Source: an uncultured Bacteroidota bacterium (GTDB lineage: Bacteria; Bacteroidota; Bacteroidia; Flavobacteriales; Flavobacteriaceae). Taken from it: DNA of 50,051 bases. The DNA lies in NCBI GenBank assembly GCA_902626365.1, contig CACOFE010000009.1:1-50051 (forward strand). The letters run 5' to 3'. Below, piece by piece: positions 1 through 50,051 of the stretch; the stretch's first letter is position 1; each line of letters opens with the position of its first letter. The position numbers were made by a program, and so were the translations under genes. A model generated the notes under the pieces. The model saw only the letters and a program-made list of their open reading frames with translations. It was not told the origin of the DNA and did not search any database.

Positions 1-849
1 GTCTTTTAAAACTGGGGAATATCCACCTCCCATACTAACTTGTACAGGAATTGAATTCGTTTTGCAATAATCAAATATAAACTTATCTCTTTTTTTACAA
101 CCATTAATTGATACCGAAAGTCTTCCAAGCTTATCATTTTCGATAATATCCACCCCGGATAAATAAAAAATGAAGTCTGGCTCAAAATTTTCTATCAATC
201 TTGGTATTTCATATTTAATTTTATTTAAATATTCTTTGTCTGACGCTCCGTCATTGAAACCATAATCATAATCACTTTTTTCTTTTCTGAAAGGATAGTT
301 TTTTTCACCATGAAATGAAACTGTAAATACATTTTTATTGCACCTGAATATTTCAGCTGTACCATTACCCTGATGTACATCTAGATCTAAGATTAATATT
401 TTATCGCAATAATTATTTTTAATTAAAAAATTTGCAGCAATAGCCTGATCATTTAGGATACAAAAAGCTTCAGCACGATTTGTAAAGGCGTGATGTGTAC
501 CACCTGCAATATTCATAGATATTCCGTATTTTAGAGAATTTAGAGAACACTCTAAAGTGCCTTGAACAATCATTTTTTCTCTTTCTATTAATTGTTTTGA
601 CATTGGAAACCCGATTGTTCTAATTTCTTTCTTGTTAAGTTCTTGATTTTTTAATTTTTCATAGTAATATCTTTCATGAGTCAGAAGTATGATACTATCT
701 TCAATATTACCAGGTTTGAAAAAATTATTTTCAACACAAGTATTTTCAATAATTAGCTGTTCAGGGATTAGCTCATACTTAATCATTGGAAATCTATGAT
801 TTTCCTTTAAAGGATGATTATAAAGAGCATGATGGGCTATTTTAAGCAT
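1..849 (-). CDS. Histone deacetylase/AcuC-like deacetylase (partial, 3' end outside window)
   Basis: The reading frame begins with ATG at 849 and is still open at base 1, so about 283 N-terminal residues are visible and the C-terminus is missing. It shows the motifs of the zinc-dependent arginase/deacetylase superfamily: GGTHHA near residue 116, LDLDVHQGNGTAEIF near residues 148-162 with the D and H metal and catalytic positions, VSFHGE shortly after, and SGVD plus GGGYSP towards the visible end. Bacterial members remove acyl groups from lysines or from small amide substrates; the substrate here cannot be told from sequence. No signal peptide is seen, so it is probably cytoplasmic. It is divergent from the secreted protein starting at 932, with 82 bases between them. 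Family assignment is firm, exact function is not. Confidence 0.9.
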   Translation of the reverse strand, partial: MLKIAHHALYNHPLKENHRFPMIKYELIPEQLIIENTCVENNFFKPGNIEDSIILLTHERYYYEKLKNQELNKKEIRTIGFPMSKQLIEREKMIVQGTLECSLNSLKYGISMNIAGGTHHAFTNRAEAFCILNDQAIAANFLIKNNYCDKILILDLDVHQGNGTAEIFRCNKNVFTVSFHGEKNYPFRKEKSDYDYGFNDGASDKEYLNKIKYEIPRLIENFEPDFIFYLSGVDIIENDKLGRLSVSINGCKKRDKFIFDYCKTNSIPVQVSMGGGYSPVLKD

Positions 850-931
850 AATTATTTATATTAATGAAATAAAATATATATTTAAATAACATAAAATATG
901 CCACATGAGAACTTTCATTTAATTTAGAGAT

Positions 932-2587
932 ATGAAAAAAATCATATATCTATTTTTCATACCTATAATTTCCTTTGCTCAAGAAATTTCTTTAGATTCT
1001 GTACACTATAATCCATTTGTTATCTCTGAAAACACACTTAATTATTTAACTGATAATGGATATACTGACCATTTTTTCGGATCTTACTCACAGGCTATTT
1101 ATACTGATTTTAACAATGATTCTAATAAAGATATAATTATTACTTTGGCTGGAACTCCTTACAAACCAACAGTAATTATAGTTTTATTTTGGGATCTTGA
1201 TTCAAATAAGTTTGTTGAAAATCATAATTATTTAGTTATTGTTGAGGGTGAAGCAGCATTGTGGGACAACACTGTTGGTGATTTCAATGGTGATGGTTTA
1301 AATGATTTGTATGTAGCTGTAGGAAACTATCATGGTGAGTGGGGTCAGCAGCCTGATTATTATCCAATTAATTCGTCTGGAAATATTTCAGGTAATATGC
1401 CTGGTCATTTATTTTTAAATAATGGATCTTCATTTGATTCTCAATTTATTGACAACGCCATGCATGCAAATGGTCATCCAAATTATGAAAGGGGTTATGT
1501 GTATGACGTTGACGGAGATGAAATACCTGACATAATTGTACCATCAGTAAATCAACATCCTGAGAATGTTCCAGCTAACAATTTTCTTGTTAGTAAGTAT
1601 AATGTTAATTCAGAAAATCAAATAATTCATGATTTTATTTATCAATGGGAAAATTCGTTTAATACACCTGACGGATTTTACATTACATCTCATTCAGTCG
1701 TCATAAAAGAATACAACGACAAAATATATATATTATATCCTGGATTTGAGGAGTCTACATCAAATGGTCCCTATTGGTATCCTGAAGTATCAATTTATTC
1801 AAAAGAAATTGATGAAAATGGAGATTTTCAATTACTTGATAAATTTAGACTTCAAAGGTCAGAAAATATTCTTAATCAAGATTCTTTTATAAATCGTGAA
1901 ACTTTTTACATCACAGATCTTGATAACGATGGCAATGAAGAATTTATAATTATGATGTACATCTTAAATGCTACACCGCATGCAGGATTTCATGTTTTCA
2001 ACCATACTGGTGAAGAAATCACTGAGGATTGGTTTATTGGTGACAGTTATTTAGGACATTCAGCAAATGGATTTTATTTTGAAGACTTTAATAATGACGG
2101 AAATATTGATATTTTACTGGTTGACGTATATACAGAAAATTACAGTGAGACCGTTTTTTATTTAAATAATGGCGAAAAATTTGTCATGAAAACAATCGAG
2201 CTTGAACCTAACGGGGGATGGGTTTTTCCTGTAGACATTAATCAAGATGGCATATTTGAAATTTTAAAATTTGACGCTAATTACTCGCAGGAAACTGAAT
2301 TAACTTATACCACATATTTAAATTATTTAGATTATTCAGATGCACTAACTATTGAAGACTCCTCTTTCAATAAGATTTACTTATTTCCTAATCCATCATC
2401 TGACTTTATTCACATAAAAGGAATAGACAAAGAATTGGAGGTGATAGTTACCGACATATTAGGAAAAAAAGTAATGAGGAAATTTGTCAAAGATAAAATT
2501 GATTTTAGCTATCTAGAAAAAGGTATATATTTTCTTAATATAATTGACGGGATTAATACCTCGATTCATAAAATAATTAAAGAGTAG
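932..2587 (+). CDS. Secreted FG-GAP/VCBS repeat protein with type IX sorting domain
   Basis: This 551-residue protein starts with a signal peptide (MKKIIYLFFIPIISFAQ). The body holds at least six calcium-loop-like FG-GAP/VCBS units: DFNNDSNKD, DFNGDGLND, DVDGDEIPD, DLDNDGNEE, DFNNDGNID and DINQDG, each followed by a short hydrophobic strand, as expected for a beta-propeller. The last ~75 residues (FPNPSSDFIHIKG through KGIYFLNI to IIKE) match a type A type IX secretion C-terminal sorting domain. The protein is therefore inferred to cross the outer membrane by the Por/Gld system, which fits porQ at 38486. No catalytic domain is recognised; binding of a carbohydrate or another surface ligand is a guess. 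The next gene begins three bases after its stop. Confidence 0.88.
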   Translation: MKKIIYLFFIPIISFAQEISLDSVHYNPFVISENTLNYLTDNGYTDHFFGSYSQAIYTDFNNDSNKDIIITLAGTPYKPTVIIVLFWDLDSNKFVENHNYLVIVEGEAALWDNTVGDFNGDGLNDLYVAVGNYHGEWGQQPDYYPINSSGNISGNMPGHLFLNNGSSFDSQFIDNAMHANGHPNYERGYVYDVDGDEIPDIIVPSVNQHPENVPANNFLVSKYNVNSENQIIHDFIYQWENSFNTPDGFYITSHSVVIKEYNDKIYILYPGFEESTSNGPYWYPEVSIYSKEIDENGDFQLLDKFRLQRSENILNQDSFINRETFYITDLDNDGNEEFIIMMYILNATPHAGFHVFNHTGEEITEDWFIGDSYLGHSANGFYFEDFNNDGNIDILLVDVYTENYSETVFYLNNGEKFVMKTIELEPNGGWVFPVDINQDGIFEILKFDANYSQETELTYTTYLNYLDYSDALTIEDSSFNKIYLFPNPSSDFIHIKGIDKELEVIVTDILGKKVMRKFVKDKIDFSYLEKGIYFLNIIDGINTSIHKIIKE

Positions 2588-2590
2588 AAA

Positions 2591-2848
2591 ATGATTTCTA
2601 ACTATATATTTATTCTATTACTGTTATGGGGAATTCCAAGCACTTTTTTTAGAAATAAATTCAGAAAGATAGTATATCAAACGGAGGACTGGAAGATTAA
2701 TATAAAACCTGTTTTTATTAAAGAATTAAAAGCACTTTTTTTTAACATTTTTCCAGAAGATGATACATACATTAAAGTAAGAAATCAATATAGAATATAC
2801 TTGATGGTATACTTATTGCTTTTTATCGTTTATATCTTGACAAAATGA
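2591..2848 (+). CDS. Small membrane protein, unknown
   Basis: An 85-residue protein with a hydrophobic segment at about residues 4-20 and another at about 69-83, joined by a basic loop with FRNKFRK and a WKINIKP stretch. This suggests two membrane helices with the loop between them. I do not recognise a family. It starts three bases after the FG-GAP gene, and its TGA overlaps the ATG of the DUF1295 gene (ATGA), which points to translational coupling and a shared transcript. Codon use and base composition are like the neighbours. Confidence 0.6.
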   Translation: MISNYIFILLLLWGIPSTFFRNKFRKIVYQTEDWKINIKPVFIKELKALFFNIFPEDDTYIKVRNQYRIYLMVYLLLFIVYILTK

Positions 2849-3690
2849 AGAACCACATATTTAATATAATATCATCACTGATAGCTTTTTACATACCATT
2901 TCAAATTGCTTTATTAACCGATTTAGTTTTAGTTAAAAATTTAATCTTATTAATTTTTTGTATACAATGGGTAAGCTTTATACCAGCTTATATTTTTCAA
3001 ACCGAAAAGTTTTATGATTTAACAGGTAGTATAACTTATTTGACAGCTGTATTCTACACATTATATGTAACAGGATCAAATAATTTATCTGATTTAATAA
3101 TAGTAGCATGTGTTGCAGTATGGGCAATTAGATTAGGTTCATTTTTATTTATGCGAATACATAAAGCAGGAGAAGATCGCAGGTTTAGAACTATTAAACC
3201 AAATTTTACAAGGTTTTTAATGACATGGACTCTTCAAGGTATGTGGGTGTCAATGTGCTTGTTATGTGTTTTAACAGCACTTTCATCTTATTCTGGAGTA
3301 ATAATGAATAGCATATTCTTTATCGGTTTAATAGTCTTTATTTTAGGTTTATCTATTGAAATAATTGCCGATTATCAAAAAACAGTTTTTCGGAGAAATA
3401 TTGAAAATAAAGATAAATTTATAACAACAGGATTATGGTCTTTATCCAGACATCCTAATTATTTTGGCGAAATTTTATTGTGGACTGGTGTTGCAGTTAT
3501 GTCAATTTCATCTTTGCAAGGTCTTCAATTTATAACACTTATTTCCCCAATATTTGTTTATATCCTGCTTGTTTACATCTCAGGCGTTAGAATTCTTGAA
3601 GATCAAGCCAAAAAAAAATGGGGACACCTTGATTCATTCAAAGAATACTTAAAAAACACACCGAGGCTTTTTTTTAAAATTTTTGGTTAA
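2845..3690 (+). CDS. DUF1295 / steroid 5-alpha reductase-like membrane protein
   Basis: A 281-residue protein with about seven hydrophobic segments. The C-terminal half carries the DUF1295 signature: a helix, then IENKDKFITTGLWSLSRHPN followed by YFGEILLWTG, and near the end the ILEDQAKKKWG and YLKNTPR segments. The SRHPNYFGE motif is shared with steroid 5-alpha reductases and isoprenylcysteine methyltransferase-type enzymes, where it lies at the cofactor-binding site. It is likely an inner-membrane enzyme acting on a lipid; the substrate is unknown. Its start overlaps the stop of the upstream small membrane protein, so the two are probably coupled. Confidence 0.85.
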   Translation: MKNHIFNIISSLIAFYIPFQIALLTDLVLVKNLILLIFCIQWVSFIPAYIFQTEKFYDLTGSITYLTAVFYTLYVTGSNNLSDLIIVACVAVWAIRLGSFLFMRIHKAGEDRRFRTIKPNFTRFLMTWTLQGMWVSMCLLCVLTALSSYSGVIMNSIFFIGLIVFILGLSIEIIADYQKTVFRRNIENKDKFITTGLWSLSRHPNYFGEILLWTGVAVMSISSLQGLQFITLISPIFVYILLVYISGVRILEDQAKKKWGHLDSFKEYLKNTPRLFFKIFG

Positions 3691-3715
3691 TTTTAATGCC
3701 ATTAAATTAACCAAC

Positions 3716-4258
3716 ATGAAGAAACTACTATTTATAGCCTTTTTATTTCCAATTTTCGTCTTTTCACAAAACCCAATGATTAAGAAGGAAATGAATCCGA
3801 TTATGAAGAAAAAAATGGAAATTAAAAAGAAAAAAAATCTTGATTCAAAACCACTTGAAATGAAGAAGAAAGTTGAAAAGACAATTATTAATTTGTGGGA
3901 AGAGTATAGTAGGGCATTTGAGTACTCTGATTTTGAAAAGATTAAAACTTATTTCACATATCCTGTTACATTCTCATTACTCGGAAATCCAGTTATTGTT
4001 AAAAATGAAAATGATTTAATCAAATTATACAATCAAATTAGATCCAATGTTCAAGAAGGTTATAAGTACAGTAAATTAGAAAAATCTAGAATTATTTGGA
4101 TTTCAAAAGAAATTTGCATGGTTGATGCTACATACTCAAGATTTAACGAAAATTATGAAAGAATATTCACTGGTAGAGGGTTATATATGTATAAAAGAGT
4201 AGATAAGTCTTGGAAAATGTTTTCAATGTCTGGCGTCGAAATAAATAATAAAAAATAA
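3716..4258 (+). CDS. Exported NTF2-like protein
   Basis: I choose the ATG at 3716 because it gives a signal peptide (MKKLLFIAFLFPIFVFSQ), whereas an upstream ATG at 3683 lies within the previous gene's end and would prefix polar residues. The product is about 180 residues. After the signal comes a lysine- and methionine-rich linker of roughly 40 residues with repeated K-E-M/K-K runs, then a C-terminal domain from about residue 52 with the look of a SnoaL/DUF4440-type NTF2 fold (WEEYSRAFEYSDFEKIKTYF, VDATYSRFNENYERIFTGRG, YKRVDKSWKMFSMSGVE). Bacterial exported NTF2-like domains often bind small ligands, but no catalytic residues can be assigned. It ends one base before the next gene. Confidence 0.7.
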   Translation: MKKLLFIAFLFPIFVFSQNPMIKKEMNPIMKKKMEIKKKKNLDSKPLEMKKKVEKTIINLWEEYSRAFEYSDFEKIKTYFTYPVTFSLLGNPVIVKNENDLIKLYNQIRSNVQEGYKYSKLEKSRIIWISKEICMVDATYSRFNENYERIFTGRGLYMYKRVDKSWKMFSMSGVEINNKK

Positions 4259-4259
4259 T

Positions 4260-4784
4260 ATGAAAAAATTCTTTTCTTTTTCTGAAACAATAAGCGGAAA
4301 GACCTTCTTTTTAAGAACTTTATTTACAGTAGTTTTATCTTTTCCTATTCTTGTTGCTTTAATCTCTAAATGGACTTCTTATTTTATGTCATTGGGTAAT
4401 TTCGATATTTCTGATCCATCAATGGAGAACCAGACGGAGATACAATCTTTTGGCGATGAATTAGCTCAAAAGATGGCAGAGAATCCAGAATTTTATTTGA
4501 ATGATTTTATGGATTCTTTCACAATTGGGTGGATTTTCATATTCATTCTTACTATGATTCCTCCAATTTGGTTTGGGCTAGCAACTTATTACAAAAGAGT
4601 TTCTGCACTTTTCTATGATCAAAGAAAAGAGATTTTCGCTGCTTTAATTCTATTTGAAATTGTTTCAGATTACATTGTATTAAGTAATTCAGGTATTATA
4701 ACTACTATGGTTTCATTAATTGGATTGATAATATTTGGATTCCTGACTTTAAATAACTCTAAATTTGAAAAACATGAAGGTTAA
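4260..4784 (+). CDS. DUF805-like membrane protein
   Basis: A 174-residue protein with an N-terminal FSFSETISGKTFFLRTLF segment followed by four apparent membrane helices (about residues 18-38, 88-108, 120-140 and 146-165). Between the first two lies a ~45-residue acidic, polar loop rich in methionine, glutamate and glutamine. The Y-K-R-V-S-A-L-F-Y-D segment after helix two recalls the R-R-L-H-D motif of DUF805 proteins, but the match is loose. Function is unknown. It is one base behind the NTF2-like gene and overlaps the RidA-like gene, so it sits in the same transcript. Confidence 0.55.
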   Translation: MKKFFSFSETISGKTFFLRTLFTVVLSFPILVALISKWTSYFMSLGNFDISDPSMENQTEIQSFGDELAQKMAENPEFYLNDFMDSFTIGWIFIFILTMIPPIWFGLATYYKRVSALFYDQRKEIFAALILFEIVSDYIVLSNSGIITTMVSLIGLIIFGFLTLNNSKFEKHEG

Positions 4785-5259
4785 GTATCTAATTATTGTT
4801 TTTTTATTTAACTCATGTCTATCCTTAAAATTTGGAAACAAAGAGGTTAGAAATAGTACATTTGAAAATCAAGAAACAATTGAATTTATCAATTCTCAAG
4901 CGAATATTGATAGGGGTTACCCATTTTCTGAAGCAACAGTTGTGAATGGTATAATATATTTGTCAGGAGAAATAGGCACATTGCCTGATGGATCTCTTAT
5001 AGCTGGCGGTATTGTTCAAGAAACTCGTCAAACGCTTACTAATATTAAAAACAAGTTAGAAAAGATAGGTGGTACAATGGACGACATATTTAAATGTACT
5101 TGTATGCTTTCTGATATAAAAGATTGGCCTCTTATGAGTCAAGAGTATAAAAAATTCTTTAATCCTAATAAACTTCCAGCTAGGAGTGCCTTTGCGGGCA
5201 GCGGTCTAGCTCTAGGAGCCAAGCTTGAAATAGAGTGTATGGCTATAAAAAGAAATTAA
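4774..5259 (+). CDS. RidA/YjgF family protein with lipoprotein-type signal
   Basis: I choose the ATG at 4774 over a TTG at 4765 because it starts directly at the signal sequence. The first ~16 residues (MKVKYLIIVFLFNSCLS) look like a lipoprotein signal with Cys at a lipobox (FNSC). The rest is a RidA (YjgF/YER057c/UK114) domain, which in other proteins hydrolyses enamine/imine intermediates such as 2-aminoacrylate and forms trimers. Expected features are present: the GYPFSEATVVNGIIYLSGEI strand region, CTCMLSDIKDWPLM, the PARSAF arginine that binds the substrate carboxylate, and KLEIECMAI with the conserved glutamate. Export of a RidA domain is less usual than cytoplasmic location. The start overlaps the upstream gene by 11 bases. 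Confidence 0.82.
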   Translation: MKVKYLIIVFLFNSCLSLKFGNKEVRNSTFENQETIEFINSQANIDRGYPFSEATVVNGIIYLSGEIGTLPDGSLIAGGIVQETRQTLTNIKNKLEKIGGTMDDIFKCTCMLSDIKDWPLMSQEYKKFFNPNKLPARSAFAGSGLALGAKLEIECMAIKRN

Positions 5260-5262
5260 ACT

Positions 5263-5391
5263 TTGTTAAAAAATAAAACTTTTTGGATTTTTTTAATGAT
5301 AATCATCCCCCTAATAGGTTTATTATTTAAAATATATGCCCTTTTTTTAATTCTTCCGCTAGGGCTTTTCTTTAAAGATAAGTCTAAGTAA
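5263..5391 (+). CDS. Possible 42-residue membrane peptide
   Basis: A TTG at 5263, three bases after the RidA-like stop, opens a 42-codon frame ending with TAA at 5389-5391. The product is strongly hydrophobic (FWIFLMIIIPLIGLLFKIYA then LFLILPLGLFF) with a basic tail (KDKSK), compatible with a hairpin of two short helices. It fills the otherwise empty gap before the convergent permease gene and overlaps its stop by 8 bases. Support is only position, composition and an intact frame; it could be a chance open frame in AT-rich DNA. Confidence 0.4.
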   Translation: MLKNKTFWIFLMIIIPLIGLLFKIYALFLILPLGLFFKDKSK

Positions 5392-6190
5392 ACTCGATTA
5401 AAAGAATAAGTAATCCGATTAATATCACGAATAAACCAAAAACCATTTTTAACTTATTGTCGGCCACTTTTTGAGAAAATAATTGTCCAATAAAAATTCC
5501 AATTACAGAAATTAATGTGAATGTGAGTAAAAACACCCAGTCAATTTCAAGATTTTGAACATCACCTAAAAATCCAATAAGAGATTTTAATGAAATAATA
5601 GCTAAAGATGTAGCAATTGCTACTTTCATTCTTAGGTCTGAAAGAATTACAAGTATTGGAATAATTATAAATCCTCCTCCAGCACCTATTAATCCAGTTA
5701 AAAAACCTATAAGTGATCCTTCAGTAAATATTAATAATTTATTTGGAGCAATTGTCTTTGTCTGTTTCAATCCGACAATTGTTTTTGGAGTTCGTTTAAT
5801 CATTAGAAATCCCGCAACAAGCATTAATAAAGAAAATAATAACATAATTAATTGATCTTTGCTTAGAAATACTGATCCTGAATTTATTATTGTTTCAGGA
5901 ATTAAATGAATCACATATTTTCTCGTCAAATACACAGTAATTACTGCTGAAAATGAGAAGAGAAGAGTTGATGAGTAATTTATAAGCTTATCTCTCAAAT
6001 TTTTAATTGAGCCAATTAATGAGGTCGTACCAACAATAAAAAGAGAATATGCGGTAGCTGTGACTGGATTAATTCCAAATAAGTAAACTAGAATCGGTAC
6101 AGAAAGGATAGATCCGCCACTTCCTATTAGTCCTAAAATAAGACCAACCATAAAAGCTCCAAAAAATCCTAATAATTCAAATGTTTCCAA
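5384..6190 (-). CDS. TauE/SafE (TSUP) family permease
   Basis: A 268-residue protein with about eight membrane helices in two similar halves. Each half has the glycine-rich motif of the TSUP family: GLILGLIGSGGSILSVP near residues 16-32 and GFLTGLIGAGGGFIIIPIL near residues 162-180. Members export or import sulfite, sulfoacetate, taurine-derived or other organosulfur anions across the inner membrane; substrate specificity cannot be read here. The start is an ATG at 6190, 106 bases from the divergent gene at 6297. Its 3' end overlaps the end of the small peptide frame coming from the other side. Confidence 0.88.
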   Translation of the reverse strand: METFELLGFFGAFMVGLILGLIGSGGSILSVPILVYLFGINPVTATAYSLFIVGTTSLIGSIKNLRDKLINYSSTLLFSFSAVITVYLTRKYVIHLIPETIINSGSVFLSKDQLIMLLFSLLMLVAGFLMIKRTPKTIVGLKQTKTIAPNKLLIFTEGSLIGFLTGLIGAGGGFIIIPILVILSDLRMKVAIATSLAIISLKSLIGFLGDVQNLEIDWVFLLTFTLISVIGIFIGQLFSQKVADNKLKMVFGLFVILIGLLILLIEFT

Positions 6191-6214
6191 TGAAAATATT
6201 TAGTTTGTTTACAC

Positions 6215-6235
6215 AAGATAAGTGTTAAGATAAGT
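6215..6235. repeat. Tandem 9-base direct repeat in divergent intergenic region
   Basis: AAGATAAGT occurs at 6215-6223 and again at 6227-6235, separated by GTT, giving a 12-base period. It lies between the divergent TauE/SafE gene and the secreted protein gene, close to where the upstream element of either promoter would fall. A spacing of about one helical turn suits a dimeric regulator binding in tandem, but no regulator is identified. Confidence 0.45.
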
Positions 6236-6267
6236 TTAATATTTTAAAATCTGACCTTCATTTTAAA

Positions 6268-6275
6268 TATCTTTG
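6268..6275 (+). promoter_or_regulatory. -7 box TATCTTTG upstream of secreted protein
   Basis: An exact match to the Bacteroidota -7 element TAnnTTTG, 21 bases before the ATG at 6297, which would give a 5' leader of about 15 bases. No good TTTG is seen at the -33 position. Confidence 0.5.
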
Positions 6276-6296
6276 CAAGAGATTATTTAGAAGATA

Positions 6297-6947
6297 ATGC
6301 AGCACTACAAATTATTATTTATATTTCTTTTTCTATTTGTAAATTCTCTTGCCCAAGAAACTGCAATTAAGTCCTTGAAAATAAAATCCTTAGATACAAA
6401 TAATATAAATAAAGAGAGTTTTAATCTCAATAGGATTAAGCCAATGGGTCTTACTAATAAAGAGAAAAAAAAATTCTTTGACTATAATTTAGATTTTGAT
6501 ATTAATTCAAGTAAACAAGAAATTGATATCACAAATAGAACTGATTTGGTAACGCCAACTTGGAAAATCCGTCAAACATTTAATGAAGGTGGTGTGAACA
6601 AATCTAAGTTTAGCAAAGATTTTTATTTAGGCGATTTAGAAACCAATTCTGAATACATAATAATCAAATGTAGAGATCATGAATATGTTGATGGTGACAG
6701 AATTAGACTCATGATAAACGGAGCTGTGATACACCCAAATATTTCATTATCGTCCATGTTTTATGTAGTGGATGTAGATCTTGATGATGGATACAATAAT
6801 ATTGATTTTATTGCATTGAACGAGGGGGAGTCAAGCCCTAATACAGCTCAACTAATTGTGCTTGATGAATTTGGTAAACAACTTTCAAATAAAAAATGGT
6901 TGATATCAACTGGTTATAAGGCTAAGCTGGTTGTTTTTAAAAAATAG
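6297..6947 (+). CDS. Secreted protein, unknown
   Basis: A 216-residue protein with a signal peptide (MQHYKLLFIFLFLFVNSLAQ). A polar stretch of about 85 residues follows, then a compact domain from about residue 95 with YIIIKCRDHEYVDGDRIRLM, a segment INGAVIHPNISL, and DVDLDDGYNNIDFIALNEGE. The VDGDRIRLMING pattern resembles a beta-sandwich found in other Bacteroidota secreted proteins, but I cannot name the family. There is no type IX sorting domain, so it is likely periplasmic or outer-membrane associated. The gene has its own -7 box and converges on dnaN with one base between stops. Confidence 0.65.
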   Translation: MQHYKLLFIFLFLFVNSLAQETAIKSLKIKSLDTNNINKESFNLNRIKPMGLTNKEKKKFFDYNLDFDINSSKQEIDITNRTDLVTPTWKIRQTFNEGGVNKSKFSKDFYLGDLETNSEYIIIKCRDHEYVDGDRIRLMINGAVIHPNISLSSMFYVVDVDLDDGYNNIDFIALNEGESSPNTAQLIVLDEFGKQLSNKKWLISTGYKAKLVVFKK

Positions 6948-6948
6948 C

Positions 6949-8064
6949 TTAGTTGTTGAGCATAACAGGCATTACTAGCATTATAAGTTCTTCATCATCT
7001 GAATATCCATCTATAGGTTTAAGAATTCCCGCCCTGTTGGGAAGACTCATTTCCAACTTAACCTCCTTACAATCTAAATTATTAGTCATTTCAATTAGGA
7101 ATCTTGAATTAAAACCAATTTCGATATCTTCCCCTTTGTAATCACAGGTTAATCTTTCTTCAGCTTTATTACTAAAATCAACATCTTCTGCTGAAATATT
7201 CAGTTCAGCTCCTGCAATTTTAAGTCTAACCTGATGTGTTGTTTTATTTGAAAAAATTGATACTCTCTTAAGAGAACTAAGCAACAGAGATCTGTCAATA
7301 GTTAAAATATTTGGATTTTCTATTGGAATGACTGCTTCATAGTTAGGATATTGTCCATCTATTAATCTACATATAACAGTTAAACCATCCATATCAAATT
7401 TAGCATTTGAATTGTTATACTCTATTGTCACTTCATGATCAGAATCAATAATGTTTTTTAAAAGATTTAAAGGTTTTTTAGGCATTATAAATTCTGCTAG
7501 TGTAGTTGCCTTTAAATCATTTCTTTTGTATTTGACCAACTTATGAGCATCAGTTGCAACAAAAGTTAAATTATCAGAACTTAACTGAAAAAAAACACCA
7601 CTCATAACAGGTCTTAAATCATCGTTTCCAGAAGCAAATATTGTTGAATTAATAGCCTTTGCCAAAACCATACTTGAAATCTTAGTGCTTGAGGGATTAT
7701 CAAGAGTAATAGTTTTTGGAAATTGATCACCTTCTGTATATGCTAAGGCATATTTTCCATGATTTGAGCTAATTTCAACTGTGTTATTATCTTCCACAGT
7801 AAAAGTAAGTGGTTGCTCTGGAAATGTTTTTAATGTATCAATCAGAAGTTTTGAGGGTATTGCTACTGAACCTTTGCTTGAGCTATCAACTTCCATAGAT
7901 GATATCATTGTGGTTTCAAGATCACTTGACGTTATTTTTAATTTAGAACCATCTAAATCAAATAAAAAATGGTCCAAAACTGGAATTGTATTTGAGGTAT
8001 TTATTACACCTCCAAGGATTTGAAGTTTCTTTAAAAGTGTATTACTTGAAACAATGAATTTCAT
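6949..8064 (-). CDS. dnaN: DNA polymerase III subunit beta (sliding clamp)
   Basis: A 371-residue protein of normal length for DnaN. It begins MKFIVSSNTLLKKLQILGGV and shows the three-fold clamp architecture: SSDLETTM near residue 40 in domain 1, DLRPVMSGVFFQ and FVATDAHKLV in domain 2 (about residues 140-170), and a C-terminal end YSDDEELIMLVMPVML with the conserved MPM-type tail that lines the client-binding groove. It forms a dimeric ring that tethers the replicative polymerase to DNA. No other replication-initiation genes are nearby, which is usual for Bacteroidota where dnaN is not always beside dnaA. Confidence 0.97.
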   Translation of the reverse strand: MKFIVSSNTLLKKLQILGGVINTSNTIPVLDHFLFDLDGSKLKITSSDLETTMISSMEVDSSSKGSVAIPSKLLIDTLKTFPEQPLTFTVEDNNTVEISSNHGKYALAYTEGDQFPKTITLDNPSSTKISSMVLAKAINSTIFASGNDDLRPVMSGVFFQLSSDNLTFVATDAHKLVKYKRNDLKATTLAEFIMPKKPLNLLKNIIDSDHEVTIEYNNSNAKFDMDGLTVICRLIDGQYPNYEAVIPIENPNILTIDRSLLLSSLKRVSIFSNKTTHQVRLKIAGAELNISAEDVDFSNKAEERLTCDYKGEDIEIGFNSRFLIEMTNNLDCKEVKLEMSLPNRAGILKPIDGYSDDEELIMLVMPVMLNN

Positions 8065-8087
8065 AGATTATAATTAGAAATTATTAA

Positions 8088-8095
8088 CAAATATA
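8088..8095 (-). promoter_or_regulatory. -7 box TATATTTG upstream of dnaN
   Basis: Read on the minus strand this is TATATTTG, an exact TAnnTTTG match 23 bases before the dnaN ATG at 8064. The -33 region is AT-rich without a clear TTTG. Confidence 0.5.
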
Positions 8096-8141
8096 TCATA
8101 TTGATAAATTATTCTTAAATAAACTTATTAACATAAATGAT

Positions 8142-8972
8142 TCAATTAAATGAAATAGTTACCGAGTCATATATTTTTAGCCCCATTAATGATGATGCTG
8201 TTCCTACATTCTGCGGATTACTTCTGTATATTGATATTTGAAGAAAATTACTTGAATTAAAAACAACTAATCCTTTTCCTTCGTCATTTCGTTCATTTAC
8301 AGCTGTTTTAAAGTTTACTATGTCACTATACTTATTATATATATTTTTAAACTTGTAATTTCTAACTGAAATCTCAAAAGATCTTCCTTTTTGAATTTTT
8401 TCAAACACATCTTTTTTAAGATTCGTTACTACATTTCCAAAATTATCAATATAAATTACACTTGAAACAATTTGATTTAAGTCTTCATTAATAAAAGGTT
8501 TCAGGTTTTTTACAGGTTTAATTTTATTGATTTCTTTTCCAACAAGTTCCGGCTTACCTCCTTTAGCCAAATGACATGCTACTTTTGAAAATATTTGTGT
8601 GCTTGAATCTATTTGATTTAATTCTTCATGAATATTGATTTCATATATTTTTTCAGGATTAATGTTTTGAGACAAAATGCTCAAAATGCCGTTATCAGCA
8701 GAGATAAAAAAATGATTATCTAAATAAACTATAATATGTTTTTTTTCTATAGTCTTTTCAGAATCAACATCAATAATATGTACGGTTTTTTCTGGAAAGC
8801 TTTTGTATGAATTTTCTAGTATATATGCAGCTTCCATAATATTAAATGGAGACACATTATTAGAAACATCAACAATCTTTGCCTCATTATAATTGCTGTA
8901 AATATCTCCTTTGATTTTTGCAACAAAATGATCTTTGTTTCCGAAATCAGTAATTAGAGTAATAATAGACAT
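8142..8972 (-). CDS. SAM hydroxide adenosyltransferase (DUF62)
   Basis: A 276-residue protein of the SAM-dependent chlorinase/fluorinase-like DUF62 family. Most bacterial members hydrolyse S-adenosylmethionine to adenosine and methionine rather than halogenating it. The N-terminal motif ITLITDFGNKDHFVAKIKG contains the conserved Asp and the SAM-binding segment; DVSNNVSPFNIMEAAYIL follows near residues 35-55, and VIYIDNFGNVVTNL lies in the C-terminal domain near residue 165. The start is an ATG at 8972. It is divergent from phoH with a 98-base gap. The physiological purpose of SAM hydrolysis in these organisms is unclear. Confidence 0.9.
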   Translation of the reverse strand: MSIITLITDFGNKDHFVAKIKGDIYSNYNEAKIVDVSNNVSPFNIMEAAYILENSYKSFPEKTVHIIDVDSEKTIEKKHIIVYLDNHFFISADNGILSILSQNINPEKIYEINIHEELNQIDSSTQIFSKVACHLAKGGKPELVGKEINKIKPVKNLKPFINEDLNQIVSSVIYIDNFGNVVTNLKKDVFEKIQKGRSFEISVRNYKFKNIYNKYSDIVNFKTAVNERNDEGKGLVVFNSSNFLQISIYRSNPQNVGTASSLMGLKIYDSVTISFN

Positions 8973-9020
8973 TAAATTGTTAATATTTAATAATGTAAGT
9001 GGTTATGAAATTACGTATTT

Positions 9021-9036
9021 TAGATTTAGTAATCTA
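9021..9036. repeat. Small inverted repeat in the DUF62/phoH divergent region
   Basis: TAGATT (9021-9026) and AATCTA (9031-9036) are inverted around a TAGT loop. The left arm overlaps TAGATTTA, a 7-of-8 match to the -7 box for the phoH direction. It could be an operator half-site pair or chance in AT-rich DNA. Confidence 0.3.
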
Positions 9037-9070
9037 GTAAAATATATTCTGATTAATAACATTTAACAAT

Positions 9071-10021
9071 TTGGAAGAAAAAGTAATCAAAATTGAAAGT
9101 ATTGACCCAAAAGATTTTTTTGGTCCACAGAATAAAAATATAAAGGTTTTAAAAAGTAATTTCCCAAATTTAAAGATTGTTGCTAGGGGAAGTCAAATTA
9201 AGGCATATGGCAAATCTGAAGATTTATCCGAATTAGAAATTAGAATCAATAAAATCATCAATTATTTTTTAAAATATAATATTATTTCAGATAATGAAAT
9301 TGAAACTCTTATAACTAAATCGGATACTGAATTAGAAACATCTGCTGAAAGCCACAAGCCAATTTTACATGGTGTTAGTGGGAGAATTATTAAAGCAAGA
9401 ACCTTGAATCAAAGAAAAATAATTGACAGTGTAACTAACAATGATATGGTGTTTGCTATAGGTCCAGCAGGTACAGGAAAAACATATACAGGAATAGCAT
9501 TAGCAGTAAAAGCTTTGAAAAATAAAAATGTCAAAAGAATAATATTGACAAGACCAGCAATAGAAGCTGGGGAAAATTTAGGTTTTCTTCCTGGTGATCT
9601 AAAAGAAAAACTAGATCCATATATGCAGCCTTTATATGATTCTTTAAAAGATATGATTCCATCTGAAAAATTAAAGAAATATATGGAAGATGAAGTCATA
9701 CAGATAGCTCCTTTAGCTTTTATGAGAGGTAGAACACTTGATAATGCATTTGTGATACTTGATGAGGGGCAAAACACTACACATTCACAAATGAAAATGT
9801 TTTTAACAAGAATGGGAAAGAATGCTAAATTTATTATTACTGGAGATCCGGGGCAAGTTGATTTACCAAGAAATGCAATTTCTGGAATTAAAGAAGCTAT
9901 ATTAATTTTGAAAAATACTCCAGGTGTTGGTATTGTTCATTTAGATGAATCTGATGTAATTAGAAATAAGCTGGTAAAGAAAATAGTTGATGCGTATAAA
10001 AATATCGAAAATAATAGCTAA
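9071..10021 (+). CDS. phoH: PhoH family ATPase
   Basis: A 316-residue protein of the PhoH/PhoL type, starting at a TTG (EEKVIKIES follows). Residues 20-70 resemble the N-terminal KH-like segment ([14 protein letters not shown]). The ATPase domain has Walker A GPAGTGKT at 131-138, [20 protein letters not shown] after it, Walker B VILDEGQN near 229-236, and [11 protein letters not shown] near 258. PhoH-like ATPases are linked to RNA metabolism and ribosome maturation, often near ybeY; that partner is not here. It is two bases upstream of purC and begins a run of six same-strand genes. Confidence 0.95.
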
Positions 10022-10023
10022 AA

Positions 10024-10986
10024 ATGTCAGAAACATTAAATAGCTCAGATTTTAATTTTACATTTCAAGAGAAAGTTTACAAAGGTAAAGTTAGAGATGT
10101 TTACTACTTAAAAAACAATGTTGTTGTTATGGTTGCTTCAGATAGAATCTCTGCATTTGATGTAGTTATGCCAAGAGGCATACCATTCAAGGGGCAAATT
10201 CTAAATCAAATTGCCATTAAAATGATGAATGAAACCAGAGAATTAGTTCCTAATTGGTTGATTAATAGTCCTGACCCCAATGTATCAGTAGGTCATTTAT
10301 GTGATCCTTTTAAAGTTGAGATGGTAATTAGAGGTTATTTATCAGGTCATGCTGCTAGAGAATATAAAAAAGGTGAAACGACTCTTTGTGGGGTTAAAAT
10401 GCCAGATGGAATGAAAGAAAATGATAAATTTCCAGAGCCTATAATTACTCCTGCAACTAAAGCTGAGTTTGGTAAACATGATGAAGATATTAGTAAAGAG
10501 GATATAATTAGAAGAGGTATTGTTAGTTTAGACGATTATGAAATTCTCGAAAAATATACAAGATCACTATTTAAAAAAGGGTCGGAATTAGCAAATGAAA
10601 GAGGTCTAATTTTGGTTGATACCAAATATGAATTTGGAAAGACTAAAGACGGTAAAATTGTACTAATCGATGAAATACATACTCCAGATTCATCAAGATA
10701 CTTTTACTCTGACGGATACTCTGATAGACAAATGAAAAATGAACCACAAAAACAATTATCAAAAGAATTTCTAAGACAATGGTTGATTTCTAATAATTTT
10801 CAGGGTCTTGAAGGTCAAAATGTCCCTAATATGTCAGACGAATATGTGAAATCGGTTTCCGATAGATATATTGAGTTATATGAAAATATAACGTCTGAAA
10901 TATTTGTCAAATCTGATTTGAATAATATCAAAAACAGAATATTTACGAACACTGAAAACTACTTAAAAGAATATTTTGGAGTTTGA
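10024..10986 (+). CDS. purC: Phosphoribosylaminoimidazole-succinocarboxamide synthase
   Basis: A 320-residue SAICAR synthetase, the ATP-dependent step joining aspartate to CAIR in purine synthesis. It belongs to the longer form of about 300 residues rather than the ~237-residue E. coli form. Motifs include [11 protein letters not shown] near residue 20, [40 protein letters not shown], and [20 protein letters not shown] near residue 218. Its last codons overlap the TTG start of the symporter gene by 11 bases. Co-transcription with phoH is likely from the two-base gap. Confidence 0.97.
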
Positions 10987-12334
10987 TAAAATTATTTCAG
11001 AAATATCTTCTTTTGTTTGGGGTTACCCACTTCTTTTTATTTTAATCGGAGGGGGTTTATATCTTTTGTTTGTATCCAAATTTCTTCCTTTTAAATATTT
11101 TTTTCATGCAATAGATATTGTTAGAGGTAAGTTTAATGATAAAAAATCTGATGGTGAGATTAGTCACTTTCAAGCTCTAACAACTGCACTTTCAGCAACT
11201 GTTGGAATGGGTAATATTGCTGGTGTTGCTGTAGCAATTTCAATTGGTGGCCCTGGTGCAATATTTTGGATGTGGGTGAGTGGTATAATTGGAATGTCAA
11301 CAAAATTTTTCACCTCCGCATTAGCTGTTATGTATCGAGGGGTTGATTCTGCTGGAAAAAAACAGGGTGGTCCGATGTATTTTATTGTAAACGGGTTAGG
11401 AAAAAAATGGTTTCCTATGGCAATGTTTTTCAGTTTTTGTGGAATGGTTGGAGCATTACCAGTTTTTAATGTTAATCAGCTAACTCAGGCAATAAATGAT
11501 ATTGTTTTGAAGCCAAATGGTTTTGAAGTAAGTCTATTTTCAAATGCAATAATTGGATTAATATTAATAATCTTAACATCAATTGTTATTTTAGGAGGTT
11601 TAAAAAGAATTAGTCGTGTGTCTGCTAGACTAGTTCCTTTTATGGTAGGTGTTTATATAATATCAATCCTTATTATTCTAATAGTCAATTACAATAATGT
11701 TCCTGAATATTTATATTTGATTTTTTACGATGCATTTAATGCAGATTATTACTCAGGTAATTCAGCTCTAGGTGGTGTTTTAGGTGCTTTGATAATACTT
11801 GGAATAAGAAGGGGTGCCTTTTCAAATGAAGCTGGTATAGGTATGGCTCCAATGGCACATGGCGCTGCAAAAACAAATAACCCTATTAAAGAAGGCTTTG
11901 TTGCTATGTTAGGCCCATTTATTGACACACTTATGGTCTGTACGATGACAGCATTAGCTATTCTTGTAACAGGAGCTTGGAAAACACAGGCTGATGGAGT
12001 TTCATTAACAGCTGCAGCTTTTGAATCATCTTTTTCTGGAATTGGAAATTACATTTTACTTGCTTGTGTTTTTGTGTTTAGTATTTCTTCTCTATTTTCA
12101 TATTCTTACTATGGAACTAAATGTCTTTCTTTTATTGCTGGGGATAACAACAAAAAAAAATATAACTACATTTATATTATTAGTATTATGCTTGGAGCTA
12201 CTACGTCGTTATCAATGATGATTAATTTAATCGATACGTTTTTTGCATTAATGGCTATCCCGACAATGATTGCAACATTGATTTTGGCACCTAAAGTTTT
12301 AAATGAATTAAAAAAATATGAAATCAAAAGATAG
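10976..12334 (+). CDS. Sodium:alanine symporter (AGCS family)
   Basis: A 452-residue protein with about ten to eleven membrane helices. AGCS family motifs are clear: [20 protein letters not shown] near residues 65-84, [21 protein letters not shown] near 90-110, [13 protein letters not shown] near 130, and [20 protein letters not shown] with AGIG near 265-290. It should import alanine or glycine with sodium. The TTG at 10976 is the earliest start compatible with the family N-terminus and lies inside the purC end. Its stop overlaps the start of the DUF4212 gene by 17 bases. Confidence 0.95.
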
Positions 12335-12575
12335 ATATAATAATTATTGGAGAACAAACATCAAATATGTCTCAATCCTCCTTTCGTTCTGGTTTGCGTT
12401 TTCATTTTTATTTGGTATTATTTTAAAAGATTTTTTAAATCAGTTTTCGATTGCTGGTTTCAAATTAGGATTTTGGTTTGCTCAGCAAGGGTCTATATAT
12501 GTTTTTGTTATTTTGATTTTTACATATGTTAGATTAATGAATAATCTTGATAAGAAATTTGGATTTAAAAAATAA
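12318..12575 (+). CDS. DUF4212 small subunit of sodium:solute symporter
   Basis: An 85-residue protein with two membrane helices, containing YWRTNIKYVSILLSFWFAFS and FKLGFWFAQQGSIYVFVILI, the hallmarks of DUF4212. These proteins are encoded immediately upstream of VC_2705-type sodium:solute symporters and are thought to form a two-component transporter with them. Here the large subunit begins three bases downstream. The start overlaps the end of the AGCS gene, consistent with one transcript. Confidence 0.93.
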   Translation: MKSKDRYNNYWRTNIKYVSILLSFWFAFSFLFGIILKDFLNQFSIAGFKLGFWFAQQGSIYVFVILIFTYVRLMNNLDKKFGFKK

Positions 12576-12578
12576 AAA

Positions 12579-14252
12579 ATGAGTATTCAATCGTGGACAT
12601 ATGTCTTAGTAGGAATTACTTTTTCTATTTATATCGCCATCGCAATTTGGTCAAGAGTTCGATCAACTAAGGAGTTCTATGTTGCTGGAGGTGGAGTAGG
12701 TGCTTGGGCAAATGGTATGGCTACTGCTGCTGATTGGATGAGTGCTGCTTCATTTATTTCAATGGCTGGTATTATTTCCTTTGCTGGTTATGACGGTGCT
12801 GTTTATCTGATGGGTTGGACAGGCGGGTATGTTCTTTTAGCCTTGTTGTTGGCTCCATATTTAAGAAAGTTTGGAAAATTTACAGTACCAGAATTTATAG
12901 GCGATAGGTACTATTCAAATAATGCTAGGTTAGTTGCCGTATTCTGTGCTTTGTTAGTTTCATTTACTTATGTGGCTGGTCAAATGAGGGGAGTTGGAAT
13001 TGTTTTTTCAAGATTTTTAGAGGTCGACATAAATACAGGTGTAATTATAGGCATGTTAATCGTTCTTTTTTATGCTGTTTTAGGAGGAATGAAGGGAATA
13101 ACATATACTCAGGTTGCTCAGTATTGTGTTTTGATATTTGCTTTTATGGTACCAGCAATTTTTATTTCTATACAAATGACAGGAAATCCAATACCTCAAC
13201 TAGGTTTCGGAAGTGAAATATCAGATGGATCGTCAACTTATCTTCTAGATAAACTGGATAATCTAAATGTTGAATTAGGTTTTAACGAATATACTGACAA
13301 CACAAAACCTTTGATAGATATTTTTGCAATCACATTAGCTTTAATGGTTGGTACAGCTGGTTTACCACATGTTATTGTAAGGTTTTTTACTGTAAAAAAA
13401 GTTGCAGATGCTAGAAAATCTGCAGGTATAGCATTGCTATTGATAGCAATACTATACACTACAGCTCCAGCAGTAGCTGCTTTTGCAAGAACAAATTTAC
13501 TTGAAACAATTTCTACAAAATCTTATACAGACATACCACAATGGTTTAAAAAATGGGAAAACACAGGATTAATAAAATTTGATGATTTAGATAATGATGG
13601 TATGATTGATTATACTAATGATGATTCAAATGAATTATATGTTGACAGAGATATCATGGTTTTGGCCAATCCAGAAATAGCTAATTTACCCAATTGGGTT
13701 GTTGCCCTTGTTGCTGCTGGTGGATTAGCTGCCGCTTTGTCTACTGCTGCTGGTCTTTTACTTGTTATTTCTGCATCTGTTTCTCATGATCTTATTAAAA
13801 GAGTATATTATCCAGAAATAAGTGAAAAAGGTGAATTGGTAGCTGCAAGAATTTCTGCTTTTTTTGCAGTTTGTATAGCAGGATACTTTGGAATTAACCC
13901 ACCTGGTTTTGTTGCCGCTGTTGTTGCTTTAGCCTTTGGTTTAGCTGCTGCATCTTTTTTTCCTGCTATTGTAATGGGAATTTTTTATAAAAAAATGAAT
14001 AAGGAGGGAGCAATTTGTGGAATGATCGCAGGAATAGGGTTGATGTTGTTTTACATGCTAAAGTTTAAATTTGACTTTTTTGGAGGCGGTTCGTCTGAAG
14101 ATTATTGGTTTGGAATTTCACCTGAAGGATTTGGAAGTGTTGCCATGATATTGAATTTTATAGTTTCTTTTGCTGTGATGAAGTTTACTTCACCAACACC
14201 AAAAAAAATAAAAGATATAGTAGATAACATAAGAATTCCTGAATATGAGTAA
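12579..14252 (+). CDS. Sodium:solute symporter large subunit (VC_2705 / ActP-like)
   Basis: A 557-residue SSS-family symporter with about thirteen membrane helices. Recognisable parts are VAGGGVGAWANGMATAADWM near residue 35, MGWTGGYVLLALLLAPYLRK, GTAGLPHVIVRFFTVKKVAD near 262, and VAAGGLAAALSTAAGLLLVI near 385. A non-membrane insert near residues 310-365 holds DLDNDGMID, an EF-hand-like acidic loop, before YVDRD. Pairing with DUF4212 upstream and acetyl-CoA synthetase directly downstream (8-base overlap) suggests acetate or another short carboxylate as substrate; this is inference from context. Confidence 0.93.
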   Translation: MSIQSWTYVLVGITFSIYIAIAIWSRVRSTKEFYVAGGGVGAWANGMATAADWMSAASFISMAGIISFAGYDGAVYLMGWTGGYVLLALLLAPYLRKFGKFTVPEFIGDRYYSNNARLVAVFCALLVSFTYVAGQMRGVGIVFSRFLEVDINTGVIIGMLIVLFYAVLGGMKGITYTQVAQYCVLIFAFMVPAIFISIQMTGNPIPQLGFGSEISDGSSTYLLDKLDNLNVELGFNEYTDNTKPLIDIFAITLALMVGTAGLPHVIVRFFTVKKVADARKSAGIALLLIAILYTTAPAVAAFARTNLLETISTKSYTDIPQWFKKWENTGLIKFDDLDNDGMIDYTNDDSNELYVDRDIMVLANPEIANLPNWVVALVAAGGLAAALSTAAGLLLVISASVSHDLIKRVYYPEISEKGELVAARISAFFAVCIAGYFGINPPGFVAAVVALAFGLAAASFFPAIVMGIFYKKMNKEGAICGMIAGIGLMLFYMLKFKFDFFGGGSSEDYWFGISPEGFGSVAMILNFIVSFAVMKFTSPTPKKIKDIVDNIRIPEYE

Positions 14253-16146
14253 ATATATCATAGATAGCCCAGAGAAATATTCTCAATTATATAAAGAGTC
14301 TGTTAATGAACCTGAGGTTTTTTGGTCTGAACTAGCTTCAAATAACTTTTTATGGGAAGCAAAATGGTCAAAAGTTTTAGATTGGGATTTTAGAAAAGCT
14401 AAAGTTTCATGGTTTAAAGATGCTAAATTGAATATTACAATTAATTGCCTAGATAGACACGTAAAAAATCATCCAGATAAAACTGCAATAATTTTTGAGC
14501 CAAATAACCCTAATGAGGAATATAAATCATACTCCTATTCAGAATTGTTAGCAGAGGTCTGTAAAATGGCTAATGTTTTGAAGTCAATGGGTGTTAAGAA
14601 AGGTGATAGGGTTTGTATTTATTTACCAATGATTCCTGAATTGGCATTTTCTGTTCTTGCTTGTGCTAGAATTGGTGCAATTCATTCAGTTGTTTTTGCT
14701 GGTTTTTCATCTAATGCCTTAGCCACAAGGGTAGATGATTGTAAGAGCAGTATAATTATAACTTCAGATGGTTCATTTAGAGGCGAAAAAATTTTAAATC
14801 TTAAAAAAATTGTAGATGACGCATTAGAAATCTGTAAATCTGATCAAAAAGTTTTAATGGTAAAAAGGACTAATGAATCTGTTAATATTAATAGTAAAAG
14901 AGATTTTTTATTAGATGATTTGATTATTGATGTTGATAATTTCTGTGACGCTGAAATCATGGATGCAGAAGACCCTTTATTTATTTTATATACATCAGGT
15001 TCTACAGGAAAACCAAAAGGGATGGTTCATACATGTGGTGGTTACATGGTATACACATCTTTTACATTTAAAAATGTTTTTCAATATTGTGATGGAGATA
15101 TTTATTGGTGCACTGCAGACATAGGATGGATTACTGGTCATAGTTACATATTATATGGTCCATTATCAAACGGTGCAACAACAATTATGTTTGAAGGTAT
15201 TCCGAGTTTTCCTAATTACAGTAGGTTTTGGCAAATAGTTGAAAAATTTGGAGTAAATCAATTTTATACAGCTCCAACTGCCATTAGAGCTTTGGCAAAA
15301 CAAGGGAGTAGCTTTCTTAAAAACTGTGATCTTTCATCATTAAAGGTTCTTGGCACTGTTGGCGAACCTATAAATGAAGAGGCATGGCAATGGTATAATA
15401 AATATGTTGGAAGGAATAATTGTCCCATTGTAGATACATGGTGGCAAACTGAAACAGGTGGTATATTGATATCGTCAATTCCAAAAGTAATTCCAGATAA
15501 GCCAACTTTTGCAACAAAACCGTTTATAGGAATTCAACCGATATTATTAGATGAAAAGGGTGATGAATTGAAAGAATTTAACACTGTAGGTAAATTATGT
15601 ATTCAATATCCATGGCCGTCTATAGCAAGAACAATATGGGGAGATCATAAAAGATATATTAATACTTATTTTTCTGCCTTTGAAAATAAATATTTTACAG
15701 GTGATGGCGCATTTAGAGACGAGGAAGGTAATTTTAGAATAACTGGAAGAGTTGATGATGTTATCATTGTTTCAGGCCATAATCTTGGTACTGCTCCAAT
15801 AGAAGATGCGATTAATGAACACGAAATAGTTGCAGAGTCTGCTATTGTAGGTTTTCCGCATGAAATTAAAGGAAATGCTCTATATGGTTTTATTACTCTA
15901 AAACAAGAACATGAAAACCTAGACGATATTAAAAAAGAAATTAATGTTTTAATTTCTAAAAAAATTGGCCCTATTGCTAAATTAGATAAGATTCAAATAA
16001 CCAATGGGCTACCGAAAACTAGATCTGGAAAAATTATGAGAAGGATTTTGAGAAAGATTGCTTCAAAGGAATTTAATAACCTAGGTGATATTAGTACCCT
16101 GTTAAATCCAGATGTTGTAAAGGAAATTATTGATAATTCTCTTTAG
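14245..16146 (+). CDS. acs: Acetyl-CoA synthetase
   Basis: A 633-residue AMP-forming acyl-CoA synthetase of the size and architecture of Acs. It has the N-terminal cap (YSQLYKESVNEPEVFWSELA), the phosphate loop YTSGSTGKPKGMVHT near residues 248-262, the WWQTETGG motif near residue 400, and the C-terminal PKTRSGKIMRR segment with the catalytic and acetylation-prone lysine at about residue 596. It converts acetate, CoA and ATP to acetyl-CoA. It is the last gene of the transporter operon and its 3' end overlaps the convergent NUDIX gene by 20 bases. Confidence 0.97.
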   Translation: MSKYIIDSPEKYSQLYKESVNEPEVFWSELASNNFLWEAKWSKVLDWDFRKAKVSWFKDAKLNITINCLDRHVKNHPDKTAIIFEPNNPNEEYKSYSYSELLAEVCKMANVLKSMGVKKGDRVCIYLPMIPELAFSVLACARIGAIHSVVFAGFSSNALATRVDDCKSSIIITSDGSFRGEKILNLKKIVDDALEICKSDQKVLMVKRTNESVNINSKRDFLLDDLIIDVDNFCDAEIMDAEDPLFILYTSGSTGKPKGMVHTCGGYMVYTSFTFKNVFQYCDGDIYWCTADIGWITGHSYILYGPLSNGATTIMFEGIPSFPNYSRFWQIVEKFGVNQFYTAPTAIRALAKQGSSFLKNCDLSSLKVLGTVGEPINEEAWQWYNKYVGRNNCPIVDTWWQTETGGILISSIPKVIPDKPTFATKPFIGIQPILLDEKGDELKEFNTVGKLCIQYPWPSIARTIWGDHKRYINTYFSAFENKYFTGDGAFRDEEGNFRITGRVDDVIIVSGHNLGTAPIEDAINEHEIVAESAIVGFPHEIKGNALYGFITLKQEHENLDDIKKEINVLISKKIGPIAKLDKIQITNGLPKTRSGKIMRRILRKIASKEFNNLGDISTLLNPDVVKEIIDNSL

Positions 16147-16687
16147 TTATTTTTAAAATTGCTTCAAAAACATCTTTGTAGTAATTTTTATTTTTTCCTA
16201 TTAAAATATCTCTATTATTTTGGTTTAATAGCAAATCCATTTCCCTTAATGAAATTAACTTTAAATCATCAACTTCATCATTTTTATAATTTAGATTTAT
16301 TTTAGCCTCATCAATTTTTAAAATATATGTGTGGTGAAACTCTCTGTCAATTATCTTACTATGATTGCTTTCACTTGTATAGATACCGAGTTTTAATAAA
16401 TCTTTTTCTTTGATATGTATGCCTGTTTCTTCAAATGTTTCTCTAATGGCGGCCGCTTTAATATCTTCTTTGTATTCAATATGTCCTGCTACTGAAACAT
16501 CCCAAACTCCGGGGTTTAATTTCTTTTTGATTGACCTTTTCTGAATTAGCACATTTCCTTTTTCGCTGAAAATCCATACATGAACTGTTGCGTGAAATAA
16601 GCCTTTTTTATGAATATATGACTTGGTTGCTTTTTTGCCAGTTTTTTTTCCGCTAGAAGAATATATCTCTAATAATTCCTCTCTCAT
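16127..16687 (-). CDS. NUDIX hydrolase (YfcD/IPP isomerase-like)
   Basis: A 186-residue protein with a complete Nudix box at residues 68-90: G68, E74, R82-E83, E86-E87 and G89 fit GX5EX7REUXEEXGU. The surrounding KGLFHATVHVWIF and LNPGVWDVSVAGHI resemble the YfcD and isopentenyl-diphosphate isomerase subgroup, but the C-terminal isomerase residues are not evident, so a diphosphate hydrolase is more likely. Its 3' end overlaps acs. It sits 16 bases downstream of the M42 peptidase gene on the same strand and is probably co-transcribed with it. Confidence 0.9.
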   Translation of the reverse strand: MREELLEIYSSSGKKTGKKATKSYIHKKGLFHATVHVWIFSEKGNVLIQKRSIKKKLNPGVWDVSVAGHIEYKEDIKAAAIRETFEETGIHIKEKDLLKLGIYTSESNHSKIIDREFHHTYILKIDEAKINLNYKNDEVDDLKLISLREMDLLLNQNNRDILIGKNKNYYKDVFEAILKITKENYQ

Positions 16688-16703
16688 TATGAAATTTAAA
16701 TAT

Positions 16704-17792
16704 TTATTTAAAATAGCTAAAGTCCTCTCCAGACTTAATGTTTAGCACTGTATTATAAATCAATTTGATTACATTCTCAACATCATTTTTATGAACCATT
16801 TCAACAGTTGTATGCATATATCTAAGTGGTAGAGATATCAATGCTGATGGAACTCCACCATTACTATAGGCAAAAGCATCTGTGTCAGTACCTGTATAAC
16901 GACTAGAGGCAGCTCTTTGAAACGGGATTTTATTCTTTTTTGCAGTATTAATTATTAAATCCCTAAGTTTTTGTTGAACTGCAGGAGCATATGTTACTAC
17001 CGGGCCTTTATTGAGTTCACAATAGCCTTGTTTCTTTTGATTTATCATTGGGGTTGTAGTGTCATGCGTAACATCTGTAACAATTGCAATATTTGGCTTT
17101 ATAGTCTGTGTTATCATTTCAGCTCCTCTTAGACCAACTTCCTCCTGAACAGAGTTAGTAACATATAAGCCAAAGGGTAATTTTTTCTTATTTTCTTTAA
17201 TCAGTCTGGCTACCTCAGCAATCATAAAACCTCCGATTCTATTATCGAGGGCACGACATACAAAATTATCCTTATTTAAAATATGAAAAGGATCAGGGTA
17301 AGTTATTACACATCCAACATGAATACCAAGTTTTTCAACATCTTTTTTGTTTTTGCATCCAACATCAATAAAGATATTATCTAATTTAGGAGGTTCTTCT
17401 TTTGTGGCCAATCTGGTATGTATCGCAGGCCATCCAAAAACACCTTTAACTATTCCTTTTTCAGTATGTATATTAACAATTTTGCTTGGAGCAATTTGGT
17501 GATCGCTTCCTCCGTTTCTTATAACTGATATTAGACCTTTATCAGAAATATAATTAACATACCAAGAAATCTCATCTGAATGTCCTTCGATAACAACTTT
17601 ATATTCTTGATCTGGGTTTATAACAGCTACAGCTGAACCGTAAGTGTCCGTTATAAATTCATCTGCATATGGTTTTAAATAGTCCATCCAAATTTTTTGA
17701 CCTTCCCATTCGTATCCAGTTGGAGAGGCATTATTTAAATATTTTTCAAGAAATTGCATTGACTTTTTGTTTAATATGCTCTTACTACTCAT
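16704..17792 (-). CDS. M42 family metallo-aminopeptidase
   Basis: I use the ATG at 17792, giving about 362 residues (MSSKSILNKKSMQFLEKYL); an upstream ATG at 17867 would add an isoleucine-rich stretch not expected in the family. Motifs of M42 glutamyl/deblocking aminopeptidases are present: VIEGHSDEISWYVNYIS, VCRALDNRIGGFM with the bridging Asp, SVQEEVGLRGAEM with the catalytic and zinc Glu pair, IVTDVTHD, and LRYMHTTVEMVH near the end. These enzymes form large dodecameric shells in the cytoplasm and trim peptides. It is divergent from the DUF4294 gene. Confidence 0.92.
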   Translation of the reverse strand: MSSKSILNKKSMQFLEKYLNNASPTGYEWEGQKIWMDYLKPYADEFITDTYGSAVAVINPDQEYKVVIEGHSDEISWYVNYISDKGLISVIRNGGSDHQIAPSKIVNIHTEKGIVKGVFGWPAIHTRLATKEEPPKLDNIFIDVGCKNKKDVEKLGIHVGCVITYPDPFHILNKDNFVCRALDNRIGGFMIAEVARLIKENKKKLPFGLYVTNSVQEEVGLRGAEMITQTIKPNIAIVTDVTHDTTTPMINQKKQGYCELNKGPVVTYAPAVQQKLRDLIINTAKKNKIPFQRAASSRYTGTDTDAFAYSNGGVPSALISLPLRYMHTTVEMVHKNDVENVIKLIYNTVLNIKSGEDFSYFK

Positions 17793-17888
17793 TTCGATTT
17801 GATTTTTAAATATTATATATGTAAAAATAATAATGATTTCCTTATTTATTATATATAATTTTATCAATTATTAAATAATTATTTTTAA

Positions 17889-18557
17889 TTGAAACAATTC
17901 CTATTTTTATTAGTCTTTTTTACAATTGTAAATACTTACACTCAACAGATTGAAAATGATTCAATTTCTGAATATATAAGAATTTCAGGTGACACAATAG
18001 TTAAAGGGTCAATCGGGTTAAATGAGGTTTTATTATTACCGAAAAGACCATTTTATAATTCTGATCAAATCAGAAAATATATAATCCTAAAAAGAAAAAC
18101 TTTAAAGGTTTATCCTTATTCCATAATGGCTTCAGATAGGTTAAATAGTCTTAATGAAAGATTGGATCTAATAAAAACTAAGAGAGGAAAAAAGAGATAT
18201 ACAAAAATGGTCCAAAAATTTTTAGAGGACGAATTAACTCCAGAGTTAAGTAAGTTTACTCAGTCTGAAGGTAGAATTTTGATAAAATTAATTCATCGTC
18301 AAACTGGGATATCAACCTATGATTTAGTAAAGCAATTAAGAAATGGTTTAAGGGCGTTTTTTTATAACACTACCGCTAAGTTTTTCAATATGAATTTAAA
18401 AAGTGAGTTTTTGCCAGAAACTAATATTGAAGATTATTACATAGAGGATATAGTACAAAGATCAATCAGAGATAACCTGATAGAATATAGGGAGCCAGCT
18501 AAAACTCATGATTTATTTAAATTGAAAAGTTTGTGGGATGGGCAGAAAAACAAATAA
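17889..18557 (+). CDS. DUF4294 family exported protein
   Basis: A 222-residue protein starting at a TTG that leads into a signal peptide (KQFLFLLVFFTIVNTYTQQ). The mature region contains LLPKRPFYNSDQIRKYIILK, VYPYSIMASDRLNSLNERL, and RILIKLIHRQTGISTYDLVK, which I recognise as the DUF4294 family of Bacteroidota. Function is unknown; it is basic and probably periplasmic. The rRNA methyltransferase gene begins four bases after its stop. Confidence 0.8.
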   Translation: MKQFLFLLVFFTIVNTYTQQIENDSISEYIRISGDTIVKGSIGLNEVLLLPKRPFYNSDQIRKYIILKRKTLKVYPYSIMASDRLNSLNERLDLIKTKRGKKRYTKMVQKFLEDELTPELSKFTQSEGRILIKLIHRQTGISTYDLVKQLRNGLRAFFYNTTAKFFNMNLKSEFLPETNIEDYYIEDIVQRSIRDNLIEYREPAKTHDLFKLKSLWDGQKNK

Positions 18558-18561
18558 GAAT

Positions 18562-19716
18562 ATGAGTGAAAATTTTAAAATGATTGCTAAGACTTTTTAT
18601 GGTTTTGAAGATATCCTTTCAGAGGAATTACTTGCTTTAGGTGCGCAAAAAATAAATAAAGGAAATAGAAATGTAAGCTTTTATGGTGATAAAGGTTTTT
18701 TATATAAATCTAACCTTAGTTTAAGAACTGCATTAAAAATACTTAAACCTGTATGTGAATTTAGATTTAAAGATATAAATGAATATTACGATAATATTTA
18801 TAGTTTTAAATGGGAGGATTATATAGGTCCAACCGGTTCATTTTTAATAAATTCTGTTGTTTTTCATTCAAATGTTTTTAATAATTCAAAATTCACCTCA
18901 TTAAAAGCAAAGGATGCTATTGTTGATCGTTTTAGAGATAAATTTAAGAAAAGACCCAGCATAAACTCATTCAATCCTGAACTTAGGATAGAAATACATG
19001 TTAATAGAAACGTCTGTACTATTTCCTTGGATAGTTCTGGTGAATCGCTTCACAAAAGAGGTTATAAAAAATATAATTCCGCTGCCCCGTTGAATGAAGT
19101 TCTTGCTGCGGGAATAGTTCTAATGTCAAAATGGGATAAAAAGTCTGACCTGTTAGATCCAATGTGCGGAACAGGAACTTTTCTTATAGAAGCTGCAATG
19201 ATTGCAAAAAATATTGCCCCTAACTTAAATAGACTTTCATTTGCATTTGAAAAATGGAAAGATTGGGATAATGAATTATTTGAAATAATTGAAGAATCTG
19301 TAAGAAGTAAAGAGATTGATTTTGATTATAAATTATACGGTTTTGATATTTCAAATGCAATGGTGAAAAAAGCTCAAAAAAACATTGAAGTTGCTGAAAT
19401 AGATATTGATATTGAAATTGCAAAAAAAGATTTTTTAAACTCAAAAAAAACAGATGAAGATAAGTTGCATATATTAATTAATCCGCCATATGATAAGAGG
19501 ATATCAATAGATGTTAATGTATTGTATAAAAAAATTGGAGATACTCTAAAGAATAATTACTTGTATTCTGATGTTTGGATAATAACAGCAAATTTAGAAG
19601 CTATTAAATCAATAGGTTTAAGGTCTAATAAGAAAATTAAGTTGTACAACTCTAATCTTGAATCAAGGTTATTGAATTATGCTATTTACCCTGGAACAAA
19701 AAAAAATAAAAACTGA
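18562..19716 (+). CDS. THUMP-domain class I rRNA methyltransferase (RlmL N-terminal-half type)
   Basis: The ATG at 18562 (MSENFKM) is preferred over the one at 18538, which lies inside the upstream gene. The ~384-residue product has an N-terminal ferredoxin-like/THUMP region (KTFYGFEDILSEELLALGAQ to about residue 160) and a Rossmann methyltransferase domain with LLDPMCGTGTFLIEAAMIA near 200 and the catalytic LINPPYDKR near 310. This is the architecture of the RlmL/YpsC family that makes N2-methylguanosine in 23S rRNA; it lacks the second (RlmK) half found in the E. coli fusion. It abuts the convergent DUF6048 gene exactly. Confidence 0.9.
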   Translation: MSENFKMIAKTFYGFEDILSEELLALGAQKINKGNRNVSFYGDKGFLYKSNLSLRTALKILKPVCEFRFKDINEYYDNIYSFKWEDYIGPTGSFLINSVVFHSNVFNNSKFTSLKAKDAIVDRFRDKFKKRPSINSFNPELRIEIHVNRNVCTISLDSSGESLHKRGYKKYNSAAPLNEVLAAGIVLMSKWDKKSDLLDPMCGTGTFLIEAAMIAKNIAPNLNRLSFAFEKWKDWDNELFEIIEESVRSKEIDFDYKLYGFDISNAMVKKAQKNIEVAEIDIDIEIAKKDFLNSKKTDEDKLHILINPPYDKRISIDVNVLYKKIGDTLKNNYLYSDVWIITANLEAIKSIGLRSNKKIKLYNSNLESRLLNYAIYPGTKKNKN

Positions 19717-20403
19717 TTATTTTTTTACTACAGGAATGAGATAAGAAATGCTGTAGCTAAATCCAGCACCTAGGTTAGAGCTGTCATATGTTCTATTAAA
19801 TCCAGGAACATACAAATTTGTAATACCTTGTTTATTATTTTGTTTTAAGATGTTCTTAAGTTGTAATTCAAAACCAAGAAAAAGGTTATTTAATATCTCG
19901 GTCTTAAGTCCAAATACTAGCTCAAGCCAAAAAGCTTTTAAATCGGTTAGATTTACTGCATCTGTAATGATTGATTCTCCCCAATAGATGCTACTAGTAT
20001 TGTAAATTGTATAGCTATTTACCCTTTGATCAAATTGACTAAATCCTAAATTAAAACCAGAGTAAACAATATTTTGAGTTCTAATATCATTATTTAATTT
20101 AAAATTAACACCACATTTTAAATAGCTGCCCTTTACTGTTGAATTTAAATAATAATTACTGATTATTTTTTCCTCATTCCCTAATTCTGAAAAAATATAA
20201 AGTGATTCCTTTAATCTTATGTCGCCACTTATTGATAATCCAGTATAATCATTATCAGTGGCAGATTTAATAATTTTCTGAATATCAATTCCAGCTCGAA
20301 TACCAAACTTTTCAATTGTATCGTTTGTGCTAGCTGAAAAACTGTTAAATGTTAATGTTATAATAATGCTAGTGAAGAATCTTGACATGGGATTGATTTT
20401 CAT
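19717..20403 (-). CDS. DUF6048 family outer-membrane-like protein
   Basis: A 228-residue protein with a probable signal peptide (FFTSIIITLTFNSFSAS) and alternating polar/hydrophobic strands typical of an outer-membrane beta-barrel, such as FGIRAGIDIQKII, YLKCGVNFKLN, SGFNLGFSQFD and GAGFSYSISYLIPV near the C-terminus. I assign DUF6048 from this pattern and from its place downstream of a DUF6452 gene. Its start overlaps the end of that gene by 35 bases, suggesting coupled translation. Function is unknown. Confidence 0.72.
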   Translation of the reverse strand: MKINPMSRFFTSIIITLTFNSFSASTNDTIEKFGIRAGIDIQKIIKSATDNDYTGLSISGDIRLKESLYIFSELGNEEKIISNYYLNSTVKGSYLKCGVNFKLNNDIRTQNIVYSGFNLGFSQFDQRVNSYTIYNTSSIYWGESIITDAVNLTDLKAFWLELVFGLKTEILNNLFLGFELQLKNILKQNNKQGITNLYVPGFNRTYDSSNLGAGFSYSISYLIPVVKK

Positions 20404-20890
20404 TAGAAACAGAATTATTTAAAATGATGAGCTCAGAAATCCAATTTGTGGTTCCAGGAGTATCTAATGGGTCATAGGGCAGAGCAATTGATAAATTGTA
20501 ATTATTTATAAAACCACATGCTCTTGAAATGAAGGTTTCATTAATTTCATAGTCAAAATAAACGTGATTTGGCAAGCCGCTTGGAATTACAGTTACATCC
20601 TCTGAGAAATCTTTACAAAACATAAAATTTGATACGGATTCATCATCTCTTAGTGGGATTGCAATAGAATCAGTATTTATGCCATTTATTTCACTTATCA
20701 ACATTAGCTCATTATTTTTAACAATATACACACCAAGACTTTCAATATTTTTTCTTTCTTCCGGATTTTCTTCATCATAAAAAGTAACTATAAGACGGGG
20801 AGTTGTTAATGTTGATTCAGGACAAATATCATCACTTTCACAATTATATATTGTGATAATAATTAAAAATAAAACTAAATATTTATTCAT
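20369..20890 (-). CDS. DUF6452 family lipoprotein
   Basis: A 173-residue protein with a lipoprotein signal: MNKYLVLFLIIITIYNC, with Cys17 followed by acidic residues. The body includes CPESTLTTPRLIVTFYDEEN and a C-terminal ISRACGFINNYNLSIAL segment. The assignment to DUF6452 rests on the TPRL-V-FYD pattern and the conserved neighbour order with DUF6048 and rlmD. It likely resides in the outer membrane. It starts exactly where the rlmD stop ends, so the three genes form an operon. Confidence 0.72.
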   Translation of the reverse strand: MNKYLVLFLIIITIYNCESDDICPESTLTTPRLIVTFYDEENPEERKNIESLGVYIVKNNELMLISEINGINTDSIAIPLRDDESVSNFMFCKDFSEDVTVIPSGLPNHVYFDYEINETFISRACGFINNYNLSIALPYDPLDTPGTTNWISELIILNNSVSNENQSHVKILH

Positions 20891-22294
20891 TTAAATTTTT
20901 TCTAAAAGTACAACATTTTCTATATGATATGTCTGGGGGAACATGTCAATTGCTTGTGTAATTTTCAAGTTGTAAAAATCCCTTAGTTCATAAATATCTC
21001 TTGCCTGAGTTGAACTATTACAGCTGACATAAATGATTTTATCTGGTGAAAGCTTTATTATTGATTTTATAACTGATTTTTCTAATCCATTTCTAGGAGG
21101 GTCAACTATAATAATATCAGGTTTTTTGATTCCTTTAATAGGCTTTGCTATAATATCTTTTACATCCCCGTGTATAAATTTACAATTTGATATATTATTT
21201 AACTTTGAGTTAGATTTTGCAGCTTGGACAGCATCCTTAACAGTCTCAATGCCAATTATTTTTTTTGCCTCTTTAGAAAGGAATAATGAAATAGTGCCAA
21301 TTCCAGAATATAAATCATAAACTATCTCATTTCCTTTGAGATTTGCAAAACTCTTAACTATATTATAAAGTTTATTGGTTTGATAGGAATTTGTTTGAAA
21401 GAATGATTTGGCAGATATTTTAAATAAAAGTTCACCTATTTTTTCTGTTATATAATTTTTACCGCTAAAGCAAAGTATCTCAAGATCATAAATTGTGTCG
21501 TTGCGTTTACTATTAATAACATACATTATCGAAGTTATTTCATCAAATTCATTTTTAATTAATTCTAAAAGATTCTCGGCCTTTTTAGAGTATTTGTAGA
21601 ATTGAATTAATACCATTATTTCATTTGTGGTTGTTGTTCTGATCATCAAGTTTCTTATGTCTCCATTTTGATTTTTAAGATCAAAAAACTCTAAATTAAG
21701 TTCTAATGCTTTTTGTTTTGTGTAGTTTCTGATTTTATTTGAAATGTTAGTTTGAAGATAGCATTTATCAATATCAATAACCTTGCTCCACATTCCTGAT
21801 TTATGAAAACCTAGAGCATTTTTATCTAAAATATCACCTTCTTCTCTTATCTCCTTTTCGGTTATCCATCTTGAATTACTAAAAGAAAATTCCATCTTAT
21901 TTCTGTAGTAATACCTTTTATTGGATTTAATTATGGGAAGTTTTTTATAAGATCCAATCTTACCAATTCTGCTTAAATTTTCATTTACTTCTTTGTCCTT
22001 GTATATCAATTGTTCTTCATAATCCATGTTTTGCCAACTGCATCCTCCGCAAAGTTCAAAATGTGAACATTTTGGATCTTTTCTTTTGGAAGAGTATTTA
22101 TGATATTTAATGATGTCGCCTTCTATATACGATTTTCTTTTCTTTCTTACTCTGATGTCAACAATATCACCAGGGACACCATTTTTTGTAAAAATTATTT
22201 TCTCTCCTTCTTTTTTGGATATAGATTTTCCGAGTGAACCTGCATCATTTAGTTCAATATTTTCTAAAACAACATTTCTTTTATTTCTACCCAC
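20891..22294 (-). CDS. rlmD: 23S rRNA (uracil-C5)-methyltransferase
   Basis: A 467-residue RumA/RlmD-type enzyme that methylates U1939 in 23S rRNA in E. coli. Residues 1-65 form a TRAM domain. An iron-sulfur cysteine cluster follows (CSHFELCGGCSWQ near residue 78). The SAM-binding motif VYDLYSGIGTISLFLS is near 316, VDPPRNGLEKSVI near 398, and the catalytic YVSCNSSTQARD near 425. The last residues (FPQTYHIENVVLLEKI) match the family's usual end. It leads the rlmD-DUF6452-DUF6048 operon. Confidence 0.94.
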   Translation of the reverse strand: MGRNKRNVVLENIELNDAGSLGKSISKKEGEKIIFTKNGVPGDIVDIRVRKKRKSYIEGDIIKYHKYSSKRKDPKCSHFELCGGCSWQNMDYEEQLIYKDKEVNENLSRIGKIGSYKKLPIIKSNKRYYYRNKMEFSFSNSRWITEKEIREEGDILDKNALGFHKSGMWSKVIDIDKCYLQTNISNKIRNYTKQKALELNLEFFDLKNQNGDIRNLMIRTTTTNEIMVLIQFYKYSKKAENLLELIKNEFDEITSIMYVINSKRNDTIYDLEILCFSGKNYITEKIGELLFKISAKSFFQTNSYQTNKLYNIVKSFANLKGNEIVYDLYSGIGTISLFLSKEAKKIIGIETVKDAVQAAKSNSKLNNISNCKFIHGDVKDIIAKPIKGIKKPDIIIVDPPRNGLEKSVIKSIIKLSPDKIIYVSCNSSTQARDIYELRDFYNLKITQAIDMFPQTYHIENVVLLEKI

Positions 22295-22303
22295 TCTAAA
22301 CTA

Positions 22304-22333
22304 ATTGTCACTAAATATAATTCATTAAATTTG
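22304..22333 (+). promoter_or_regulatory. Promoter of rocD (ATTG, 18-base spacer, TAAATTTG)
   Basis: ATTG at 22304-22307 and TAAATTTG at 22326-22333 are 18 bases apart, close to the Bacteroidota consensus TTTG-N19-TAnnTTTG. The rocD ATG is 33 bases after the -7 box. This is the most complete promoter match found for a protein gene here. Confidence 0.6.
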
Positions 22334-22365
22334 GACTAAAATAGAACTAGCAAAAAATTAATACA

Positions 22366-23589
22366 ATGTTAACTTCAAAAAGCATAATTGATCTAGAGTA
22401 TAAGTATGGTGCTCATAATTATCATCCGCTTCCTGTTGTTTTGGAAAAAGGTGAAGGAGTTTTTTTGTGGGACGTAGAAGGGAAGAAGTATTATGATTTT
22501 TTATCTGCCTATTCAGCAGTTAATCAAGGACATTGTCACCCTAAGATAATCTCTGCACTGGTTAATCAGTCAAATAAACTAACCTTAACATCGAGAGCAT
22601 TTCATAATAATATTTTAGGTCAATATGAGAAATTTATTACTGAATTTTTTGGATATGATAAAGTATTGCCAATGAATACCGGTGTAGAGGGTGGTGAAAC
22701 TGCGGTTAAATTAGCAAGAAAATGGGGTTATGAAGTTAAAAAGGTTGCCAATGATTCCGCAAAAATTATTTTTGTTGAAGGAAATTTTTGGGGTAGAACC
22801 TTAGGGGCAATTTCCTCTTCAACTGATCCTAGTAGCACTAATGGTTTTGGTCCGTTTATGCCGGGTTATGAAATTATACCTTATAACGATATAGAATCAC
22901 TTAAAGATTCTTTAAAAGATCAAAATGTAGTTGCTTTTATGGTTGAGCCAATTCAAGGAGAAGCTGGAGTTGTAGTTCCTGACGACGATTATTTAAAGAA
23001 AGCATATGATTTGTGTAAAGAATCAAATGTTTTATTTATCGCAGATGAAGTTCAAACTGGTATTGGTAGAACAGGGAAAATGCTTTGCTGTGAACATCAC
23101 GGATTCAAGCCCGATATATTAATTTTAGGAAAGGCTCTTTCTGGTGGTGTATTTCCAGTTTCAGCAATATTAGCGTCCGATGAAGTCATGCTTACAATTA
23201 AACCTGGTGAACATGGTTCTACCTTTGGTGGTAATCCAGTCGCTTGTGAAGTGGCTATGGCTGCATTGAACGTTATTAGAGATGAGAAATTAGCTGAAAA
23301 TGCAGATAAAATGGGGGTTATTTTTAGAGAAAAGCTTCAATCTTACATTAATGGAAGCAAAATTGTTGAAGAAATTAGAGGAAAAGGATTGTTAAATGCT
23401 ATTATAATAAATGATGAAGAGAATAGTGATATTGCCTGGAATATATGTTTAAAAATGGCTCAAAATGGATTACTTGCTAAACCCACACATGGTAATATAA
23501 TTAGATTTGCACCTCCTTTGATTATCAATGAAGAACAGCTTAACAATTGTATTGAAATAATTATATCCTCTCTTAAAGATTTTGAATAA
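22366..23589 (+). CDS. rocD: Ornithine aminotransferase
   Basis: A 407-residue class III PLP-dependent aminotransferase. It starts [20 protein letters not shown] and continues with [20 protein letters not shown]-like motifs typical of ornithine-oxo-acid transaminase. The PLP lysine is K256 in [10 protein letters not shown]; the [13 protein letters not shown] motif precedes it and [18 protein letters not shown] follows. It interconverts ornithine and glutamate semialdehyde, linking arginine and proline metabolism. It is transcribed alone or with the broken cysteine desulfurase 34 bases downstream. Confidence 0.95.
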
Positions 23590-23623
23590 TAATTTAATAA
23601 ATTAGTATAGCTAACCATTCGAT

Positions 23624-24710
23624 ATGTCTACAATTTATCTTGACAATGCCGCTACTACAAAGGTTAGAGAAGAGGTGGTTAATGTAATTTCATCTATCAT
23701 TAAAAATGAATATGGAAACCCTTCATCTACACATAGTTATGGTAGATCATCTAAATCTTTAATTGAATCATCAAGGAAAGATATTGCAGATATTTTAAAT
23801 GTAAAATCATCTGAAATAATATTTACTTCTGGCGGTACGGAAGGAGATAATATGATTATCAGAAATTGTGTTAATAATCTAGGTGTTTCTCACATAATTA
23901 CATCAAAAATTGAACATCATGCTGTAACTCATACTATTGATGACCTTATAAGATCAAATAATATTAACGTTTCATATGTAAAGGTATCAAAATCAGGACA
24001 TGTTGATTTAAATGATTTAGAAGAAATATTAAAAAGATCTGATGAAAAATCTCTTGTAAGCTTAATGCACATAAACAATGAAATTGGAAATATCACTGAT
24101 ATTCAATTGGTTTCAGAAATTTGTCAAAAATATAATTCCTTATTTCATAGTGATACGGTTCAATCTGTTGGACATTATGATTTAGATTTTGAAAATATAA
24201 AAGTTGATTTTTTTGTAGCAAGTGCTCATAAATTTCATGGCCCAAAGGGTGTTGGATTTGCATTCGTAAGAAAAAATACAAACCTTGGATCATATAGTTG
24301 GGATGTCAGAAGCATTAAAAATTTCAACTAAAAATCTTAAATCTGAAAAAGAATATATAACTGAATTAAAAGCCTACTTTATTTCAGAACTAAAAAAGAA
24401 GGTGAAAAATGTTAAATTCAATGGTCTATGTGAAGATTTGAACAATTCAACTTACACATTGGTTAATATATTATTACCAATAGAACGTGACATTGGTGGG
24501 TTGTTTATGTTTAAATTAGATATTAAAGGAATTGCCTGCTCTAAAGGAAGTGCTTGTCAGAGTGGGAGTGACAAAGGCTCACATGTTCTAAAAGAAATAC
24601 AAAATAAAGAAGATAATAAGATGGTATCTCTAAGATTTTCATTTAGTATATATAATACAAAGGGTGAGCTTGACTTTGTCATCGATCAAATTAATGATTT
24701 GATGAATTAG
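23624..24710 (+). pseudogene. Cysteine desulfurase (NifS/IscS-like), split by internal deletion and frameshift
   Basis: The 5' part (23624-24331) encodes a normal cysteine desulfurase start (MSTIYLDNAATTKVREEV), the FTSGGTEGDN loop, SLMHINNEIGN, and the PLP lysine K203 in SAHKFHGPKG. After VRKNTNLGS the frame runs into a stop. The remaining family sequence continues in another frame from about 24288 (HIVGMSEALKIS) through the sulfur-carrying Cys at 24555-24557 in KGSACQSGS to the stop at 24708-24710. The segment normally between these parts, about 17-20 residues with GG-QE-R-GT, is absent. The result is a truncated protein lacking the catalytic Cys. It may be a true lesion or an assembly error. 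Confidence 0.88.
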
Positions 24711-27151
24711 AATTTAATATCCATGTTAAGATTAAATATTCTTGGGCTTAGGTAGTTTGGAATACTGTATTGTCTTTTTGAGTAAACATCTCTCACCCAT
24801 GTATTTGTAATCGTATTTTGCATGTTAAACATATTAAATATCTCCATTCCAATTGAGACTTCCTCAACGTTAAAAAGTTTTTTAGCATCCTCAATCAAAT
24901 ACATAATTCCTATATCAGCTCTTTTATAATCTGGTAATCTATTTTGATATTCATAAGGGTCAGCATAGCTAGGAGAACCTCCTGGTAATCCAGTATTGTA
25001 TATCAGATTAATAAACATCTTTAAATTTGGCATATTAGGGACATAATCTTGGAATAAAACCCCAAATTTTAATCTTTGGTCAGTTGGTCTGGATATATAA
25101 CCTCTATCATCAATATTTTCTTCAGTTTTTAAGTATCCAAAACTAAACCATGATTCGGTTCCTTTAACAAACTCTCCGTTTAGCCTCAAATCTAAACCAT
25201 AGGCGTATCCAAAAGCATTATTATTAGCCACATACCTAATTCTTACATTATCTATAGTGTATGTGTTTAAATCATCTAAATCCTTATAATATAGTTCTGA
25301 GTTTAACCTAAAAGGCCTATTCCATAAATCAAACTTATATTCATTTGATAACACATAATGTGTTGATTTTTGAGCTCTTAATGAGGGATTGATTTCACCA
25401 GAAAAATTTCTCAGTTCTTTGTAGAATGGAGGTTGGTAATATATACCATATTTTAAATTGAAAATCATTTTTGGATTCCAGCTTGGCACATACCCAATTT
25501 GAAATCTTGGACTTATCACTATTTTATTCTTAACATCATTTGACCAATCTTCGCTGGATTTTAACGACCAATTGTGTGCTCTGACACCAAGATTGTAATA
25601 AATTTTATTGTTGTTTATATAGCTTTCACTTTCCCATTGGGAATAAAATTGGATTCTTTCTATTGAAGTGTCAATTGTAGATCGAATATTCTGAAATGGT
25701 ACTATTGGCCCCTCATTAGCTTCATAAGGTTGTTCAGAGATATTAGTAATGAAAGGTGGGTCAATGAAATAACCAGCAGAATCAATAACCTCCCATTCAA
25801 CAATTCTATCACTTATATTTTCTTTTGTGAATTTAATCGATAAATTGAATTCGTTTTTCTTTCTTATTAATTTAAGTTTAGACTCAATATTAAAAATTTG
25901 AGCATTTAAATCATTTCTAGCATGATTTAGCTGACTTCCAACTCCCTGACTAAATTCTACTTCTCCTAGATCCTCACTACCAATATTAGTATTCACCTCT
26001 GCAAGGTTATATTGTGCGAGTATGTCAAAATACTCTTTTTCAGTTGTATTGTAAAAAGATGAGTTTATTGTATAGGTATCACGTTGATTTGGTTTGTAAT
26101 CAACGGAAATAGAGTTGAAAAAAGTAGCATATCTATCTTTTTCTTCTCCGTCATAAAATATTATTAATGCTAGTGGATCATCAAGTGTTCCAAAGTTAGT
26201 TTGTCTATTTAGAGGCTTAAAATTGTATCTATTTAATGAGAAATTTGTTAGAGTTGATATACTAAGTCTTGGATTAATCGATAATCTTAAATGGTTTTGT
26301 AAATCAAAAAATGAAGGCTTAAAGTTTGAGTTTGTTTCTTTTGAATTGACTAATAAGCTATTGTCTCTATATCTTAACCCAAGAATATTTGAAATATTTT
26401 TATCTTTTGAAACATTTTCTGAAGTAAAGCTACCACCTAAAAAACTCGAGTTAATTCTATACTGATTTGAATCTGGAGATTTATATTTAATATCCAAAAC
26501 AGATGACATTTTATCCCCATATTTCGCTTCAAATCCACCAGAGGAAAATTTTATATCATCAGTCATTTCTGAATTAACAAAACTTAGACCCTCTTGTTGA
26601 CCAGATCTTATCAAAAAAGGCCTGTAAATTTCAATCCCATTTACATATACAAGATTTTCATCAAAATTTCCACCTCTAACTGAGTATTGTGTACTCATTT
26701 CATTATTAATACTTACTCCAGGAAGAGTTTTTAATATGTTTTCAATTCCAGGCTGAACACCTTTAATATCTCTTAGTTTTTCAGGAGGTATATTTTGAAT
26801 AGACTTTAAATCTTCTCTTCTGGTTGTATTCAAAATAACTTCTGAGATTTGTTCAAACTTGGTACTTAAAACTGGATTAAATTCAAGAATTTCATTTTTA
26901 GACAAGTTAACAGTAATTTGAAGTCTTTTGTGATTTATGTGAGTAAATACAATATTGATATTTTTACCTGACTCAACTTCAATTTTGTAATATCCATCAA
27001 CATCACTGATAGAGCCTTTATTATCAAATTGAATATTAACATCTTTTATTGGAAAATTTTCTTCATCTAATATCAAACCTGTAATAATAGCATCTTGTGA
27101 AAAAAAACAAAAGGGTACAAGACAAAATAAAATGAGTACAAAATTTTTCAT
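24707..27151 (-). CDS. TonB-dependent receptor with carboxypeptidase-like N-terminal domain
   Basis: An 814-residue outer-membrane receptor. A signal peptide (MKNFVLILFCLVPFCFFSQ) is followed by a carboxypeptidase-regulatory-like domain (residues ~21-95, IITGLILDEENFPIKDVNIQ). The plug domain follows from about 110 with GIENILKTLPGVSINNEMST and YSVRGGNFDENLVYVNGIEI. The remaining ~600 residues form alternating barrel strands and end in FNLNMDIKF with the C-terminal Phe. It should import a ligand using TonB energy; no SusD partner is adjacent, so glycan uptake is not implied. It overlaps the upstream M23 gene by four bases (ATGA) and the convergent desulfurase by four. Confidence 0.93.
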   Translation of the reverse strand: MKNFVLILFCLVPFCFFSQDAIITGLILDEENFPIKDVNIQFDNKGSISDVDGYYKIEVESGKNINIVFTHINHKRLQITVNLSKNEILEFNPVLSTKFEQISEVILNTTRREDLKSIQNIPPEKLRDIKGVQPGIENILKTLPGVSINNEMSTQYSVRGGNFDENLVYVNGIEIYRPFLIRSGQQEGLSFVNSEMTDDIKFSSGGFEAKYGDKMSSVLDIKYKSPDSNQYRINSSFLGGSFTSENVSKDKNISNILGLRYRDNSLLVNSKETNSNFKPSFFDLQNHLRLSINPRLSISTLTNFSLNRYNFKPLNRQTNFGTLDDPLALIIFYDGEEKDRYATFFNSISVDYKPNQRDTYTINSSFYNTTEKEYFDILAQYNLAEVNTNIGSEDLGEVEFSQGVGSQLNHARNDLNAQIFNIESKLKLIRKKNEFNLSIKFTKENISDRIVEWEVIDSAGYFIDPPFITNISEQPYEANEGPIVPFQNIRSTIDTSIERIQFYSQWESESYINNNKIYYNLGVRAHNWSLKSSEDWSNDVKNKIVISPRFQIGYVPSWNPKMIFNLKYGIYYQPPFYKELRNFSGEINPSLRAQKSTHYVLSNEYKFDLWNRPFRLNSELYYKDLDDLNTYTIDNVRIRYVANNNAFGYAYGLDLRLNGEFVKGTESWFSFGYLKTEENIDDRGYISRPTDQRLKFGVLFQDYVPNMPNLKMFINLIYNTGLPGGSPSYADPYEYQNRLPDYKRADIGIMYLIEDAKKLFNVEEVSIGMEIFNMFNMQNTITNTWVRDVYSKRQYSIPNYLSPRIFNLNMDIKF

Positions 27152-28842
27152 TTTTTCACTTTTCTAAAAAAAACTTTTTCTAAATATTTAGTATTCCCAA
27201 CATTATCTGTAACATTAACTTTTAATATATTTTTAGGTTCAGAATTATTGATGTTGTCATTAAAATCATAGGTTAAAATTCCTTTCATAGGGTTGTATTC
27301 TAAAAGAATCCACTTATCATTCAATGTGCCTCTGTAGGAGCTTATTCCTGAATTTTTATCATTTATTTTTATTTGCAATTTATCCCTGTTAGAAATCCAC
27401 TGATTATCTAATACATCAATTAAATTTATACTTGGCTGAATTGAATCAACTTTTATCATATAGTTACCCAAAAGTTTAATATTGGCTGTTAGTTTACCAT
27501 TTTTTAAGTTATTAGAAACAAAAGATGATTTATCTTCTTTATCAAGTTTGGCAATATAAGTTTTGTTTACTAACGAATCATTATAACGGTCTGTATTAAA
27601 TTTAATTGTTATTACTTTAAGAACAGGAATTGAATCTTCATCGATTGATAAAATATTATCTCTTTCAATAATTTCAATTTCTTTATCAGTATAGAAAGTA
27701 TTATTACTTAATTTAATCGATGAACTAGCAAATAATAAATTGTATATACTATCCTTATTTATAGAATAAATATTATCTGATTTTAACCCGTTGATTTTAT
27801 AATTTGTTTTTTCTTTCCAACGTATAGGAACCAAGATTTCAGTGTAATTTTTATTGAAATCAAATAGACGAATAGTATATAAGTAAACTTTATCCTGATT
27901 TTTTATATTTATAACTCCATTTCCAAGAGATCTATTGTACATATTTAAAGGATTATAGTCTTCAATATAAAGTTTCTGTATTCTGATTTTTTTATTCTTG
28001 TATGACGCATAATCAATAAAGGTGTTAATATGTCTCCATTCATCATAAGAAAATGAATTCAAATTCATGTCAAAAACTTCTTCACCATCTAAGTTTACTT
28101 TAATATCAGATAAACCCATTTTATTCCATGTATTATTCATTCTATCATATGAGTTTACACCAAATCCTATTAAGCCACTTGTGTTGAGGGTATCAGAAAT
28201 AAAAAGATTATTAGAAATCTTTGTGATTTTTAGATTTTTAAAGCTTGAGTTTGAACCGCTAATTGAATTTTGTGGAATTTCTTTATAATGTAAACCAAGT
28301 ACTACAGGCGGTATTGTATCTAAAATAGGGTAGTTTTTATATTCTAATGGATTTATCGGTCTGTCTTTATCATCTCGAAGCTCATAATGTAAGTGTGGGC
28401 CATAACTTCTTCCTGTATTACCGCTGTATCCGATTAACTCCTTTTCAGAAATTCTAATTTCATTTTCTTTTGGATATACTCTAAAGGTGTACGACTCATT
28501 AGAATATTGAATTTCTTTTACAATTTTTTCAATTTTAGGAGAATACTTTTTTAGATGTGCATAAACAGATGATTGACCATTATCATGTTTGATATATAAT
28601 GCTTTTCCGTAACCACCATGAGTAATCTGGATTCTGCTTATATAACCATCTCCTATTGAATATACATTAAATCCCTCAGTTCCCTTAGTTTTTATATCAA
28701 TACCTGCATGAAAATGGTTTGGTCGTAACTCAGCAAAAGTACCTGAAAGAATTATTGGTATATCAAGTGGATAGTCTCCAGAGTTTTGGGAATATATTAT
28801 TGAATTTAACAGAAAAAATATTGTCAATAAATAATATCTCAT
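27148..28842 (-). CDS. Secreted M23 family metallopeptidase
   Basis: A 564-residue protein with signal peptide MRYYLLTIFFLLNSIIYSQ. The LytM/M23 domain begins near residue 30, with the zinc ligands in HAGID (H45, D49) and the GPHLHYELR motif near residue 150, and the YGKALYIKHDNGQSSVYAHL stretch between. The ~400 residues after it are beta-rich and not assignable. The active-site set looks complete, so it is likely a peptidoglycan DD-endopeptidase in the periplasm. It is co-transcribed with the TonB receptor, as seen in related genomes. Confidence 0.92.
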   Translation of the reverse strand: MRYYLLTIFFLLNSIIYSQNSGDYPLDIPIILSGTFAELRPNHFHAGIDIKTKGTEGFNVYSIGDGYISRIQITHGGYGKALYIKHDNGQSSVYAHLKKYSPKIEKIVKEIQYSNESYTFRVYPKENEIRISEKELIGYSGNTGRSYGPHLHYELRDDKDRPINPLEYKNYPILDTIPPVVLGLHYKEIPQNSISGSNSSFKNLKITKISNNLFISDTLNTSGLIGFGVNSYDRMNNTWNKMGLSDIKVNLDGEEVFDMNLNSFSYDEWRHINTFIDYASYKNKKIRIQKLYIEDYNPLNMYNRSLGNGVINIKNQDKVYLYTIRLFDFNKNYTEILVPIRWKEKTNYKINGLKSDNIYSINKDSIYNLLFASSSIKLSNNTFYTDKEIEIIERDNILSIDEDSIPVLKVITIKFNTDRYNDSLVNKTYIAKLDKEDKSSFVSNNLKNGKLTANIKLLGNYMIKVDSIQPSINLIDVLDNQWISNRDKLQIKINDKNSGISSYRGTLNDKWILLEYNPMKGILTYDFNDNINNSEPKNILKVNVTDNVGNTKYLEKVFFRKVKK

Positions 28843-28909
28843 CGAAATCTAAAATAACATATAATTGTAATTAATAAATGAAAAACTCAGAAAATTTAAA
28901 ATTGAATGT

Positions 28910-28917
28910 TAAATTTG
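28910..28917 (+). promoter_or_regulatory. -7 box TAAATTTG upstream of the zapB-like gene
   Basis: An exact TAnnTTTG match 19 bases before the GTG start at 28937. No TTTG lies at the right distance upstream. Confidence 0.45.
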
Positions 28918-28936
28918 TAAGTATAGTATTTGTGAT

Positions 28937-29227
28937 GTGAAAAAAATTCAGGATTTGTTGTTTGATTTAGAAAAAAAAGTTGAGTCTAGTTTAGCTGAGC
29001 TTTCAAAGTTGAAGAATGAAAAAAATGATTTATTAGACAAGAATCAAATCCTTATTAATGAAAAGAATGAATTGAATGCAGAATTTAGATTACTTGATGA
29101 AAGATTTAAGGCTTTAAAAATTGCAAATACTATTTCAGGTAGTGAAAATAATATTAATGAAACAAGAAGTGAGATTGACTCACTTATTAGAGAAATAGAT
29201 ACATGTATTTCTCAATTATCAGACTAG
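28937..29227 (+). CDS. ZapB-like coiled-coil protein
   Basis: A 96-residue protein starting at GTG. It is almost wholly charged heptad-like sequence (LFDLEKKVESSLAELSKLKN, LLDKNQILINEKNELNAEFR) with a conserved-looking end EIDSLIREIDTCISQLSD, so it should form a parallel coiled coil. Its place three bases before zapA suggests a partner in the division ring, comparable in shape to ZapB, but sequence homology to E. coli ZapB cannot be shown from this. Confidence 0.75.
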   Translation: MKKIQDLLFDLEKKVESSLAELSKLKNEKNDLLDKNQILINEKNELNAEFRLLDERFKALKIANTISGSENNINETRSEIDSLIREIDTCISQLSD

Positions 29228-29230
29228 AAA

Positions 29231-29518
29231 ATGAGTGATAAGCTCAAAATTAAGTTGTCAGTTGCTAACAGGATTTATCCTTTAACTATTGATCCATCTC
29301 AAGAGGAAGGTTTAAGGTTAGCTTCCCAGCAAATTAATGGTCTGATAAAAAAATTTGAACAGAATTATTCTGTTCGTGATAAGCAAGATGCTCTAGCGAT
29401 GTGTGCGCTTCAGATTGCCTCTAGTAAGAAACAAAGTTCTTTGAATGAAGAAACATTTATTAATGATATAGAGGATAGATTATCCAAGATGATAAATATT
29501 CTTGATGATAAGAAATAA
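29231..29518 (+). CDS. zapA: Cell division protein ZapA
   Basis: A 95-residue ZapA-family protein (KIKLSVANRIYPLTIDPSQE, EGLRLASQQINGLIKKFEQN, DKQDALAMCALQIAS). The N-terminal globular head and C-terminal helix match the family in size and layout. ZapA cross-links FtsZ filaments in the cytoplasm. The gene is followed by the 6S RNA candidate and rny, the same neighbourhood (zapA next to 6S RNA) known from proteobacteria. Confidence 0.92.
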   Translation: MSDKLKIKLSVANRIYPLTIDPSQEEGLRLASQQINGLIKKFEQNYSVRDKQDALAMCALQIASSKKQSSLNEETFINDIEDRLSKMINILDDKK

Positions 29519-29543
29519 GTTCTTTACATAAAATTATAAAACT

Positions 29544-29706
29544 ACCTACATTAGTTTTTTTTGTAAACTCAACGCTAATTAATTATAAAGGGTGAGTTTA
29601 GATTGTTAAATCGTGCTGAAATTTTATTCAGATTTTTGATCAGTCTTGTAGCCCTAATCCTGTTTAACTGGAGTTTAAATAAAAAAGCTTTTGTAGGTTT
29701 TTTTTT
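29544..29706 (+). ncRNA. ssrS: Candidate 6S RNA (6S-Flavo type)
   Basis: The 202-base zapA-rny gap holds a long rod-like fold. ACCTACA (29544-29550) pairs with TGTAGGT (29692-29698). After a 4x4 internal loop, TTTTTT pairs with AAAAAA, and TAAACTC (29564-29570) pairs with GAGTTTA (29671-29677), leaving a large central region. The same 5' arm, as TAAACTCA (29564-29571), can instead pair with TGAGTTTA (29593-29600). The 3' arm runs into a T tract at 29698-29706, which fits termination. Closing stem, open centre, an alternative hairpin and the zapA neighbourhood all fit 6S RNA, which binds the housekeeping RNA polymerase. Exact ends are estimates, and no covariance test was done. Confidence 0.72.
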
Positions 29707-29720
29707 AAAAATTTTAAAAC

Positions 29721-31292
29721 ATGGAAATATCAACAACCTTACTTATTTATGCATTAATTGGATTTATTATTGGAATGATTATAATGCGGTTTATTAACAA
29801 AAACAAGTCTATTGGTTTATTGAATGATGCTAAAAAAGAAGCAGAAAAAATTATCGAATCTGCAAATGAAAAAGGGGATAACATTAAAAAGAATAAAATT
29901 ATTCAGGCAAAAGAAAAATTCTTGGAATTAAAGTCTGAACATGAAAAAATTATTTTTTCAAGAGAAGATAAAATCAAGGCCATCGAAAGAGAAATTTCAT
30001 CTAAAGAATCTCAAGTTGACAGTATAATAAAGAAAAATCAGGCCTTAAATTCAGATTTGGAAAAAAGACACCTTGAGGTTCAGGATAAGATCAACTCATT
30101 GGAAAAGAAAACAAAAGAGGTTGAAAAGGTCAGAAAAAATCAAATTAAAAAACTAGAATTAATTTCTGGTCTTTCAGAAAAAGAAGCAAAAGATAGTCTA
30201 TTAGAGTCTCTTAAAAAGGATGCAGAAAATGATGCATTAGTTTATGCAAAAGAAAAGATGGAGGAAGCTCAATTAACGGTTAAGGAAAATGCAAAAAAGG
30301 TTATTCTAAATACAATTCAAAGAATTGGTGCTGAGGAAACTATTGACAATACAGTTTCCGTATTTAATATTGAGTCTGACGATATTAAAGGAAGAATAAT
30401 TGGAAGGGAGGGAAGAAATATTAGAGCACTTGAGTCGGCTACTGGTGTTGAGATTATTGTTGACGATACTCCGGAAGCAATAATTCTTTCCTGTTTTGAT
30501 TCAATAAGAAGAGAAATAGCTAGATTATCTTTACATAAACTTGTTAAAGATGGTAGGATTCATCCTGCTAGAATTGAGGAGATCGTAAAAAAAACAAAAA
30601 AAGAAATTGATCAAGAAATTATTGAGGTTGGAAAAAGAACGGTTATTGATTTAGGAATAAATGGCCTACATCCAGAGTTGATTAAATACGTTGGTAGGAT
30701 GAAATATAGATCATCTTATGGACAAAATTTACTGCAGCATTCAAAAGAAGTTGCAAAATTATGTGCAATAATGGCATCAGAAATGGGAATTGATTCTAAA
30801 ATGGCAAAAAGAGCTGGTCTTTTACATGATATTGGAAAAGTACCAAGTATAGAAAAGGATACAGAAACACCACATGCGATACTCGGTATGCAATGGGCTG
30901 AAAAATATGGAGAAAAATCGGATGTTTGTAATGCTATTGGTGCACATCACGATGAAATAGAGATGAATTGTTTAATATCTCCAATAATTCAGGTTTGTGA
31001 TGCAATGTCAGGCGCTCGCCCAGGTGCTAGAAGACAAGTTTTAGATTCTTACATAGAGAGATTAAAAAATCTTGAAGAGATAGCGCTTGATTTTAATGGG
31101 GTTGAAAAGGCTTATGCCATTCAAGCTGGTCGTGAATTAAGGGTTATGGTGGAAAGTGAAAAGATAAATGATGATGAAGCATCAAATTTGTCATTTCAGA
31201 TTTCTCAAAAAATTCAAACTGATATGACATACCCAGGTCAAGTTAAAGTTACTGTTATTAGGGAAACTCGTGCTGTTAATATTGCTAAGTAG
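29721..31292 (+). CDS. rny: Ribonuclease Y
   Basis: A 523-residue RNase Y. Residues 4-22 form an N-terminal membrane anchor ([18 protein letters not shown]), followed by a long charged coiled coil to about residue 190. A KH domain holds [20 protein letters not shown] near 225-250. The HD domain has [18 protein letters not shown] and [12 protein letters not shown] near 350-376 with the metal-binding His-Asp pair. It is an endoribonuclease that starts mRNA decay at the inner membrane. Its stop overlaps the convergent xerD by eight bases. Confidence 0.96.
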
Positions 31293-32190
31293 TTTTTGAC
31301 CTAGGGTGAAATTTATTCATCACATTAACCAAAGCTTTATTGTCTAAGTGCATATAGATTTCTGTAGTAGTTATACTTTCATGACCCAGCAACTGTTGAA
31401 TAGTTTTTAAATCAGCTCCATTTTCTAAAAGATGAGTGGCAAAAGAATGCCTAAATGTATGAGGAGATATTATCTTCTTTATCTCTGATTTTTTTGATAG
31501 ATTTTTAACAATTGTAAAAATCATAGCCCGAGTTAACTTACTTCCGTTTCTATTTAAAAAAAGAATATCTGAGTATTTTGCAACTATTTTTATTTTTGAC
31601 CTAGAATTCAATAAATAGTCGTTAATACACCTTTTATTAATATAACTCACAGGTACCAACCTTTGCTTATTTCCTTTTCCTGTAACCTTGATAAAATCTT
31701 CGCTAAAATATAAGTCAGAAATTTTCAAATCTATCAGTTCACTAACCCTTAATCCACATCCATATAAAGTTTCAATTATAGCTATATTTCTTTCCGATTC
31801 TTTTTTCGTCTTATCAATATTTTTAATCATTAGATTTATCTCATCTAGTGAAAGTGTACTAGGGAGTTTTCTCTGTAATTTAGGTGACTCAATATTTGAT
31901 AGAGGATTAGTTTTAATTAATTTTTCAAACAATAAGTAATCATAAAAACTCCTAATCCCAGAAATTATTCTTGATTGTGAATTTGCTTTAACTTCTTTAG
32001 AAATATAATAAACAAATTCCTTTATATGATCAGCTTCAACATCTAAGGGGCTTATTTGTTTTATATTTTTGTTGAGGAATGATTTTAACTTTTTAAGATC
32101 ATTTTCGTAACTAGATATTGAGTTTTCACTCAAACCTCTTTCGATTTTAAGATAGTCTTTGAAATCGCTAATTGCATGATTCCATTTCAT
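31285..32190 (-). CDS. xerD: Tyrosine recombinase XerD
   Basis: A 301-residue tyrosine recombinase with a SAM-like core-binding domain (residues 1-90) and a catalytic domain. The full catalytic set is visible: R148 (GCGLRVSEL), K172 (TGKGNKQR), H244 and R247 (HTFRHSF), H270 (LLGHES) and Y279 (EIYMH). Length and motifs fit chromosomal XerC/XerD that resolve chromosome dimers at dif with FtsK, not a phage or transposon integrase. It is flanked by housekeeping genes on both sides. Confidence 0.93.
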
Positions 32191-32228
32191 AGTTAATCAA
32201 TCTCTAATAAATTTAATAAATTTACAAC

Positions 32229-32645
32229 GTGAAAAAAATTATCATCATTAATGGTCCAAATTTAAATCTTTTAGGAACAAGGGAAACTTCAATTTACGGG
32301 AAGCAATCATTTAATGATTATTTAAATGATTTGAAGGTAAATTATTCATCTGTTGAAATTGACTTTTACCAATCAAACATTGAAGGGGAATTAATTGATA
32401 AGCTTCAAGAGGTAGGCTTTTCATATGATGGTATAATTTTAAATGCAGCAGCCTATACACATACTTCTGTTGGTATAGCAGATGCAATTGCTGCTATCCA
32501 AACACCTGTTGTCGAGGTGCATATTTCAAATATATATAAGAGAGAGGAAATAAGACATACCTCATTAATTTCTAAAAATGTTGAAGGGGTTATATGTGGT
32601 TTTGGATTAAAATCTTACGAGCTAGCGTTAGAAGCGCTAATTTAA
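32229..32645 (+). CDS. aroQ: Type II 3-dehydroquinate dehydratase
   Basis: A 138-residue protein starting at GTG. It has INGPNLNLLGTRETSIYG with the catalytic Tyr23, ILNAAAYTHTSVGIADAI, and VEVHISNIYKREEIRHTSLI with the catalytic His region. It is the standard length for the dodecameric type II enzyme of the shikimate pathway. It ends four bases into the convergent lpdA gene. Confidence 0.96.
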   Translation: MKKIIIINGPNLNLLGTRETSIYGKQSFNDYLNDLKVNYSSVEIDFYQSNIEGELIDKLQEVGFSYDGIILNAAAYTHTSVGIADAIAAIQTPVVEVHISNIYKREEIRHTSLISKNVEGVICGFGLKSYELALEALI

Positions 32646-34018
32646 AGATGTATAACCTCATCATAAGCAGCAGCAACTGCTTCCATAACTGCTTCAGACA
32701 TTGTTGGATGAGGGTGAATAGCTTTTAATACTTCAGTACCGGTTGTTTCAAGCTTTCTGCCTAAAACAGCTTCGGCAATCATATCAGTTACTCCAGCACC
32801 AATCATGTGACAACCAAGCCATTCTCCATATTTTTCATCAAAAATAACCTTAACAAAACCTTCTTTTGATCCAGATGCACTAGCTTTCCCTGAAGCGGAG
32901 AATGGAAATTTTCCCACTTTTATTTTATAACCCTTTTCAATAGCTTGTTTTTCAGTCAAACCAACACTTGATATCTCAGGACTGCAATATGTACAGCCAG
33001 GAATATTTCCGTAATCAATTGGTGTAACATCATGACCAGCAATTTTCTCAACACATAAAATACCTTCAGCTGAGGCAACATGAGCAAGTGCAGGGCCAGC
33101 TACTATATCTCCAATAGCATAATACCCAGGAATATTAGTATTATAAAATTTATCAACTAGAATTTTATCTTTATCTGTTGCAATACCAACTTCTTCTAAA
33201 CCTATATTTTCAATATTGGATTTTATTCCTACAGCTGAGAGTAAAATTTCTGATTCAATAACTTCTTCTTTATTATTTACTTTAACTTTTGCTAAAACCT
33301 TATTCTTTTTCTTTTCAACAGACATAACCTCAGAGGAAGTCATAATTTTGATGCCTTTTTTCTTGAATGATTTTTCCAATTCTTTTGAAACATCAACATC
33401 CTCTAGAGGAACGATATTTGGCATATATTCAATTACTGTTACATCTGTGCCTATACTATTAAAAAAATAAGCAAATTCAATGCCTATAGCACCGGATCCA
33501 ACAATAGTAATACTACTTGGTTGTTTTTCTAAAGTCATAGCCTCTCGATATCCAATAATTTGCTTACCGTCCTGAGGAATAGAAGGTAAGACTCTTGATT
33601 TTGCACCTGTCGCAATAATTATGTGTTTAGCTTTATAGTCAGTTCCGTCAACAGAGACAGTCTTATCTTTTTTTAATTTTCCGTATCCTTTTAAAACATC
33701 AATTTTATTCTTTTTCATAAGGAAATTAACCCCTTTACTCATGCCAGAAGCAACATTTCTACTTCTTTTTACCACTTTAGTAAAGTCATGACTTATATTT
33801 TCAGCATTTAACCCATAATCTTCAGCATGATTTAAATATTCAAATACTTGCGCTGATTTTAGCAAAGCTTTTGTTGGTATACAACCCCAATTTAAACAAA
33901 CTCCTCCTAGACTTTCTTTTTCTACGACCGCAGTTTTTAAACCTAGTTGAGAAGCCCTGATAGCCGTTACGTAGCCTCCAGGACCACTCCCAACCACAAT
34001 TATATCATAATTATTCAT
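32642..34018 (-). CDS. lpdA: Dihydrolipoyl dehydrogenase
   Basis: A 458-residue flavoprotein disulfide reductase. The N-terminal FAD motif VVGSGPGGYVTAIRASQLG is followed by the redox disulfide C41-C46 in GGVCLNWGCIPTKAL. The NAD motif TIVGSGAIGIEFAYFFNSIG lies near 178, and the C-terminal HPHPTMSEAVMEAVAAAYD supplies the catalytic His. It regenerates oxidised lipoamide in pyruvate and 2-oxoglutarate dehydrogenases. No E1/E2 genes are adjacent, as in many flavobacteria. Its start is three bases from the msrB stop. Confidence 0.96.
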   Translation of the reverse strand: MNNYDIIVVGSGPGGYVTAIRASQLGLKTAVVEKESLGGVCLNWGCIPTKALLKSAQVFEYLNHAEDYGLNAENISHDFTKVVKRSRNVASGMSKGVNFLMKKNKIDVLKGYGKLKKDKTVSVDGTDYKAKHIIIATGAKSRVLPSIPQDGKQIIGYREAMTLEKQPSSITIVGSGAIGIEFAYFFNSIGTDVTVIEYMPNIVPLEDVDVSKELEKSFKKKGIKIMTSSEVMSVEKKKNKVLAKVKVNNKEEVIESEILLSAVGIKSNIENIGLEEVGIATDKDKILVDKFYNTNIPGYYAIGDIVAGPALAHVASAEGILCVEKIAGHDVTPIDYGNIPGCTYCSPEISSVGLTEKQAIEKGYKIKVGKFPFSASGKASASGSKEGFVKVIFDEKYGEWLGCHMIGAGVTDMIAEAVLGRKLETTGTEVLKAIHPHPTMSEAVMEAVAAAYDEVIHL

Positions 34019-34021
34019 AAG

Positions 34022-34522
34022 CTATTTTTTATTTGGATCTTTATTAAAATCTATACTAACTGAATTAACACAATATCTTAATCCCGTTTCTGTCGGACCG
34101 TCATTAAATACGTGACCTAAATGCCCTCCACAATTTACACATACTATTTCGGTTCTTACCATATTGTGGGAATAATCATCAACATATTTTATTGTGCCCT
34201 CAATTGCTTCATCAAAACTTGGCCATCCACAATTAGTTTCAAATTTCTGATCACTATTAAAAAGGGGGGTCTTGCATCCATTACAATTATAAACTCCATT
34301 TTCAAAATGTAGATTATATTTACCTGTGTGAGGATATTCTGTACCCTTTTGCCTAAGTACCCTATATTCTTCATCACTCAGAATATTTTTCCACTCTTCA
34401 TCAGTTTTATTAACTTTTTGTTTGCCCATTTCAGTATCTTTTAGATAGATTTTATTTTGTGAAATTATGATGTTATAAGATGTTATAAATAGAATTAAAA
34501 ATAATGTAATCTTTTTCATCAT
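34022..34522 (-). CDS. msrB: Exported peptide-methionine (R)-S-oxide reductase
   Basis: I prefer the start at 34522 (MMKKITLFLILFITSYNIII), which begins with a signal peptide; an ATG at 34537 would add five residues. The MsrB domain covers most of the remainder: WKNILSDEEYRVLRQKGTE, ENGVYNCNGCKTPLF and VCVNCGGHLGHVF with the two zinc CxxC pairs, CGWPSF, and the catalytic RYCVNSVSIDF. It repairs methionine-R-sulfoxide in proteins, here probably in the periplasm. It precedes lpdA on the same strand by three bases. A TAAATTTG box lies upstream. Confidence 0.92.
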   Translation of the reverse strand: MMKKITLFLILFITSYNIIISQNKIYLKDTEMGKQKVNKTDEEWKNILSDEEYRVLRQKGTEYPHTGKYNLHFENGVYNCNGCKTPLFNSDQKFETNCGWPSFDEAIEGTIKYVDDYSHNMVRTEIVCVNCGGHLGHVFNDGPTETGLRYCVNSVSIDFNKDPNKK

Positions 34523-34581
34523 TAAATAATTAAACAAATGAATAAAATATTGTAATATTAGTATCGATTTGTAATTAAAAG

Positions 34582-34589
34582 CAAATTTA
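34582..34589 (-). promoter_or_regulatory. -7 box TAAATTTG upstream of msrB
   Basis: On the minus strand this is TAAATTTG, an exact TAnnTTTG match about 60 bases before the chosen msrB start. It lies in the divergent gap to the transporter at 34599. Confidence 0.4.
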
Positions 34590-34598
34590 TTTAATTAA

Positions 34599-35903
34599 AT
34601 GAAATTTTATAAAAAAGGTGATAAAAAGTTATTAAATGCTTGGGCATTTTACGATTGGGCAAATTCTGTTTATCCTTTGGTAATTTCAACTGCAATATTC
34701 CCTATTTATTTCAAAAGCATTACTAAAGGAGATAGTGTTGACTTTCTTTGGTTTGAATCAATAGAAAATGATGCTTTTATTGGCTATATATCGTCTTTTA
34801 CATTTTTAATTTTAGCTATAATATCACCTTTATTGTCAGGAATCGCTGATCATACAGGTTATAAAAAGCTTTTCATGAAAATATTTTGTTACCTAGGTTC
34901 ATTTTCGTGTATTTTACTCTATAATTTTGATTTAGACAATTTCGATCTTGGAATTATTTATTACTTTTTCGCAGTTGTTGGTTTTTGGGGTAGTTTAGTT
35001 TTTTACAACTCTTATTTGCCTGACATTGCAAATGCTGATCAACAAGATATGACTAGTGCTAAAGGTTATTCTCTAGGTTATTTAGGAAGTATTATTCTAC
35101 TTATTTTTTGTTTATTCCTAACTCAATTTCCAGAATCCTTTGGTCTTGTTGATAAAGCTCAGGGGGTAAAAATGTCTTTTGTTCTAGTTGGTGTGTGGTG
35201 GTTTCTTTTTAGTCAATATTCATTCTATTACTTACCTGGTAGAAAACACTATAATTTAGAAAAAAGTAATCTATACTCTCTAAAAACCTTTTTGAGCGGA
35301 TTTAATCAGTTAATTTCTGTTGTAAAACAATTAAAAGTAAATAATAAGCTTAGAATATTTTTATTTTCATTTTTTATTTTCACAATCCCTACTCAAACTA
35401 TCATCCTTCTTGCTAGTTATTTTGGTGCAGATTTAAATGAAATTAGTTGGAAAGATGAGGAGACCATGCAATCAGGTTTGATTATAGCAATTATTGTAAT
35501 TCAGATTTTAGCAGCCGCAGGGGCTTATCTAAGTGCAAAACTTTCGAATTATCTAGGTAACATAAACACTCTTATTTCTATTAATATTTTATGGGCAACT
35601 ATATGCTTTTTTGGCTACTTTGTAACTTCACCACTTGAATTTTATATTGCAGCTGGGTTTATTGGTTTAGGAATGGGTGGTATTCAGTCATTATCAAGAT
35701 CTACTTATTCAAAATTGATTGACGTTAAATATTCAACCTCATATTTTAGTTTTTATGATGTATCTCAAAAATTAAGTATTGTTTTAGGAACCGCTATCTA
35801 TGCCACAATGGATCTTTACACTGGAAGTATTAGATTAGCTATTTTACTTTTCGCACTATTCTTCATACCATCAATTTATATACTGACTAAAATTTCAAAA
35901 TAA
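34599..35903 (+). CDS. UMF1/Atg22-like MFS transporter
   Basis: A 434-residue membrane protein with about eleven to twelve helices. The start KKLLNAWAFYDWANSVYPLV and the AIFPIYF and FIGLGMGGIQSLSRSTYSKL segments are the hallmarks of the UMF1 (unknown major facilitator, Atg22-like) family. The eukaryotic relatives export amino acids from vacuoles; the bacterial substrate is unknown. The gene stands alone, divergent from msrB and 102 bases before lon. Confidence 0.9.
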   Translation: MKFYKKGDKKLLNAWAFYDWANSVYPLVISTAIFPIYFKSITKGDSVDFLWFESIENDAFIGYISSFTFLILAIISPLLSGIADHTGYKKLFMKIFCYLGSFSCILLYNFDLDNFDLGIIYYFFAVVGFWGSLVFYNSYLPDIANADQQDMTSAKGYSLGYLGSIILLIFCLFLTQFPESFGLVDKAQGVKMSFVLVGVWWFLFSQYSFYYLPGRKHYNLEKSNLYSLKTFLSGFNQLISVVKQLKVNNKLRIFLFSFFIFTIPTQTIILLASYFGADLNEISWKDEETMQSGLIIAIIVIQILAAAGAYLSAKLSNYLGNINTLISINILWATICFFGYFVTSPLEFYIAAGFIGLGMGGIQSLSRSTYSKLIDVKYSTSYFSFYDVSQKLSIVLGTAIYATMDLYTGSIRLAILLFALFFIPSIYILTKISK

Positions 35904-36005
35904 TTTTTTAATGGCATAGTACTTGAAATATATATTGTGTAATTAATGGTTTTTATTACACTTTACTGATATAGAATCATTTATTTACACATCAAAAAAG
36001 TTTAT

Positions 36006-38456
36006 ATGTCCAGAAAAAATCTTTTTAATATTGACAATTTGTCAGCTCAGGATATTGATGAAAATGCTGAGTTAATACCACTAATGACTCCAGAAGATGA
36101 ATTGGAGATAAGCAAGGAAGAGCTGCCTTTAACATTACCAATCCTTTCATTAAGAAATACTGTTTTGTTTCCTGGTGTAGTTATACCAATTACCGCATCA
36201 AGAGACAAGTCAATAAAATTGATTAAAGACGCAAATAATTTCAATAAACTCATAGGAGTTGTTGCACAAAAAGACGAAAATATAGAGGATCCAAAGTTGA
36301 AAGATATTTACAACATTGGAACAGTTGCAAAAATATTAAAAGTATTACAAATGCCAGATGGTAATACCACCGTCATTATTCAGGGTAAAAAGAGGTTTGA
36401 GATAGAAAGGGTAATTTCCGAAAAACCATACATCACATCCAATATTAAAGATTACCCAGAAGAAAATCCTGGAAAAGATAATTCAGAGTTTAATGCTATT
36501 ATTGACTCTATAAAAGATTTATCCCTTGAAATAATTAAAAGAAATCCAAATATTCCATCCGAAGCATCTTTTGCTATTAAAAATATTGAAAGTAATTCGT
36601 TTCTAATAAATTTCGTTTCGTCAAATTTAAATTTACCCGTTAATGAAAAGCAAGCTTTACTCGAAATTAATAACCTTCAGAAAAGAGCATTAGAAACACT
36701 TAAGCATATGAACATCGAGTTCAAAAAACTTGAAATAAAAAATGATATCCAATCAAAAGTTCAAACCGATTTAAATCAACAACAAAGAGAATTTTTTCTA
36801 CACCAGCAAATGAAAACAATTCAAGAAGAATTGGGTGGGGTAAGTCATGATTCTGAGTTGGATGATATGCGAAGCAGGGCTAAGAAGAAAAAATGGAACA
36901 GTGAGATTAAAAAACACTTTGAAAAAGAGTTAGCAAAACTACAACGAATGAATCCTCAGGTTTCTGAATATTCAGTTCAAAGAAATTATTTAGATTTAAT
37001 TCTTGACCTACCATGGAATGAATTTTCAAAAGACAAATTTGATTTAATTAAAGCAAAAAAAATATTAGATAGAGATCATTTTGGATTAGATGATGTAAAA
37101 AAAAGAATCATAGAATATCTCGCTGTATTAAAGCTTAGAAATGATATGAAATCTCCTATTTTATGCTTACAGGGTCCACCTGGCGTTGGAAAAACCTCTC
37201 TAGGTAAGTCAATTGCAGAGGCCATAGGTAGAAAGTATGTAAGGATATCTCTTGGAGGGTTACGTGATGAGGCTGAAATCAGGGGACACAGAAAAACATA
37301 TATTGGAGCGATGCCTGGAAGAATTATACAAAACATTAAAAAAGCAAAAACATCTAACCCTGTTTTTGTTTTAGATGAAATTGATAAACTTACATCATCA
37401 AATGTTGGTGATCCTTCATCAGCTATGTTAGAAGTTCTAGATCCGGAGCAAAATAATGAATTCTATGACAATTATTTAGAAAAAGGTTTTGATTTATCAA
37501 AAGTAATGTTCATCGCAACATCTAATAACATTTCCAATATTCAACCAGCTTTATTAGATCGGATGGAGGTTATTAATGTTAGTGGATACACAACAGAAGA
37601 TAAAATTCAAATTGGAAAAAAGTTTTTATTGCCCAAGCAAATTAAAGAACATGGCCTAAAATCTAAAGATTTGAAATTAGGTGTGCGAGTTATGGAAAGT
37701 ATAATTGAAGGATATACAAGGGAGTCAGGAGTTAGAGGTTTGGAAAAAAATATAGCTAAAATAGTCAGGTATTGTGCTAAGAATATAGCTACAAACGTAG
37801 AATATAACCCCAATATTTCATCAGAAGTACTAACAGAAATATTAGGCCCAGCTAAACTTTTTAGAGATAAGTATGAGTCAAATGAAATAGCTGGTGTAGT
37901 TACTGGATTAGCATGGACTCGAGTCGGTGGAGATATATTATTTATTGAATCTACTTTATCAAAAGGAAAGGGTAAACTTTCAATAACTGGAAATTTAGGT
38001 AAAGTTATGTCTGAATCAGCAACAATAGCCCTAGAGTATTTAAAATCCAACTGTAATCAATTCAATATAAATGCTGATGTTTTTGATAAATATAATATAC
38101 ATATCCATGTTCCTGAAGGTGCAACTCCTAAAGATGGCCCTAGTGCTGGGATAGCAATGCTTACCTCTTTGACTTCATTATTTACTCAAAAAAGAATAAA
38201 ATCAAGAATAGCAATGACCGGAGAAATTACATTAAGAGGTAAAGTTTTACCTGTTGGAGGGATTAAAGAAAAAATATTAGCTGCAAAGCGAGCAAAAATT
38301 AATGAAGTGATTCTTTCTGCTCGTAATAAACCTGATGTAAACGAAATAAATGAAAGCTATATTAAGGGTCTAAAATTTCATTATGTAAATGAAATGAGTG
38401 AGGTTATCGAATTAGCGTTGACGGATAAGTTGGTTAAAAATCCAAAAAAATTATAA
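36006..38456 (+). CDS. lon: ATP-dependent Lon protease
   Basis: An 816-residue Lon protease. It has an N-terminal substrate-binding domain beginning [20 protein letters not shown] at residue ~43, a AAA module with Walker [10 protein letters not shown] near 389-397 and Walker [11 protein letters not shown] near 455, and a protease domain with catalytic Ser713 in [12 protein letters not shown] and the Lys at about 754 in [14 protein letters not shown]. The N-terminal ~40 acidic residues are an extension common in Bacteroidota. It degrades damaged and regulatory proteins in the cytoplasm. I see no recognisable heat-shock promoter in the 102 bases upstream. Confidence 0.97.
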
Positions 38457-38485
38457 TATTATTTATTTAACTGAGTTTTAGACAC

Positions 38486-39517
38486 ATGAGATTTAAGAAA
38501 ACTCTGGTTTTAATTTTTTTTTCCATAATTCTAGATTACAGTTTATCCTATAGCCAAATTGCTGGAGAATCAACATACCAATTTCTGAATATCCCTAGTT
38601 CGCCCAGGCATTTAGCCTTAGGGGGAAAGAATGTTACAATTCAAGATGATGACGTTATTTCAGGTCTTTTTAATCCCTCGTCGATTAATCAAGAGATGGA
38701 TAACATGTTATCAGTTAATTATTTTACTTATTTTTCAGATATATCTTATGGTTCATTAGCTTATGCATATAGACTTGATAATAGAGGCAATACAATTCAT
38801 TTTGGTTTCTCATACATTAACTATGGTGATTTCGTTGGATATGATGAATTTGGAAATTATACATCAGATTTTTCTGGAAATGAATCTGTGTTTTCTATGG
38901 GTTATGCTAAAAAATTAAATAATATTCCAATAATATTTGGTTCAAATTTGAAATTTATAACTTCTACATTTGAACAATATAATTCATATGGAATAGCTGC
39001 AGATATTGGATTTTTTTACAATGATTATGTAAATGATATCAAAGCATCATTGGTATTCAGAAACATCGGCTCTCAAATTAAACCTTATAATGAAGTTAAT
39101 GAAAAGCTACCATTTGAAATTAATCTTGGGGTATCTCAAAAGCTTGAGAATGCACCAATCACTTGGCACATTACATTAGAAAATCTTCAAAAGTGGCCAA
39201 TAGGTTTGGCAAATCCATCAAGAATAATAACTGATTTAGATGGAAATACTACTGAGGAAAAAATTTCATTTTTTAATGAAATTCTTAGACATACTATCAT
39301 TGGAGTTGAATTATTCCCAGAGTCATTTTTTAAAATGCAGCTTGGATATAGTTTTAGACGTTCTGAAGAGTTAAGGATATTAGAGCAAAGAAACTTTTCA
39401 GGAATATCATTTGGATTTGGAATGAAATTTAATAAACTTCGTTTTAATTATTGTCATTCAAGATACTCAAGTGCTTCAAATGTCAATTTTCTTGGAATAC
39501 AATTAGACTTGGATTAA
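38486..39517 (+). CDS. porQ: Type IX secretion system protein PorQ
   Basis: A 343-residue protein with a signal peptide (KTLVLIFFSIILDYSLSYSQ) and the PorQ family features: STYQFLNIPSSPRHLALGGK, DDVISGLFNPSSIN, and many beta-strands ending NFLGIQLDLD. PorQ is an outer-membrane barrel linked to type IX secretion, likely with PorU/PorZ at the surface. Its TAA overlaps the ATG of cmk by one base, an arrangement consistent with co-translation, and the pair is a known flavobacterial neighbour set. Confidence 0.88.
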   Translation: MRFKKTLVLIFFSIILDYSLSYSQIAGESTYQFLNIPSSPRHLALGGKNVTIQDDDVISGLFNPSSINQEMDNMLSVNYFTYFSDISYGSLAYAYRLDNRGNTIHFGFSYINYGDFVGYDEFGNYTSDFSGNESVFSMGYAKKLNNIPIIFGSNLKFITSTFEQYNSYGIAADIGFFYNDYVNDIKASLVFRNIGSQIKPYNEVNEKLPFEINLGVSQKLENAPITWHITLENLQKWPIGLANPSRIITDLDGNTTEEKISFFNEILRHTIIGVELFPESFFKMQLGYSFRRSEELRILEQRNFSGISFGFGMKFNKLRFNYCHSRYSSASNVNFLGIQLDLD

Positions 39518-40206
39518 TGAAAAAACTAACAATAGCCATAGATGGTCACGCATCTACAGGAAAAAGCTCAATTGCCAAGGAAATAGCAATTAAATATGGT
39601 TATATATATATAAATTCTGGCTCAATGTATAGGGCGGTAACTTTATTTGCAATTGAGAATAAACTGTTAGAGCTTTTAAATGACAATATTGATTTATTCA
39701 TTGAAAAGTTAAAAGATATTTCTATCAATTTTAGATTTAATCAAAATAACCTTATTTCAGAAATCTTTTTGAATAACAGAAATGTTGAAAAAGAAATTGG
39801 CAGTTTAGAGGTTTCAAATTATGTTAGTAAAGTTGCTGCAATTCCTGAAATTAGAAAAGAAATGGTAAAATTGCAAAGGAATATTGATAGAAGAATAGGT
39901 GTTGTAATGGATGGAAGGGACATAGGGTCTGTTGTTTTTCCTAACGCTGACATAAAGCTGTTTTTAACAGCATCAGACACAGTAAGAGCTAATAGAAGAT
40001 TTGAGGAAATGATAAATAATGGATTATCCGTCAGTTATGATGATATATTAAATAATATAAGAAAAAGAGACAAACTTGACTCTTCAAGGTCTAATTCTCC
40101 TCTTATCATTGAAAAAGATGCTGTCGTAATCGATAATAGCAATATGTCTATTGATGAACAAATTAAACAAATTAAACAGCTGATAGACAGAAAAATAGCT
40201 AATTAA
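39517..40206 (+). CDS. cmk: Cytidylate kinase
   Basis: The ATG at 39517 gives a 229-residue CMP kinase that begins directly with the P-loop region (KKLTIAIDGHASTGKSSIAK); an in-frame upstream start at 39451 lies inside porQ and adds unrelated residues. Further motifs are YINSGSMYRAVTLFA, VVMDGRDIGSVVFPNADIKL and FLTASDTVRANRRFEE. It phosphorylates CMP and dCMP. It overlaps porQ by one base and precedes rpsA, the same cmk-rpsA order seen in many bacteria. Confidence 0.96.
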   Translation: MKKLTIAIDGHASTGKSSIAKEIAIKYGYIYINSGSMYRAVTLFAIENKLLELLNDNIDLFIEKLKDISINFRFNQNNLISEIFLNNRNVEKEIGSLEVSNYVSKVAAIPEIRKEMVKLQRNIDRRIGVVMDGRDIGSVVFPNADIKLFLTASDTVRANRRFEEMINNGLSVSYDDILNNIRKRDKLDSSRSNSPLIIEKDAVVIDNSNMSIDEQIKQIKQLIDRKIAN

Positions 40207-40241
40207 TCTGCCTTAAATACCACTATTTTAATAATATTTTT

Positions 40242-40249
40242 TATTTTCG
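40242..40249 (+). promoter_or_regulatory. Possible -7 box TATTTTCG upstream of rpsA
   Basis: A 7-of-8 match to TAnnTTTG within the 152-base cmk-rpsA gap, followed by GCATG. It would give a leader of about 105 bases. The leader is AT-rich with weak self-pairing (for example around TTAAAATAAATTTTAA) and matches no riboswitch or ribosomal-protein leader I know. Confidence 0.3.
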
Positions 40250-40358
40250 CATGCCTTTTGTCATATAATAACTGATGCAGATGGTTAAAATAAATTTTAA
40301 TTTCTTCTAAAATTTATATGTTAAATCAGTTAAAATTTTAGAATACAAATTTTTTATT

Positions 40359-42233
40359 ATGCCTAAAAAAGCAGAAAAAAAAGAAACTACTGAAAATATA
40401 ACTGAAGAAACAGTAGTTAAAGATGTAGCTGCGAAAAAATCTTCAAAAAAAGCTACAAAGACAAAAAAAGAAACCAAAGAAAAAGATACTTCATCAAATA
40501 ATTTGTCAGATTTTGACTGGCATAATTACGAGGAAGGTATTGATCAAGTTGATAAAAAACAGATCAAAGAATTTGAAAAATTGGTTGAAGAAAATTTTGT
40601 TGAAACCTTAACAAATAATGTAGTTGAAGGAACTGTCGTTCATATGACTGATAGAGAAGCAATTATCGATATTAATGCTAAATCTGAAGGTGTAATATCT
40701 CTTAACGAATTTAGATACAACCCAGCTTTAAAGGTTGGTGATAAAGTCGAGGTTCTCATTGATATTAGAGAAGATGCAACAGGTCAATTAATCCTTTCTC
40801 ATAGAAAAGCAAGAGTAATTAAAGCTTGGGATAGAGTAAATGATGCTCATGATTCAGGAGAAATTGTTAATGGTTTTGTTAAATGTAGAACAAAGGGAGG
40901 GATGATTGTAGATGTTTTTGGAATTGAAGCTTTTCTTCCCGGTTCACAAATTGATGTAAAACCCATAAGAGATTATGATCAATATGTAAACAAAACAATG
41001 GAGTTTAAAGTTGTGAAGATTAATCATGAATTTAAAAATGTTGTTGTTTCTCACAAAGCATTAATTGAAGCAGATATTGAACTTCAAAAGAAGGAAATAA
41101 TAAAACAATTAGAAAAAGGTCAAATTTTAGAAGGTGTTGTAAAAAATATAACTTCCTATGGTGTATTTATGGATTTAGGAGGTGTAGATGGTTTAATTCA
41201 TATTACTGATCTTTCATGGTCTAGAATTAATCACCCAAATGAAATCGTTGATCTAGATCAACAGCTAAAAGTTGTTATTTTAGATTTTGATGAAGATAAG
41301 TCTAGAATTCAATTAGGCTTAAAACAATTAAGCAAACATCCATGGGAAGCTCTTGCAGATGATGTAAAAGTTGGTGATAATGTAAAGGGTAGAGTAGTTG
41401 TAATAGCTGATTATGGTGCTTTTGTTGAAATTTCTGAAGGTGTCGAAGGTCTTGTGCATGTTTCTGAAATGTCTTGGTCAACTCATCTAAGATCAGCTCA
41501 AGACTTCTTTAACGTAGGAGATGAAATTGAAGCTAAGATTTTAACTTTTGACAGAGAGGAAAGAAAAATGTCCTTGGGTGTTAAGCAACTTACACCTGAT
41601 CCGTGGACAGATATAACAAAGAAATACCCAGTTCAATCAAAACATACTGGAATTGTAAGAAATTTTACAAATTTTGGGGTTTTTGTTGAACTTGAAGAGG
41701 GAGTAGACGGACTTATTTACATTTCCGATCTTTCATGGACAAAGAAGATTAAACATCCAAGAGAATTCTGTAAAACTGGAGAAAAGATTGATGTTTTAGT
41801 TTTAGAACTTGATGTCGATAATAGGAAACTTAGTCTCGGGCACAAACAATTAACCGAAAATCCGTGGGATAAGTATGAAAATGAGTTTTCTTTAGACTCA
41901 ATTCATAATTCTGAGGTTTACGAAATTGTACCTAAAGGGGCTACAGTTAAATTTAATGATGATGTAATCGCCTTTATTCCTTCAAGACACATGGTTAAAG
42001 AGGATGGTAGTAAACTTAAAAAGGGTGAGGCTGTTGATTTAAAGGTAATTGAGTTTAATAAAGATACAAAGAGGGTAGTATTATCTCATACACAAACTTT
42101 TAAAGATATTGAAGAAATAAATAAAAAAGTGATGACTAAGAAAATACAGGAAGATAAGCTAAAATCTAAAAATACTTTAGGTGATGCAAATGAGCAATTG
42201 CAGGAACTGAAAGATAAAATGGATGGAAATTAA
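40359..42233 (+). CDS. rpsA: 30S ribosomal protein S1
   Basis: A 624-residue S1 protein with six S1 domains, at about residues 88-160, 168-240, 255-327, 340-413, 427-500 and 512-587; domains 3-5 have the strongest RNA-binding signatures (SYGVFMDLGGVDGLIHITDL, DYGAFVEISEGVEGLVHVSE, NFGVFVELEEGVDGLIYISD). The first ~55 residues are a lysine-, threonine- and glutamate-rich low-complexity extension typical of Bacteroidota S1. It binds mRNA on the 30S subunit, which matters in a phylum that uses few Shine-Dalgarno sequences. The gene has its own leader and a strong terminator. Confidence 0.97.
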   Translation: MPKKAEKKETTENITEETVVKDVAAKKSSKKATKTKKETKEKDTSSNNLSDFDWHNYEEGIDQVDKKQIKEFEKLVEENFVETLTNNVVEGTVVHMTDREAIIDINAKSEGVISLNEFRYNPALKVGDKVEVLIDIREDATGQLILSHRKARVIKAWDRVNDAHDSGEIVNGFVKCRTKGGMIVDVFGIEAFLPGSQIDVKPIRDYDQYVNKTMEFKVVKINHEFKNVVVSHKALIEADIELQKKEIIKQLEKGQILEGVVKNITSYGVFMDLGGVDGLIHITDLSWSRINHPNEIVDLDQQLKVVILDFDEDKSRIQLGLKQLSKHPWEALADDVKVGDNVKGRVVVIADYGAFVEISEGVEGLVHVSEMSWSTHLRSAQDFFNVGDEIEAKILTFDREERKMSLGVKQLTPDPWTDITKKYPVQSKHTGIVRNFTNFGVFVELEEGVDGLIYISDLSWTKKIKHPREFCKTGEKIDVLVLELDVDNRKLSLGHKQLTENPWDKYENEFSLDSIHNSEVYEIVPKGATVKFNDDVIAFIPSRHMVKEDGSKLKKGEAVDLKVIEFNKDTKRVVLSHTQTFKDIEEINKKVMTKKIQEDKLKSKNTLGDANEQLQELKDKMDGN

Positions 42234-42237
42234 TAAG

Positions 42238-42268
42238 AAAAGCCTTTCAATTGAAAGGCTTTTTTTTT
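42238..42268 (+). terminator. Rho-independent terminator after rpsA
   Basis: AGCCTTTCAATTGAAAGGCT at 42241-42260 is a perfect palindrome, extended by A residues on the left and followed by a run of eight further T residues. It closes the porQ-cmk-rpsA transcript before pyrR. Confidence 0.93.
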
Positions 42269-42293
42269 AAATTAAAATGTTATTTTTCTGTAG

Positions 42294-42842
42294 ATGAAGA
42301 AAAAAATAATTCTAAATGACGATCAGCTAGATACCACTCTTGATAGGTTAGCATGTCAACTTACTGAAAATCACGAAGATTTTAAAGAAACAGTCCTTGT
42401 AGGTTTACAACCCCGCGGAAAGTCATTGTGTGAAAAATTAGTTAGTATTTTAGGAGATAAATACAATATTAAATCTGTTAATCATGGTTTTTTAGATATT
42501 ACTTTCTTTAGAGATGATTTTAGAAGAAATAAAGACATTTTATTACCTAACAAGACTGATTTTACGCTTTTGGTTGAAAACAAAAAAGTAGTTTTCATAG
42601 ATGATGTCTTATATACCGGTAGAACAATTAGAGCTGCTTTAACAGCTATTGAAAGTTTTGGTAGACCAAAAACAATTGAATTATTAATTCTGGTAGACAG
42701 AAGATTTAGTAGAGAGTTGCCAATTCAACCTGATTATAAAGGTATTCAAGTTGATGTTTACGAAAATCAGAAAGTGAATGTCAAATGGAATGATGAAATA
42801 GATGGGGATTATGTATATATAGAAAATTTAAAGAATGGATAA
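42294..42842 (+). CDS. pyrR: Bifunctional PyrR: pyr operon regulator / uracil phosphoribosyltransferase
   Basis: A 182-residue type I phosphoribosyltransferase of the PyrR family. The PRPP-binding motif VVFIDDVLYTGRTIRAALTA lies near residues 98-117, with GLQPRGKSLCEKL and LLILVDRRFSRELPIQPDY around it. In Firmicutes PyrR binds pyr mRNA to control attenuation; I do not see a PyrR-binding anti-antiterminator in the 50 bases upstream, so only the enzyme and its link to pyrB are safe. It overlaps pyrB by eight bases. Confidence 0.93.
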   Translation: MKKKIILNDDQLDTTLDRLACQLTENHEDFKETVLVGLQPRGKSLCEKLVSILGDKYNIKSVNHGFLDITFFRDDFRRNKDILLPNKTDFTLLVENKKVVFIDDVLYTGRTIRAALTAIESFGRPKTIELLILVDRRFSRELPIQPDYKGIQVDVYENQKVNVKWNDEIDGDYVYIENLKNG

Positions 42843-43767
42843 TCTTAGTGTTGATCATTTATTGGGAATAAAGTTTTTAAATCAAAATGATTTAGAGTTG
42901 ATTTTTGAAACTGCCGATAATTTTAAAGAAGTAATCAATAGACCAATAAAAAAGGTTCCATCACTTAGGGATATTACAATAGCAAATCTTTTTTTTGAAA
43001 ACTCAACAAGAACAAAATTATCATTTGAATTAGCTGAAAAGAGGTTGTCAGCTGATGTTTTAAATTTTTCCTCCTCACAATCATCAGTAAAAAAAGGTGA
43101 ATCATTAATTGACACGGTCAATAATATTTTATCAATGAAAGTTGATATGATTGTCATTAGGCATTCTAATCCAGGTGCTCCGCAATTATTATCCGAAAAA
43201 GTAAATGCTACAATTATAAATGCAGGTGATGGTGCTCATGAACACCCAACACAAGCTTTACTTGATTCTTATTCAATGCGTCAAGAAATCGGAGATTTGC
43301 AAAATAAAAATATTTTAATTGTAGGGGATATAATTCACAGTAGAGTTGCTTTGTCAAATATTTTTGCATTACAATTACAAGGAGCAAATATAAAAGTTTG
43401 TGGGCCACACACTCTTATCCCAAAATATTTGAAGGATTTTGGGGTAAAGGTTGAAACAGATTTAGATAAAGCTTTACAATGGTGTGATGTTGCAAATATG
43501 TTAAGATTACAAAATGAAAGGATGTCAGAAAGTTTTTTCCCATCAGTCAGAGAATATAAAAAATACTATGGGCTTACTATGGATAGATTACAAAAGGTTA
43601 ACAAAGATATTGTAATTATGCATCCTGGTCCAATAAATAGAGGAGTGGAAATTACAAGTGAAGTAGCTGATTCAAATAATTCAATAATATTAGAACAGGT
43701 TGAAAATGGTGTAGCAATCAGAATGGCTGTCATTTACTTGTTAGCGAAGAAAAATTTTGACCGTTGA
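42835..43767 (+). CDS. pyrB: Aspartate carbamoyltransferase catalytic subunit
   Basis: A 310-residue ATCase catalytic chain. The carbamoyl-phosphate site FFENSTRTKLSFELAEKRL lies near residue 53, with SVKKGESLIDTVNNI, HSRVALSNIFAL and the C-terminal MHPGPINRGVEIT. It commits carbamoyl phosphate to pyrimidines. No pyrI regulatory chain is adjacent. It overlaps pyrR upstream and the rnz start by four bases downstream, so the three are translated from one message. Confidence 0.96.
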   Translation: MDNLSVDHLLGIKFLNQNDLELIFETADNFKEVINRPIKKVPSLRDITIANLFFENSTRTKLSFELAEKRLSADVLNFSSSQSSVKKGESLIDTVNNILSMKVDMIVIRHSNPGAPQLLSEKVNATIINAGDGAHEHPTQALLDSYSMRQEIGDLQNKNILIVGDIIHSRVALSNIFALQLQGANIKVCGPHTLIPKYLKDFGVKVETDLDKALQWCDVANMLRLQNERMSESFFPSVREYKKYYGLTMDRLQKVNKDIVIMHPGPINRGVEITSEVADSNNSIILEQVENGVAIRMAVIYLLAKKNFDR

Positions 43768-44669
43768 AAGTAACAGTATTGGGCTCTCAAGGTGCTATTC
43801 CAAAGGTTGGGTTATTTTCTACTTCCTTAATTCTTAATGTCTGCAATTCTTATGTTTTAATTGATTGCTGTGAGGGAGTTCAACATCAATTAAGAAAGAA
43901 TAAAATAAAGTTCTCAAAGATTGAAATAATTTTAATCAGTCATGCCCATGGAGATCATTTTTTTGGATTAATCGGACTTATTTCAACTTTATCGCTACTT
44001 AAAAGGGACAAGAAGTTAACCGTTTTTTGTCCTTTGGCAGTGTTTAAAATTATTCAAGCTCACTTGAAGTTTTCAAAGATGAATTTAAGTTATGAGCTAG
44101 ATTTAAAAGTTTTAAATAATACTAGTAAAATAAATATATTTAACAATAACTACTTTTCAATAGAGGCTTTCCCTTTAAAACATTCAATTTATACAAACGG
44201 ATTTTTAATCAGGGAAAAAGAAAAAAAAAGAAAGTTAATCTTACAAAAAGCATTAGACAAGAATATAGATAAGATTTATTTTAATAAACTAACTAATAGA
44301 GAAAATGTTATAAATAATGATGGAATTGAAATTAATTATTTAGATGTAACAAAGGATGGGGATAAAGCAAAGGCATTTGCATATTGCAGTGATACAGCTT
44401 ATTTTGATGAATTAATTAACAATATTAAAGAGGTAGATCTCTTGTATTGTGAAACTACATTTCTAAAAAAAGATAAAGACAAAGCAACTGTTACACTACA
44501 CTCAACTACAATAGATGCTGCAACACTTGCTAAAAAAGGTAATGTAAAAAAACTTTTAATTGGTCATTTTTCTTCTAGATATGATGATTACAATGATTTC
44601 ATTACAGAAGTTGCAACTATTTTTAAAAATGTTATTATTTCAGAGGAAGGAAAAAAAATAGAAGTTTAG
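43764..44669 (+). CDS. rnz: Ribonuclease Z
   Basis: A 301-residue metallo-beta-lactamase-fold RNase starting at TTG within the pyrB end. It has the metal-binding SHAHGDHFFGLIGLIS motif near residue 61, AYCSDTAYFDEL with the bridging Asp near 210, and KLLIGHFSSRYDDYNDF near 262, all typical of tRNase Z. It cuts the 3' trailer of tRNA precursors, an essential step where CCA is not encoded. Its length and the ELAC-type exosite segment (residues ~140-190) fit the bacterial homodimeric form. Confidence 0.93.
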   Translation: MKVTVLGSQGAIPKVGLFSTSLILNVCNSYVLIDCCEGVQHQLRKNKIKFSKIEIILISHAHGDHFFGLIGLISTLSLLKRDKKLTVFCPLAVFKIIQAHLKFSKMNLSYELDLKVLNNTSKINIFNNNYFSIEAFPLKHSIYTNGFLIREKEKKRKLILQKALDKNIDKIYFNKLTNRENVINNDGIEINYLDVTKDGDKAKAFAYCSDTAYFDELINNIKEVDLLYCETTFLKKDKDKATVTLHSTTIDAATLAKKGNVKKLLIGHFSSRYDDYNDFITEVATIFKNVIISEEGKKIEV

Positions 44670-44689
44670 AATATAGATTATTTATTATT

Positions 44690-44697
44690 TAAATTTG
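44690..44697 (+). promoter_or_regulatory. -7 box TAAATTTG just before pdxH
   Basis: An exact TAnnTTTG match ending four bases before the pdxH ATG at 44702. Transcription starting the usual 5-7 bases downstream would begin at or next to the start codon. A TTTA about 22 bases upstream is a weak -33 element. Confidence 0.45.
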
Positions 44698-44701
44698 TGT
44701 T

Positions 44702-45349
44702 ATGCTAAGAGATATAAGTAATTTAAGAAAGTCTTACTCTAAGAATTCTTTAATAGATAAAGACCTTCCTGAGGATCCATTTTTTCTGTTTGATATTTGG
44801 TTTAAGGAGGTAAGCTCAAAAAATAGTAAATCAGAGGTTAACGCCATGACATTATCAACAATTGGTTTATCTGGATACCCAAACGGACGCATAGTATTAT
44901 TAAAATACTATTCTCATGACGGATTTGTTTTTTTTACAAATTATAATAGTAATAAGGCAGCTTCAATCGATCAAAATAATAAAGTTTCAATCTCCTTTTT
45001 TTGGGAAGAATCTGAAAGACAAGTAATTATAAAGGGTGTTGCTGCAAGGACTTCAGATGATTTTAGTACAAAATATTTTAATTCTAGGCCAAAAGGTAGT
45101 AAACTTGGAGCGCTTGTTTCAGAAAATCAAAGTTCAATCATTAAATCTAAGGACTATATTGTAAAAAAATTCAATGAACTAAGTAAGGAGTATTCAAACA
45201 AAGAAATTGCAAGACCTAATAACTGGGGTGGGTATATAATCAAACCAATTCAGTATGAATTTTGGCAAGGAGGTGAAAACCGACTACATGATAGGATTAG
45301 ATACACTCTTAATAAGAATATTTGGCAAATTGACCGTTTAAGTCCTTAA
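44702..45349 (+). CDS. pdxH: Pyridoxamine 5'-phosphate oxidase
   Basis: A 215-residue PdxH that oxidises pyridoxine/pyridoxamine 5'-phosphate to PLP with FMN. Motifs include AMTLSTIGLSGYPNGRIVLL, GFVFFTNYNSNKAASI, VSISFFWEESERQVIIKG, SRPKGSKLGALVSENQS, and the C-terminal EFWQGGENRLHDRIRYT with the FMN/PLP arginine. Length is normal. It converges on dnaX with 23 bases between stops and no obvious terminator. Confidence 0.95.
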   Translation: MLRDISNLRKSYSKNSLIDKDLPEDPFFLFDIWFKEVSSKNSKSEVNAMTLSTIGLSGYPNGRIVLLKYYSHDGFVFFTNYNSNKAASIDQNNKVSISFFWEESERQVIIKGVAARTSDDFSTKYFNSRPKGSKLGALVSENQSSIIKSKDYIVKKFNELSKEYSNKEIARPNNWGGYIIKPIQYEFWQGGENRLHDRIRYTLNKNIWQIDRLSP

Positions 45350-45372
45350 TAATGAATCAAGAGAGTTAGAAA

Positions 45373-46998
45373 TTAGATTGACAACTTAAATTGATTTTTT
45401 AAATCTTCAATTATAGGATTTTTTTTCTTCAGTAATTCATACTTCTCCTTATTTGTATATGCTACTTTTTTATCGATACTTTTATCAATTTTTAATGAAA
45501 TATCAATTTTTGAATTAAGCTTTTCTCTGAAAAATTGAATTAATTGTTGTTTTTCTTGATCAACTTCTATTGCAGTTGTATTGTTAGGAACCCAGTATAT
45601 TACTGTGTTATTGTCGAATTTAGGTGCTGAAATTCTGAGGATTGATGCTATAATATATCTTCCTTTATTTTCTTGTTTATTGGCATACTCCTCCCATGTT
45701 TCGGTAATATCATTTAGAGTTAAATTTCTTACAGTATCATATTCTTCCTCAATATTTGGTATATCATCAGCAATATCTTTCTCTTTTTCTATGCTTTTGA
45801 GTGATAGTGTAGATGTTTCAAAATCGGTAATATCTATATCTGCAACTGGTTTTGATTTCTGTTGAACCATTGCTTTTGAGTTGTGTGACTCAAAAACCTG
45901 GCTTTGAAATGTAGAAACAGGTATTAATTTATATTTAAATTTTTTTTTTTTATCGTCTAATTCAAGTGATGAAATTTTTAATACAGATAGCTCAACCAAT
46001 AGTCTTTGATTTATGCTTTTTTGGAAATTTATTTCGGATTCGTTTAATATATTAATGTATTCAATCAGGAATTCATAATTTAAAGCTGAACCCAAGTCAA
46101 TTAATTTATTGATTTTTGATTCGTCGTAGTTTAAGAGTTTTTGAGATAATTTATTTTTACTAACGAGAATATCTCTGAAAAATGAAGAAAGACCAGATAA
46201 AAACAAGTCTCCAGAAATCCCTTGGTCAAGAACAGAATTAGTTGTATTAATTAAATTCGGTATATCTTTTTTATTAATAAGATTAACTAATTCTAAAAAT
46301 GTATCAAAACCAATGGAGTTTAGATTTTCAACAACCATTTGTGAAGTTATTTTTTTATTAATTCCTACAACCTTGTCAAATAGCTGTAGTGCATCTCTCA
46401 TGGCACCATCACATTTACTAGCAATTTGTTTCAATGCATCATCCTCATATTCAATTTTTTCTATCTTACAAATCTTTTCAAGATGACTCACTATGTCATC
46501 AATCGTTATTCTTTTAAAGTTATAAATCTGGCATCTGGATAGAATGGTAGGAATAATTTTGTGTTTTTCTGTTGTTGCAAGAATGAATATGCAATGTGAA
46601 GGTGGCTCCTCTAATGTTTTTAAAAAAGCATTAAAAGCTCCTGATGATAACATATGAACTTCATCAATTATGTAAACTTTATATTTTCCAGTTTGAGGAG
46701 GAATTCTGGTTTGATCTATAAGATTTCTTATGCCTTCAACACCATTGTTGGATGCTGCATCTAATTCAAAAATATTATAAGAGTTATCATCATTAATTTT
46801 GAAATTGTTAATTTCTCTAGCTACTATTCTTGCACAACTGGTTTTTCCAACTCCTCTGGGTCCCGTAAATAATAATGCCTGTGCTAATTTATTATTTGAA
46901 ATTGCATTTTTAAGTGTAGAAGTAATTGCTTGCTGTCCCACTACATCTTCAAAGTTTACAGGCCTATATTTTCGTGCAGAAACCAAAAAATCACTCAT
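45373..46998 (-). CDS. dnaX: DNA polymerase III subunit gamma/tau
   Basis: A 541-residue clamp-loader ATPase. Walker A is GPRGVGKT at 46-53, Walker B YIIDEVHMLS near 110, and TILSRCQIYNFKRI near 152 holds the SRC motif. The ~25-residue zinc-binding insert with four cysteines found in E. coli DnaX after Walker A is absent; the stretch between CARIVAREINN and FELDAASNNGVEGIR is short and cysteine-free, as in other flavobacteria. Residues beyond ~365 are the low-complexity linker and C-terminal tau region. I see no internal frameshift site for a separate gamma form. Confidence 0.95.
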   Translation of the reverse strand: MSDFLVSARKYRPVNFEDVVGQQAITSTLKNAISNNKLAQALLFTGPRGVGKTSCARIVAREINNFKINDDNSYNIFELDAASNNGVEGIRNLIDQTRIPPQTGKYKVYIIDEVHMLSSGAFNAFLKTLEEPPSHCIFILATTEKHKIIPTILSRCQIYNFKRITIDDIVSHLEKICKIEKIEYEDDALKQIASKCDGAMRDALQLFDKVVGINKKITSQMVVENLNSIGFDTFLELVNLINKKDIPNLINTTNSVLDQGISGDLFLSGLSSFFRDILVSKNKLSQKLLNYDESKINKLIDLGSALNYEFLIEYINILNESEINFQKSINQRLLVELSVLKISSLELDDKKKKFKYKLIPVSTFQSQVFESHNSKAMVQQKSKPVADIDITDFETSTLSLKSIEKEKDIADDIPNIEEEYDTVRNLTLNDITETWEEYANKQENKGRYIIASILRISAPKFDNNTVIYWVPNNTTAIEVDQEKQQLIQFFREKLNSKIDISLKIDKSIDKKVAYTNKEKYELLKKKNPIIEDLKNQFKLSI

Positions 46999-47073
46999 AT
47001 TTTTTATCTATCAAATAATTATTTAAATATATAAAAACGAGTACATTATTTTAATAATTAAATGTTTTAATTA

Positions 47074-47101
47074 TTGATATATATTAACATTGTTATATTT
47101 G
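47074..47101 (+). promoter_or_regulatory. Promoter of rnpB (TTG, 17-base spacer, TATATTTG)
   Basis: TATATTTG at 47094-47101 exactly matches the -7 consensus, with TTG at 47074-47076 as the -33 element. The expected start site, 5-7 bases after the box, coincides with the 5' end of RNase P RNA helix P1 at 47106. Confidence 0.65.
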
Positions 47102-47105
47102 CATT

Positions 47106-47395
47106 GTGAATCGTCTTGTCGCTATTTATAGAGGAAAGTCCGAACACCAAAGTACAGCACAATGGCTAACGGCCATCAATCGAAAGATTAGGAAAAGTGC
47201 AACAGAAAGTATGTACAGGTAATGCTGTAGTGAAATCATGTAAACTCTGTGCGGTGAAATGCCATGTAAACCAGCTCTTGAGAGTTGTACGCTCGATGCT
47301 GGAGGGTGGGCAGCTAGAACATATAGGCAACTATATGTCAAGATAAATGACAAGAACTTTTTAATAAAGTACAGAATTCGGCTTATAGATTCACT
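47106..47395 (+). ncRNA. rnpB: RNase P RNA
   Basis: The conserved core of bacterial type A RNase P RNA is present in order: GAGGAAAGTCCG at 47131-47142, ACAGAAAGTA-type sequence near 47202, GGTGAAATGCC near 47252, GGAGGGTGGGCAG at 47301-47313, GATAAATGAC at 47342-47351 and ACAGAATTCGGCTTAT at 47371-47386. The ends pair as P1: GTGAATC (47106-47112) with GATTCAC (47388-47394). ACATATAG-GCAA-CTATATGT at 47319-47338 is a P18-like hairpin with a GNRA tetraloop. At about 290 nt it is short for type A. It is the ribozyme that matures tRNA 5' ends. Confidence 0.96.
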
Positions 47396-47396
47396 G

Positions 47397-47421
47397 AAAA
47401 GCGGGTATTACCCGCTTTTTT
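47397..47421. terminator. Bidirectional terminator shared by rnpB and rsmD
   Basis: AAAAGCGGGT (47397-47406), loop ATT, then ACCCGCTTTTTT (47410-47421). It starts two bases after the rnpB 3' end. On the minus strand the same hairpin ends in TTTT and the rsmD TAA stop (47410-47408) lies in its loop, so it can end transcription from both sides. Confidence 0.9.
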
Positions 47422-47950
47422 GTTGGAAAAAAGTAAAAGAGCAATCCCCATAATTCCTTTTTTCTAAAAAGTTATTTGTTTCTTTAAAATCCTTTTTTTT
47501 ATAGTGTTCAAGAATAAATAAACTAGAGGTATTATTTAGAAAATTATTTTCAACCAGATTAATTAGTTTATAATAATGTTCCTCTTCAAAAGAATATGGT
47601 GGATCAGCAAAAATTATATCAAAATTTGTATTACAATTTGATAAAAATTTAAAAACATCTTGTTTTATAATTTTTGATTTGATATTTAAATCATTTAAAG
47701 TTAATGATATGTGTTTTACACATTGAATATTTTTTTCAACAAATGTAACTTTCGATCCTCTAGAAATGAACTCTAATCCAACCATGCCAGATCCTGAAAA
47801 TAAATCAAGTATTTTTAAATTCTCAAGATTAACTTTGTTTGAAACTATATTAAATATTCCTTCTTTGGCTAGATCTGTTGTGGGTCGAATTGGTAAATTT
47901 CTTGGAATTTTTATTCTTCTACCACCTAATTCTCCGGATATTATTCTCAT
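47408..47950 (-). CDS. rsmD: 16S rRNA (guanine966-N2)-methyltransferase
   Basis: A 180-residue RsmD. It begins with the family signature MRIISGELGGRRIKIP and RPTTDLAKEGIFNI, has SAM motif ILDLFSGSGMVGLEFISRG at about 47-65, and catalytic IIFADPPYSF near 112. It methylates G966 of 16S rRNA on the assembled 30S subunit. Its start overlaps the DUF3822 stop by one base and its stop lies in the shared terminator loop. Confidence 0.95.
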   Translation of the reverse strand: MRIISGELGGRRIKIPRNLPIRPTTDLAKEGIFNIVSNKVNLENLKILDLFSGSGMVGLEFISRGSKVTFVEKNIQCVKHISLTLNDLNIKSKIIKQDVFKFLSNCNTNFDIIFADPPYSFEEEHYYKLINLVENNFLNNTSSLFILEHYKKKDFKETNNFLEKRNYGDCSFTFFQQKSG

Positions 47951-48789
47951 CAGAACTCACTTAATAAAATATTTGAATTTAAAACATTAAAATCAATACC
48001 ATCGATATCTATTGGATCGATTAGCTCAACATTTCTCACATATGTGTAAATAAGCTCATATAATTTTGAATCTAAATCTATAGATCCGCTGAAAACAGTG
48101 TGTATTTGATCTGGATTTAATTTTAATTCTGAAAAGCAAAACAATAAGTAAAATAAGATATCTTCATCTGAATTATGATCATATGAATTGTAAAACATTA
48201 ATTTTTTGTCTTTAAAAAACAATATATCGATAAATCCATCATTTATATTAACAAAGACCTTTTCTGAAAATTTTTCGGCTAACTCATTTGAAATTTTCTC
48301 GATAATTAATGAACTATAATGAAAAAAATCAAACGTTCTAAATTTCTCAAATATAAAATTATTTATTTCTGTATTGGGGATATAAACGTTATTTATCTCG
48401 TGATTTAATACCTGATCATTGGCAGCTATATCATCAATATTAATTGATGTATTATATTTCAAATAATTTAAAGAGTTTTTATGGTCAAAAAGAGTAGTGG
48501 GAACAAGGGTTGATGTTTTGTTATAATATATTAATTTAACCTCTGAAGGAATATTTTCTTTAGAAAAGGATTTAATATATTTTTTAATTGTTTTAAGCAC
48601 AAAATTCGATTTCTTCTTATGTAAAAATCTGACTTTGTTTAAACTAGAAAGTTTTTGATGATTAAATAAACAAAAGATTACCCAACTTTCATTGATATGA
48701 ATTGCTAATGAGCTATTATTAGTATAGGAATCTATTTTAGTTGTCTTTTGAGTAGTTTTTTGGCCAATTTCCATTAGTGTTGACTTCAT
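47950..48789 (-). CDS. DUF3822 family protein
   Basis: A 279-residue protein that resembles the DUF3822 family of Bacteroidota, found beside rsmD. Visible features are NSSLAIHINESWVIFCLFN near residue 25, a central VFVNINDGFIDILFFKDKKL, and YLLFCFSELKLNPDQIHTVF with SGSIDLDSKLYELIYTYV near 240, an actin-like-ATPase-fold flavour. Function is unknown. The start overlaps the upstream membrane protein gene by 53 bases if the first ATG is used; a second ATG at 48774 is possible. Confidence 0.78.
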   Translation of the reverse strand: MKSTLMEIGQKTTQKTTKIDSYTNNSSLAIHINESWVIFCLFNHQKLSSLNKVRFLHKKKSNFVLKTIKKYIKSFSKENIPSEVKLIYYNKTSTLVPTTLFDHKNSLNYLKYNTSINIDDIAANDQVLNHEINNVYIPNTEINNFIFEKFRTFDFFHYSSLIIEKISNELAEKFSEKVFVNINDGFIDILFFKDKKLMFYNSYDHNSDEDILFYLLFCFSELKLNPDQIHTVFSGSIDLDSKLYELIYTYVRNVELIDPIDIDGIDFNVLNSNILLSEF

Positions 48790-49474
48790 TCATTGATCCA
48801 ATTTTTAAAGATGAACCATTTACACCATCAACGGATTGTACTTGATTTTCTTTTAAAACTAAGTTAAGTGATTGGTCATAAAGGATAACTCTTTTTTTCA
48901 CAAAGGCTTCAAAAACAGGAATATCTATACCATTTTGATTTAAAAACCCTGCTTGAAGCTCAAATCTAGTTTGATCATCTTTAGAAAAAGGCACATACAT
49001 CATATTAAGATATCTATCATCATAACCGAATAATGAGTCTTTAACTGAAACAAAACCTAATGTGTCAACAATTACAATATCTTTATATGTTTTAACACCA
49101 CCATATCTTTTGGTCATTTCTTTGTCTAAAACACTAGAATCTCTTCTTTGGGTAATTGTAAAAGAATCAATTTCAACAAATTTTACTAAGCTATCCCAAT
49201 TATCTTGAAAAACTCCTTTAACTGTTCGATGGGCAAGTTGTGTGTCCCGAATATCTTTAAGATTCTTTATGACAACCTGATATCTCGCATTTTTAACTTC
49301 ATCAAATTTAATTTCATCATAAATGGATGTAAAAAGAAGAGAAGCAAATAAAAGTATAAGAACCCATAGGCCTCCTAAAACATAAGGTTTGTGTTTGTCT
49401 TGCATTCTTGTTCTAACATAGAATACAATTCCAATAGCAATAAAAGGGGATAAGAAAAGTAAAACCTTCATCAT
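48737..49474 (-). CDS. Membrane-anchored protein, unknown
   Basis: A 245-residue protein with two N-terminal membrane helices (about residues 3-19 and 32-50) joined by a short basic loop (VRTRMQDKHKP), then a soluble domain. The soluble part includes YQVVIKNLKDIRDTQLAHRT, DNWDSLVKFVEIDSF, and DRYLNMMYVPFSKDDQTRFE. I do not recognise a named family, though the LKDIRDTQLA-R segment looks conserved-type. It heads the minus-strand group with DUF3822 and rsmD. The exact start may be the second Met (49471). Confidence 0.7.
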   Translation of the reverse strand: MMKVLLFLSPFIAIGIVFYVRTRMQDKHKPYVLGGLWVLILLFASLLFTSIYDEIKFDEVKNARYQVVIKNLKDIRDTQLAHRTVKGVFQDNWDSLVKFVEIDSFTITQRRDSSVLDKEMTKRYGGVKTYKDIVIVDTLGFVSVKDSLFGYDDRYLNMMYVPFSKDDQTRFELQAGFLNQNGIDIPVFEAFVKKRVILYDQSLNLVLKENQVQSVDGVNGSSLKIGSMNEVNTNGNWPKNYSKDN

Positions 49475-49498
49475 GATTTATCTGAGTTTTAAGATAAA

Positions 49499-49506
49499 CA
49501 AAACTA
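49499..49506 (-). promoter_or_regulatory. -7 box TAGTTTTG upstream of the 49474 gene
   Basis: On the minus strand this reads TAGTTTTG, an exact TAnnTTTG match about 24 bases before the start at 49474. It is the likely promoter of the membrane protein-DUF3822-rsmD operon. Confidence 0.45.
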
Positions 49507-49552
49507 CAATTTTTTTTTATTTGTAAAAATCTATGGCAATAAAAAACATTTA

Positions 49553-49560
49553 TATATTTG
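49553..49560 (+). promoter_or_regulatory. -7 box TATATTTG upstream of the RecD-like gene
   Basis: An exact TAnnTTTG match 22 bases before the ATG at 49583, in the divergent gap. The nearest TTTG (49520-49523) is 29 bases upstream, which is too far for a standard -33 element. Confidence 0.45.
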
Positions 49561-49582
49561 ATAATCTAATTTTGTTCTTAAT

Positions 49583-50051
49583 ATGAAGGAAAATCTGTCA
49601 TCAATAATAAAAAAAAACCTTCATAATCAGTTAAATAAAAAACAGGAATTAGCATTAGAAAAAATCATTTCATTTATAGAACACAAAATAAATGATGAAA
49701 TTTTTGTTTTAAAAGGTTACGCTGGAACAGGGAAAACTTATATAATTTCAAACATTGTAAAAAATTTATGGAAAATAAATAAAAGTGTTATTCTGTTAGC
49801 ACCAACTGGAAGGTCTGCCAAGGTGCTTTCCTCATATTGTAAAAAGGAGGCTTATACAGTGCATAAGGAGATATTTTACACAAAAAATAATTTCTCAGGT
49901 AACCTAGAATTCACTTTAAAAATAAATAAGCATAAAAACACAATATTTATTGTAGACGAAGCCTCAATGATCAGTACAAATAGAGGAGATGGAGTCGGTT
50001 TATTTTCACAATCTTTGTTGGATAATATCATTAAATATGTTTATTCAGGAT
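49583..50051 (+). CDS. RecD-like ATP-dependent helicase (partial, 3' end outside window)
   Basis: The frame opens at ATG 49583 and runs off the window after about 156 residues. QLNKKQELALEKIISFI precedes Walker A GYAGTGKT at residues 45-52, then LLAPTGRSAKVLS (motif Ia-like) and Walker B IFIVDEASMIS near 121-131. This is the N-terminal RecA-like domain of a superfamily 1B RecD/Pif1-type helicase, as found in flavobacterial single-gene RecD-like proteins divergent from DUF3822-rsmD. A full RecBCD role cannot be inferred. The start is supported by a -7 box 22 bases upstream. Confidence 0.88.
   Translation, partial: MKENLSSIIKKNLHNQLNKKQELALEKIISFIEHKINDEIFVLKGYAGTGKTYIISNIVKNLWKINKSVILLAPTGRSAKVLSSYCKKEAYTVHKEIFYTKNNFSGNLEFTLKINKHKNTIFIVDEASMISTNRGDGVGLFSQSLLDNIIKYVYSG

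Follow-up and report, generated by a model that had tools for sequence, protein, structure and literature searches.

The window, that is, the whole stretch of 50,051 nucleotides of DNA analysed here, comes from a flavobacterial genome bin of 1.30 Mb that is 68% complete. A bacterial class A RNase P RNA lies at 47103-47401 of the window (194.6 bits). Pfam profiles together with Rfam revealed a locus with the gene order weakly ZapB-like ORF, zapA, 6S RNA and rny (Table 1). The gap between zapA and rny matched 6S-Flavo RNA, RF01685 (Weinberg et al., 2010; excerpt of PMC2864571), in an Rfam covariance search, with a score of 100.3 bits against a gathering cut-off of 85. The conserved rod with an open central region that marks members of RF01685 was found here, and the fold of 29535-29705 (-42.4 kcal/mol, z -4.69) was equalled in energy by 0 of 200 shuffles. 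The proteobacterial 6S model RF00013 gave no match in the window at E up to 10, nor did the Rfam search match Bacteroidales-1 (RF01693) in the window. The initial annotation had proposed a 6S RNA candidate between zapA and rny, unlike proteobacterial 6S RNA in sequence and like it in its zapA neighbourhood. The Rfam match, the covarying rod described below and the conserved position after zapA supported this proposal, and the zapB-like/zapA/6S order is the same as the zapB-zapA-ssrS order of beta- and gamma-proteobacteria (excerpt of PMC7641849). The element in the gap is an ordinary member of the 6S RNA family, new only as a further member of RF01685.

Table 1. Positions of genes, RNA segments and putative signals at the zapA-rny locus, in window coordinates
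Feature	Position	Strand	Remarks
TAAATTTG, match to flavobacterial sigma-A -7 box TAnnTTTG	28910..28917	+	27 nt upstream of the zapB-like ORF; likely operon promoter
zapB-like coiled-coil ORF (96 aa)	28937..29227	+	PF06005, E 2e-4, under the curated cut-off
zapA (95 aa)	29231..29518	+	PF05164, E 1.8e-16
boxA-like GTTCTTT	29519..29525	+	abuts the zapA stop codon on its 3' side; first bases of the interval in the initial annotation; putative boxA
6S RNA gene, estimated span	29542..29706	+	ends estimated from closing stem and T-run
Outer closing stem, 5' strand	29544..29561	+	partner 29681-29698; helices 1 and 2: both-side changes in 9/16 pairs
H1 (inner closing helix), 5' strand	29564..29570	+	partner 29671-29677
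RF01685 6S-Flavo match	29567..29676	+	100.3 bits
Central bubble, 5' side	29571..29588	+	AAC 29571-29573: putative pRNA template start, running back through H1
P2	29589..29593	+	partner 29651-29655; helix 5: both-side changes in 4/5 pairs
TGAGTTTA, local alternative partner of 29564-29571	29593..29600	+	in the rod: last P2 base, P2-P3 internal loop, first P3 base
Upstream arm	29600..29646	+	P3 29600-29610 with 29635-29646; apical hairpin 29616-29620 with 29627-29631
H1 3' strand GAGTTTA	29671..29677	+	inner closing helix
Closing stem 3' strand, then T-run	29681..29706	+	terminator-like end; putative termination
rny (RNase Y)	29721..31292	+	PF12072, E 3.7e-31

6S RNA was found in 20/20 genomes of the same genus, in 247 of 249 sampled genomes of the family and, under strict filters, in 14/296 genomes across the class. 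The gap itself was also surveyed in 70 class loci, chosen among 130 genomes in which rny was matched, with the window's family excluded and at most three loci per family. zapA stood upstream of rny in 67 of the 70, and a 6S RNA was recognised by eye, in gaps longer than 130 nt only, in 13 of those 67 gaps, representing 10 families. Since 12 of these 13 were excised by scripts using ACTCAAC-like motifs, the conservation of their 5' arm and AAC is in part built in; complementarity played no role in choosing the 3' partner, and the ends were placed on the closing stem and the T-run. For 14 of the 16 loci outside the family, all carrying 6S-like genes, the Rfam scan gave no match at E up to 0.01 (L072, L074, L082, L088, L093, L096, L097, L100, L103, L104, L107, L112, L042 and L043), so that many Bacteroidia 6S genes are missed by Rfam; in a separate search L042 and L043 matched RF01685 at 38 bits, far under the cut-off. 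Detection of 6S RNA is reported for Flavobacterium psychrophilum (excerpt of PMC9723704) and, with two pRNA classes, for Bacteroides thetaiotaomicron (excerpt of PMC7366714).

Transcriptional supply of the 6S RNA gene

The flavobacterial -7 box is given as TAnnTTTG (excerpt of PMC9723704), and its placement was analysed at 92 of 93 loci (90 from the family and 3 from f5 and f86). The box occurred within 110 nt upstream of the zapB-like ORF at 89/92 loci, where shuffles averaged 10.6 and peaked at 18, and within the shorter stretch of 60 nt upstream of the 6S RNA at 2/92 (shuffled mean 3.2), which is no more than chance. A close sigma-A promoter for the 6S RNA was therefore rejected. A scan for E. 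coli-type promoters gave 4 promoter-like sites compared with 7.3 in shuffles, and an intrinsic-terminator scan, whose 8-nt loop limit excludes a stem formed by the whole RNA, gave no site at the rod end. The 6S RNA here probably lacks its own sigma-A promoter and is transcribed from the one upstream of zapB-zapA.

The sequence following zapA carries a recurrent element. In the family, 63/90 loci had GTTCTTT at -4 to +24 nt relative to the zapA stop codon (shuffled mean 0.1), and 33 of the 90 matched GYTCTTTAANA, the gamma-proteobacterial boxA consensus (excerpt of PMC5725501), in full; the window's own GTTCTTTACAT departs from this gamma-proteobacterial consensus at 2 of 11 positions. In the class sample outside the family, GTTCTTT occurred in 10 of the 13 gaps with a 6S RNA (L072, L074, L082, L088, L093, L096, L097, L100, L103 and L112) and in 2 of the 54 without (Fisher p 7e-8, relatedness uncorrected). 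GTTCTTT was sought across the entire gap in this count, which favours long gaps; all exact matches fell between -9 and +8 nt relative to the stop codon. The spacing between element and 6S RNA is tight within the family (20-31 nt), and outside it the distance of the element to the 6S RNA ranges from 12 to 104 nt and that to the stop codon from -9 to +8 nt. Furthermore, among 80 loci from named genomes, GTTC[TA]TT followed 29 of the 41 stop codons that precede a 6S core, compared with 3 of 272 other stop codons.

The association has exceptions in both directions. The element is missing at 8 of 19 loci of the window's own genus despite the retained 6S RNA, and both f5 and L107 have a 6S RNA after zapA without it; in f5 only a divergent GATCATTGA was seen before the 16S gene. 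Conversely, the 6S-like locus L229 (f68) has no zapA match and yet carries CGTTCTTT at a distance of 32 nt upstream of the model match; the element may travel with the 6S RNA. One of the 2 positive gaps among the 54, L099 (f42), holds the element, a 6S-like closing stem and a T-run without the body between them and is probably a fossil 6S locus; L074, also from f42, has a complete 6S gene. The 219-nt zapA-rny gap of L080 (f45) contains a boxA-like element and a T-run with no recognisable 6S RNA, and possibly holds a very divergent or decayed one.

Leaders of ribosomal RNA carry boxA. In the class, the 16S leaders of f19, f20, f24, f42 and f61 contain GTTCTTTGA and one of f54 contains GTTCTTTAAG. 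In the family, the 16S leaders of 33 genomes carried GTTCATT (22 genomes) or GTTCATA (7 genomes) at an apparently homologous place, and 0/33 carried GTTCTTT there, though most family 6S elements read GTTCTTT. Four family 6S loci have GTTCATT (L032, L033, L035 and L050); the 16S leader reads GTTCATT in the genomes of L032 and L035 and GTTCATA in that of L050, and is cut off in that of L033. Concordance between the 6S element and the 16S leader element within a genome, considered as proof of boxA, failed to hold. The elements upstream of the 6S RNA and in the 16S leaders are putative boxA sites.

A boxA-like element at this position would recruit NusB/S10, and the untranslated 6S stretch would thereby be spared cut-off by Rho. 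The NusB gene was found in 19/22 genomes searched and was not found in the window's bin, which is 68% complete. Judged from sequence and position, recruitment of NusB/S10 against Rho is somewhat favoured. Alternatively, GTTCTTT at the zapA stop codon could, instead of being boxA, belong to a promoter that escaped recognition or mark where the 6S RNA is cleaved during maturation. The near-constant distance between element and 6S RNA in the family and the adjoining RNase gene rny both point that way, and the lack of GTTCTTT at the homologous place in the family 16S leaders raised the weight of this alternative and lowered that of boxA at the operon tail. However, in other families it is the distance to the 6S RNA that varies and not that to the stop codon, the core is shared with 16S leaders of other families of the class, and 33 of the 90 family loci are exact to the gamma-proteobacterial consensus, so that a promoter or cleavage site is considered somewhat unlikely. 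Because of the distribution of the element and the placement of the -7 box, we favour a zapB-zapA-6S operon, in which the 6S RNA would be transcribed as part of the operon and Nus antitermination would carry the polymerase past the last stop codon. Among the literature matches listed, openly licensed papers judged by title and the start of the abstract, none concerned a boxA upstream of a 6S RNA.

The rod, its inner closing helix and the local hairpin

The structure was evaluated in two alignments. A1 comprised 63 distinct full-length family sequences (66 family loci minus the exact duplicates L014, L046 and L059), aligned on sequence alone, and A2 comprised 22 rows from 13 families, 6 of them from the window's family and 16 from outside (the 13 class-gap 6S RNAs and three further loci, one from f86, one from f76 and a second one from f5). 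For the window a rod of 47 pairs was predicted, and 92.2% of its cells were paired in A1, with both-side changes in 24/47 pairs and 202 cells; 0/500 shuffles reached either value, relatedness being uncorrected in the shuffle controls. When the rod was slid by 1-3 columns, only 8-12 pairs showed both-side changes.

H1, which borders the open central region towards the termini, was paired in 99.1% of cells in A1, where its only covarying pair was a change from U-A to C-G in 4 sequences, a result reached by 141/500 shuffles. In A2, 96.1% of 153 cells were paired and compensatory changes occurred at all 7 pairs (0/500 shuffles), for example TAAACTT with AAGTTTA in L104 and TGAACTC with GAGTTCA in L112. 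Moreover, in a register-free test the 3' arm contained the full 7-nt partner in 13 of the 16 outside rows and 6/7 positions of it in the other three (L043, L088 and L096). The RF01685 model leaves the strands of H1 unpaired and stops short of the outer stem, whereas both are supported by covariation here.

Judging from the family to which it belongs, the rod would mimic an open promoter and hold sigma-A RNA polymerase. In the release model for Bacillus subtilis 6S-1 RNA, the polymerase transcribes the strand adjacent to the bubble, opening the helix to which this strand belongs (excerpt of PMC8876501). By analogy with that model, we infer the position of the pRNA template in the window RNA: the polymerase would copy a short pRNA starting near AAC at 29571-29573 and running back through TAAACTC, which would open H1. 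When 29561-29573 was blocked in silico, a test in which the start and length of the pRNA were assumed, more than 8 pairs on average formed across the bubble in 25/63 relatives, resembling the collapse helix of B. subtilis 6S-1 RNA, and A1 rows such as L002, L004, L009 and L069 gained a collapse helix of 10-12 pairs. The same blocked folding predicted no collapse helix in the window's own RNA or in its genus.

The 5' arm has a second potential partner. As the initial annotation had stated, TAAACTCA at 29564-29571 can pair either with GAGTTTA of the 3' arm or with TGAGTTTA at 29593-29600, and all three pieces are exact; TGAGTTTA is not rare, with 9 copies in the window compared with 4.0 expected. 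Covariation in A1 and A2 upheld the rod and H1 but gave the local hairpin no compensatory change at all: the pairing of TAAACTCA with TGAGTTTA was 89.7% paired in A1 and 56.8% paired in A2, with 0 compensatory changes in each. The 8-nt local partner was intact in 45/63 A1 rows and altered in the remaining 18, and the entire 8-bp hairpin was kept in 40/63. The full 7-nt local partner occurred in 0/16 outside rows in the register-free test, in which two rows reached 6/7. In equilibrium folding of A1, the probability of H1 exceeded 0.5 in 62/63 rows and that of the local alternative exceeded 0.1 in 0/63, and the best fold of the window RNA with the local hairpin was 4.8 kcal/mol worse than the rod at 37 C. 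Folding of prefixes, which is an equilibrium and not a kinetic calculation, gave the local hairpin a probability of 0.97-0.998 when the RNA was cut at 29600-29650 and of 0.003 from 29690 on. Since the hairpin dominates solely before the 3' arm is made, it is best explained as a folding intermediate, which would form transiently during folding and be displaced by the 3' arm. The conservation of TGAGTTTA can be explained without the hairpin, because its bases serve the end of P2, the P2-P3 loop and the start of P3 in the rod.

The hairpin could instead be a selected folding checkpoint specific to the family, guarding the 5' arm until the 3' arm emerges, or a built-in pRNA mimic. Prefix folding fits such a role, TGAGTTTA is identical in sequence to the putative pRNA core, and 58/63 A1 rows retain the local ACTCA:TGAGT core. 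Nevertheless, the P2-P3 internal loop, which holds most of these bases in the rod, explains the conservation equally well, and the five rows that lost the GAGT core (L034 and L036-L039) still gave H1 a probability of 0.87-0.99. We consider a checkpoint or mimic rather improbable. The conserved core, the existence of both pairings and the strong prediction of the hairpin ahead of 3' arm synthesis could also be read in favour of the switch proposed by the initial annotation, in which the 5' arm would exchange the 3' arm for the local TGAGTTTA at outgrowth and so free the 6S RNA from the polymerase. This proposal did not survive: neither the 63 rows of A1 nor the 22 of A2 contained a compensatory change, all 8 pairs were kept in fewer than two thirds of the family rows, and full local partners were absent from the outside rows, though two came close. 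In addition, the pRNA would displace both pairings, because its template strand is the 5' arm itself. A release switch was rejected on covariation and energy and is very improbable, and the folding intermediate remains the preferred reading of the hairpin.

The gene downstream is less constant than the 6S RNA. In 9/20 sister genomes rny was missing or a remnant beside an intact 6S RNA and zapA (loci in brackets): G004 (L024), G007 (L018), G008 (L007), G009 (L027), G011 (L006), G012 (L016), G014 (L026), G018 (L021) and G019 (L022). Genome-wide, an rny match was found in 12/20 sister genomes, whose bins are 56-86% complete; 9 of the matches were full-length, and a single internal stop interrupted one of the nine. 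The window's genus appears to be losing RNase Y. A role of the gap as a cis-regulatory leader of rny, as might be read from the rny match downstream at 63/70 RF01685-derived loci (3 of them remnants), was rejected and has next to no probability, because the rod and T-run outlast rny in these nine sister genomes and the element belongs to a named trans-acting family.

Relation to known systems and meaning for the family

Compared with known 6S RNAs, the window RNA is like 6S-Flavo RF01685 in sequence, structure, phylum and score, and nothing essential differs. Bacteroidales-1 RF01693, for which an Rfam note suggests the name 6S-Bacteroidales RNA, also forms a rod with an H1-like helix at L225-L228 (f47 and f70), pairing GAAACTC with GAGTTTC. 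Unlike 6S RNAs of the window type, however, these loci have no adjoining zapA match and no GTTC[TA]TT within 180 nt upstream, and TAnnTTTG boxes were recognised by eye upstream of them. The f5 6S RNA matched both RF01685 and RF01693 weakly. With B. subtilis 6S-1 (excerpt of PMC8876501), the likeness lies in the putative pRNA release at the bubble-adjacent helix and in the collapse helix predicted for the 25 relatives, and the difference in that none is predicted for the window RNA. E. coli-type ssrS 6S RNA (RF00013) also follows zapB-zapA, but there ygfA often lies downstream whereas here it is rny. Finally, the boxA known from rRNA leaders and from suhB (excerpt of PMC5725501) shares with the window element the GTTCTTTA core upstream of the RNA that would be served, and differs from it in that the window element stands at a stop codon before a 6S RNA gene.

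Taken as a whole, the explanation that combines a 6S rod, release by pRNA, a hairpin intermediate and supply from zapB-zapA is judged highly probable; the step from boxA to NusB/S10 stands apart, at its own lower grade. More broadly, we put forward tentatively, at somewhat under even chances, that in much of Bacteroidia the 6S RNA is the untranslated tail of the zapB-zapA operon, without a sigma-A promoter of its own and enabled by a boxA located at the stop codon of zapA.

The 6S RNA itself was to be expected here. Covariation shows which of the two pairings selection kept, and H1 and the outer stem are supported beyond the Rfam model. What would matter is the supply of this RNA: a putative boxA before a regulatory RNA that is not ribosomal, recurring across families that have 6S RNA. 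It would open to direct test, in culturable flavobacteria, how the 6S level is set at a locus where no sigma-A promoter can be recognised for the gene itself. If the proposal is true, the 6S level would be coupled to the antitermination machinery of rRNA, the zapB-zapA-6S order found also in proteobacteria would be of early origin, and a brake on the housekeeping polymerase would share Nus antitermination control with ribosomal RNA and be tied to a cell-division operon.
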